39,479 bases of DNA from an uncultured Fluviicola sp. Its GTDB lineage: Bacteria; Bacteroidota; Bacteroidia; Flavobacteriales_D; Crocinitomicaceae. Under the pieces are notes generated by a model. The model searched no databases. It worked only from the letters and a program-made list of their open reading frames with translations, and was not told the origin of the DNA. The position numbers and the translations under genes were made by a program. This document shows, piece after piece, positions 1 to 39,479 of the stretch. Each line of letters opens with the position of its first letter. The stretch's first letter is position 1. Location: NCBI RefSeq assembly GCF_902168135.1, contig NZ_CABHOL010000042.1, forward strand, positions 1-39,479, given 5' to 3'.

Positions 1-376
1 GTGAAAGGACTTCTTCCGGCAGGGTAGAAAGCATCGCGTTAATTTTGCGTTGTGCTTCCTGAAGGGCTTTGTCAGGGTCCATGTCGTTTTTCAGCATCAA
101 TACAACCATGGAAATACCTTCCATAGAGGTCGACTGCGTGTAATCCAATCCTTCCACTCCGGAAAGTGCATCTTCAATTTTTTTGGTTACCGAATTCTCA
201 ACTTCCGAAGGAGAAGCTCCCGGATACTGAGTTGTAACAGTTACCACAGGAATGGAGAATTTCGGCATCAGCTCGTAATTCAATTTGGAATAGCTGAGGA
301 TTCCGAGGAAACCCAGGACCGAGAAGATCACAACGATCAACGAGGGTCTTTTTATGGCTAATTCTGTAATAGACAT
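1..376 (-). CDS. RND efflux transporter permease, N-terminal part (cut by window edge)
   Basis: The minus strand is open from an ATG at 376 to the window edge, giving 125 residues with no stop. The start is MSITELAIKRPSLIVV, followed by one hydrophobic segment (about residues 12-30), then a periplasmic stretch with NYELMPKFSIPVVTV and YPGASPSEVENSVTKKIEDAL. These are hallmarks of the first membrane helix and porter subdomain of AcrB/MexB-type inner membrane pumps. Known members are about 1000-1100 residues and export drugs, solvents or metals by proton antiport. It is the last visible gene of an operon with the adaptor, the outer membrane factor and a repressor, so it forms a complete tripartite pump. 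The substrate cannot be told from this fragment. Confidence 0.93.
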   Translation of the reverse strand, partial: MSITELAIKRPSLIVVIFSVLGFLGILSYSKLNYELMPKFSIPVVTVTTQYPGASPSEVENSVTKKIEDALSGVEGLDYTQSTSMEGISMVVLMLKNDMDPDKALQEAQRKINAMLSTLPEEVLS

Positions 377-438
377 ATTTCTTAATTTTTAGTTCTTTAA
401 AGACACTATGTATCTTAATTATCAATTATGAATGATTA

Positions 439-474
439 GAATTATCAAGCCGAATAGCTCAATCTTGATAATTC
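439..474. repeat. 11-bp perfect inverted repeat between pump genes
   Basis: GAATTATCAAG (439-449) and CTTGATAATTC (464-474) are perfect inverted repeats with a 14-base spacer. They lie in the 121-bp gap between the adaptor stop and the RND permease start. The flanks repeat similar AT-rich words (TTATCAATTATGAAT and TTCATAATTTATTCATTGATAATTA), so the region is a small nest of related palindromes. No T-run follows on the minus strand, so it is not a classical terminator. It may be an mRNA stabilising or attenuating hairpin, or a low-complexity repeat insertion. Confidence 0.55.
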
Positions 475-497
475 ATAATTTATTCATTGATAATTAT

Positions 498-1613
498 TTA
501 CTTGATGATCTTAACTTTGGACCCGTTGTCGATATTCAACTGACCTGTTTTTACCACCTTCATTCCTTCTGTTAAACCGGATACAACTTCGATCTTGTCG
601 TCATCTACCGCTCCGATCTCAATTTTTGTCAAATGAGCTTTACCATCTCTGATCACGAATACTTTAGGATCTTTGATGCTTCCTGCAAGACATTTCAATG
701 GAATAGTCAGGGCTTCTTTTGTGCCCCCGAATGTAAACTTCACTTTTCCGGTCATTCCTGATTTCAAAGGAGTCTTCGCCGGATTGGTGAAACGGATTTC
801 CGTGTTAAACTTCTTGGAACCGTCTGCCTGCGGTGAAACGGAAACTACTTTACCCGCAATGGAAGTGGTATTGTATAAGTCCGGGATGATGTTGACAGAT
901 TGACCTGCTTTCACGCGAACAACCTGAACATCCAGTAATTTAACGCTCATTTTCAGTGATTTGATATCCACGATATCTGCGATAGCAGTTCCCGGAGCTA
1001 AATAACTTCCCTTTTCAATAGCCACGTTTGAAACAACTCCTGAGATAGGGGAAACGATTGTCGTCAGTTTTAAGCTGTGCTGCAGCGTTTTTACTTTGGC
1101 GTCAGCAGTATTTACTTCCATTCGCTTATCTTCTACCTGCTGTTTGTTGACAGCTCCGCTTGTAACCATGCGTTCGTATTTTTCCAGGTCTGATTTTGCT
1201 TTGTCTAAAGTTGTTTTTGCCAAGGCAAGATCAATGCGGATTTGTTCATTGTCCAGCGTTGCAATTACTTTTCCTGCTGTTACAACGTCACCGTTCTCAA
1301 TGTTTAAGGTTTTCACACGGCCCGAAGTTTCTGAAACGAAACTCAACTGATGGTCGGGGATGAAGTTTCCGTTCAGTTCGAAATCCTGGGAAACTGTTTC
1401 CATTTTTGGTTCTGCAACCGTTACCGGGAAAATGGTCATTTTTTGCTCGGTAATAGAAGCATTGGCGTCCATTTTCTCTTTGTTGCTTCCCAGCTTCGCC
1501 ATAATTATGACCAAAATAACGATCCCGATCAGGATAGGTAGAATGATTCGTCTGAATACTCCTTTCTTTTTTGGCTGCTGGCCAGAGTTTTTATGTAGTT
1601 CTTGATTTTCCAT
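498..1613 (-). CDS. Efflux RND transporter periplasmic adaptor subunit (membrane fusion protein)
   Basis: This 371-residue protein is the periplasmic adaptor bridging the RND pump and the TolC-like channel. It has a basic N-terminus (PKKKGVFRR) and one membrane anchor (about residues 21-39). A lipoyl-like half follows (SFVSETSGRVKTLNIENGDVV), then a short coiled-coil hairpin (about 125-175), the second lipoyl half (SPISGVVSNVAIEKGSYLAPG) and beta-barrel/MP domains. This order matches the HlyD/AcrA family. An in-frame TTG at 1637 would extend it by eight residues, but that codon lies inside a tandem repeat. The ATG at 1613 begins MENQELHKNS just before the anchor and is preferred. It sits 117 bp after the tolC-like gene and 121 bp before the permease gene. 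Confidence 0.95.
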   Translation of the reverse strand: MENQELHKNSGQQPKKKGVFRRIILPILIGIVILVIIMAKLGSNKEKMDANASITEQKMTIFPVTVAEPKMETVSQDFELNGNFIPDHQLSFVSETSGRVKTLNIENGDVVTAGKVIATLDNEQIRIDLALAKTTLDKAKSDLEKYERMVTSGAVNKQQVEDKRMEVNTADAKVKTLQHSLKLTTIVSPISGVVSNVAIEKGSYLAPGTAIADIVDIKSLKMSVKLLDVQVVRVKAGQSVNIIPDLYNTTSIAGKVVSVSPQADGSKKFNTEIRFTNPAKTPLKSGMTGKVKFTFGGTKEALTIPLKCLAGSIKDPKVFVIRDGKAHLTKIEIGAVDDDKIEVVSGLTEGMKVVKTGQLNIDNGSKVKIIK

Positions 1614-1632
1614 GTTTTTAAATATTTCTGGT

Positions 1633-1696
1633 TTCAAATGTTCAAATGTTCAAATGTTCAAATGTTCAAATGTTCAAATGTTCAAATGTTCAAATT
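1633..1696. repeat. Tandem 8-bp repeat, TTCAAATG x7 plus a partial copy
   Basis: Seven exact head-to-tail copies of TTCAAATG run from 1633 to 1688, with an imperfect eighth copy (TTCAAATT) to 1696. The array fills the space between the tolC-like stop (1731) and the adaptor ATG (1613), so it would be in the leader of the adaptor cistron within the operon. Short perfect tandem repeats of this kind change copy number by slippage. Eight is not a multiple of three, so any translation crossing the array would shift frame. Confidence 0.95.
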
Positions 1697-1730
1697 GAAC
1701 TTTTAAACCTTTGGAACCCTTTAAACTTTA

Positions 1731-3083
1731 TTATTTTAATGTTCCGATGTTTCCTGTTGACTTAATGAGATCCAGTTCGCCTAGTTTTACCTGTACCAAT
1801 GCTTTCAGGTAGTTTGTCTGTGCATCTCTTAAGGATGTTTCCGCATTTACAAGATCTGTGACTGTTGCAATACCGCCCACAAATTGTGCCTGCGTTACAG
1901 CGTAAACTCTTTGCGCCAGTTCAATGTTGCTCTGCTGACTTGTAAGCGCAGCCTGATTTGCTTTCAGGTTATTGTTCGCGTTCTCGCGCTGCATTTTGAG
2001 ATTTTCTGTCAGGTATTCTTCTTCCAGGACCGATTGTTCTATTTGGATCTTAGTCTGTTTTACACGCGAGTTTTTAGCAAGCCCGTCGAAGATTGGGATC
2101 GACAAATTAAGTCCTAAGTAGGAAGTCGGGAACCATTGTGCATCCTTATTGAACATTCGCAGGTCGTTTTGCATGTTTTGTACCGAAGACTGAAAGCTCA
2201 ATGACAATGAAGGAAGATAACCGGCCCTGATTTGTTTCAACGTAACTGTGTAGATTTCTCGTTGTGCCTGGATTAGTTCCAGGTCCGTATTGTAGAGTGA
2301 ATTCATGTCTACAATCGCTGCAGGTTGCTGCTCTTTGGTGTTAATCTCTGTAACTTCAATTGCTCCGTCCAATGGCATTCCCATATAATATTTCAAAAGC
2401 AATAATTGTTTTTCATAACTTGATGTACTTGTGATCAATTCCGTCTGAAGATTCGTCTTATTAACGGTCAATTTATCCAGGTCCAGTTGCTTCGCAGCAT
2501 CATTCTCAAACTGAATTTGAGTGATCTTATACAATGAATCTATCTGTGCCAGGTTTGATTCAACCAATTTCTTTTGAGTAAATGAAATCTGTGCCGAATA
2601 ATATGCACCTGCAATATCGTAGATTAATTGTTCTTCTGTCTTTCTGGCATTGATCTCTGAAACTTTGAAGTTTTCACGGGTCAGCCTCATGGCATAGATC
2701 AGCGATTGATTGTAAATCACTTGTTTGGCATCAACCCCGGCACTGGTGTTATACTTGGTACCAAATTGTACAGGTACCTGTGTTCCGGGTTGACCGATCA
2801 ATTCTCCGGGAAGAATGGAAGTCTGTAGTTTCAAATTATCCTGGAAAGAGATTGTTCCGTTTACCTGTGGCAAATATTCTGAACGTGTTTCAGCTCTCTT
2901 TTCATCGGCACGATCAATCTCCAATTTCGATTTCAGTACACCTTTGTTTTTGGTCAGACCGTACTGAATGCATTGCTGCAGTGTCATCGGGCCCGATTGC
3001 GCCCTGGCAAAGCTCATGCTTCCGGCCAAAAGGGCAAGCAGCATCAGTAAGCTCAGGCGAGGGTTGTGTGTTTTCTCCTTCAT
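1731..3083 (-). CDS. TolC family outer membrane efflux protein
   Basis: This 450-residue exported protein has a clear signal peptide (hydrophobic LSLLMLLALLAGSMSFARA, cleavage near residue 28). It carries two copies of the outer-membrane-factor pattern of long amphipathic helices and short strands. The first opens with MTLQQCIQYGLTKNKGVL, typical of the OEP fold, and the second half includes SLSLSFQSS and the LNLSIPIFDG strand. The C-terminus has the usual QAQFVGGIATVTDLVNAETSL motif. Length and layout match the family (about 420-490 residues). It provides the trimeric exit duct for the RND pump encoded downstream. The gene begins 8 bp after the repressor stop, so the two are probably co-transcribed. 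Confidence 0.95.
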   Translation of the reverse strand: MKEKTHNPRLSLLMLLALLAGSMSFARAQSGPMTLQQCIQYGLTKNKGVLKSKLEIDRADEKRAETRSEYLPQVNGTISFQDNLKLQTSILPGELIGQPGTQVPVQFGTKYNTSAGVDAKQVIYNQSLIYAMRLTRENFKVSEINARKTEEQLIYDIAGAYYSAQISFTQKKLVESNLAQIDSLYKITQIQFENDAAKQLDLDKLTVNKTNLQTELITSTSSYEKQLLLLKYYMGMPLDGAIEVTEINTKEQQPAAIVDMNSLYNTDLELIQAQREIYTVTLKQIRAGYLPSLSLSFQSSVQNMQNDLRMFNKDAQWFPTSYLGLNLSIPIFDGLAKNSRVKQTKIQIEQSVLEEEYLTENLKMQRENANNNLKANQAALTSQQSNIELAQRVYAVTQAQFVGGIATVTDLVNAETSLRDAQTNYLKALVQVKLGELDLIKSTGNIGTLK

Positions 3084-3091
3084 ACTGGTTA

Positions 3092-3577
3092 TTATTTATT
3101 GTTATTCTGTGTGTTACGTTTTGTCCATTCCAGGTAGATCCGTGGGAATTCCACACTGATGTATTCCGTGAATTCAATGAATTCAGCCATCTGACGGTTG
3201 AATTCGGGTGTTTTTGGAGTACGCTGGTTTAATGCTTCTTTCATGATCTTGATTACTTCAAAGAACTTCTGAAAATTCTCTGTGAAGCTTTCCTGCCACT
3301 GAAGAATATTACTTGCAAAATAACGCTTGCGGTCTCCGGGTTTTGTTCTGTAGATTACTCGTTTGGTTATTAATAGGGTATTCAATGCCGAGCTGGTAGT
3401 ACTTTTGCTGATTCCGAGCAACTCGCGGATCTGATCAAAAGTAAGTTCCGGTTCATCACAAACAATAAGCAGGGACATGATGCGACCTTCCATAGGAGGA
3501 ATTCCATGCTGCTCGTAGAAAACACCCATTCTTTCGATGAGTTCCCGTTGCTCCTGGGTTAATTGAACGTTTGTCAT
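3092..3577 (-). CDS. GbsR/MarR family transcriptional regulator (probable pump repressor)
   Basis: A 161-residue winged-helix protein, MTNVQLTQEQRELIERMGVF onward. The region LTFDQIRELLGISKSTTSSALNTLL is the helix-turn-helix and recognition helix, and RVIYRTKPGDRKRYF is the wing. The C-terminal half is helical and probably mediates dimerisation. This arrangement (EXXG-PxxGRI-like start 'GIPPMEGRIMSLLIVCDEPEL') is characteristic of GbsR-type MarR relatives. An in-frame codon at 3607 would add ten residues, but the ATG at 3577 gives the family-like start. It is the first gene of the efflux operon and lies just downstream of a promoter with an inverted repeat, so autorepression relieved by a pump substrate is the likely mode. 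Confidence 0.9.
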   Translation of the reverse strand: MTNVQLTQEQRELIERMGVFYEQHGIPPMEGRIMSLLIVCDEPELTFDQIRELLGISKSTTSSALNTLLITKRVIYRTKPGDRKRYFASNILQWQESFTENFQKFFEVIKIMKEALNQRTPKTPEFNRQMAEFIEFTEYISVEFPRIYLEWTKRNTQNNNK

Positions 3578-3628
3578 ATGCTTTTTACAGTTAAACCGGA
3601 GATTCAATCATCCGGAATTTAGTTCCCG

Positions 3629-3676
3629 CAAAGTTAGATGGTTTTTTTAGTTCAGAAAGTACCGAACTAAAAAAAC
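3629..3676 (-). promoter_or_regulatory. Efflux operon promoter with 13-bp inverted-repeat operator
   Basis: On the minus strand TAACTTTG (3636-3629) is a perfect Bacteroidota -7 element, about 50 bp upstream of the repressor ATG. Immediately upstream, GTTTTTTTAGTTC (3641-3653) and GAACTAAAAAAAC (3664-3676) form a perfect 13-bp inverted repeat with a 10-base spacer. The repeat covers the -33 region, so a bound dimer would block sigma contact. This fits autoregulation by the adjacent GbsR/MarR protein. The match is by eye only; binding is inferred. Confidence 0.65.
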
Positions 3677-3919
3677 TTAAACTTTTAACATTTGTTTGCG
3701 AACCAAAATTATGCGGACACATTCGGATGAAGAACAGGAAATCGGTGAGTGGTAGAAAGGAATCGGTGTGCGGATAAAAAACGGGTGTTACGCACAAATT
3801 TGAAATTCAAAAGTTGATTTATAAATTTTAATGATCTGTTAAAAATCTAGAATCCGGTTTCCTGCGTATGTAGTTTGTCTCTTTCTGTTAAGAGATAATT
3901 GACTATTTACTAATTAATT
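3677..3919. other. Intergenic region between divergent operons, no gene seen
   Basis: Together with the minus-strand promoter this makes a 342-bp gene-free stretch between the efflux operon and the DUF4331 genes. It should hold the plus-strand promoter for the DUF4331 gene. The best plus-strand candidate is a partial match around TATGTAGTTTG (near 3868-3878), but the spacing is not consensus. No convincing coding ORF is present: the minus-strand ORF at 3591-3797 runs through the operator and has no family-like content. Confidence 0.4.
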
Positions 3920-5647
3920 ATGAAAAGGATGAAAAAAATCTTATTCTCGTTTATGCTAGCCGGAAGCATGGCTTCATTGAGCTACGGTTCGAGTCACAGA
4001 GAAGCTCCTTTGATTGCAAATGACCCATTGGCAGACAATACCGATGTGTATGCATTCAAAAGCCCTGATGATCCGAATTCTATTACGATCATTGCCAATT
4101 ACATCCCGGCTGAATTTCGAAATGGAGGTCCGAACTATTACACTTTCGGAGAGAACATTCGTTATGAAATCCATGTAGACAATGATGTCTCAACACCTGG
4201 TGACGATATCACCTATCGTTTTACCTTCTCCAGGGTAAACCAGGACCCAACGACGTTCTTTGCTGTTCGTCTGGGTCAGGAAAATGCGAAAACCACCTAC
4301 ATGATCGAAAAAAGTACGGATGGTGGAGCAACATTTACCACGTTTATGACGGGGTTAACGGTACCGCCGCCGAATATCGGTGAGCGATCAATTGGTAATG
4401 CACCGGTTGGATTAGGCGCCGCGAATTACGACGCGTTGATTGCAAGTTCAATTTATGCTACTCCTGAAGGTGGACAGGTATTTTGTGGTCCTTCGGATGA
4501 TCCGTTTTTCGTGGATTTGGGCGGTATTTTCGATTTGGGAGATGCACCGCGTCAAAATAACGGTGGGGTTGTGCGTGACGGATTGGCTAAATTCAATACC
4601 CATTCCATTGCGATTAAAATTCCGGTATCTGTTTTACAAAAAGACGGCTTGGGAGTTTCTGCAGCTTCAAATATTTTGGATCCGGATTTTGTTATCGGTG
4701 TATGGGCTTCTGCAAGTCGTCAAACAACGCGTACCCTTACTACAGGTTCTCAAAATTACGGAGGAAACTGGGTTCAGGTATCTCGTCTGGGAATGCCTTT
4801 GACTAATGAGGCGGTTATTCCTGTCGGGAAAAAAGATTTTTGGAATTCATTGACTCCATACCAGGAATTAGCTGAAACAACTCTGGACGAGCATTTTTAC
4901 AATCCGGAATTGGCTTTATACATGGATGACAGTTTGTTTGGAGGAGCAGTTCCGGCTTTTGCAGGATTACGTATTCAGCGTAACTCACTGCAGTCGTTTG
5001 ATTTCGGAAATACAAAAGATGGTTTATGGCCATTGAAAGGTTCTGCAGCAGTTGCAGGGACCGCATTGGATGATGCCGTTTTCGGAACATTATTGTTGCC
5101 TGGAGCAGGTAAGCCAAGATCTGTGGATTTATGGCCGATCTTTCATACAGGAGTTCCGAATATGGCACCTTATCAATTGGCGACCGGGAAAAACGGAAAT
5201 CCTTTGGCAGCCGGAAAACCATTCATCAGCAACTTTTTGCCAAGTGGAGGTGACATGCTGCGGTTGAATATGGCAGTTCCTGCGACTCCCAGAAATAGTA
5301 TGTCGTTCAGTTCACTGGGGTTGGTACAGGCTGCTGTTTTAGGATTAACAGATCCGGCTTATAACACTTCAACAGCTATTCAATTTATTCCGAATATGGA
5401 CGGTTTCCCGAACGGACGCCGTTTGGAAGACGATGTTACACGAATCGAATTACAGGCAGTAGGTGGAGTTGTATTAGCAGCAATTGGATTGTGGTACGAT
5501 GATTACAACGCTTCCTCCTCAGCTCAGTCGCCTGTTACAAACTTATTGCTGAATGTCCTCAATTATTCTACCGGGGTAGAGCAAAACGACGTGGCATTTA
5601 AAACCTCATTTCCTTATGTCGCATCACCTTGGGCTGGTAAGGACTAA
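3920..5647 (+). CDS. DUF4331 domain-containing exported protein (copy 1)
   Basis: A 575-residue exported protein with a 23-residue signal peptide ending near SLSYG. The mature N-terminus is the DUF4331 signature SSHREAPLIANDPLADNTD. Other family blocks are YAFKSPDDPNSITIIANY, FCGPSDDPFFVDLGGIFDLG and PNGRRLEDDVTRIELQAVGG near the C-terminus. The family has no established biochemical function. The protein ends at APWAG-like residues (SPWAGKD), right where the neighbouring paralogue continues into a C-terminal sorting domain. This copy therefore lacks an obvious T9SS signal and may stay periplasmic or act with its partner. It is 28 bp upstream of the paralogue and heads the DUF4331/TPR/TonB cluster. 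Confidence 0.93.
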   Translation: MKRMKKILFSFMLAGSMASLSYGSSHREAPLIANDPLADNTDVYAFKSPDDPNSITIIANYIPAEFRNGGPNYYTFGENIRYEIHVDNDVSTPGDDITYRFTFSRVNQDPTTFFAVRLGQENAKTTYMIEKSTDGGATFTTFMTGLTVPPPNIGERSIGNAPVGLGAANYDALIASSIYATPEGGQVFCGPSDDPFFVDLGGIFDLGDAPRQNNGGVVRDGLAKFNTHSIAIKIPVSVLQKDGLGVSAASNILDPDFVIGVWASASRQTTRTLTTGSQNYGGNWVQVSRLGMPLTNEAVIPVGKKDFWNSLTPYQELAETTLDEHFYNPELALYMDDSLFGGAVPAFAGLRIQRNSLQSFDFGNTKDGLWPLKGSAAVAGTALDDAVFGTLLLPGAGKPRSVDLWPIFHTGVPNMAPYQLATGKNGNPLAAGKPFISNFLPSGGDMLRLNMAVPATPRNSMSFSSLGLVQAAVLGLTDPAYNTSTAIQFIPNMDGFPNGRRLEDDVTRIELQAVGGVVLAAIGLWYDDYNASSSAQSPVTNLLLNVLNYSTGVEQNDVAFKTSFPYVASPWAGKD

Positions 5648-5675
5648 ACAGAAGTTTCACATAAAGTTTTAAAAG

Positions 5676-7730
5676 ATGAAAAATTTAATTAAATATTTAG
5701 TGGTGGTGCTTCCGTTTGGAACGGTCTTCGCTTCAAGTCACAGAGAAGCACCGCTAATTGCAAATGATCCACTTGCAGATAATACGGATTTGTACGCTTT
5801 TAAGAGCCCGAACGATCCGAATTCAATTACCATTATTGCAAATTATGTTCCTTTGCAAGTGCCGCATGGAGGACCTAATTACTATAGTTTCGGTGAAAAT
5901 ATCCGATATGAGATCCATATTGAAAATGATGGGACTGCCGGTGATGACATCACTTACAGATTCACGTTTTCTCAAACAAATGAAGATCCCACAACGTTTT
6001 TTGATATCCGTTTAGGTGCAGAGAATCACAAAACGACGTACCTGATGGAACGTAGTATTAATGGAGGTCCTTTCACTACTGTCATTGCTGCAGGAACTGT
6101 TCCTCCGCCTAATATCGGTGCGCGTTCCATCGAAAACAATGTTGTTGGATTGGGTGATACTTACCAAAACTTGATGAGCAGTGCAATCGAAACTACAGGT
6201 ATGAATGAAAAAGTGTTCTGTGGTCCTTCGGATGATCCGTTCTTCGTGGATTTGGGAGGTATTTTCGATTTGGGTGACGCTCCGCGTCAAAACGGAGGTA
6301 CTCCGGATGATGGACTTAAATGTTTGAATGTAAGCACGATTGCTATCCAGGTGCCGGTTTCTGTTTTGCAGAAAAATGGCCAGCCTGTAAGTGCAGCTGC
6401 TAATATTCTGGACAGCGATTACATCATTGGTGTATGGGCATCTGCCAGCCGCCAGGAAACACGTACCTTAAATCCTTCAACGGGGGAATTTGCTGAATCT
6501 GGCAACTGGATTCAGGTTTCACGCCTGGGAATGCCATTGACAAACGAGGCTGTGATTCCGGTTGGACAAAAGGACGAGTGGAATTCAAGAACTCCTTACA
6601 ATGAAAACCCGGCAATGGAAGATAATTTCTGTAACCCGGAATTGGCTTTGTACATGGATGACGATCTGTTCGGAGCAGCAGTTCCTGCATTTTCTCCCTT
6701 AAGAATTCAGCGCAATTCATTGCAGTCATTCGATTTCGGAAATACGCACGATGGTTTATGGCCGTTACGCGCTACAAATGCAGGAGCGGGGACAGCTCTG
6801 GATACTTTGTTATTCGGAAATTACCTGCTTCGCGAGGGGAAACCGCGTTCTGTAGATATCCTGCCGATTTTCCATACAGGTGTTCCAAACCTGGCACCTT
6901 ATCAACTGGCGACAGGTAAAAACGGAAACCCGCTGGCTGTAGGAAAACCGTTTATTAACAACTTCCTGCCGACTTTCGGTGATATGCTGCGTTTGAATAT
7001 GGCAGTTCCGGCAACTCCGCGAAATTCTCCTGAATTTAGTTCTTTAGGATTGGTGCAGGCAGCAGTTTTGGGATTGACACAAGCTCCTTATAACACCAAT
7101 GCCAATTTGGAGTTTATCCCGAATATGGATGGATTCCCGAACGGACGCCGTTTGGAGGATGACGTAACACGTATTGAATTACAGGCAGTTGGTGGTGTCG
7201 TATTGGCAGCAATTGGTTTGTGGTACGACGATTACACGGCAGGCGGACCGAATCCGGTTACAGCTGATTTGTTAGGTGTTTTGACCTATTCAACTGGTGT
7301 TGAGGAAAATGATGTGGCATTTAGCAGCACCTTTCCTTATGTTGCCGCTCCGCATCGTGGAACAGATAATTGTTTGGGTAAACCATACAACTATACGCAA
7401 CCTGCAATCCTTCCGCCTTCTACTACTGTAGGATTAACGGAAAACTCTGTAAATGCTGAAAAATACGCCATTAAAGCGTATCCGAATCCGTTTACAAGTT
7501 CTGTTAGTTTTGAATATAACTTAGATACAGATGCGCAGGTTGAGATTCGTCTGTTTACCTTATCGGGTCAGTTAGTTGGAACGGTTTTACCGATTACCAA
7601 GCAATCGTCCGGTAAGCATACGCAAACGTTAAATACTTCAACGCTCTCGGATGGGGTTTATTACGCACGTGTAAACATCAAAAGCCAGAAAGGAAAAGCA
7701 AGCAAATTGGTGAAGGTGGTAAAATCGTAA
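5676..7730 (+). CDS. DUF4331 domain-containing protein with T9SS C-terminal sorting domain (copy 2)
   Basis: A 684-residue paralogue of the upstream gene, with a short signal peptide (cleavage near VFAS) and the same SSHREAP mature start. The DUF4331 blocks follow in the same order (CGPSDDPFFVDLGGIFDLG; NGRRLEDDVTRIELQAVGG). After about residue 565 comes a linker and then a type A sorting domain: YAIKAYPNPFTSSVSFEY, VEIRLFTLSGQLVG, LSDGVYYARVN and a basic tail SKLVKVVKS. In Bacteroidota such domains direct export across the outer membrane by the type IX system, with cell-surface attachment or release. The pair looks like a tandem duplication that diverged, with only this copy keeping or gaining the surface-export domain. 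The gene is followed by a strong hairpin at 7744-7785. Confidence 0.94.
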   Translation: MKNLIKYLVVVLPFGTVFASSHREAPLIANDPLADNTDLYAFKSPNDPNSITIIANYVPLQVPHGGPNYYSFGENIRYEIHIENDGTAGDDITYRFTFSQTNEDPTTFFDIRLGAENHKTTYLMERSINGGPFTTVIAAGTVPPPNIGARSIENNVVGLGDTYQNLMSSAIETTGMNEKVFCGPSDDPFFVDLGGIFDLGDAPRQNGGTPDDGLKCLNVSTIAIQVPVSVLQKNGQPVSAAANILDSDYIIGVWASASRQETRTLNPSTGEFAESGNWIQVSRLGMPLTNEAVIPVGQKDEWNSRTPYNENPAMEDNFCNPELALYMDDDLFGAAVPAFSPLRIQRNSLQSFDFGNTHDGLWPLRATNAGAGTALDTLLFGNYLLREGKPRSVDILPIFHTGVPNLAPYQLATGKNGNPLAVGKPFINNFLPTFGDMLRLNMAVPATPRNSPEFSSLGLVQAAVLGLTQAPYNTNANLEFIPNMDGFPNGRRLEDDVTRIELQAVGGVVLAAIGLWYDDYTAGGPNPVTADLLGVLTYSTGVEENDVAFSSTFPYVAAPHRGTDNCLGKPYNYTQPAILPPSTTVGLTENSVNAEKYAIKAYPNPFTSSVSFEYNLDTDAQVEIRLFTLSGQLVGTVLPITKQSSGKHTQTLNTSTLSDGVYYARVNIKSQKGKASKLVKVVKS

Positions 7731-7743
7731 ATCACTAAATAAT

Positions 7744-7785
7744 AAAAAACGTAGGGGCGGAAAATTTTCCGCCCCTACGTTTTTT
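7744..7785. terminator. Perfect 21-bp palindrome, bidirectional terminator/REP-like element
   Basis: The arms 7744-7764 and 7765-7785 are exact reverse complements (A6-CGTAGGGGCGGAAAA and its complement) with no spacer. The GC-rich stem ending in T6 makes an intrinsic terminator in both directions, 14 bp after the second DUF4331 stop. The GTAGGGG core recurs in the hairpin at 21738-21775, suggesting a dispersed palindrome family co-opted as a terminator. If termination is efficient, the downstream TPR gene needs its own promoter within 7786-7874. Confidence 0.85.
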
Positions 7786-7874
7786 ATATAAATCAGCTTT
7801 TCAAAATCCAAAACTTGCTTTGGCTCGTAACTGTATCAGTTTTGCTATGATTTTAAACGCTAAACACTACAGTT

Positions 7875-9212
7875 ATGAAAAAAAATAAATACAATTTTTA
7901 CTTGCTGGCAATGACCGCTTTGTTGGGTGCTTCTTCCCTGATTACTTCTTGTGATACTACAAAAAAAGAAGAGAAGGTGGTTGCCCTGAAACAGGGGTTC
8001 CGGATTCCCCAGCTGCTTGAACGCGAAAAAGACCTGTCTTACGATGAGTTTTTACAGCTCAAAGAAAAATTCAATAAACTTTCTTTTGAGGCAGAAAATG
8101 AAAAAAACAAAATTGAAAGTTTAATCAAATTGTCAGAGATCTATATCTACGAAGCACGTGTTACAGGAGAGCATCCTTACTATTATAATGCTGCACTTGT
8201 AACGTTGAACGAAACTTTGAAGGATACCGCAAAGATGACCGCCGATCAGCATTTTACAGCTCTGTTCTATAAATCCACTGTCCAGTTGTCCCAGCATAAA
8301 TTCAACGAGGCATTACTGACTGGCAAAAAAGCATTGGCCTTGAATAATACCAATTCCGGAATTTACGGGGTATTGGTAGATGCGAATGTAGAAATAGGAA
8401 ATTACGAAGAAGCCGTTAAGAATTGCGATAAAATGATTTCCATTCGTCCGGATTTGCGCTCGTACAGCCGCATTTCATACCTGCGTGAAATTTACGGGGA
8501 TATGAAAGGAAGTATTAAATCCATGGAGCAGGCCATTGAGGCAGGAGCGCCGTATTCCGAATACAAATGCTGGACAATCGTAACCATGGGGAAAATGCTG
8601 GAAAATCACAATCAGTTAGACTCCGCACGTGCTTATTACGAATTTGCAGCCAAAGAAAGAGCAAACTATCCGTTCGGAGTTGCCGGAATGGCAAGCATTG
8701 AAGGTAAACTGGGGAATTATGCAAAAGCTGATTCCCTGTATACTGTTGCTCTGAATGCAGTACCAGAAATCAGTTTTGTTATGGATCAGGCCAAATTGTA
8801 CCGCAAACAAGGGAAAAAGGCTGAAGTGAAACGATTGATCCCAAGAATTGAGTCTATGTTCCAGGAGGATATTGAATCCGGGCACAATGTTAATATGGAA
8901 TTCGCATTCTTCTTATTGGATTTCAAAAAAGACTACAAACGGGCACTTGATCTGGGGTTGAAAGAATACAAGCTTCGTCCGAACAACATTGATGTGAACC
9001 GTCTGCTTGCCTTTGCCTATTACGCCAACGGGGATAAAGAGAATGCAACCAAGCACATCAAAATTGCGATGAAAACCAACAAGCAGGACGGCGATTTGTA
9101 CTGTATCAGTGGGTTGATCAATAATGACAAAAAACAAATCAGGAAAGCTTTCTCAATTGATCCGTACCAGGACCACTTGTTTGCAGAACGTGCTAAAAAG
9201 ATGATTTCCTGA
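7875..9212 (+). CDS. Tetratricopeptide repeat lipoprotein
   Basis: A 445-residue predicted lipoprotein: the signal segment FYLLAMTALLGASSLITSC has a lipobox (LITSC) and would be acylated on Cys26. The mature part is mostly helical with TPR-like repeats, for example ALLTGKKALALNNTNSGIYGVLVDANVEIGNYEEAVKNCDKMISIRP and later NYAKADSLYTVALNAVPE and DYKRALDLGLKEYKLRPNNIDVNRLLAFAYYANGDKENA. TPRs scaffold protein-protein contacts. It ends 22 bp before a TonB-receptor gene and follows two DUF4331 genes, so it probably organises or regulates the same cell-envelope system. No catalytic residues are evident. Confidence 0.9.
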   Translation: MKKNKYNFYLLAMTALLGASSLITSCDTTKKEEKVVALKQGFRIPQLLEREKDLSYDEFLQLKEKFNKLSFEAENEKNKIESLIKLSEIYIYEARVTGEHPYYYNAALVTLNETLKDTAKMTADQHFTALFYKSTVQLSQHKFNEALLTGKKALALNNTNSGIYGVLVDANVEIGNYEEAVKNCDKMISIRPDLRSYSRISYLREIYGDMKGSIKSMEQAIEAGAPYSEYKCWTIVTMGKMLENHNQLDSARAYYEFAAKERANYPFGVAGMASIEGKLGNYAKADSLYTVALNAVPEISFVMDQAKLYRKQGKKAEVKRLIPRIESMFQEDIESGHNVNMEFAFFLLDFKKDYKRALDLGLKEYKLRPNNIDVNRLLAFAYYANGDKENATKHIKIAMKTNKQDGDLYCISGLINNDKKQIRKAFSIDPYQDHLFAERAKKMIS

Positions 9213-9234
9213 TTCATTTTAAAAACTATCTGCT

Positions 9235-11499
9235 ATGAAAAATATTCCGTTTGTTATGAATGGCAAGCAGCTGTTGCTGCTGATCAGTATCGTTCTGTGC
9301 TCAACCATTGGCTTTTCTCACGGTATCAATGGAATTGTGATTGATCAGCAATCCCAGGGGATTCAAAATGCAAAAGTAAGTTTGCTGGGCTCTGTCAAAT
9401 CCGTTATGACTAATGGCTTGGGAGAATTTGTGTTGACAGATGTGCATTTGGGAGATTCGATCCTGATTGAAAGCCAGGGATACCAAAAACGCACTTTTTT
9501 GATCGATAATGAAAGCTATTTTGAAAAGAATGTCTTATTCCAGTTGTTAGAGAATTCTACCGAATTAAGCGAGGTAAAAGTGACCGGTAACAGAACGCAT
9601 TTAACACAAACTGCCAATATTAACCTGACCCTGCAGCCGGTTCGTTCCGCACAGGAATTGCTGACCCTCGTTCCGGGGTTGTTTGTGGCACAGCATGCCG
9701 GAGGCGGAAAAGCAGAGCAAATGTTTCTGCGTGGATTTGATATTGATCATGGAACCGATGTAGCACTTTCCCTGGATGGAATGCCGGTAAATATGGTTTC
9801 TCATGCACATGGACAGGGATATGCGGATTTTCACTTTGTGATGCCTGAAGTAATTGACAGGATTCATTTTGAAAAAGGTCCGTATGATGTCACAAAAGGG
9901 AATTTGGCGACTGCAGGTTCAGTAGACTTTCAGACCCGTGAACAATTGTCCAAAAGCTTTGTTTCCGGAGAATACGGGATGTTCGATCACAAAAAGATCA
10001 CAGCCGGGATAAAGGTCCTGGAAAACCAGCGCAACAATGCTTATTTCGCAGCCGATTATTATCAGACGGACAATTATTTTGAATCTCCGCAAGATTTCAA
10101 ACGGATCAATTTCTACGGAAAATATACCGGTGTCATTTCTCCCAATTTCAAGATTACAGTCTCGGCATCCACCTTTCAAAGCAGTTGGAATGCATCCGGG
10201 CAAATTCCGGAAAGAGCGGTTAAAAACGGAATGATCTCACGCTTTGGTGCCATCGACAATACAGAAGGAGGAAATACTTCCAGGACTAATGTCCAATTGG
10301 GAGTGATCCAGAAGATAAATGCTTCTTCCTCTTTGAAAAGTGATTTTTTTGTTTCCATGTATGATTTTTCGCTCTTTTCGAATTTCACTTTCTTCCTCGA
10401 AGATTCTCTCAACGGAGATCAGATCCACCAATACGAGAGCCGAAAAATCTATGGAGGAAAAACAGAATACAAAAAGACTTTTTCATTCAATGAAAACACC
10501 ACCTTTAATTTCACGGGGGGAGGCGGATTCCGTTATGATGATATCAACAACATCGGGCTTGCACAGACTACCGGGCGTACGGAGCTCCGAAACCAAATCC
10601 AACTGGGTGATATCAATGAGTCGAACATCTTCGGATACATTTCCGGTAAACTGGAAATCAACCGGTTTGTTCTTAGTGCTGCTTTGCGCGCGGACAATGT
10701 TAATTTCTACTACAACAGTCTGAAAGACAGCGTTTATCAGCCCAAAAGTATTTCTCAAGCCGTTCTTTTGCCTAAGTTATCGCTGTTGTACAATGCAACT
10801 AATAACGTACAGCTTTACCTGAAATCCGGCATAGGCTATCATTCCAATGATGCGCGTGTATTACTTTCTTCGGATAAGTTAGATAAAAAAGCTCTTCCTT
10901 TAGCGCTCGGTACGGATTTGGGTGCTTCCTGGAAAATTACGAAAAACCTGTTGTTCAATGGGGCTTTGTGGTATTTGCTTTCCGAGCAGGAATTTGTATA
11001 TGTTGGAGATGCAGGAGTGGTGGAACCAAGTGGCCGCTCGCAGCGTTTGGGTTTTGACGCCGGAGTAACCTTTCAACCAACAAAATGGTTGTTTTTGTAT
11101 TCCAACCTCAATTACTCTCACGCACGTTCGGTCGCTGAACCAAAAGGAGAAAATTACATTCCTTTGGCTCCTGTTTTTACTTCCGATGGAAAAGTGCAGC
11201 TGAACTTCAAAAAAGGAATTTTTGCCACTCTTTCTTACCGCTATATGGGAGATAGAGCTGCCAATGAAGACCGCAGTGTGTTGGCAAAAGGGTATTTTGT
11301 GAACGATTTTACCTTGGGATACCAGCATAAATCGTTTGTGATTACCGGTATTGTCAATAACCTGTTCAATGTAAACTGGAACGAGACACAATTTCTCACA
11401 GAATCCCTGCTAAAAGATGAATCACAACCCGTATCGGAAATTCATTTTACTCCGGGTACTCCCTTTTCCTGCAGGCTTCAGGTAAAATTTATGTTTTAA
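9235..11499 (+). CDS. TonB-dependent receptor with carboxypeptidase-regulatory domain and His-rich plug
   Basis: A 754-residue outer membrane receptor. After the signal peptide comes a carboxypeptidase-D regulatory-like domain (GINGIVIDQQSQGIQNAKVS to about residue 105). The plug (about 110-240) includes AGGGKAEQMFLRGFDIDHGT and MVSHAHGQGYADFHFVMPE, and then a 22-strand-type barrel ends in aromatic LQVKFMF. His154, His172, His190, His192 and His200 lie in the plug, an unusual density. Such receptors import ligands with TonB/ExbBD energy, which are not encoded here. The link with the TPR lipoprotein (22-bp gap) and DUF4331 proteins suggests a dedicated uptake route. The ligand is unknown; a metal or metal complex is a guess based only on the histidines. 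M8 is an alternative start. Confidence 0.93.
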   Translation: MKNIPFVMNGKQLLLLISIVLCSTIGFSHGINGIVIDQQSQGIQNAKVSLLGSVKSVMTNGLGEFVLTDVHLGDSILIESQGYQKRTFLIDNESYFEKNVLFQLLENSTELSEVKVTGNRTHLTQTANINLTLQPVRSAQELLTLVPGLFVAQHAGGGKAEQMFLRGFDIDHGTDVALSLDGMPVNMVSHAHGQGYADFHFVMPEVIDRIHFEKGPYDVTKGNLATAGSVDFQTREQLSKSFVSGEYGMFDHKKITAGIKVLENQRNNAYFAADYYQTDNYFESPQDFKRINFYGKYTGVISPNFKITVSASTFQSSWNASGQIPERAVKNGMISRFGAIDNTEGGNTSRTNVQLGVIQKINASSSLKSDFFVSMYDFSLFSNFTFFLEDSLNGDQIHQYESRKIYGGKTEYKKTFSFNENTTFNFTGGGGFRYDDINNIGLAQTTGRTELRNQIQLGDINESNIFGYISGKLEINRFVLSAALRADNVNFYYNSLKDSVYQPKSISQAVLLPKLSLLYNATNNVQLYLKSGIGYHSNDARVLLSSDKLDKKALPLALGTDLGASWKITKNLLFNGALWYLLSEQEFVYVGDAGVVEPSGRSQRLGFDAGVTFQPTKWLFLYSNLNYSHARSVAEPKGENYIPLAPVFTSDGKVQLNFKKGIFATLSYRYMGDRAANEDRSVLAKGYFVNDFTLGYQHKSFVITGIVNNLFNVNWNETQFLTESLLKDESQPVSEIHFTPGTPFSCRLQVKFMF

Positions 11500-11627
11500 T
11501 CTTCTTCGACTTATCAAGTGCTAAGTGGGACTTGTGTAACAATGGTCTTTTATTATGTAATGCTTTGGGTGGGATTAAAGATCACCTTTGACACCACAAA
11601 AGAGTATTCATTTTTAAAACAAACGTT

Positions 11628-11864
11628 ATGTCAACAGTAGAAAAAAACACAAATACCAACTCAGAAAAAAAAACAGAGTCATTTAAAATTTCGGGAAACT
11701 GGACTAAGCAGTCTCAGTTGTTAAAAGAGAAATTCAATCAATTGACAGATTCAGATTTGAAATTTGAACCGGGCAAGGAAAACGAATTACTTCAACGAGT
11801 AGAAACAAGATTGAACAAAAAACGTGAAGAGGTGATTAATATCATCAATAAATGTGAAGTTTAA
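11628..11864 (+). CDS. CsbD-like stress protein
   Basis: A 78-residue hydrophilic protein. The core GNWTKQSQLLKEKFNQLTDSDLKFEPGKENELLQRVETRLNKKREEVINII follows the CsbD pattern (G.W.Q....K..f..LTDdDL....Gk...L...iq...g...ee), though the tryptophan and glycine positions are only partly kept. The N-terminal 22 residues are a low-complexity Thr/Asn/Lys-rich tail. CsbD-type proteins are general-stress-induced in many bacteria with no defined biochemical role. The gene is monocistronic, with a terminator at 11932-11970, and opens a group of small stress/envelope-like genes. Confidence 0.75.
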   Translation: MSTVEKNTNTNSEKKTESFKISGNWTKQSQLLKEKFNQLTDSDLKFEPGKENELLQRVETRLNKKREEVINIINKCEV

Positions 11865-11931
11865 TCCTTGTTTAAGGATAGTTCAAAAACAGTAAGGAGC
11901 ATCAATAGTTCCTGTTTCTAGATCTTAAGTG

Positions 11932-11970
11932 AAAGGTGTCTGTAAGTTTGAGCGACAGACAGACACTTTT
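11932..11970 (+). terminator. Intrinsic terminator after the CsbD-like gene
   Basis: GTGTCTGT (11936-11943) pairs with ACAGACAC (11959-11966). The stem is extended by flanking AAAG/TTTT pairing and followed by a T-run (11967-11971). It lies about 70 bp after the CsbD-like stop. Confidence 0.7.
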
Positions 11971-12094
11971 TAGTTTAAATATCATGTGTACCAAATTCTT
12001 TGAAAGTGAATCTTTGACGGAAATTATGCAGTAACTCATGGACACCGGCTAAGAACTTTTGCAGTATTAAACATCATTACACAAAATTGAAATT

Positions 12095-12529
12095 ATGAAA
12101 AAAAACAACACATCTTTTTGGATACTGCCTATCCTGGTGATCCTTCTTGCAGCTTGTACAACAACAAAAGCAGAAAAAGTGGATCAGGCATCTGAAGATG
12201 TTCAAAATTCACAGGATGATTTGGATAGAGCCAATAGAAACTATGCAAAAGAAGTCGCACTTTACCGCACATCGATAGAATCTGATTTGAGAGAAAATAA
12301 ATTGAAGATTGCAAAGCTTCAGGATCAAAAAACAGGCTTGAAAGGGGAAGTTTTAGGATTCCGGAATGAAAAAATTGCCGTCATGCGGAAAAGAAATGAC
12401 GAATTGGAGTTGCGTATACGCCAATACAGAGTCGACAATAAGGAATACTGGAAAGAGTTTCGACATGAATTTGACACTGATATGAGTGAACTGGAAAAAT
12501 TGTTAAAGGATTTTGAAAAGACAATGTAA
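12095..12529 (+). CDS. Small coiled-coil lipoprotein, function unknown
   Basis: A 144-residue predicted lipoprotein: signal segment SFWILPILVILLAAC with a lipobox (LLAAC), then a highly charged helix-rich body. Heptad-like patterns run through VDQASEDVQNSQDDLDRANRNYAKE and KLQDQKTGLKGEVLGFRNEKIAVMRKRNDELELRIRQ, so a long coiled coil is likely. The C-terminal part (EYWKEFRHEFDTDMSELEKLLKDFEKTM) is also helical. It resembles in shape small periplasmic lipoproteins that dimerise and contact the cell wall, but I recognise no named family. It sits between two terminators and is probably transcribed alone. Confidence 0.85.
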   Translation: MKKNNTSFWILPILVILLAACTTTKAEKVDQASEDVQNSQDDLDRANRNYAKEVALYRTSIESDLRENKLKIAKLQDQKTGLKGEVLGFRNEKIAVMRKRNDELELRIRQYRVDNKEYWKEFRHEFDTDMSELEKLLKDFEKTM

Positions 12530-12614
12530 AATAATACAAATAAACAATTAGTAAGAACAGATGTTCTCTATTGCTAAAATCAATAGTAGGGCAGTTATTC
12601 TGAGAATTGGTTAG

Positions 12615-12646
12615 AAAGGGAGTACGCCTCGGCGTCTCCTTTTTTT
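12615..12646 (+). terminator. Intrinsic terminator or leader hairpin before 12660
   Basis: GGAG-T-ACGCC (12619-12628) pairs with GGCGT-CTCC (12631-12639) around a TC loop with one bulged base, followed by T7 (12640-12646). It terminates the lipoprotein transcript. The next ATG lies only 14 bases after the T-run, which leaves no room for a conventional promoter in between. Confidence 0.75.
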
Positions 12647-12659
12647 ATCGGGAAAAAAA

Positions 12660-12974
12660 ATGGAAAATCAAGTAAGTAATACGCTATTAAACAGATTTCG
12701 GAAATTTGTTAGTTCCTCCTTGGGGTTTTTAAGTACGAAACACAGAAAGTACCAAATCCATCAGGTTGAAACAATGAGGATTATGGCCCGGATCATGGAA
12801 ATTAAAAAAAAGCGTCCTGAACTTTCCAGGTACCTGGATGAAATGCCTGAGTTTCCCGTAAATGAAAATGACTCCAAAATTAAACTGGCAGACTTAAGAA
12901 GATACCATAACAATCTATTGGAACTGCTTGAAAAATATGAACTGGAATCGAATAAAAGGTATTGGTTTATCTGA
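12660..12974 (+). CDS. Hypothetical protein, 104 residues
   Basis: A soluble, basic protein without signal peptide or membrane segment. The first half is rich in Arg/Lys (RFRKFVSSS, STKHRKYQIHQ, ARIMEIKKKRPELSRYLDEMP); the second half is helical (KIKLADLRRYHNNLLELLEKYELE). No family is recognised. The ATG lies 14 bases after a terminator-like hairpin, so expression probably depends on read-through of that hairpin or on a promoter upstream of it. Codon use looks like its neighbours. The reading frame is clean and long for this AT-rich region, so it is likely a real gene. Confidence 0.7.
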   Translation: MENQVSNTLLNRFRKFVSSSLGFLSTKHRKYQIHQVETMRIMARIMEIKKKRPELSRYLDEMPEFPVNENDSKIKLADLRRYHNNLLELLEKYELESNKRYWFI

Positions 12975-13047
12975 TTCGATGCATCAAACAAGTGATTGAT
13001 GTAAGGTTTAGTATTTAAGGTGTAATGCTATATCATCCGCATTAACC

Positions 13048-13055
13048 AACCTTTG
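13048..13055 (+). promoter_or_regulatory. Putative -7 element of the porin-like gene
   Basis: AACCTTTG matches 7 of 8 positions of the Bacteroidota TAnnTTTG consensus, 35 bases before the ATG at 13091. No clear -33 TTG is seen at the usual distance. Confidence 0.35.
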
Positions 13056-13090
13056 CATGTGGAACTTCTTCCACATTTATAAACGATAAA

Positions 13091-13732
13091 ATGAAAAAAA
13101 TAGGATTAGTATTATTTGCCATAATCGGAATAGGGTTAACGGTAAACGCTCAGGAATCAGATAAATATGACCGCCGGGAGAATTTTACCTTCGGTGCCCG
13201 GGCAGGGGGTAATTTATCCAACGTTTGGGATTCGGAAGGTGAGGATTTCGATGCCAACGCCAAATTGGGCTTTGCAGGAGGGGTTTTCGTCGGGATTCCG
13301 ATCGGAAGATACATTGGAATTCAACCGGAAGTACTATTTTCTCAAAAAGGATTCAAGGCTTCGGGGACATTGCTGGGAACTTCTTATTCTTACAAGAAAA
13401 CAACAAATTGGATAGATATTCCACTCCAGTTTCAAATCAAACCGCTGGCTTTCCTGACGATTTTAGTCGGTCCGCAATTCTCTTTTCAGCTCAGTGAAAG
13501 GAATGAGTATCGTTTTGGCGACAATAGTTCCGCACAGCAGGAAGAATTCGACAATGACAACATTCGAAAGAATATCTTCGGGATTTCTACAGGATTTGAT
13601 ATTAACATCTACCACATAGTTGTTTCCGGAAGAGCTTGTTGGGACCTTCAAAAAAATAAAGGAGACGGCACTTCGACAACACCCCGTTACAGAAATCAGT
13701 TCGTTCAGCTAACCATCGGATTTAAGATCTAG
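13091..13732 (+). CDS. Porin family / PorT-like outer membrane beta-barrel protein
   Basis: A 213-residue protein with a signal peptide (LVLFAIIGIGLTVNAQ, cleavage after NAQ). The 8-stranded-barrel pattern starts with FTFGARAGGNLSNVW, continues with LGFAGGVFVGIPIGRYIGIQPEVLFSQKGFKA and WIDIPLQFQIKPLAFLTILVGPQFSFQL, and ends in QFVQLTIGFKI. This is the outer-membrane-protein beta-barrel family common in Bacteroidota (PorT-like, Pfam PF13568 type). The role is probably structural or binding rather than catalytic. It is a single-gene unit, bounded by a likely promoter and by the terminator at 13754-13793. Confidence 0.9.
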   Translation: MKKIGLVLFAIIGIGLTVNAQESDKYDRRENFTFGARAGGNLSNVWDSEGEDFDANAKLGFAGGVFVGIPIGRYIGIQPEVLFSQKGFKASGTLLGTSYSYKKTTNWIDIPLQFQIKPLAFLTILVGPQFSFQLSERNEYRFGDNSSAQQEEFDNDNIRKNIFGISTGFDINIYHIVVSGRACWDLQKNKGDGTSTTPRYRNQFVQLTIGFKI

Positions 13733-13753
13733 TTTGCTTGCTATTTGTCGAAC

Positions 13754-13793
13754 AGGTCATTTGAATAATTTCAAAATCAAATGGCCTTTTTTT
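13754..13793 (+). terminator. Intrinsic terminator after the porin-like gene
   Basis: AGGTCATTTGA (13754-13764) pairs with TCAAATGGCCT (13777-13787), one G-T wobble, followed by T7. Confidence 0.85.
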
Positions 13794-13847
13794 ATGAATG
13801 ATTTTTTAATTTGTTGATAATCAGAAAAAAATAAAATGAAAACAACT

Positions 13848-13875
13848 TAAGCTGTGCTAAATTAGCTTACCTTCA
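13848..13875 (+). promoter_or_regulatory. Possible promoter with short inverted repeat before the first HMA-AraC gene
   Basis: TAAGCT (13848-13853) and AGCTTA (13864-13869) are inverted repeats. The right arm overlaps TACCTTCA (13868-13875), a 6-of-8 match to the -7 consensus, 25 bases before the TTG start. The geometry allows an operator, but the match is modest. Confidence 0.3.
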
Positions 13876-13899
13876 TCGATATTATAATACAAACCGATT

Positions 13900-14469
13900 T
13901 TGAAAATATATATCAAGTACATGGTCAGCCTTCGCTGCAAAAAATTGGTTGCTCAAGAACTTAAAAAACTGGGAGTCGTTATGCCAAGGATCAATCAGGG
14001 TATGGTTGAGTTCCAGGAAGAATTATCTGCAGAACAGGGAACCCGGTTCCGGGAACGGATACTTAAGTTAGGATTTGAAGTTCTGGATGACGAAAACAGT
14101 AAATTACTGGACCGCATTTCAACATCCATTTCTGATCTGATCTATAAGCACCCTGAAATGTCCAGGCAGCAATACCCGGATCATTTAATTGAAAAATTAG
14201 GGTTTAATTATTCGGAGATAACATATTTATTTTCGGAAGTACATGGTGTTAATTTACCACAGTTTATTATAATACAACAGGTGGAGCGGATCAAGGAAAT
14301 GCTGTTGTATGAAGATCTGAGTGTGAAGCAAATTGCCCTGCAGCTCCATTATCGGAATGGCACTCAATTGACAAGGGTGTTTAAGAAGATCACTGATTTG
14401 ACACCATTTTACTTTAAGAAAATGAAAGAAAAACGAATGGAGGTCCAAAAAGAAGTGAGTACGACGTAA
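13900..14469 (+). CDS. AraC-type transcriptional regulator with degenerate HMA-like N-terminal domain (copy 1)
   Basis: A 189-residue regulator starting with TTG (MKIYIKYMVSLRCKKLV). The N-terminal 70 residues follow a heavy-metal-associated beta-alpha-beta plan: YIKYMVSLRC, helix KKLVAQELKKLG, strand GMVEFQEEL and LGFEVL. The M-x-C-x-x-C metal motif reads M-V-S-L-R-C, so the first cysteine is serine. The C-terminal 90 residues are an AraC HTH pair: LGFNYSEITYLFSEVHGVNLPQFIIIQQVERIKEMLLY and LSVKQIALQLHYRNGTQLTRVFKKITDLTPFYFKK. It may have lost metal sensing or use one Cys. The paralogue follows 138 bp later. The TTG start is supported by the same start in the paralogue. Confidence 0.88.
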   Translation: MKIYIKYMVSLRCKKLVAQELKKLGVVMPRINQGMVEFQEELSAEQGTRFRERILKLGFEVLDDENSKLLDRISTSISDLIYKHPEMSRQQYPDHLIEKLGFNYSEITYLFSEVHGVNLPQFIIIQQVERIKEMLLYEDLSVKQIALQLHYRNGTQLTRVFKKITDLTPFYFKKMKEKRMEVQKEVSTT

Positions 14470-14607
14470 CAACAAATGATGCATTCGGAGGATCAGTTAA
14501 ACGATCCGTGCCCCCACGACATTATCCAATAATAACTCTTGCGAAAAAAAACTAAGAACAGATACAAATTATTCTATCACATCTTATTTTACTTAATACC
14601 TCATGAT

Positions 14608-15168
14608 TTGAAATTGTATATAAAATACATGGTAAGTCAACGCTGCAAAATGCTGGTGGAATATGAATTGCAAAAACTCGGCTTACACTCACTGGTGGTA
14701 GATTTGGGAGTCATTGAGATCCTGGAGGATATTTCAATGGATAATCGTGAAATCCTGAGAGCAAATTTGTTGAAATCCGGTTTAGAGCTGCTTGAAGACA
14801 AAAAAAGTATCCTGATTGAACAGATTAAAGGGGTGATTATAGAAATGATCCATTATTCGGAAGATCAGCCCAAGGTTAATTATTCTGATTATATCAGTGA
14901 AAAACTGAATTACGACTACACTTATCTTTCCAATATCTTTTCAGAAGTGAAAGGAATTACCATTCAGCAGTTTATCATTGTAAACAGGATCGAACGCGTC
15001 AAGGAGCTTTTATTGTATGATGAATTGAACCTCACAGAAATCTCTTACAAGTTGAATTACAGTAGTGTAGCCCATTTGTCGAATCAGTTCAAAAAAATTA
15101 CGGGTCTTTCCCCATCTTTTTACAAATTGTTAAAACAGAAACGGAACAACAATTTGGAAAATTTCTGA
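14608..15168 (+). CDS. AraC-type transcriptional regulator with degenerate HMA-like N-terminal domain (copy 2)
   Basis: A 186-residue paralogue of the preceding regulator. The frame is open upstream to an ATG at 14539, but the extra 23 residues are not family-like. The TTG at 14608 gives MKLYIKYMVSQRCKMLVEYELQKLGL, which aligns with copy 1 from its TTG. It again shows M-V-S-x-R-C instead of an MxCxxC site. Strands VDLGVIEILEDI and SGLELLED complete the HMA-like fold, followed by AraC helices (LNYDYTYLSNIFSEVKGITIQQFIIVNRIERVKELLLY and LNLTEISYKLNYSSVAHLSNQFKKITGLSPSFYK). It is same-strand with copy 1 and may be co-transcribed. Target genes are not evident. Confidence 0.86.
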   Translation: MKLYIKYMVSQRCKMLVEYELQKLGLHSLVVDLGVIEILEDISMDNREILRANLLKSGLELLEDKKSILIEQIKGVIIEMIHYSEDQPKVNYSDYISEKLNYDYTYLSNIFSEVKGITIQQFIIVNRIERVKELLLYDELNLTEISYKLNYSSVAHLSNQFKKITGLSPSFYKLLKQKRNNNLENF

Positions 15169-15303
15169 TCGGGTTGTTATATATCCGTTTTCGACCATGC
15201 AGATGGTTTTTGGGTATTTGCACAGGTTTGATACGGAATCACTCGCACCGAAAATATACGGATAGCTTGAATTCCTAAATCCTAATAAAACGTTAAATCC
15301 GGT

Positions 15304-15331
15304 TTTGCTAGCCAAATAAGCCCTATTTTCA
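15304..15331 (+). promoter_or_regulatory. Possible promoter of the DUF2911 gene
   Basis: TTTG (15304-15307) is followed after 16 bases by TATTTTCA (15324-15331), a near match to the -7 consensus, 27 bases before the ATG at 15358. Spacing is shorter than usual, so this is tentative. Confidence 0.3.
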
Positions 15332-15357
15332 CGAGGCAAATTCAAATTTGAATCAAT

Positions 15358-16209
15358 ATGAAAATGACAATTACAAACAAAGCGGTCTTATTCCTGGCTT
15401 TCGGGATGCTTTCTTTAGGAGCAGCTGCACAAAAGATTACCGTACCGGCACCAAGTCCATTACAAACAGTTACACAAAAATTCGGTTTGGGAGAAGTAAC
15501 TGTTGAATACTCCCGACCTGCGGTGAAAGGCCGTACGATCTTCGGAGATGTTGTTCCTTATGGAAAGATCTGGAGAACCGGAGCGAACGCAACCACTAAA
15601 ATCACCTTTACCGATGAAGTGAAATTGGAAGGAAATGTGGTTAAACCGGGAACTTACGGTTTATATACTGTTCCGAACAAAGACAGCTGGGAAATCATGT
15701 TGTACAAAGATTTGACTTTGAACGGGAATGTCGGAGATTACAAAACAGAGAACGAAGTAGTGCGTTTCAAGGTGAAATCAATGAAAATCCCGATGAAAAT
15801 GGAATCTTTCATGATCAACATCGGGGATGTAACACCAACGGAAGCGAAATTGATGCTGCTTTGGGAAAACACGGTGGTTGCTGTCAAAATGACAACGGAT
15901 ATCGACGCACGCGTAATGGAAAGCATCGATGCATCTATGAAATCCGACAAACCGGAATACTTCAGAGCTGCAGGTTACTATTTTGACAATGGAAAAGACC
16001 TGAAAAAAGCATTGGAGTGGGCAACAAAAGCAACAGAGGAAAACCCGAAGGCATTTTATATGTTTAACCTGAAGGCACGCATCGAGTACAAACTGGGTGA
16101 TAAAGCTGCAGGAAAAGCAAGCGCAGAGAAATCAATTGCTTTGGCTAAAGAAGCGAAGAGCGATGATTACGTTGCCTTAGGCGAGAAATTGCTTTCAGAT
16201 AATAAGTAA
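15358..16209 (+). CDS. DUF2911 domain-containing exported protein
   Basis: A 283-residue protein with a signal peptide (AVLFLAFGMLSLGAAAQ). The DUF2911 domain spans about residues 25-190, with the typical blocks VTVEYSRPAVKGRTIFG, VVPYGKIWRTGANATTKITF, VKPGTYGLYTVPNKDSWEIM and LMLLWENTVVAVKM. The C-terminal part (about 200-283) is helical and TPR-like (DLKKALEWATKATEENPKAFYMFNLKARIEYKLGDKAAGKASAEKSIALAKEA). The family is widespread in Bacteroidota envelopes but has no established function. It is a single-gene unit ending in a terminator shared with the convergent MbnH-like gene. Confidence 0.93.
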   Translation: MKMTITNKAVLFLAFGMLSLGAAAQKITVPAPSPLQTVTQKFGLGEVTVEYSRPAVKGRTIFGDVVPYGKIWRTGANATTKITFTDEVKLEGNVVKPGTYGLYTVPNKDSWEIMLYKDLTLNGNVGDYKTENEVVRFKVKSMKIPMKMESFMINIGDVTPTEAKLMLLWENTVVAVKMTTDIDARVMESIDASMKSDKPEYFRAAGYYFDNGKDLKKALEWATKATEENPKAFYMFNLKARIEYKLGDKAAGKASAEKSIALAKEAKSDDYVALGEKLLSDNK

Positions 16210-16283
16210 TCCGAAAAAAAGATTTGATAAGCCTTTCTGCTTCGACGGAAGGGTGTTTTTTGAAAACACTTTTCGAATACATG

Positions 16284-16315
16284 AAAGCCCGTCTTTAAAT
16301 GTTAGACGGGCTTTT
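16284..16315. terminator. Bidirectional terminator between convergent genes
   Basis: AAAGCCCGTCT (16284-16294) pairs perfectly with AGACGGGCTTT (16304-16314), with T4 on the plus strand. It lies 75 bp after the DUF2911 stop and 6 bp from the MbnH-like stop, so it probably serves both. Confidence 0.85.
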
Positions 16316-16320
16316 GAATT

Positions 16321-17352
16321 TTAGTGTTTCGGCTCAGCCAGCCAAAAATCGGTCATCAAATGGTAATCGCTCAGGGTATTGAGAAATGCGATCAGCAGTG
16401 TTTTTTCATTCCCCGGCAGCGGTATCCCGTTTTCCAATAGCGGATCAAGCGTAGAAGAATGCTGAACTCCGGTTGCATAATGGTTTAAAACATCATTCAG
16501 GGTATAATATCTCCCATCATGCATGTACGGATAGGTTAGTGCCACGTTGCGCAGACTAGGAACTTTAAACTTTCCTTTGTCGTTTTCGTTCTGTGTAATC
16601 AAAAAACGCCCTCCATCGGAAAAAGACTGGTCCAATCCGTTGTTTCGGAACGAATAATCTGTAAACAGCGGTTCGGTATGACATTGACTGCATTTTTGCT
16701 GAAATAGTTCATATCCCTGTTGTTCGGCATCGGTAAAGGTTGCTTCCCCGTGCTTTACCTGGTCGTACTTCGAATTATTGGAAACAATCATCATCATATA
16801 TTGAGTGAGGGCCTTTAGGACCCTCTGATCTGTAACGTCTTCGGTTCCGTAAGCTTCTTTAAAAAGCTTTTTGTACTTCTCGGATTGTTGCAACTTAGCG
16901 ATAATATTGGCAAGTGTTTCATTCATTTCCACCGGATTGGTCAGCGGAGCAATCGGCATCACTTCAATGTGATTGATTCCTCCGTCCCACATAAAAGACG
17001 GAGACCAGGCCATGTTTGCAATGGATGGAGAATTTCGTGTCCCGAGTAAATTATTCACTCCGGGGCTTAATGCCGTGTTATGTCCGGCAAAAGCATGCGA
17101 ATTTGCATGACAGGATGCACAGGAAACTGTTCCGTCTGAGGATAAAAACGGATCATAAAACAGTTCTCTTCCCAATGTAAACTTCTGAAACGTTTGCTTA
17201 TTATTATCAAAGTTATAAACCGGTTCCGGAAAGTAATCCGGTTTGGAGAATCCCCACTTTTTATAAGGTTCTACCTGTTCCTTTTTACAAGAAACAATCA
17301 GACTGCCAACTGCAATAACAGCAAGCAGCCTGATCCATCTCCAGTTACTCAT
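16321..17352 (-). CDS. MbnH-like diheme cytochrome c peroxidase/MauG family lipoprotein
   Basis: A 343-residue protein. The ATG at 17352 (MSNWRWIRLL) overlaps the end of the upstream gene by 8 bases (ATGAGTAA); an in-frame extension to 17406 would lie inside that gene. The signal peptide ends in a lipobox (LIVSC). Two c-type heme motifs are visible, CASCH at residues 78-82 and CSQCH at 221-225, plus FMWDGG and YPYMHDGRYYTLNDVLNHY, typical of the bacterial diheme peroxidase/MauG superfamily. Directly coupled to an MbnP-family gene, it matches MbnH, which in methanotrophs forms a high-valent diheme species that oxidises a tryptophan of MbnP to kynurenine. Enzyme identity is by motif and neighbourhood; a classical peroxidase is the alternative. 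Confidence 0.88.
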   Translation of the reverse strand: MSNWRWIRLLAVIAVGSLIVSCKKEQVEPYKKWGFSKPDYFPEPVYNFDNNKQTFQKFTLGRELFYDPFLSSDGTVSCASCHANSHAFAGHNTALSPGVNNLLGTRNSPSIANMAWSPSFMWDGGINHIEVMPIAPLTNPVEMNETLANIIAKLQQSEKYKKLFKEAYGTEDVTDQRVLKALTQYMMMIVSNNSKYDQVKHGEATFTDAEQQGYELFQQKCSQCHTEPLFTDYSFRNNGLDQSFSDGGRFLITQNENDKGKFKVPSLRNVALTYPYMHDGRYYTLNDVLNHYATGVQHSSTLDPLLENGIPLPGNEKTLLIAFLNTLSDYHLMTDFWLAEPKH

Positions 17353-18118
17353 GAATGTGTTCGAATTCAAACGAGCCAAAGAAATCATCTGACATTGTTT
17401 TAGCACCTGAACCAGGCATGTGAATCATTGAATTCCCGCTTACACTTCCAACGGTCTGCCACAATGTTTGAGGGGCTGCTTCCAGGTGAATTTGACAATG
17501 TCCGTTTCCACTTACGGAAAGGCTGTTTCCAACAAACGTATGCGACTTTTTGGTAACCACATTATTTACACCGGAGAATCCTCCTAAATGAAAGGCGAAC
17601 GATCCGCCCATGGACGCGTTTGGTGAAATTCCTTCCGCTTTCAGCATAATATAACCGGAATTCCAGCTCCAGAACATGCCCAAAGAAGGCGACAAAGCTC
17701 CGTCCTGTGCGCCTGAAACGTTGCGTGTACTGTCAACACCCAATACATATTCGACCTCGGTGTATTCTCCATAAGGAACGCCGGTCAGCTGCATGGAAGG
17801 AGTGGTTCCCTGGGCAGATAAATCCAACAAAAAGTAGCTGTTTGGCTGTGTCCACCAGCTTCCGTCAGCTTTTTTCAAACGGATATTGGAAATGTAGTAT
17901 TTGAATGTTGTAAAGTTTAAGGAGTCTCCGGTTAAGGGATTGACTAAATCTGTATTCAATTGAAACTCCAGACTGTCCTGCCAGGTGTGTTCTATTTTCA
18001 GGACAACGTTATCTGTTCCCAAAGTTGCTGAATCGGTTGGTTCGATTTTGTCTTTTTTGCATGCGGCAATAGCAGACAATGCAAGGGCAATAAACCCTAG
18101 TTTAAAGGTGTTTTTCAT
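17345..18118 (-). CDS. MbnP-family copper-binding lipoprotein (candidate)
   Basis: A 257-residue predicted lipoprotein (LALSAIAAC, acylation at Cys20). The core has the MbnP-family layout: VVLKIEHTWQDSLEFQLN early, then LNFTTFKYYISNIRLKKADGSW, GVPYGEYTEVEYVLGVDSTRN, MFWSWNSGYIMLKAEG, FAFHLGGF and the His-rich tail FEFEHIHE. Known MbnP proteins bind copper with the help of a kynurenine made from tryptophan by MbnH. Trp46 is a candidate for that residue here, but the assignment needs alignment. The stop overlaps the MbnH-like ATG, indicating translational coupling. The gene follows a Cys-motif protein that resembles copper-linked proteins, so a copper-acquisition or copper-handling role is likely. 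Confidence 0.85.
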   Translation of the reverse strand: MKNTFKLGFIALALSAIAACKKDKIEPTDSATLGTDNVVLKIEHTWQDSLEFQLNTDLVNPLTGDSLNFTTFKYYISNIRLKKADGSWWTQPNSYFLLDLSAQGTTPSMQLTGVPYGEYTEVEYVLGVDSTRNVSGAQDGALSPSLGMFWSWNSGYIMLKAEGISPNASMGGSFAFHLGGFSGVNNVVTKKSHTFVGNSLSVSGNGHCQIHLEAAPQTLWQTVGSVSGNSMIHMPGSGAKTMSDDFFGSFEFEHIHE

Positions 18119-18157
18119 GTTTGTTTTTCTTTCTTAATAAAAATTAATCGGCTCGGG

Positions 18158-18568
18158 TTAAGCGGTTAATTTGATATCAGAAGAAAAACAAGGTGGTTTG
18201 AAACAACAAGCAAGGTATTGCTGCTTCAAAGAATGCCGGTAAATACCGCCTTTGAAGCTGCTGTCAGCTACAGAAGAAAATTCCGCACCAATTGCAGGGA
18301 AGTTTTCGATGTAGAGCAGGAACTCGGCAGATTTGATGTGCTTGGGATTAAAAGGGGCTTTAGATTCGTGGTAATCCGATTCGATCTTTTTTAATTGCTT
18401 TGAAAGGTAACACTGTCCGTTACAATGCATCAATGGATTATCCTTGTTGATACAATACAGTTCCGTAATGCGAATCTGATTGACTTTCCAATCGATGAAA
18501 ATAACAGTCTTAATTGACGCTTGAATCAAAAATGAACAAATAATCAAAAAAAGTACTATTCTTTTCAC
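18158..18568 (-). CDS. Small Cys-motif exported/membrane protein, putative copper handling
   Basis: A 136-residue protein with an N-terminal hydrophobic segment (IVLFLIICSFLIQASIKTVIF). The sequence CINKDNPLMHCNGQCYLSKQLKK (Cys39, Cys49, Cys53) recalls a Bacteroidota family with a C-N-G-x-C-Y-L motif that often neighbours copper genes; this is from memory. The C-terminus adds CCFKPPC (Cys121, 122, 127). The frame allows a GTG at 18604, but a -7-like TACTTTCG at 18580-18573 and the short basic leader before the hydrophobic segment favour the GTG at 18568. It lies 39 bp upstream of the MbnP-like gene, and the three genes form one minus-strand unit. Confidence 0.72.
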   Translation of the reverse strand: MKRIVLFLIICSFLIQASIKTVIFIDWKVNQIRITELYCINKDNPLMHCNGQCYLSKQLKKIESDYHESKAPFNPKHIKSAEFLLYIENFPAIGAEFSSVADSSFKGGIYRHSLKQQYLACCFKPPCFSSDIKLTA

Positions 18569-18572
18569 AGTG

Positions 18573-18580
18573 CGAAAGTA
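18573..18580 (-). promoter_or_regulatory. Putative -7 element of the copper unit
   Basis: On the minus strand TACTTTCG (18580-18573) matches 7 of 8 consensus positions and ends 4 bases before the GTG at 18568. This would make the mRNA leaderless or nearly so. The same octamer precedes the gene at 26193-27605. Confidence 0.4.
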
Positions 18581-18733
18581 AGTGTTTTTTGGAAGTGATT
18601 TCACATGTGCAATTGAAATATTTCGATAGAATTATTCCTGAAATCCTTGTAGCTTTACGTTGCAAAAAATCCGATGATCTGATGCGTCTTTTGACAGAAA
18701 CTTGGTCAGGAGCCGCAAAACACAAATAAACTT

Positions 18734-19849
18734 ATGAAATTCTTAGTGCTCCTATTTTTTGTAACCCTTATAAGCGGTCATTTACTTGGCCAGGTCGTTA
18801 ATACGGGTATGACAGCGAATTATGACTCCTTGGAAATCGGAAAAATAAAGATCGGAGGCCTGGTTGATGCTTATTATGGATTCGATTTCAATCATCCGGA
18901 AACTTCCGACAGGCCCTATTTTGTTTCATCATCACGCCATAATGAGATTAATATAAACCTGGCCTACATCGAATTGCAGTATATCAATAAACGTGTACGA
19001 GGGAGACTGGTTCCCGGATTCGGGACCTATATCAATGCCAACTATGCCAATGAAAAAGGAAGTCTGAAAAACCTGGTTGAAGCAAACGTAGGAGTTCGCA
19101 TTTCGAAGAATAGAGATATCTGGGTTGATGCCGGAATTATGGGGTCTCCTTTCACCAATGAAACGGCGATTTCAAAAGATCATCCCATGTATACCCGTTC
19201 ATTTGCTCCGGAATACGTGCCTTATTATTTGACAGGAGTAAAAGTTAGTGCACCGATCGGAAAAAAAATAAAGGCATACGGATATATTCTCAACGGCTGG
19301 CAGGTCATAAACGATGTAAATAATCCGCTTTCGGTGGGAACTCAGGTAGAATACCGTCCATCAAATAATGTACTCATTAACTGGGATACTTATGTGGGAG
19401 ATGAGTCCTCCAAGCTAACACCGGAAAATCGGACACGCTATTTCACGGATGTTTATTTCATTTATAATTCTTCCCGCAAGTTTTCAATGACCTCATGCGC
19501 ATATATTGGTCTGCAAGACAAAAAGGATACATTGGGAGTTAAATCCCGGGCCGTTTGGTGGCAGGCTAATGTAATCGCGGCATATCAATTTACCAAAGCG
19601 ATTTCATTAGCAGGTCGAATAGAATACTTTAATGACCTGAAATCCGTACACGTTGTTCCGATTACCTCTGTAAAAGGATTCGATGCCTATAGTGCCGGGT
19701 TGTGCCTGAATGTGAAAGTGGGAAACAATGCCCTTTTCCGATTGGAAGGGAGATCGTTTTATTCAGACCGGAAAATGTTTATCGGCGAAAACAAACAGGA
19801 AACGAATTGGAGTAATCTGTTGATCACGAATTTAACGGTTTGGTTTTAA
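18734..19849 (+). CDS. BBP2-like outer membrane beta-barrel protein
   Basis: A 371-residue protein with a signal peptide (LLFFVTLISGHLLGQ). It then shows alternating beta-strands typical of a large barrel: IKIGGLVDAYYGFDFNHPE, NININLAYIELQYINKRVRGRLVPGFG, IWVDAGIMGSPFTNE, YYLTGVKVSAPIGKKIKAYGYILNGW and the C-terminal aromatic end NLLITNLTVWF. The opening motif and length match the putative beta-barrel porin-2 (OmpL-like, BBP2) family. The substrate is unknown. It is divergent from the copper unit (165 bp between putative starts), so a shared regulatory region is possible. Confidence 0.83.
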   Translation: MKFLVLLFFVTLISGHLLGQVVNTGMTANYDSLEIGKIKIGGLVDAYYGFDFNHPETSDRPYFVSSSRHNEININLAYIELQYINKRVRGRLVPGFGTYINANYANEKGSLKNLVEANVGVRISKNRDIWVDAGIMGSPFTNETAISKDHPMYTRSFAPEYVPYYLTGVKVSAPIGKKIKAYGYILNGWQVINDVNNPLSVGTQVEYRPSNNVLINWDTYVGDESSKLTPENRTRYFTDVYFIYNSSRKFSMTSCAYIGLQDKKDTLGVKSRAVWWQANVIAAYQFTKAISLAGRIEYFNDLKSVHVVPITSVKGFDAYSAGLCLNVKVGNNALFRLEGRSFYSDRKMFIGENKQETNWSNLLITNLTVWF

Positions 19850-19890
19850 CACATCATTTCTTCTGTTCTCCCGTATCAGTAAACTTTCTT

Positions 19891-21609
19891 CTACACTTCC
19901 GGTTGTTTACCTTTTTGCAAAAATAACTGGATAATCCCCGCGATAATCAACACCAACATACAGCCTATTACGTTCAGCCAAAGGAAGGAGATCACATCGA
20001 TTGCGTAAATACCGATTACAATCACTTCAGTGATGATCGCTCCCCAGAAAACGGCTAAGCCGCCAATTCTTTTCAGATAGAATGCCACCAGGAACATTCC
20101 TAAAATAGTTCCGTAGAAAAGGGATCCCAATACGTTTACAGCTTCAATCAAACTTCCCAGTTTGCTGGCAAACATAGCAGTGGCAATGGCAAAAAGTCCC
20201 CAACCGAATGTGAACCACCTGGAAGCTTTGTAATAATGCAACTCGCTTTTGTCTTTCACCCACATCCGTTTGTAAAGGTCAATAACTGTGGTCGAAGCCA
20301 GAGAATTCAACGCTGCGGCGATACTTCCCCAGGCCGCCAGGAAAATCATGGCAATCAGTAAACCGATTAAACCTTTGGGTAGGTTTTCCACTACGAAATA
20401 GAGGAAAATGTAATTGGTATCGTTGGTATCCGCAGTACTATTGGCTTTCTTCATCACCGCCAAAGCATCTTCACGCACTACTTTTGTCTGTGATTCGATC
20501 TGAAGGAGGTTCTTTTGTAAATGATCGATTTCCGGCTGGTTTTCGGCATTCAAAGCATCTGCCAGTTGGGTGGTTTGCACCTGTCGAATGGTGTTCAAAG
20601 AATCATGTTTTGCCTGAAGTGCACGGAATTCTGTTTTGTATCCGGAAGCCAGGACCTTATCCACTTCTTTCTGATTGAAGAAGATAGGCGATTGGAAAAA
20701 CATATAGAAGACAAAGACCAAACTTCCCACCAGTAATATCAGGAATTGCATAGGCACTTTCACCAAACCGTTCATGAGCAATCCTGTCCGGCTTTCTTTG
20801 GTATTCTTAGCCGTCAGATAACGCCCAACCTGCGACTGATCAGTTCCGAAATAGGAGAGGGCTAAAAAGAATCCACCGATCAATCCGCTCCAGATGTTGT
20901 ACTTGTCTTTCCACCACGCGGAATCTGTAACATCAATCTTGGTTTCAATGACATTCAGTTTTCCCATTTTCCCGGCAACATGCAAAGCATCGGTGAAGCT
21001 GACATTTTTCGGAAGCATTTGAACAACCAGGTATCCGGCCAGGAACATCCCGATGAATACCACGATCAATTGCTGCATTTGTGTATAGGTCACAGCTTTC
21101 GTTCCGCCTGTCACGGTATAAATGATAAGGAATCCTCCCATTACGAGGTTCGTGTAATAAATATTCCAGCCAAGCAGGGAAGCCAAAATGATAGAAGGGG
21201 CATAAATACTGATTCCGGTTGAAAGTGCACGCTGCACCAAAAATAAAATAGAAGCCAGTGAGCGTGTTTTCAGATCAAAACGCTGTTCCAGGTACTCGTA
21301 GGCCGTAAAAACTTTCAGCTTGTGATAAATCGGGATAAAAGTAACACATAGAACGACCATGGCCAATGGCAGCCCGAAATAGTACTGAACAAAGCGCATT
21401 CCATCGGTATAAGCCTGACCCGGTGCCGAGAGGAAAGTAATAGCGCTCGCCTGTGTTCCCATGATGGAAAGCAGGATCAGGATCCAGCTCATGGAATTAC
21501 TGCTTTTGAAATAGCCGTCCAGGGTCTTTTCGCTCTTGCTTTTATACAAGCCGTAACCGATGACAGCCAGCAATGTAATAATCAGTACAATCCAATCTAT
21601 CGCGCTCAT
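19891..21609 (-). CDS. Sodium:solute symporter (SSS family)
   Basis: A 572-residue integral membrane protein. The ATG at 21609 (MSAIDWIVLIITLLAVIGYG) fits the family; an extension to 21684 reads through the small upstream gene in another frame. It has about 13 membrane segments with SSS signatures: LDGYFKSSNSMSWILILLSIMGTQASAITFLSAPGQAYTDG near TM2, and RALSTGISIYAPSIIL. A hydrophilic insert (about residues 310-385) has helical coiled-coil character and is unusual. Members co-transport sugars, amino or organic acids with sodium; the substrate is not evident. The start overlaps the stop of a 36-residue peptide by four bases (ATGA). Confidence 0.93.
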   Translation of the reverse strand: MSAIDWIVLIITLLAVIGYGLYKSKSEKTLDGYFKSSNSMSWILILLSIMGTQASAITFLSAPGQAYTDGMRFVQYYFGLPLAMVVLCVTFIPIYHKLKVFTAYEYLEQRFDLKTRSLASILFLVQRALSTGISIYAPSIILASLLGWNIYYTNLVMGGFLIIYTVTGGTKAVTYTQMQQLIVVFIGMFLAGYLVVQMLPKNVSFTDALHVAGKMGKLNVIETKIDVTDSAWWKDKYNIWSGLIGGFFLALSYFGTDQSQVGRYLTAKNTKESRTGLLMNGLVKVPMQFLILLVGSLVFVFYMFFQSPIFFNQKEVDKVLASGYKTEFRALQAKHDSLNTIRQVQTTQLADALNAENQPEIDHLQKNLLQIESQTKVVREDALAVMKKANSTADTNDTNYIFLYFVVENLPKGLIGLLIAMIFLAAWGSIAAALNSLASTTVIDLYKRMWVKDKSELHYYKASRWFTFGWGLFAIATAMFASKLGSLIEAVNVLGSLFYGTILGMFLVAFYLKRIGGLAVFWGAIITEVIVIGIYAIDVISFLWLNVIGCMLVLIIAGIIQLFLQKGKQPEV

Positions 21610-21716
21610 GAGAAATGTCGGGTAAAAAAGTAAAAGAATACGATCAGCACTGCCAGTGCACCGATCACTCCGGCATATGCCCAATTCCAGTTTTTATGAT
21701 CTTGATCTTCACTCAT
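21606..21716 (-). CDS. 36-residue single-span membrane peptide coupled to the symporter
   Basis: ATG at 21716, stop TGA at 21608-21606, sharing ATGA with the symporter start at 21609. The product begins MSEDQDHKNWNWAYAGVIG and ends FTRHFS. It has an acidic N-terminus, one hydrophobic span (about residues 14-32, AYAGVIGALAVLIVFFYFF) and a short basic tail. Four-base overlap is the classic arrangement for translational coupling. The size is too short for usual ORF calling. It could be a small accessory subunit or regulator of the symporter, by analogy with small membrane partners of other transporters, but no named family is recognised. Confidence 0.72.
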   Translation of the reverse strand: MSEDQDHKNWNWAYAGVIGALAVLIVFFYFFTRHFS

Positions 21717-21737
21717 GAAATCTCTTTCTTGTATTTG

Positions 21738-21775
21738 AAACCGTAGGGGGGAGTCGCGACTTACCCCTACGGTTT
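21738..21775. terminator. Imperfect palindrome with GTAGGGG core (terminator/REP-like)
   Basis: AAACCGTAGGGG (21738-21749) pairs with CCCCTACGGTTT (21764-21775), and an inner palindrome AGTCGCGACT fills the loop. It lies 2 bp beyond the PIG-L stop (21778, minus strand), so it can terminate that transcript. It shares its GTAGGGG core with the palindrome at 7744-7785. Confidence 0.75.
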
Positions 21776-21777
21776 TA

Positions 21778-24267
21778 TTATTTGTTTTGCGGCAAGCTCA
21801 ACAAGTTCACAAACAAACGGTAAGCACCCGGAATTCCTGCCGGTAACTCCCGGAAAAACACCAATCCCGTGTATACGAAGTTCCCTTTTCCGTGTTTTGC
21901 AATGATAAGGCTTCCGGAACTTGGTTTTTCGTTCGGATCGTGCATCGAAAAGACGGTTTCATAATGCGGGTCCATTTCCGTAGCAAAATAAATCCCGCGT
22001 TCCTGCACCCAGCCTTCAAAATCCTTTTGCGTAATGATATTCGGTGTGTTCAAAACCGGGTGTTTCGGATTGGTGAATTCTACGGCTGCATTGTCAACTG
22101 TTACACGGTCCCTGGAAATGGTGAACGGAAAAGGACCGATCTTCGTTTCCATCGGAGCAATGCGGTTATTGGTGTTGTATTGAACGATCAGGTTTCCTCC
22201 CTGCTGTACATAATTCATTAATTTGTCATAATATACACGCATGCGGTCGTTGGTATTGTAAGCGCGAACACCTGTTACAATACTCGCATACACGCTCAGA
22301 TCTTCTTTCGCCAATAATTCATCTGTCAATAAGGTCACGTCGTAACCGATCTGCGTTAAACAAGCTACCACATTATCTCCGGCCCCGGGAATGTATGCGA
22401 TCTTATTGTTTGTTTTCTTTAAGTCAAGGAATACGATTTTTGCTTCGGCATCGCTTAAGAAGAACTGGTAAGGGATGTGGTCGTATTCAATGCGTGTTAT
22501 GCTTTTGGTATATTGACTTCCATCGATTAAAACAGAAGCACGCAGCTGTCCGTCTTTTCCGCTCTTTTCAGGGGTAAGTATGGCTTTTACGATTTGTTCG
22601 TCGCCTTTTTTCTCCAGGTTTACTTCCGGATTTTTAATCTCTATTTTCCAACCTGCAGGAACGGCAACTTTTACGGTTCCTTTTACTTTTGCCTGGTTTG
22701 CTTTAACGGTAAAAGAAATTTCTTTCGGAGTCATGGCACTGAAGACAAAGACCTGGTCGGTGATATTGATCGTAACCGGAGGCAGGATCTCAAACGGACG
22801 GTAAACTTCTCCTTTTACAGGGTCCGTGGATTTGAAGACCAACCCGCGTTCCACATCGAAATTTATTCCATCGATGCTGATATGGTAAACAACGCTTTTT
22901 GCAGATCTGTTCTCCGGGGTTCCGATCAAAGCAGAATTGCTTACCGTATACATTCCAATGGTATGTGGTTCTGCCAGCCAGTAAGGGGTTGAGTATGCAC
23001 TTGTCTTCGGAAGAATTTCTTTTTGCTCAATCGTTTCCAGTTTGTTTTTGTTCAATGTAAGCGTTGTGCTTTTGTCCGTTTGACCGATGAATGACAAACC
23101 ATTCAGCTTCACATTTCCAATGTTGCGTGCAATAATCTGGTTTGAAATAGTGATTTCACTTCCCGGAACGGCGCTGTAATCAGAAACCGTTGATTCCATC
23201 CATAAACCGGCACATTGAATGATCAGTTCCTGACAAGCCTCAAGCTTCCGGTTTTTCCAGTAACAAACATTCGGATCTTTCTCGTCAAGCTGCTGCAATT
23301 TGGTATAAACATTTTCCAATGCAGGAAGAGAACCTTCCGGGTGCTGCGGATTGAAATTCGCGATACAGGCATTTAATAAATTTTCAATGTCTGCAGAAAC
23401 CGGAAGACGTTTCCAGGAAGTATTCACTCCTTCAAAGATGTCCTTTTCAGCCGGTTCGCCTTTTAGGAATTTAAAATATTCGATGCTTTCTCCGCGTTGT
23501 TTTGCCGATCCGAATCCCTGGCTTTTATGCATCGAACGGCTGTTTGCAGCTACTTCACCGTAACTGATTCCGAGTAACGGATTGTAAGTTCCCACATCCA
23601 GTTTTAACTGGTCTTCCGAGGTTGTATTGTTTCCCCCGAAATTGAAGGTATTCCAGAAAATGCGTTTTGTTTTCCAAACTTGTACTTCTTTGAGTTGTTC
23701 CGGGAATTTGGTCGGATCAGCTGCCAGGTCAAATGCTTCCATGGCCAAGATTGCCGAAGCGGTGTGGTGTCCGTGTCCACCTTCACCTGTTGTAGGGAAA
23801 CGGCAGATGATCACATCCGGTTTGAATCGGCGGATTGCCAATACAACATCTTTTAGAATGCTGTCTTTGTTCCAGATCGTAAATGTTTCTTCCGGGTTTT
23901 TGGAGAATCCGAAGTCGTTTGCGCGTGTAAAGAATTGTTCTGCTCCGTCTGTTCTTCTGGCAGCCAGTAGTTCCTGTGTACGGATAAGCCCCAGAGCTTC
24001 GCCCTGTTCTTTCCCGATGAGGTTTTGACCGCCGTCCCCACGAGTAAGTGATAAATAACCGGTGCGAAGGTTTTTCTCTTTGGCAAGATAACCTAATAAA
24101 CGGGTGTTCTCGTCATCCGGATGCGCAGCAATGTAAAGTACCGAGCCAACGGTGTTTAGTTTCTTGATTCCCAGAAGGATTTCCGCAGAATTTAATTCCG
24201 GGGAAGTTTGAGCGATTAAGTTTTGTCCGAGAAAAAATGCTAGAGCGAGTGAAAATAGTTTAATCAT
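21778..24267 (-). CDS. Large exported PIG-L family deacetylase
   Basis: An 829-residue exported protein (signal FSLALAFFLGQNLIAQ). The N-terminal third is a LmbE/PIG-L zinc deacetylase domain: AAHPDDE at residues 48-53 supplies the zinc ligands and catalytic Asp, and GEGGHGHHTAS (His165, 167, 168) gives the second zinc motif. The central part has Ig-like or bacterial-alpha-2-like beta segments (VTINITDQVFVF, KVAVPAGWKIEI). The C-terminal region (YIPGAGDNVVACLTQIGYDVTLL ... TGVRAYNTNDRM) looks like a GATase1/ThuA-type Rossmann domain. Such proteins deacetylate N-acetyl sugars or related conjugates; the substrate is not known. It may be in the same transcription unit as the symporter if the hairpin at 21738-21775 is read through. 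Confidence 0.93.
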   Translation of the reverse strand: MIKLFSLALAFFLGQNLIAQTSPELNSAEILLGIKKLNTVGSVLYIAAHPDDENTRLLGYLAKEKNLRTGYLSLTRGDGGQNLIGKEQGEALGLIRTQELLAARRTDGAEQFFTRANDFGFSKNPEETFTIWNKDSILKDVVLAIRRFKPDVIICRFPTTGEGGHGHHTASAILAMEAFDLAADPTKFPEQLKEVQVWKTKRIFWNTFNFGGNNTTSEDQLKLDVGTYNPLLGISYGEVAANSRSMHKSQGFGSAKQRGESIEYFKFLKGEPAEKDIFEGVNTSWKRLPVSADIENLLNACIANFNPQHPEGSLPALENVYTKLQQLDEKDPNVCYWKNRKLEACQELIIQCAGLWMESTVSDYSAVPGSEITISNQIIARNIGNVKLNGLSFIGQTDKSTTLTLNKNKLETIEQKEILPKTSAYSTPYWLAEPHTIGMYTVSNSALIGTPENRSAKSVVYHISIDGINFDVERGLVFKSTDPVKGEVYRPFEILPPVTINITDQVFVFSAMTPKEISFTVKANQAKVKGTVKVAVPAGWKIEIKNPEVNLEKKGDEQIVKAILTPEKSGKDGQLRASVLIDGSQYTKSITRIEYDHIPYQFFLSDAEAKIVFLDLKKTNNKIAYIPGAGDNVVACLTQIGYDVTLLTDELLAKEDLSVYASIVTGVRAYNTNDRMRVYYDKLMNYVQQGGNLIVQYNTNNRIAPMETKIGPFPFTISRDRVTVDNAAVEFTNPKHPVLNTPNIITQKDFEGWVQERGIYFATEMDPHYETVFSMHDPNEKPSSGSLIIAKHGKGNFVYTGLVFFRELPAGIPGAYRLFVNLLSLPQNK

Positions 24268-24436
24268 GCGTTTGTAAAGTGTAATATCGTGCGCAATAAT
24301 ACAGGAAATCTGGCATTTGATGACTAAGACCTTCCGGTCTTTAACAATTCTTTAAGGAAGTTTGCAAGGAGGTGAAGTTCCTTTTCGTATCTTCAAACAG
24401 GACTTTTGCACTACAGCAAGAGTGAAACTGTAAGTT

Positions 24437-24895
24437 ATGGTTTTGAGAATAATCCTTTTTTTAGGCATCAACTTTGCTGCTTTGGCAATTGGTTCATTGT
24501 TCACAAATGCAGGTGTTTCTTCCGACTGGTACCTGTCGTTAAACAAAGCTCCGTGGACTCCTCCGGGTTGGGCATTCGGAGCAGCCTGGACAACCATCAT
24601 GATCTGTTTTGCAATCTACATGGCTTTCGTTTATCAAATCACTCACAACAAGAAACTGCTGATTACGCTTTTCAGCATTCAGTGGGTTTTAAACGTACTT
24701 TGGAACCCGGTGTTTTTTTATTTTCATCAGGCGGGTGCAGGTTTGGTTGTCATTACCGCATTGACAATTGTTGTCGGAGCATTTTTATTTCGCTACGGAG
24801 CCGCAATGAAATTGAAATCCTTACTGATACTACCGTATTTTTTGTGGTTATTGATCGCTACCTCACTTAATGCCTATATTCTGGTGAGAAACTAA
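24437..24895 (+). CDS. tspO: TspO/MBR family protein
   Basis: A 152-residue membrane protein with five hydrophobic spans. It has the TspO signatures WYLSLNKAPWTPPGWAFGAAWT after TM1 and SIQWVLNVLWNPVFFYF in TM3, with the ASLNAYI-type end (LIATSLNAYILVRN). TspO proteins bind porphyrins and cholesterol-like ligands and act in stress and tetrapyrrole control in bacteria. Length matches the family (about 155-165). It is divergent from the PIG-L gene (169 bp between starts) and ends in a 4-base convergent overlap with the MFS gene, so its transcript can interfere with that of the permease. Confidence 0.94.
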   Translation: MVLRIILFLGINFAALAIGSLFTNAGVSSDWYLSLNKAPWTPPGWAFGAAWTTIMICFAIYMAFVYQITHNKKLLITLFSIQWVLNVLWNPVFFYFHQAGAGLVVITALTIVVGAFLFRYGAAMKLKSLLILPYFLWLLIATSLNAYILVRN

Positions 24896-26187
24896 TGCTG
24901 TTTCAAATCCTCATTTAAACGTGAAGTCTTTTTTGTGTCTTTCATGAAGAAGTAAACAAGCAGTGAAATGAAAATACATCCCGTCACGTACCAGTAGAAA
25001 TAAGATTCGTGTCCTGCATCTTTAAACCACAAAGCAATGTATTCCGCAGTTCCGCCAAATAGAGCAACCGTTAAAGCATAAGGAAGTCCGACTCCCAATG
25101 CACGAACTTCAGCGGGGAATAATTCGGCTTTGACAATGGCATTGATACTGGTGTAACCACTTACAATAATCAATCCGGACATCAATAGGAAGAAGGAAAT
25201 CCAGGCAGAATGGGTCTGACTAAGAGCCGTTAGTATTGGAACCGTAAAAACCGTCCCTAAAATTCCGAAACCAATCAATAGCGGTTTTCGGCCTATTCGA
25301 TCAGATAAAGCACCAAAAAAGGGCTGTAAAACGACAAATATCAGTAGGCTGACAAAAGAAATCAGGGTTGAAACATCTTTGGTCAGACCAACCGTATTCA
25401 CCAGGAATTTCTGCATGTAATTGGTGTAGGTGTAAAAAGCTAAAGTTCCGCCTAAAGTCATTCCAACAACCAGTAAAATGGCCTTCGGATGCTGCATCAG
25501 TAACAGGATCGTTCCTTTGCTTTTCTTTTTTGTTCTTTCGAACGCTTCCGTTTCATGCAGGTTACTGCGTAGGTACAAAGCAACAAGTGCGAGTATCGCT
25601 CCGATCACAAAAGGAATTCGCCAGCCCCAGGTTTGAAGCTGCATTTCAGTCAGGATGAGCTTTTGAAGTACTAATTGAATGCCCAGTGCAATGAGCAGAC
25701 CGCCGACTAAAGTGACGTACTGGAAACTGGAATAGAAACCTCGCCGGTTCTCTGTTGCCATTTCACTCAAATAAGTTGCGGAAACACCATATTCACCACC
25801 AACGCTAAGACCCTGCAGCAGTCTGGCAAGCAAAAGCAGAATAGGAGCGAGGACTCCGATGGATGAATAGGACGGAGTTAATGCAATCAGCAAAGATCCG
25901 AACGACATCAACAGAACAGAAAGCGTCATGGCTTTTTTACGCCCGATTTGATCCGCAATTCCTCCGAACAGCCAGCCGCCTATCGGACGCATGAGGAAAC
26001 CGACCGCAAAAATTCCGGCAGTATTCAATAATTGAGCGGTTTTATTTGATTCCGGGAAAAAGGAACCGGAGAAATAAAGTGAGAAGGCTGAGTAAGCATA
26101 CCAGTCGTACCATTCCACCAAATTCCCGATAGATCCGCCGATGATCGATTTTAAACGCGATCCGGATATTTTTTCTTCTTGTTTCAA
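24892..26187 (-). CDS. MFS transporter, metabolite:H+ symporter (MHS) type
   Basis: A 431-residue permease with 12 predicted spans. MHS signatures are clear: GNLVEWYDWYAYSAFSLYFSGSFFP in TM1, FLMRPIGGWLFGGIADQIGRKKAM in loop 2-3, RLLQGLSVGGEYGVSATYLSEM in TM4 and FFGALSDRIGRKPLL in the second half. Relatives (KgtP, ProP) import dicarboxylates, 2-oxoglutarate, proline or betaine with protons; the exact substrate cannot be told. The gene starts 5 bp after the stop of the unassigned secreted protein at 26193-27605, so the two probably form an operon. Its end overlaps tspO by 4 bases. Confidence 0.94.
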   Translation of the reverse strand: MKQEEKISGSRLKSIIGGSIGNLVEWYDWYAYSAFSLYFSGSFFPESNKTAQLLNTAGIFAVGFLMRPIGGWLFGGIADQIGRKKAMTLSVLLMSFGSLLIALTPSYSSIGVLAPILLLLARLLQGLSVGGEYGVSATYLSEMATENRRGFYSSFQYVTLVGGLLIALGIQLVLQKLILTEMQLQTWGWRIPFVIGAILALVALYLRSNLHETEAFERTKKKSKGTILLLMQHPKAILLVVGMTLGGTLAFYTYTNYMQKFLVNTVGLTKDVSTLISFVSLLIFVVLQPFFGALSDRIGRKPLLIGFGILGTVFTVPILTALSQTHSAWISFFLLMSGLIIVSGYTSINAIVKAELFPAEVRALGVGLPYALTVALFGGTAEYIALWFKDAGHESYFYWYVTGCIFISLLVYFFMKDTKKTSRLNEDLKQH

Positions 26188-26192
26188 GTTTT

Positions 26193-27605
26193 TTATTTCA
26201 GTTTCCGTGTTACAATGCGTGCACGCATCTGTTGTACTTCACAGGTAGGACAAGTTTTAAGAAATTCAATAGCAACTATCGTTGCCTCATTACCGCCTCC
26301 TGTTAATCGATACAAACCACTTTTGAAGACTTTACATTCTTTGCAGATTGATTCCGGATTTTCAAAGATGGGTTTTAGATATTCTGCTTTGAGACTCGAC
26401 AAGCGCTCATCAAAAAACAAGGCGGCACTTGATGGAGAAGTTATCAGTAGATTGACATCTTTTTCAACATGCATTTCTAGTTGATCGCTTCCCAGACAAT
26501 CGACGGTCAACAGATCTTTTTCATTGATCACAAAAAAATGCCTCAACTCTCCGGCATCGTAATAACTCAATTTTGGGGGAGCTATTCCAAATGTCATAAT
26601 CTCGTCCGGAATAGCGATATCAGTGAGTTTAAAGTCTGATTTTTCATGGATTTCAAGTACTTTATAATTGGCGACTCTATTTTTTCCTTCCCAAACACCA
26701 AAACCAAAGTAAAAAGCAATCCCGGACTTTGCAGGATCTGAAACAACTTCCATTCTGCCGATTGCCGGTGAAGCACCTTTCGGCATTTCTAATTGATAAG
26801 AAAATTCTTTTGCTTCTAAAGACGTGGTCAGGTCTACCGACCATACATCAACTGTGATTTGTTTTGTTTTGGGAATGGTATAAGTATAAGCGAAATACAG
26901 TTTGTTTTCAATAGAACCTATAAATCTTGCTGAGGTATATTCTTCTTCGCAAGCAGGAACTTTATTAATCAGATGAACAGAGACTTCAACTTTGTTGGTT
27001 GACGGATTCAGAACGATTCGCTTCACACAGTTTTCCAAAATTCCCTTTCCTGGTTTAGCTGGGTTAGTTACTGATTTACTGACTTTCTTCATTGAAACGA
27101 GGTATACAATGTCTTCGTCTTGAGTAATGTAACTGTCAGTATTGCTCAAAAAATAAGCTCCTTTCTGATAATTCTCACAGTCAGGATCATCAAACAGCAC
27201 ATGATTCACCTCTGTCCCCTTTGTTCCCAGTTTTTCAACCAGGATACTTCCGCATCCGGATATTCGTTTGTCTTCTTTACCTGACAGACCGTAATATTCA
27301 GGGAACAGTACATAGCGCGTATCGGTTTTAAGATCAATGATGATATTATCTGTGAGTAATGTTCTTACTTTGTAATTAATTTTACTAGCTGCATCTGCCT
27401 TGAACGGTTCCTCTTTAAGCATCCCATCTGCATTATAAGCATAAACCATTTCATTGTAAAAATTGATATCTAAAGAGGCATCATTGTAAAGATATGGAAC
27501 CGGATAGAATAGTTTATCCTTAGACTTCACATCAAATTCTACGGTTTGTGAATAGCCGAAAAATGCAAAAATCCAGAAAAGAAAAATAATAAACAGGTTT
27601 TTCAT
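26193..27605 (-). CDS. Exported protein of unknown function with C-terminal Cys pairs
   Basis: A 470-residue protein from the ATG at 27605 (MKNLFIIFLFWIFAFFGYSQ); an upstream in-frame codon at 27671 is not needed. The signal peptide ends near YSQ. The body is beta-rich with regular strands (for example VRTLLTDNIIIDLKTDTRYVLFPEYYGL and KLYFAYTYTIPKTKQITVDVWSVDL), suggesting a propeller or similar fold. The C-terminus has ICKECKVFKSGLYRLTG and KTCPTCEVQQM, two Cys-x-x-Cys pairs that could bind a metal or form disulfides. No family is recognised. It is the promoter-proximal gene of a unit with the MHS permease. A -7-like TACTTTCG lies 20 bases upstream. Confidence 0.8.
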   Translation of the reverse strand: MKNLFIIFLFWIFAFFGYSQTVEFDVKSKDKLFYPVPYLYNDASLDINFYNEMVYAYNADGMLKEEPFKADAASKINYKVRTLLTDNIIIDLKTDTRYVLFPEYYGLSGKEDKRISGCGSILVEKLGTKGTEVNHVLFDDPDCENYQKGAYFLSNTDSYITQDEDIVYLVSMKKVSKSVTNPAKPGKGILENCVKRIVLNPSTNKVEVSVHLINKVPACEEEYTSARFIGSIENKLYFAYTYTIPKTKQITVDVWSVDLTTSLEAKEFSYQLEMPKGASPAIGRMEVVSDPAKSGIAFYFGFGVWEGKNRVANYKVLEIHEKSDFKLTDIAIPDEIMTFGIAPPKLSYYDAGELRHFFVINEKDLLTVDCLGSDQLEMHVEKDVNLLITSPSSAALFFDERLSSLKAEYLKPIFENPESICKECKVFKSGLYRLTGGGNEATIVAIEFLKTCPTCEVQQMRARIVTRKLK

Positions 27606-27624
27606 AACATCATTATTACAAATA

Positions 27625-27632
27625 CGAAAGTA
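27625..27632 (-). promoter_or_regulatory. Putative -7 element of the 26193-27605 gene
   Basis: Minus-strand TACTTTCG (27632-27625), 7 of 8 matches to TAnnTTTG, 20 bases before the ATG at 27605. Confidence 0.4.
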
Positions 27633-27825
27633 GTTCTTATATATGAAACGTAAAAGATCAGTTTGTTTCAATTATCGAATACAAACTTAAGTACATAAAA
27701 TGCTTTTTTTTGTAAATTTATTTTTCCTGAAAGCATTGATTTTACTGGGGTTTCAAACTTTTTTCACTAGACCTTATAGGACGTAAATACACTACGTTCT
27801 ACCCCCGTATCTTTGTCTTATCAAA

Positions 27826-27879
27826 ATGAAAACAATGAGACAATTTCTAAGGACAATGAACAACCGCTCCATTTACTAA
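27826..27879 (+). CDS. 17-residue basic peptide ORF in the small transcript
   Basis: ATG at 27826, eleven bases after the -7 element, encodes MKTMRQFLRTMNNRSIY and stops with TAA at 27877-27879. The peptide is basic. The ATG is close to the predicted +1, giving a very short leader. It could be a real small protein, a leader peptide controlling the RNA downstream, or chance. Confidence 0.35.
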   Translation: MKTMRQFLRTMNNRSIY

Positions 27880-27990
27880 TCAGCTTAACCTAAATCACCA
27901 CTAACCGACCCACTATTCACCAACCACCTTACCACTGTTAGATGAAACCTAACCACTATTCATCTTCCCAACCAACCACTACTGCCTGAC

Positions 27991-28029
27991 AAAAAGCAGT
28001 GAATTAGATTACTGATTCACTGCTTTTTT
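27991..28029 (+). terminator. Strong intrinsic terminator ending the small transcript
   Basis: AAAAAGCAGTGAAT (27991-28004) pairs perfectly over 14 bp with ATTCACTGCTTTTT (28015-28028), loop of 10, T6 tail (28024-28029). No annotated long gene lies directly upstream, which argues that an independent transcript ends here. Confidence 0.88.
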
Positions 28030-28058
28030 GCTATTTTCAGGTTTTTGAATTTTGTAAC

Positions 28059-28089
28059 TTGTCCCGATACTTCGGGATTCCTAATTTTG
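28059..28089 (+). promoter_or_regulatory. Promoter of ogt
   Basis: TTG (28059-28061) and TAATTTTG (28082-28089) match the -33 and -7 elements with a 20-base spacer, 12 bases before the ATG at 28102. A small hairpin (TCCCGA/TCGGGA) lies between them. Confidence 0.55.
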
Positions 28090-28101
28090 AATTCATAAAA
28101 C

Positions 28102-28626
28102 ATGGTTTACCTGCAATACTTCCATACTCCTTACGGAGAACTCGTTCTCGGAGAATCCGGTGGAGAATTGTGTTTATGCGACTGGAAATACCGCAAAATG
28201 CGCGACCAGGTCGATAACCGGATTCAAACTGCACTGAATGCCGAGTTTAAGCTCGAAGAAACCGAATTGCTGAATGAAACGAAATCACAGCTCAATGAGT
28301 ACTTTGCCAAAGAACGTACAACCTTTGATCTTCCGCTGTTATTTGTAGGAAGTGATTTCCAGAAATCCGTTTGGGAAAAACTGCTGACTATCCCTTACGG
28401 AAAAACGGTCAGTTACCTGGAGCTGTCACGTATTCTTGGAGATGAAAAAGCCATCCGTGCAGTAGCAACAGCAAACGGTGCAAACGCTATTTCGATCATT
28501 GTTCCTTGTCACCGGGTCATAGGAAGTGACGGCAGCCTTACCGGTTACGCCGGCGGTTTGAATGCCAAGCAAAAACTCCTTCAATTGGAGGGGATGAACT
28601 TCGGTGAGCAATTGGAATTGTTTTAG
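28102..28626 (+). CDS. ogt: Methylated-DNA--[protein]-cysteine S-methyltransferase
   Basis: A 174-residue cytosolic repair protein that transfers the alkyl group of O6-methylguanine (or O4-methylthymine) to its own cysteine. The active site IIVPCHRVIGSDGSLTGYAGG carries nucleophile Cys136, and the HTH and Arg finger are in FQKSVWEKLLTIPYGKTVSYLELSRILG and AIRAVATANGANA. The N-terminal ribonuclease-like domain (about 1-75) is present without an Ada regulatory domain, so this is the stand-alone Ogt type. It has its own promoter after the terminator at 27991-28029 and appears monocistronic. Confidence 0.96.
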   Translation: MVYLQYFHTPYGELVLGESGGELCLCDWKYRKMRDQVDNRIQTALNAEFKLEETELLNETKSQLNEYFAKERTTFDLPLLFVGSDFQKSVWEKLLTIPYGKTVSYLELSRILGDEKAIRAVATANGANAISIIVPCHRVIGSDGSLTGYAGGLNAKQKLLQLEGMNFGEQLELF

Positions 28627-28670
28627 AATCAGATAGATACAATATTTTGTTTTTTTGATATAAAGAGCAA

Positions 28671-28706
28671 ATCGTAAAAAAATTACGATCAAATAGTTTA
28701 CCTTTG
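28671..28706 (+). promoter_or_regulatory. Promoter with overlapping inverted repeat before the 28731 gene
   Basis: TACCTTTG (28699-28706) is a perfect -7 element, 25 bases before the ATG at 28731. Upstream, ATCGTAA (28671-28677) and TTACGAT (28683-28689) form a perfect 7-bp inverted repeat separated by AAAAA, at the -33 position. This is the geometry of a repressor or activator site. Confidence 0.55.
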
Positions 28707-28730
28707 CATCTAATCATTTAAATCAACATC

Positions 28731-31430
28731 ATGAGAAACCTTTATCTGGTCGGTCTATTGACCGTCTTTTCGTGGCAGGCTATGTCACAAACCTTTCAAA
28801 AATCTTTGGAGCCTACCGGGGTCGTTCCTATTACAACTTCTTCAACTTACAATCCGGGGTATTCAGTTTACAACAATTACAATAACAAGCTTCACAATGT
28901 AGAGGCTCCTTTTCTGAACGGTTTGCTGGAAATGTATGAAGCAACTAAAGATCCGGTGTATTTGGATCGTTTCATGGAGCATGCCTATAATGTGATTGAA
29001 CGAAGAGACGATGCGTTAGCGCTTGATCCGAGTACTCCTTTAGCAGGAATGAGCGGTGTTACTAATCCTATTCCACCCGGCGGACAAATGGCATGGTCTG
29101 GACGAATAGCGCCATCAACATATTGGGTCATAGATGCAGTTAACCAGGGAACTATTACTTTCCCATTGGCAAAGTTCGCATATATGATTAAGGTGAAGTA
29201 CCCTGCGCTTCAATCACGTTTGGCGCCTGCTTCCATCGCGGGCTGGGATGCCACGGGCTGGTATTATCTGAGTAATTTTGCTGATTGTGCCGAATTTTTG
29301 AAAATAAAGGCTAATCAGACTTTAAAAGATTATATGCATGCTGATTGGGTCGCTGCTTTAGGATTGTATCGTTACGATGCAGATACTAATCCTACAGATG
29401 GTATTCATAATTGGCAGCCTTTGATCCCGAATCAAATGGCGTCTATTGGACGATCGCATACCTACATGTATAAAATCTATGAATTTGAAGGAAATGTTGT
29501 ACAAAGAGATTATTACCTGGAAAAAATTCAAAAAATGGCATCCCGTTTCATGGATCATTCGAATTATCTCTTTACGAGAAATGTAACCAATCATATTATT
29601 AGCTGGAGATATATGAATCCAAGTTCCCCAATGGAGGATATTGCTCATGGACAACTGATTATGGAATTTGCAGATTTATGTAATTTATTTAACATCAAAA
29701 AGTCAGACGGGATTACCCCAATTTTTGACAATGCTTTGATGTATGATTTTGCCAATACATTTAAAGTGAAATTTATGCAAAATATGCCTTTGAAGTATTC
29801 TATGAGTATTACCGGCTGGGATGGAGATCAAACCCAATTAGTATTAAGTGGAAACGTACAATATCCGGAAGGAAGTGTTGAAAGGTACGATCAATATATG
29901 AATGCCGGGAGATACCTGTTCCTGGCCAGACATATCCCGGATATTTATAACATGATTGCGGATTATTTTTATGAATTCGGGCTGTATGGGCCTGCAACCT
30001 ATCCGGTCTATACAAGTGATGTTTCCGGTCAGTGCAGAGGTATTGACGCCGTAGGACAATTGGCAAACGGCAGAACAGGTTTTTCACCCGTTTTCAAAAA
30101 CTACCTGGATATCCGCTCTGTAAAACGTACACCAACATATCATACAGGAAGCGATTTAACGGCCGGTACGGTTTGGAAAGCAGTAGCAGCAGGAAAGTTT
30201 GACGCTGCTAAAACTGCAGATTTGTTTGTGACTGCTAATGCTGAAGGGAAAATCCAACTACGCGAATTTGATCCGACAACTAAAAAGATCAGCAACAGTT
30301 TGTCTACTTATATCAATTATCTTGCAGATTGGGGTGGGATAACTGCAGGTGATTTCATAGCAGGAAATAACCAATCTGAGTTTGTAGCGTTTAATAAAAC
30401 GGATAAGAAACTTTACTTATTCCGTTACGATGGAACCGGGATTGTGTTGATAGCCTCTTTTGCTACCAATATTAATTGGGCAGGTATTGCATCCGGTAAT
30501 CTGGATGCTTCTACAACGGATGAACTTGTTCTTCTTTCAAAAGACAATGGACAGGTTTATGGTTACCGCATTAACTTTTTACCATTGGGGGGCGGAGTTT
30601 ATACCTTAAATGGTTTCTCAATAACCAATGCGTCCACTTCCACTTATGTGGTTTCGGAGGCTGCTAAAATTGCAGTTGGTAACCTGGATAAAAACCTTGC
30701 AAACGGGTTGGAAATCGTGACTTTGAACAATAACAACGGCTCTGATTACAACATCAAAGTATTGAACTACACATTCTCCGGATCCAATATGACCTTCTCG
30801 TCTGCAATTCCTTACACAGGAACTACCGGAAACTATAGCCAGTGGGACGGATTAACAACAGGAGATTTCAATGCGGATGGTTATGATGAGATCATGCTGC
30901 ACCGCGATTATGACGGGGATTTCCACATGCAGTACCTGGACGGCGGAGTAGTTAAATCGCTTTTCAAAGAGCATTTTCCAACAAATTGGGATTTGGGAAT
31001 CATGTGCAGTACTTCTTTTCCGGGAAGCACGACTAAACATTTGATCAGTTTGCGCAACAATGACGGGCATATTTTTGCTTTTCTTCCTTATCAGCTTCCT
31101 GCCATTACAAGTCGTCCTTTGGAACCGGAAGGTCCCGGAGGAGGGGTTGAAGGAATGATGCAGCATCCTGTTCCGGAGAAAGAAGATAGAATGAGTGATT
31201 TGGCAGTTTCTCCAAATCCAACGGATGGAATGATATATGTGGATCTGGCTGAAAAATCAGCAACAGAAATGACCGTAATTTCTTCTTTAGGACAGGTTAT
31301 TCTGAAAATGAAGATTCCGGATGCTACCAGAAATCAAAAAATAGATTTGTCAGATTATCCTGCGGGAATCTACTTGTTAAAAGTAGAAACGAATGAAGGG
31401 GTAATTACCAAAAAAATCTGGAAAGAATAA
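28731..31430 (+). CDS. Large T9SS-exported protein with helical N-terminal domain and FG-GAP/VCBS-like repeats
   Basis: An 899-residue protein with a signal peptide (VGLLTVFSWQAMSQ). Residues about 25-440 are helical with many aromatic residues (NVEAPFLNGLLEMYEATKDPVYLDRFMEHAYNVIERRDD; MASRFMDHSNYLF), like an alpha/alpha-toroid carbohydrate-active fold, but no catalytic motif is assigned. From about 480 there are FG-GAP/VCBS-like blocks (DWGGITAGDFIAGNNQSEFVAF, NWAGIASGNLDASTTDELVLLS, KIAVGNLDKN..GLEIVTLN, QWDGLTTGDFNADGYDEIMLHRDYDGD). These end in a type A sorting domain: LAVSPNPTDGMIYVDL, SSLGQVIL, YPAGIYLLKVET. It is therefore likely exported to the surface or medium and may act on glycans. 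It has its own promoter and terminator. Confidence 0.88.
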   Translation: MRNLYLVGLLTVFSWQAMSQTFQKSLEPTGVVPITTSSTYNPGYSVYNNYNNKLHNVEAPFLNGLLEMYEATKDPVYLDRFMEHAYNVIERRDDALALDPSTPLAGMSGVTNPIPPGGQMAWSGRIAPSTYWVIDAVNQGTITFPLAKFAYMIKVKYPALQSRLAPASIAGWDATGWYYLSNFADCAEFLKIKANQTLKDYMHADWVAALGLYRYDADTNPTDGIHNWQPLIPNQMASIGRSHTYMYKIYEFEGNVVQRDYYLEKIQKMASRFMDHSNYLFTRNVTNHIISWRYMNPSSPMEDIAHGQLIMEFADLCNLFNIKKSDGITPIFDNALMYDFANTFKVKFMQNMPLKYSMSITGWDGDQTQLVLSGNVQYPEGSVERYDQYMNAGRYLFLARHIPDIYNMIADYFYEFGLYGPATYPVYTSDVSGQCRGIDAVGQLANGRTGFSPVFKNYLDIRSVKRTPTYHTGSDLTAGTVWKAVAAGKFDAAKTADLFVTANAEGKIQLREFDPTTKKISNSLSTYINYLADWGGITAGDFIAGNNQSEFVAFNKTDKKLYLFRYDGTGIVLIASFATNINWAGIASGNLDASTTDELVLLSKDNGQVYGYRINFLPLGGGVYTLNGFSITNASTSTYVVSEAAKIAVGNLDKNLANGLEIVTLNNNNGSDYNIKVLNYTFSGSNMTFSSAIPYTGTTGNYSQWDGLTTGDFNADGYDEIMLHRDYDGDFHMQYLDGGVVKSLFKEHFPTNWDLGIMCSTSFPGSTTKHLISLRNNDGHIFAFLPYQLPAITSRPLEPEGPGGGVEGMMQHPVPEKEDRMSDLAVSPNPTDGMIYVDLAEKSATEMTVISSLGQVILKMKIPDATRNQKIDLSDYPAGIYLLKVETNEGVITKKIWKE

Positions 31431-31447
31431 TATTCTTAACCGCTCGG

Positions 31448-31477
31448 AAAGGCTGGAGTTTATCTTCAGCCTTTTTT
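31448..31477 (+). terminator. Intrinsic terminator after the 28731 gene
   Basis: AAAGGCTGGAG (31448-31458) pairs with CTTCAGCCTTT (31464-31474) with one wobble, followed by a T-run (31472-31477). Confidence 0.85.
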
Positions 31478-31588
31478 ATTTTATCTTGTTATTTGTTAAA
31501 TATTCATTAAAAAAACAGTCAATTTCCATATCAACTTCCCTAAATTCAATAGGTTTCAAAAAGTATACTGGTATCCGTAAGAAATTAA

Positions 31589-31621
31589 TTTGGTTACAAT
31601 GGAAATATTTACCTAGGTTTG
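31589..31621 (+). promoter_or_regulatory. Promoter of the small membrane protein gene
   Basis: TTTG (31589-31592) and TAGGTTTG (31614-31621) are perfect -33/-7 elements with a 21-base spacer, 19 bases before the ATG at 31641. Confidence 0.6.
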
Positions 31622-31640
31622 TATTTCTAAAAACAAGTAC

Positions 31641-32045
31641 ATGAATCTAAAGAAAGGAATCTTGTTGGGTGTAACCAGCGGAATAGTAGCATCAGGAGTA
31701 AGTATGCTATACAACAAAGTATACAGTGACGCTTTTTACATTGATTTCCATACGGTGTTGAACGCGTCGGGAATGATTATGGCGTGTATGATCGGGTGTA
31801 TTCTGATGGCGTTGGGATACGTGATTGCTGCCCGATTGAAACGACCGCTTTTGATTCCGATCTTAAATGTGCTATATTGCATGCTAAGTTTTGCAAGCAT
31901 CATCGGAGTGTTGTCATTCAAACTTCCGTTGGATGTTGAATTCCCGGAAATGTTCCCCGGACTTGCTGTTCCGATGCATTTCTTCCCTGCGCTAAGCTTT
32001 TTAGCTTTAGTTCCATTCTTTTGGAAACACGAATCACGTAATTAA
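31641..32045 (+). CDS. Small integral membrane protein, four spans, function unknown
   Basis: A 134-residue protein with four hydrophobic segments: GILLGVTSGIVASGVSMLY, LNASGMIMACMIGCILMALGYVIAA, LLIPILNVLYCMLSFASIIGVL and FFPALSFLALVPFFW. The loop between spans 3 and 4 is acidic (LDVEFPEMFPGL). No family is recognised. It is preceded by a good promoter and followed by two short hairpins before the YceI genes, so it may or may not share their transcript. Confidence 0.8.
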   Translation: MNLKKGILLGVTSGIVASGVSMLYNKVYSDAFYIDFHTVLNASGMIMACMIGCILMALGYVIAARLKRPLLIPILNVLYCMLSFASIIGVLSFKLPLDVEFPEMFPGLAVPMHFFPALSFLALVPFFWKHESRN

Positions 32046-32051
32046 ATAGTA

Positions 32052-32092
32052 GATCAGCTTCACTGATCCATTTAATATCTGCTAATGCAGAT
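32052..32092. repeat. Two adjacent short hairpins between membrane gene and yceI
   Basis: GATCAG/CTGATC (32052-32068) and ATCTGC/GCAGAT (32077-32092) are perfect 6-bp inverted repeats, 8 bases apart. No T-run follows, so they are more likely regulatory or processing structures than terminators. Confidence 0.45.
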
Positions 32093-32131
32093 CACTAATA
32101 ATTCAAATAATAACAAACAAACAAAACAAAC

Positions 32132-32716
32132 ATGAAACGTTCAGTTACAATTATCGCAGCTGCTTTTGCAGGTTTAGCGTTATCTTTTACAGTTGCAACA
32201 TCTTCAATCTGGTCTTCTGACGCAACACACTCAAGACTTGGATTTACAGTAAAACACATGGGTATTTCCGATTTCAACGGTAGCTTTAACACGTATGAAG
32301 TTAAAATGACTGCTACAAAAGAAGATTTTTCGGATGCAAAAGTTGAGTTGACAGGTGATATCGCTAGTATCAACACAGCAAATGAAATGCGTGATAACCA
32401 CTTGAAAAGTGCTGATTTCTTCGACGCTGAGAAATATCCGAAATTCACTTTCGTAAGCAAATCTTTTACAAAGGTTGCAAAGTCTAAAAACGAATATAAA
32501 GTTGTTGGAGACTTGACATTACACGGGGTAACAAAAGAAGTTACTATGACTGCAGTTCACAACGGAACAGTTACAAATCCAATGAACAAAAAAGAAGTAA
32601 GCGGTTTCAAAATGACTGGAACAATCAACAGATTGGACTTCAAAATTGGAGATGAGAACCCAGGATTGAGCAAAGAAGTAAACGTTACTGCTGACTTGGA
32701 ATTGGTGAAAGAATAA
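32132..32716 (+). CDS. YceI family periplasmic protein (copy 1)
   Basis: A 194-residue exported protein (signal SVTIIAAAFAGLALSFTVATS). The YceI lipocalin-like barrel shows the family blocks SSIWSSDATHSRLGFTVKHMGISDFNGSF, ASINTANEMRDNHLKSADFFDAEKYPKFTF, VVGDLTLHGVTKEVTMTAVH and GTINRLDFKIG. YceI proteins bind isoprenoid-type lipids in the periplasm. The next gene is a paralogue starting 2 bases after this stop, so they are co-transcribed and probably translationally linked. Confidence 0.95.
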   Translation: MKRSVTIIAAAFAGLALSFTVATSSIWSSDATHSRLGFTVKHMGISDFNGSFNTYEVKMTATKEDFSDAKVELTGDIASINTANEMRDNHLKSADFFDAEKYPKFTFVSKSFTKVAKSKNEYKVVGDLTLHGVTKEVTMTAVHNGTVTNPMNKKEVSGFKMTGTINRLDFKIGDENPGLSKEVNVTADLELVKE

Positions 32717-32718
32717 TC

Positions 32719-33249
32719 ATGAAAAGAAGTATCTTTTTAATGGCAGTACTCCTCCTGGTTGGGGGAGTATTTGCGTTCACACAGGTAAAAACCTGGAAGA
32801 TCGGGAAAGATTATAACGTTGATTTCTCAGCAAAGGGAGTGAACGGGATCTTTAAAACACTTAGTGGAACTGTCAATTTTGATGAAGCTAAGTTGTCCGA
32901 ATCCAAATTCGTTTTTACCATTGATGTGAATTCGATCAATACCGGGAATGGTTTGCAAAACAAACATGCTCTTGGTGCTGAGTGGTTCAATGCGGATAAA
33001 TACCCGAACATCAAATTCACTTCTTCTTCTATTGAAAAGAAAGAGAATGGTTATGCCGCAAAAGGAAAACTGACAGTGAAAGATGTGACAAAGGAAATCA
33101 CAATCCCATTCACTTTCACAAAATCAGGGAGTAAAGGGAAAATTGCTTCTTCTTTCTCCATCGATCGTTCGACTTACAATGTTGGAAAACCTGGCGGAGA
33201 CGTCGGAAGTTCCATTAAGATCAACGTAACGATACCGGTAACGAAATAA
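32719..33249 (+). CDS. YceI family periplasmic protein (copy 2)
   Basis: A 176-residue exported YceI protein (signal IFLMAVLLLVGGVFAF). The core blocks VKTWKIGKDYNVDFSAKGVNGIFKTLSGTVNF, SINTGNGLQNKHALGAEWFNADKYPNIKF, AAKGKLTVKDVTKEITIPF and FSIDRSTYNVG match the family. In the first conserved strand the usual S-R-x-x-F is replaced by YNVDFSAKG, so ligand preference may differ from copy 1. It ends the plus-strand unit, followed by a terminator at 33303-33331. Confidence 0.93.
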   Translation: MKRSIFLMAVLLLVGGVFAFTQVKTWKIGKDYNVDFSAKGVNGIFKTLSGTVNFDEAKLSESKFVFTIDVNSINTGNGLQNKHALGAEWFNADKYPNIKFTSSSIEKKENGYAAKGKLTVKDVTKEITIPFTFTKSGSKGKIASSFSIDRSTYNVGKPGGDVGSSIKINVTIPVTK

Positions 33250-33302
33250 GAGAAAGCACTGCTTTCGATATACGTCAGCCACAGCTGACAATAATAATAT
33301 TG

Positions 33303-33331
33303 AAGCCTTCGTCAATTGATGAAGGCTTTTA
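33303..33331 (+). terminator. Intrinsic terminator after the YceI pair
   Basis: AAGCCTTC (33303-33310) pairs with GAAGGCTT (33321-33328), with inner palindromic TCAATTGA, then T-rich sequence. A separate GTCAGC/GCTGAC hairpin lies at 33274-33289. Confidence 0.8.
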
Positions 33332-33347
33332 TTTTAATAAAGTGTTT

Positions 33348-33403
33348 TAATTCGTAATTCGTAATTCGTAATTCGTAATTCGTAATTCGTAATTCGTAAT
33401 TCG
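33348..33403. repeat. Tandem 7-bp repeat, TAATTCG x8
   Basis: Eight exact copies of TAATTCG run from 33348 to 33403, followed by TAATTTT. The array lies between the convergent YceI and corA genes, 8 bp beyond the corA stop. It resembles slippage-prone microsatellite-like arrays; a second array of another unit is at 1633-1696. Confidence 0.95.
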
Positions 33404-33411
33404 TAATTTTG

Positions 33412-34362
33412 TTAAAGCCACTTTTTCCGCTTAAAATAAAGCAGCGTTAAAGCAGACGAGGCAATCATCAGTACTACTGCTACCGGATAACCGAATGAAA
33501 AATCCAATTCAGGCATGACTCTGAAATTCATCCCATAAACACTTGCGATTAATGTTGGCGGCATGAATATGACCGAAACCACTGTAAAGATCTTAATAAT
33601 CTTATTTTGTTCGATATTCACCAAACCCATTAAAGTATCCTGTAAATATTCCAGGCGTTCAAAACTGAATTGCGTATGCTGGAGCAGGGAAGTAATATCT
33701 TTCATAATAACGCGGAGACGTTCACCTGTTTCTGCATCAATAAAAGGCGAGCGCAGCAAGGCAGAAATTAAGCGCTGCTTGTCTGTAATACTTTCACGGA
33801 TTAGAATGGTATTTTCCTGTAATTCGGCAATCTTACGCAACGTCTTTTCTTCGGGATCGGACAGGCTCTGTACTTTCCGGCTGATGACATTGGTAATGCG
33901 GGTAAGACTTTCAATATAATCGGCGTCCAGGTCAATGCGTGTTTCCAAAAGCAGGACCCAAATCTGTGATCCCGAACGAATGAAATCCTGTCTGGCAACT
34001 TTGATCTTTTTAACTACTTCTGCGAAAGACTGTAATTCCGTGTTGCGAACCGTAAATAAAATATTTTCTTTCAACAAAAAGGAAACCTGGTGAATCTTAG
34101 GTGTATCTGCTTCTTTCAGGAAACCGCTGTTGGCTTTAATCGAGATATGGTCTTCCGAGTAACGCGAACTGCTTTCAATTTCTACCGCTTCTTTGTAAGT
34201 CGGCAGTTTTACCTTGAAGAACTCACACACCTGGTCTTTCTCTTCCTGACTGGCGTGAAGCAGATCGATCCATAAATAATTTCTTTTGGGGTCGAGAACC
34301 GCTTTTTCAGGATATTTTTCCCAAACCAGCTCATTTTCGTGTGTGTAAAATACGCGAATCAT
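33412..34362 (-). CDS. corA: Magnesium/cobalt transporter CorA
   Basis: A 316-residue inner membrane channel. The N-terminal alpha/beta domain (about 1-160) and long coiled-coil helix (about 160-255) lead to TM1 (IFTVVSVIFMPPTLIASVYGMNF), which ends in the signature GMN (YGMNF). TM2 is AVVLMIASSALTLLYFKRKKWL, with a basic C-terminal tail. CorA pentamers conduct Mg2+, and also Co2+ or Ni2+, into the cytosol. The length is standard. It is convergent with the YceI pair across the 7-bp tandem repeat. Confidence 0.96.
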   Translation of the reverse strand: MIRVFYTHENELVWEKYPEKAVLDPKRNYLWIDLLHASQEEKDQVCEFFKVKLPTYKEAVEIESSSRYSEDHISIKANSGFLKEADTPKIHQVSFLLKENILFTVRNTELQSFAEVVKKIKVARQDFIRSGSQIWVLLLETRIDLDADYIESLTRITNVISRKVQSLSDPEEKTLRKIAELQENTILIRESITDKQRLISALLRSPFIDAETGERLRVIMKDITSLLQHTQFSFERLEYLQDTLMGLVNIEQNKIIKIFTVVSVIFMPPTLIASVYGMNFRVMPELDFSFGYPVAVVLMIASSALTLLYFKRKKWL

Positions 34363-34449
34363 AAGGACAGATTTTGAGTGAATGACTAAAATGCTTGCGC
34401 TAAAGCTTCAGAATCGGCGCAGTGTCACAAAGATGGCCTTTTTCATTTA

Positions 34450-34472
34450 AACCCCGCTAAAACAGCGGAGTT
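34450..34472 (-). terminator. Weak hairpin terminator candidate
   Basis: On the minus strand CCGCT-GTTTT-AGCGG forms a 5-bp core stem with partial outer pairing and a short T-run (GGGGTTT). It lies 138-160 bp downstream of the NTF2-like stop and upstream of corA. A 9-bp inverted repeat (GAATAGTGT/ACACTATTC, 34510-34554) lies nearby. Confidence 0.4.
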
Positions 34473-34609
34473 ATTTTCTGTTAACAGTTGGTTTTGCTGC
34501 TTCTCATGTGAATAGTGTCAAAATAGTATTCGGATTCTAAAATTTACACTATTCTGCTGCAACAGATCTATCGAAGCAGTGCTTTGTCTTCTTTTCAATT
34601 TTTGCATTA

Positions 34610-35053
34610 TCAATTCTTCTTCCGCCGTGTATCCGTTATCACCAAAATCTTCCAGCTGCCGTCCGTTTTGGCCAGTTGAAAAGCATTTACTCCTTCGTGT
34701 GAATAGACATTGTCGACATAAAAGGCGTACTTGGTCCAAACCGTTGCTAAATTATCGTCGATCCTGATCTCACAGGAAAGCAGGCGTTCATCCCAAACTT
34801 CTTTGTGTGGAGTACCAATTGCATTTATAAAAGAAATGATCGAATCACTGTGCAGTTTGGCTTCCCCTTTTGAATTGACGAAACTGGTGTTTAGCACTGC
34901 TCCCGGGAAAAAGATTTTCCGGACTTGTGAACTGTCGCCTTTCCGCATGCCATCAAACAACTGATCGATTACTTTACGGACTTCTTTCTTTTCTGCTTTT
35001 TGGGTATAGGCAAAAGCGGGAAAGAGCAGGATTAGAAGCAGAATCTTTTTCAT
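34610..35053 (-). CDS. Exported NTF2-like/SnoaL-like protein
   Basis: A 147-residue protein with a signal peptide (LLLILLFPAFAYTQ). The cone-shaped NTF2-like fold is suggested by KKEVRKVIDQLFDGMRKGDSSQVRKIFFPGAVL, LHSDSIISFINAIG, CEIRIDDNLATVWTKYAFYVD and GVNAFQLAKTDGSWKILVITDTRRK. These proteins are small ligand-binding or enzyme scaffolds; no catalytic set is recognised. It lies 139 bp downstream of the lysozyme-like gene on the same strand. Confidence 0.85.
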   Translation of the reverse strand: MKKILLLILLFPAFAYTQKAEKKEVRKVIDQLFDGMRKGDSSQVRKIFFPGAVLNTSFVNSKGEAKLHSDSIISFINAIGTPHKEVWDERLLSCEIRIDDNLATVWTKYAFYVDNVYSHEGVNAFQLAKTDGSWKILVITDTRRKKN

Positions 35054-35192
35054 ACCTATGGTTTTGTCCGAAAGATAAGAGAAATCTTTTCAGGAAGATC
35101 TTTAATGATTACAATCGGAAATAGAGCCTGTACAAATGGTGCATGAGTTCGTAAAATTGCGGAATTCCCTTTGAAGTTGAGGAGTCTGTGGT

Positions 35193-36365
35193 TTATTCTT
35201 CTGGCACAGCCCGCTTAATAACAGTCCTCGGTTCTTCAAAACTTTTCTTTTTATAAGGAAAAACATCCGCCAATTCACCGCTATAAAAGAATTCATAAGC
35301 CACAGACCCGAAAGTATAATCCGTATCCTTGATCTTATAAACAGAACCACCCACAGCTGGATTCGGTTTTGGTTTGGAGCGCTGGAAACCAAGATTGAAC
35401 AAAGAAGCAAGGATTTCCGGGCGGTCATCGATCGGATAGCCGGCCTTTTCCCATTGGGTTTTGATTTCTCTCAGGAATAAAGCGGTATACAAATAGGAAT
35501 AGTAATGGTTTTCAAACTGGACCAAACGCTGAAGGCGTAAATCCAATGTGTCGTTGCCTTTTGTGGTGAAATTGGCGGTGGAATCAAAATCCAGGAGCGC
35601 TTCGTATTTTTCGCCGGGATAGAACTCGCTGTCTTTTTCCGCTAAATAACGCTCAATGGTTAAAGCTGTCCCGTTCTTAATTCCCGTTACACCATAAGAA
35701 AGATGGTTTTCCAAAGCAAGAACCTTCAGTGGTCCCATGTAGCGCTTATACGATTCCCGGTTCGAATTGAATAAGCGGATCTGTTCGCCTACCAGGCAGG
35801 CAACAATCAAACGCGGTTCAACTCCGGTCACATGGTAAACCGAATCAATGTATTTCTTATCCTTGGTAACGGCTTGTTTAAAATCCTGCCACTCGGCAAT
35901 ATTCATCCATTCGAAAACGCTCAGTCCGGTAGTTTTTTGAGAAGCATTTTCATTCTTGTATTTCCATTTGGCAAATGCTTTACGGTAAGCTTTGTTCTTT
36001 CTCAACTGAAGATCAACTGCATCCAGCATGCGCAGCGCTAATTTTTCGTCCTTGTTCTCATTATAAACCGAAAGGATATAATTAGCGTTCTTCGGGTAGA
36101 ATTCATTGACAAGCATAATGCGGTTCAATACCTCAAAGCGGTGCTTGATCATCGAAACGGAATCAACTTTGAAGGATTGATCGTATTTGTTATGCATTTC
36201 GGCAAAATAGCGGTTGTTCTCATCAATAGAACCGCCTTCATTTGTCCAGTTGAATTTGACCGCAAAATAGGTTGCTGTAAGAATGAATCCATAAGTCGCA
36301 AAACCGTAAAGAAGAATGGTGTACGGTATTTTAAACCATTTTTTTCGGAGGAAGGAGAATTTCAT
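35193..36365 (-). CDS. Membrane-anchored lysozyme-like (DUF1402-like) protein
   Basis: A 390-residue protein from the ATG at 36365 (MKFSFLRKKWF), which follows a perfect -7 element. An in-frame extension to 36461 would cross that promoter and is rejected. One N-terminal span (YTILLYGFATYGFILTATYF) anchors it. The domain with VEPRLIVACLVGEQIRLF (Glu194) and the downstream RPEILASLFNLGFQRSKPKPNP recall DUF1402 and lytic-transglycosylase-like folds, in which one Glu acts on peptidoglycan. Activity is inferred. It is followed by the NTF2-like gene. Confidence 0.7.
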   Translation of the reverse strand: MKFSFLRKKWFKIPYTILLYGFATYGFILTATYFAVKFNWTNEGGSIDENNRYFAEMHNKYDQSFKVDSVSMIKHRFEVLNRIMLVNEFYPKNANYILSVYNENKDEKLALRMLDAVDLQLRKNKAYRKAFAKWKYKNENASQKTTGLSVFEWMNIAEWQDFKQAVTKDKKYIDSVYHVTGVEPRLIVACLVGEQIRLFNSNRESYKRYMGPLKVLALENHLSYGVTGIKNGTALTIERYLAEKDSEFYPGEKYEALLDFDSTANFTTKGNDTLDLRLQRLVQFENHYYSYLYTALFLREIKTQWEKAGYPIDDRPEILASLFNLGFQRSKPKPNPAVGGSVYKIKDTDYTFGSVAYEFFYSGELADVFPYKKKSFEEPRTVIKRAVPEE

Positions 36366-36388
36366 TCGTGTTAGATTAAAAAATGATG

Positions 36389-36396
36389 CAAAACTA
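36389..36396 (-). promoter_or_regulatory. -7 element of the lysozyme-like gene
   Basis: Minus-strand TAGTTTTG (36396-36389) matches TAnnTTTG exactly, 24 bases before the ATG at 36365. A TTG lies 17 bases further upstream. Confidence 0.55.
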
Positions 36397-36498
36397 AAAA
36401 TAGAATTGGAACGCAAGATGGTTTTAACAGATCCAACGAATTGAAAATGTAAAATGGACAATGAGACGATTTGTAGTCAGAGATCATTAAGGGTCTCA

Positions 36499-36523
36499 AA
36501 CAAGAAGAGGCGAAGCTCTTGTT
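36499..36523 (-). terminator. Hairpin after the VWA gene
   Basis: AACAAGA (36499-36505) and TCTTGTT (36517-36523) form a 7-bp stem about 25 bases after the VWA stop on the minus strand; only a short T-run is present, so termination is uncertain. Confidence 0.4.
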
Positions 36524-36546
36524 AATTGTACCTTTTCAATTGTCAA

Positions 36547-37968
36547 TTATTTCTTGAGACCTTTGAAAGAAGCAATCCGTATCTCCTGCATCAAATTAGA
36601 ATGTGCATCTGCCAGTTTTTGGATAGGTACAAAACGCCCGTTCCCAAACTGTGCTGCTTCTTCCATGAGTTTTGCATCCCTTTCCCGGGTTTGAATCCCT
36701 ACAACGGAAAAGACGACCCCGTTTTTCGCGTATTTCTGAACGGTTTTTTGATAATCCTCCGAATCTTTGTTGAAAGCTCCGTCAGTAATCACAATTACCA
36801 TGTTGGTCTTATTGGCATCGTAATTTTTCATGACTTCTTTGTAGCCCATTTTAATTCCTTTTCCACCGGCAGTCATACCAATGGGCCGCAGGTTTGAAAT
36901 GGATTTTTGCAGATCTTCCTTGTGGTCTCCGGAAGTTGGAGCCTGGAATACTTCTGCTGTGCTGGCGTAGGTGACCAATCCCATTTTATCCTGCGGACGC
37001 AGTTTACTCACCAGTTGGTTCAGGGAGTATTTCATCAGGTCCATTTTTTCGCCCATTTTCATGGAACTGGAAATATCGAGCACGAAAACGACATTTACAT
37101 CCCTGAAGTAAGATTCATCAAAATTTTCGGAAGGAATGGAAACCAATTCCGGCATTACTTTTTGGGTCGTAGTGTCAATGATCTCGTTAGCCATTTGTTC
37201 ATTAAGCTTCTCCTGTGCTTCTTCAGGCGGAAGCTGCTGAGCGATTTCCTCCGGTTCCTGAACAGGTTCCTTTGTTGGGACTGGAGGATCGTAAGCCGGA
37301 TTTTTCGATAAAGGAATAGTAATCTCGGAAATCTCAGGCCCGACATAAATTCCGGCTTCTTTGGTTAAATAGCCTTCCCGGCTGACCAAAAAATAGAAGA
37401 ATCCCGGGGGAAGTTTTTCGGTGAATTTTCCCAACCTGCCTGTGATCCAGGTTCCGCTTGGCTGGCCGTTGTGAATAATACTTACCGTGGATTTTGATAA
37501 TAATTCCTGGGTTGCCTTGTCGATGGTAATGATCGTTAACTCGCTGGGAGCATTCGGTCCTGCCGGAACAGCATTGAAATCCGGGCATTTGGTCAGGTAA
37601 TTATCGTCCGGAAGATCTTCTGTAACAGTTCCGACCAAACGGTAAATAATCGGGTTTGCCTGGTCGCTCATGAACAATTTCAGAACGTAATTGAAATTTC
37701 CCTTTTTCGAAGGGTTGACCTGGATCCGCAGCTGAGCTGTGGAAAGCGGTTCAATGAGATCCGCAGTCAATCGGTATGTAACTTCCGGACTGTGCTCCAC
37801 ACGAAGAATGTATATTTTTTCTTCTGTCGGATTCCCGATGTTCAGATCGATGTACCGTTTGGATTTCGAATCAATTGCCCCGTATTCCAGGAAATCTTCC
37901 GAATTGGATTGTTGTCCGTGAACGAGTCCACAAATGAATAAAACACAAATGATGGCTAAAATTCTCAT
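36547..37968 (-). CDS. Exported VWA domain protein
   Basis: A 473-residue exported protein (signal LAIICVLFICGLVHG). The first 120 residues form an Ig-like DUF1573-type domain (KSKRYIDLNIGNPTEEKIYILRVEH). A carboxypeptidase-regulatory-like segment follows (about 140-225), then a Pro/Glu-rich linker (about 228-265) and a C-terminal von Willebrand A domain (about 290-470). The MIDAS metal site is complete: DISSS (298-302), Thr366 in MTAGGKG and Asp396 in ITDGAF. VWA domains bind protein partners through a divalent cation. The partner is unknown. It lies 70 bp downstream of the mannosyltransferase gene on the same strand. A possible -7 element, TATTTTAG, is at 37991-37984. Confidence 0.9.
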   Translation of the reverse strand: MRILAIICVLFICGLVHGQQSNSEDFLEYGAIDSKSKRYIDLNIGNPTEEKIYILRVEHSPEVTYRLTADLIEPLSTAQLRIQVNPSKKGNFNYVLKLFMSDQANPIIYRLVGTVTEDLPDDNYLTKCPDFNAVPAGPNAPSELTIITIDKATQELLSKSTVSIIHNGQPSGTWITGRLGKFTEKLPPGFFYFLVSREGYLTKEAGIYVGPEISEITIPLSKNPAYDPPVPTKEPVQEPEEIAQQLPPEEAQEKLNEQMANEIIDTTTQKVMPELVSIPSENFDESYFRDVNVVFVLDISSSMKMGEKMDLMKYSLNQLVSKLRPQDKMGLVTYASTAEVFQAPTSGDHKEDLQKSISNLRPIGMTAGGKGIKMGYKEVMKNYDANKTNMVIVITDGAFNKDSEDYQKTVQKYAKNGVVFSVVGIQTRERDAKLMEEAAQFGNGRFVPIQKLADAHSNLMQEIRIASFKGLKK

Positions 37969-38038
37969 ACCTGATTGAATAGTCTAAAATACAATAATTT
38001 TGGACTGCAAGAAGAATGCCTGTTTTTACAAGGCAAGA

Positions 38039-39403
38039 TTATTTTTTGATGTATTCGTAAAGATAGTGGATGTCCTGGTTGTCAAATCCCTTTACATAGT
38101 AATTCAGGGATTTTTCTCTTTCCGAGATACTTTGTCCTTTCAGTTGAAAACCCATTGCTTCGAGGTTTCCGGGAGAAGTATTATTAGTCAGATCATAACC
38201 ACGCACCACGATTAAATTTACCCTGTTTGCTTTAATTAGTGTATCAGAAAGATTTCCAAGATTATCTATTTGTCGGGATTCCAGGTGTTTTTCCGAATAT
38301 GCTTTTTCAGGAAGAGTTCCCCAGGGATTATATGGATTTGCAAAAGGTGTATGGATGAGATTGATCTTTTGTGTGCCGTAATAGTGATGAATGTATTTGG
38401 TTATTTCCGAACGTCCGAGCCCAGCTGATTTGGTAGTCATGACCGATAATCCGCAACTATTAACAAAGAATAATCCTGCGATAGTGCAGTAAACAACGAT
38501 TTTGTTGATCTTTTTGAATTTTCCACCATTATTTTTTAAAAACAAAAAGGTCGAGATAATCAGGTAGGGGAAAAGAAATAGGATAGGAAATAAGAAGCGC
38601 TCTTCCTTGTGTGATATCAATGAGTGAATAAGTATAAAAGGGACAATGAACCAAACAATGGGATTTTTCCGGTTGATAATGATCCCGGCTGCCAGGGAAA
38701 TGATAAGTATGACTCCTATAAATTGAGTAGGAAGCTGATAGCATGTTTCCAGGTAGTAAAATCTGGTTGACATTCCGAAACTGGATTCGTTTTGATTGAG
38801 TATGTCATTTTCAAAGAATAACCAGAAATAATTCCAGGGAGTGAAGGTCCATTCGGAATAAAACCAACGGTCAATAAATACTCCAAGGAGCAGTATTCCT
38901 GAAAAACCGATTAGAATGAGTAGTGTCGTTTTTAGTTTTTGTTTTCCAAAGATGAGATGGAAGGCACCGATTCCGATAAAACCAAACGCCATTTGAAAAC
39001 GGAACAGGAAAGATAGCCCAAGTAATAATCCCACGATGAATGCGTGGTCGTTGGTTTTTCCAATTTCGAAATAAAATCCGAGCGCAAAAAGCAGGCAAAT
39101 GGCCGCCCATGTTTCGGAAGAAAATCGTACGGACAAAAAGGGGATATACCAGCTTAAAAGCAGGAGTGCCAGGTAGGTATATTGCAAAAAGGATTCCGAT
39201 TGTGATGATTTGAATAATAGAACTCTGGATTTTTTGAAAAAAAAGGCCAGTGAAGAAAAGCTCATCAATCCACTAACCAAACGAAGAATAAATAAGGAGG
39301 TGTAGATGTCTTTAATTTGAAAAAAGGTGTTGATTTTGAAAATAAAATAAGCTAATACAGGAAGCAGGCTGGAACGAATTTTAGCATGGTATTCCCATGC
39401 AAG
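38039..39403 (-). CDS. GT22-type (Alg9/PIG-B-like) mannosyltransferase, N-terminus missing at contig end
   Basis: About 454 genuine residues with 9-10 membrane spans. The motif SLISHKEERFLFPILFLFPYL is the HKEERF signature of glycosyltransferase family 22, dolichol/polyprenol-phosphate-mannose-type GT-C enzymes, and LAWEYHAKIRSSLLPVLAYF matches the W-E-...-R-S-x-L-x-P block that follows the first catalytic loop. That loop, with its acidic residue and TM1, lies upstream and is missing, because the genomic sequence stops at 39403. The open frame continues into adapter as the well-known artefactual start MYKRQ (GTG at 39418), which must be removed. GT22 is best known from eukaryotes; bacterial members are less studied. 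The C-terminal part (about 330-459) is a soluble domain. Confidence 0.82.
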   Translation of the reverse strand, partial: LAWEYHAKIRSSLLPVLAYFIFKINTFFQIKDIYTSLFILRLVSGLMSFSSLAFFFKKSRVLLFKSSQSESFLQYTYLALLLLSWYIPFLSVRFSSETWAAICLLFALGFYFEIGKTNDHAFIVGLLLGLSFLFRFQMAFGFIGIGAFHLIFGKQKLKTTLLILIGFSGILLLGVFIDRWFYSEWTFTPWNYFWLFFENDILNQNESSFGMSTRFYYLETCYQLPTQFIGVILIISLAAGIIINRKNPIVWFIVPFILIHSLISHKEERFLFPILFLFPYLIISTFLFLKNNGGKFKKINKIVVYCTIAGLFFVNSCGLSVMTTKSAGLGRSEITKYIHHYYGTQKINLIHTPFANPYNPWGTLPEKAYSEKHLESRQIDNLGNLSDTLIKANRVNLIVVRGYDLTNNTSPGNLEAMGFQLKGQSISEREKSLNYYVKGFDNQDIHYLYEYIKK

Positions 39404-39479
39404 CTGTCTCTTATACACATCTCCGAGCCCACGAGACGGACTCCTATCTCGTATGCCGTCTTCTGCTTGAAAAAAAAAA
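39404..39479. other. Illumina Nextera adapter read-through (not genomic)
   Basis: CTGTCTCTTATACACATCT (39404-39422) is the Nextera transposase mosaic end. It is followed by CCGAGCCCACGAGAC (39423-39437), an 8-base i7 index GGACTCCT (39438-39445, N705), ATCTCGTATGCCGTC plus TTCTGCTTG (39446-39469, P7 end) and A10 (39470-39479). This is exactly the read-through product of a short Nextera insert, so the bases should be trimmed. Confidence 0.99.

Follow-up and report, generated by a model that had tools for sequence, protein, structure and literature searches.

The window, that is, the whole analysed stretch of 39,479 nt, is contig C42 of genome G000, one of the 14 genomes of the genus that were compared. 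In the interval that separates ogt (28102-28626, plus strand; methylated-DNA-protein cysteine methyltransferase, TIGR00589 E 1.1e-31, PF01035 E 1.1e-32) from a gene on the minus strand (26193-27671) it contains a promoter/terminator unit from which a noncoding RNA of about 209 nt is predicted to be read on the plus strand (27821-28029). We inferred the start of this RNA from a -7 promoter element, TATCTTTG (27808-27815, plus strand), whose letters are identical in G002, G012, G007, G008 and G011 and which fits TAnnTTTG, the -7 form of Bacteroidota. Its end is given by an intrinsic terminator hairpin of 17 pairs followed by T's (27991-28028, plus strand). A sequence-only reading of this DNA had proposed a small RNA here from these two elements and the lack of a long gene; both elements were located, and 27821-28029 holds no long ORF, only an ATG frame of 17 aa. 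No TTTG element at -33 was seen by eye upstream of the -7 element, and that place is occupied by the palindrome AGGACGTAAATACACTACGTTCT. A sigma-70 promoter scan, which does not cover the Bacteroidota promoter type, listed no promoter at 27808-27815.

The body of the RNA (27880-27989) consists of 7 G, 42 C, 36 A and 25 T in 110 bases. It is C/A-rich and G-poor, not free of G (the claim had been almost free); an equally low G or C count is found in 44 of the 39,369 overlapping 110-base segments, those at the locus itself included. The claimed repeat, CCACTATTCA, stands at exactly 27910 and 27953. The predicted fold has a z-score of -5.15, the stable part being the terminator. Outside it the RNA is mostly unpaired, with a mean unpaired probability of 0.56 to 0.91 in six stretches versus 0.13 in the terminator. 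The RNA had been said to resemble no nameable family, and indeed Rfam gave no match in the window at the gathering score. Below that threshold there were only seven weak matches, most of them on the terminator (mir-268, for instance), and a known Rfam family was therefore rejected.

The sequence-only reading had expected a genuine small RNA to be conserved in the nearest relatives. A DNA search of 59 genomes (G000 and 13 others of the genus among them) matched the locus in four of these 13, with E-values from 4.5e-118 to 5.7e-47. The four, all genus members, are G002 (92% identity to the window RNA), G012 (87%), G007 (76%) and G008 (75%), and together with G000 their homologous RNAs form one lineage. 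Aligned in the right orientation, they keep the palindromic box, the -7 element and several C/A-rich blocks. The match in G011 covers the promoter only: box and -7 element are common, the body is not.

The palindrome upstream of the -7 element is a recA-type operator (27778-27800), to which the sequence-only reading had made no reference; its core, CGTAA-N5-YTACG at 27782-27796, has one imperfect arm (CTACG). Palindromes of the CGTAA-N5-TTACG type stand at the promoter of recA in each of the 14 genus genomes (G011 reads CATAA), and the distance from the box start to the -7 element is 27 bases at recA and 26 at the window RNA. The combined pattern of box, spacing and -7 element has 58 sites in the 14 genomes, versus none for a reversed-pattern control. 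Behind the boxes lie recA, dinB (preceded by the box in six genomes), two cytosine-methylase-like genes (one of them checked) and other frames, as well as several stretches lacking a 50-aa frame; the RecA and IMS domains were confirmed with Pfam for one sequence each, that of G000. The operator, at a like promoter position, is thus common to the window RNA, recA and the error-prone polymerase gene. Together, recA and dinB usually mark an SOS regulon, and as the box is shared with both genes we call it SOS-type. Palindromic boxes with a 5-base spacer are described before recA and dinB in non-canonical LexA regulons of Bacteroidetes (PMC8565304). Spacer and placement agree with the window box, but its sequence matches neither of the main LexA motifs given in the available account of those regulons, CTAA-N5-TTAG and GGA-N5-TCC.

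The sole S24-type protein found in G000 (L207, C18:102716) combines HTH_3 with an S24 domain that was just over the cut-off in one scan and just under it in another. By eye it has an Ala-Gly (RAGY) site, which makes it a candidate non-canonical LexA; its own promoter is without a recA-type box, and GATTA-N5-TAATC is seen there by eye. A second recA-type box with a -7 element (CGTAAAAAAATTACG ... TACCTTTG; 28673-28706, plus strand) precedes the gene of a T9SS-sorted protein (28731-31430) in the window, and G007 has a similar T9SS-sorted-type gene and box (L254).

A 17-mer of the RNA, AACCTAACCACTATTCA (27946-27962), recurs as its reverse complement in many relatives, just before terminators at the inspected loci, and on this ground we defined sRNA family A. 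Its members comprise a -7 element, a variable 5' part, TTCAGTGAATAGTGGTTAGGTTAGGTTA and a terminator, and end in …CAGUGAAUAGUGGUUAGGUUAGGUUA-terminator. Of 120 genomes from the taxonomic family, 44 contain the A 16-mer (the matches in the window-type RNAs of G000 and G007 included), with no control matches. The A 20-mer matches 77 stretches in the genome collection, whose titles are mostly Fluviicola, Crocinitomicaceae, Flavobacteriales or Bacteroidetes, with some others. Scoring 150 candidates per genome with a model that uses sequence only and misaligns the hairpins, we detected A in 13 of the 14 genus genomes with E-values no higher than 1.3e-14 (best value in G010, 0.017). The terminator stem has a compensatory change in 8 of 9 pairs; 65 distinct rows were kept, of which 49 sequences and then 30 were picked by hand for the alignments. 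G000 has a stand-alone A sRNA at C20:64177 and another copy directly after an OmpA/PD40-domain gene at C41. These are the only exact 17-mer complements in that genome besides the site in the window RNA; a two-mismatch variant follows a reading frame at C24. Rfam at the gathering score gave no match in nine loci with A copies, and a relation of the 17-mer to tRNA or tmRNA was rejected, none being found in three loci scanned. Three A 16-mer matches stand in tandem at C17:13444-13878 of G134.

A second, multi-copy family, B, begins with GAUUUAGGUGGUUAGGUUAGGUUGAUUAG; in G000 it starts a few bases after a -7 element with GATTTAGGTGGTTAGGTTAGGTTGATTAGTGAATGGAG, and its 3' end is a terminator. The stretch GTGGTTAGGTTAGGTT, also given as GUGGUUAGGUUAGGUU, is common to both families. 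When the seed copies of the genus were classified, 39 were B, 19 were A and 9 were others (two of the 9 belonging to an RNA of G001 described below), one further B copy in G013 having been merged as a duplicate context outside the 39. B is present in all 14 genus genomes and A in 13. Its alignment has 34 rows, 10 of 44 sequences having been dropped by hand, mostly near-identical ones; the 10 include L279, one of the two sequences that have no -7 match. Compensatory changes occur in 12 of 16 pairs of the B terminator, and nine other predicted pairs fall in the invariant B seed and are uninformative either way. TAnnTT, a loose pattern, lies at most 16 nt upstream of 42 of the 44 B sequences. As the rows of both families were picked by seed, seed invariance is partly a matter of selection; the stems are not. 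Seven loci that hold B copies or further box RNAs likewise gave no Rfam match at the gathering score. Because of the compensatory changes in the terminator stems, the E-values of A and the TAnnTT upstream of B, both families look like real sRNAs.

Further copies were noted in passing. Of three viral contigs from IMG/VR (L374, L375 and L376), two have a B-type sRNA and the third has an A-type seed followed by a terminator; L375 has phage-like genes by eye. Four B copies stand in tandem in G018 (L021, 1487-2301). In G000 (L305, C52:58300-59800) and G002 (L360, C6) several seed-like copies (TGGTTAGGTTAG, CGGTTAGGTTAAG) occur per stretch, unlike A and B.

The window RNA is predicted to pair with both families. 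Its anti-B site (27867-27893, plus strand) gives 27 consecutive pairs (24 Watson-Crick, 3 G-U, -39.6 kcal/mol), and a 12-nt match to A (27882-27893, plus strand; 10 Watson-Crick) overlaps it. The main anti-A site, AACCTAACCACTATTCAT (27946-27963, plus strand), gives 18 pairs (17 Watson-Crick, -26.7 kcal/mol), and 12 pairs with B are also predicted there (27946-27957). Further anti-A sites, all on the plus strand, are CCACTATTCAC (27910-27920, 11 Watson-Crick pairs) and two weak ones, of 9 nt at 27931-27939 and of 8 nt, AACCACTA, at 27974-27981. The earlier idea that the unstructured C/A-rich body could pair with G/U-rich RNA is well supported at the sequence level by this complementarity and by the largely unpaired body, but the predicted partners are the sRNAs of families A and B instead of mRNA leaders. 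The body may also bind a protein, as that reading had allowed.

We compared this pairing with several backgrounds. When the RNA was dinucleotide-shuffled 300 times, no shuffle reached its B pairing (-48.4 kcal/mol, z -8.0) and one reached its pairing with A in the 60-nt form (-40.7, z -3.3); against 400 shuffled sRNA cores the z-scores were -5.1 for A and -7.2 for B (0/400 each). Among 786 overlapping 205-nt tiles from both strands of the window, the RNA locus is the best partner for A (-31.1 versus -24.6 for the runner-up) as well as for B (-48.4 versus -32.6). By comparison, for eleven control RNAs behind like boxes (recA, dinB and others) B pairing was reached by 12 to 230 of the 300 shuffles and A pairing by 11 to 285. 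The complementarity to the core, which we take as the pairing region of both sRNAs, is thus above chance. The four relatives retain the box plus the anti-sites: their B pairing was likewise reached by 0/300 shuffles, and the longest B helix at the anti-B site measures 26 nt in G002, 21 in G012, 19 in G008 and 14 in G007. In G012 the RNA is split inside the main anti-A site; its two parts are about 2 kb apart, and the DNA that separates them holds a 202-aa frame as well as a transposase gene of the IS110 family. Identical ends (TAATAAAATACAAACATAGGAG) are joined to TGGTTAGGTT at two places of that genome (L157, C16:207000-219000, junction at 7068; L352, C15:1471). One junction is in the RNA and one in an sRNA-like seed, with the IS110-family transposase gene by the first (L157); targeting of the seed is conceivable.

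The 17-aa frame (27826-27879, plus strand; MRQF...SIY) was judged against this background. Its start and stop stay in frame without indels in five genomes, as a conserved micropeptide would require. In the part kept in relatives (27835-27879), however, codon differences summed over the 10 pairs of the five genomes are 4 synonymous versus 51 nonsynonymous, as expected of noncoding sequence in this one tested frame, and the conserved 3' end of the frame falls in the anti-B site. We therefore rejected the frame as coding; that the RNA encodes a micropeptide is extremely improbable.

Other RNAs behind like boxes show no visible similarity to the window RNA, and some of them also match B. The one in G001 matches B at two sites, with 26 pairs at the first (25 Watson-Crick, -43.9) and 21 at the other. 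In G004 the box RNA of C237 scores 0/300 and 0/400 for B with helices of only 11-12, and that of C230 is weak (B 7/300 and 17/400; A 4/300 and 24/400). The box RNAs of G009 and G011, which are one lineage, score 0/300 and 0/400 for B with a longest helix of 10; their values for A (7/300 and 32/400 in G009; 6/300 and 6/400 in G011) are hardly beyond the best control (11/300, C125 of G002). Some complementarity to A or B is thus found behind the box in 9 of the 14 genus genomes and is strong in six (G000, G002, G007, G008, G012 and G001). With the exact box pattern, which misses boxes with altered letters, G003, G005, G006, G010 and G013 showed no box RNA carrying anti-sites. B is present in all five, and A in each of them except G010. 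About 480 nt, apparently noncoding and unlike the window RNA, are conserved behind a like box in G011 (L210/L175) and G009 (L230/L187).

These comparisons bear on the nearby repair gene. Since ogt starts only 73 bases past the terminator on the same strand, is a DNA-repair gene and also lies downstream of the RNA in G002 and G007, the RNA could be an ogt 5' leader, with a damage-type promoter driving the gene, the terminator acting as an attenuator and pairing with A or B setting read-through. But a different gene follows the RNA in G008 (L226), the insertion with the IS110-family gene separates RNA and ogt in G012, and in G001 no ATG ORF of at least 50 aa begins within 350 bases of the -7 element. 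The anti-sites remain in all three despite the altered downstream context, and we regard a leader function as unlikely. We hold it to be equally doubtful that the roles are reversed, the RNA having another job (e.g. protein binding) and being a target that A and B keep low in undamaged cells. Pairing works both ways, A and B occur widely, B is multi-copy, and the box RNA is found only in part of one genus, all of which this arrangement would accommodate. The RNAs of G000 type and G001 type, on the other hand, visibly share box and anti-sites, which fits pairing as the function itself.

A search for other partners of the sRNAs gave little. The 11-nt complement of the core is not enriched in the 14 genomes (82 matches versus 129 control matches), and the search brought up no mRNA target for either sRNA family. 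Sixteen of the 82 matches were fetched. Eight represent the 3' end of a single coding gene, where the core strand reads W-L-G-stop; three more (L381, L382 and L390) look by eye like further seed-plus-terminator copies, and the other five lie within coding sequence. Among these five, the match in G009 (L389) is 41 bases downstream of a start codon, that of an epimerase-like frame, and was seen in that genome only. No start-codon site is repeated among the fetched matches, and mRNA start-codon targets were rejected. The lack of enrichment implies that mRNA targets, if any, are matched imperfectly, or that the core binds a protein. The latter option leads to a further explanation, in which the shared core GGUUAGGUUAGGUU is a protein-binding motif masked by the C/A-rich RNA. 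Besides the lack of enrichment, it would account for a core kept across different sRNA families and 3' ends, and it has a precedent in the Bacteroides RRM protein RbpB, which is described as binding a paralogous sRNA family (PMC11697453). The match nevertheless runs past the core into the B-specific flank (CTCCATTTACTAATCA) and hence points to pairing with B itself; we find masking of a protein site quite improbable.

Operator, promoter, terminator, complementarity and conservation are all supported by the sequence. We suggest that 27821-28029 is probably a noncoding, SOS-type, multi-site sponge RNA directed against sRNA families A and B. DNA damage would be expected to relieve the operator at the sponge promoter, as at recA and dinB, and the RNA would then be transcribed. 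Through its one long anti-B site and several anti-A sites, the sponge would block the pairing region of A and B, and for B also the 5' arm of the terminator stem. Titration or decay of the two sRNAs may follow, and this would relieve or alter whatever A and B regulate.

Sponges of sRNAs are already known. RosA of Bacillus subtilis, a sponge of RoxS and FsrA, is like the window RNA a dedicated sRNA whose promoter is regulated and which has at least two sRNAs as pairing partners (PMC8216469). As summarized there, RosA is repressed by CcpA (carbon control), belongs to another phylum and was demonstrated experimentally, whereas the window RNA has a recA-type operator and is known from its sequence. 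DinR of Klebsiella pneumoniae is an SOS-controlled sRNA (PMC10907235) and resembles our candidate in being a noncoding RNA under DNA-damage control (LexA for DinR, an SOS-type box here). It differs in arising from the dinI mRNA by processing, in depending on Hfq and in pairing with ftsZ mRNA, and the available part of that report does not present it as a sponge (PMC10907235). FopS/GibS of Bacteroides (PMC11697453, PMC7366714) are described as multi-copy Bacteroidota sRNAs with a conserved seed, as are A and B; a FopS sequence is reported in a phage, just as viral contigs carry A and B. By these descriptions FopS/GibS may be a counterpart of A and B, not of the sponge; the antagonist named for FopS is the protein RbpB. 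Among the open-access PMC articles listed by literature searches, no title or abstract opening presents an RNA sponge under DNA-damage-type control or one in Bacteroidota, nor does any title announce a small-RNA study of Fluviicola. An SOS-type multi-site sponge acting on the A and B families appears to be new, as do these sRNAs themselves.

With somewhat less confidence, we lean towards a broader view, in which unrelated RNAs behind the recA box of different species have each gained complementarity to one 16-nt core and damage switches a whole sRNA network off at the RNA level. The network would be family-wide, multi-copy and phage-carried, and the SOS-type response of Fluviicola would, on slightly better than even chances, have a noncoding arm. 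If the sponge reading is true, it would place an RNA sponge under DNA-damage-type control in Bacteroidota, add two conserved sRNA families to a phylum whose riboregulation is little known, and make it possible to test for convergence of unrelated RNAs on a single target.
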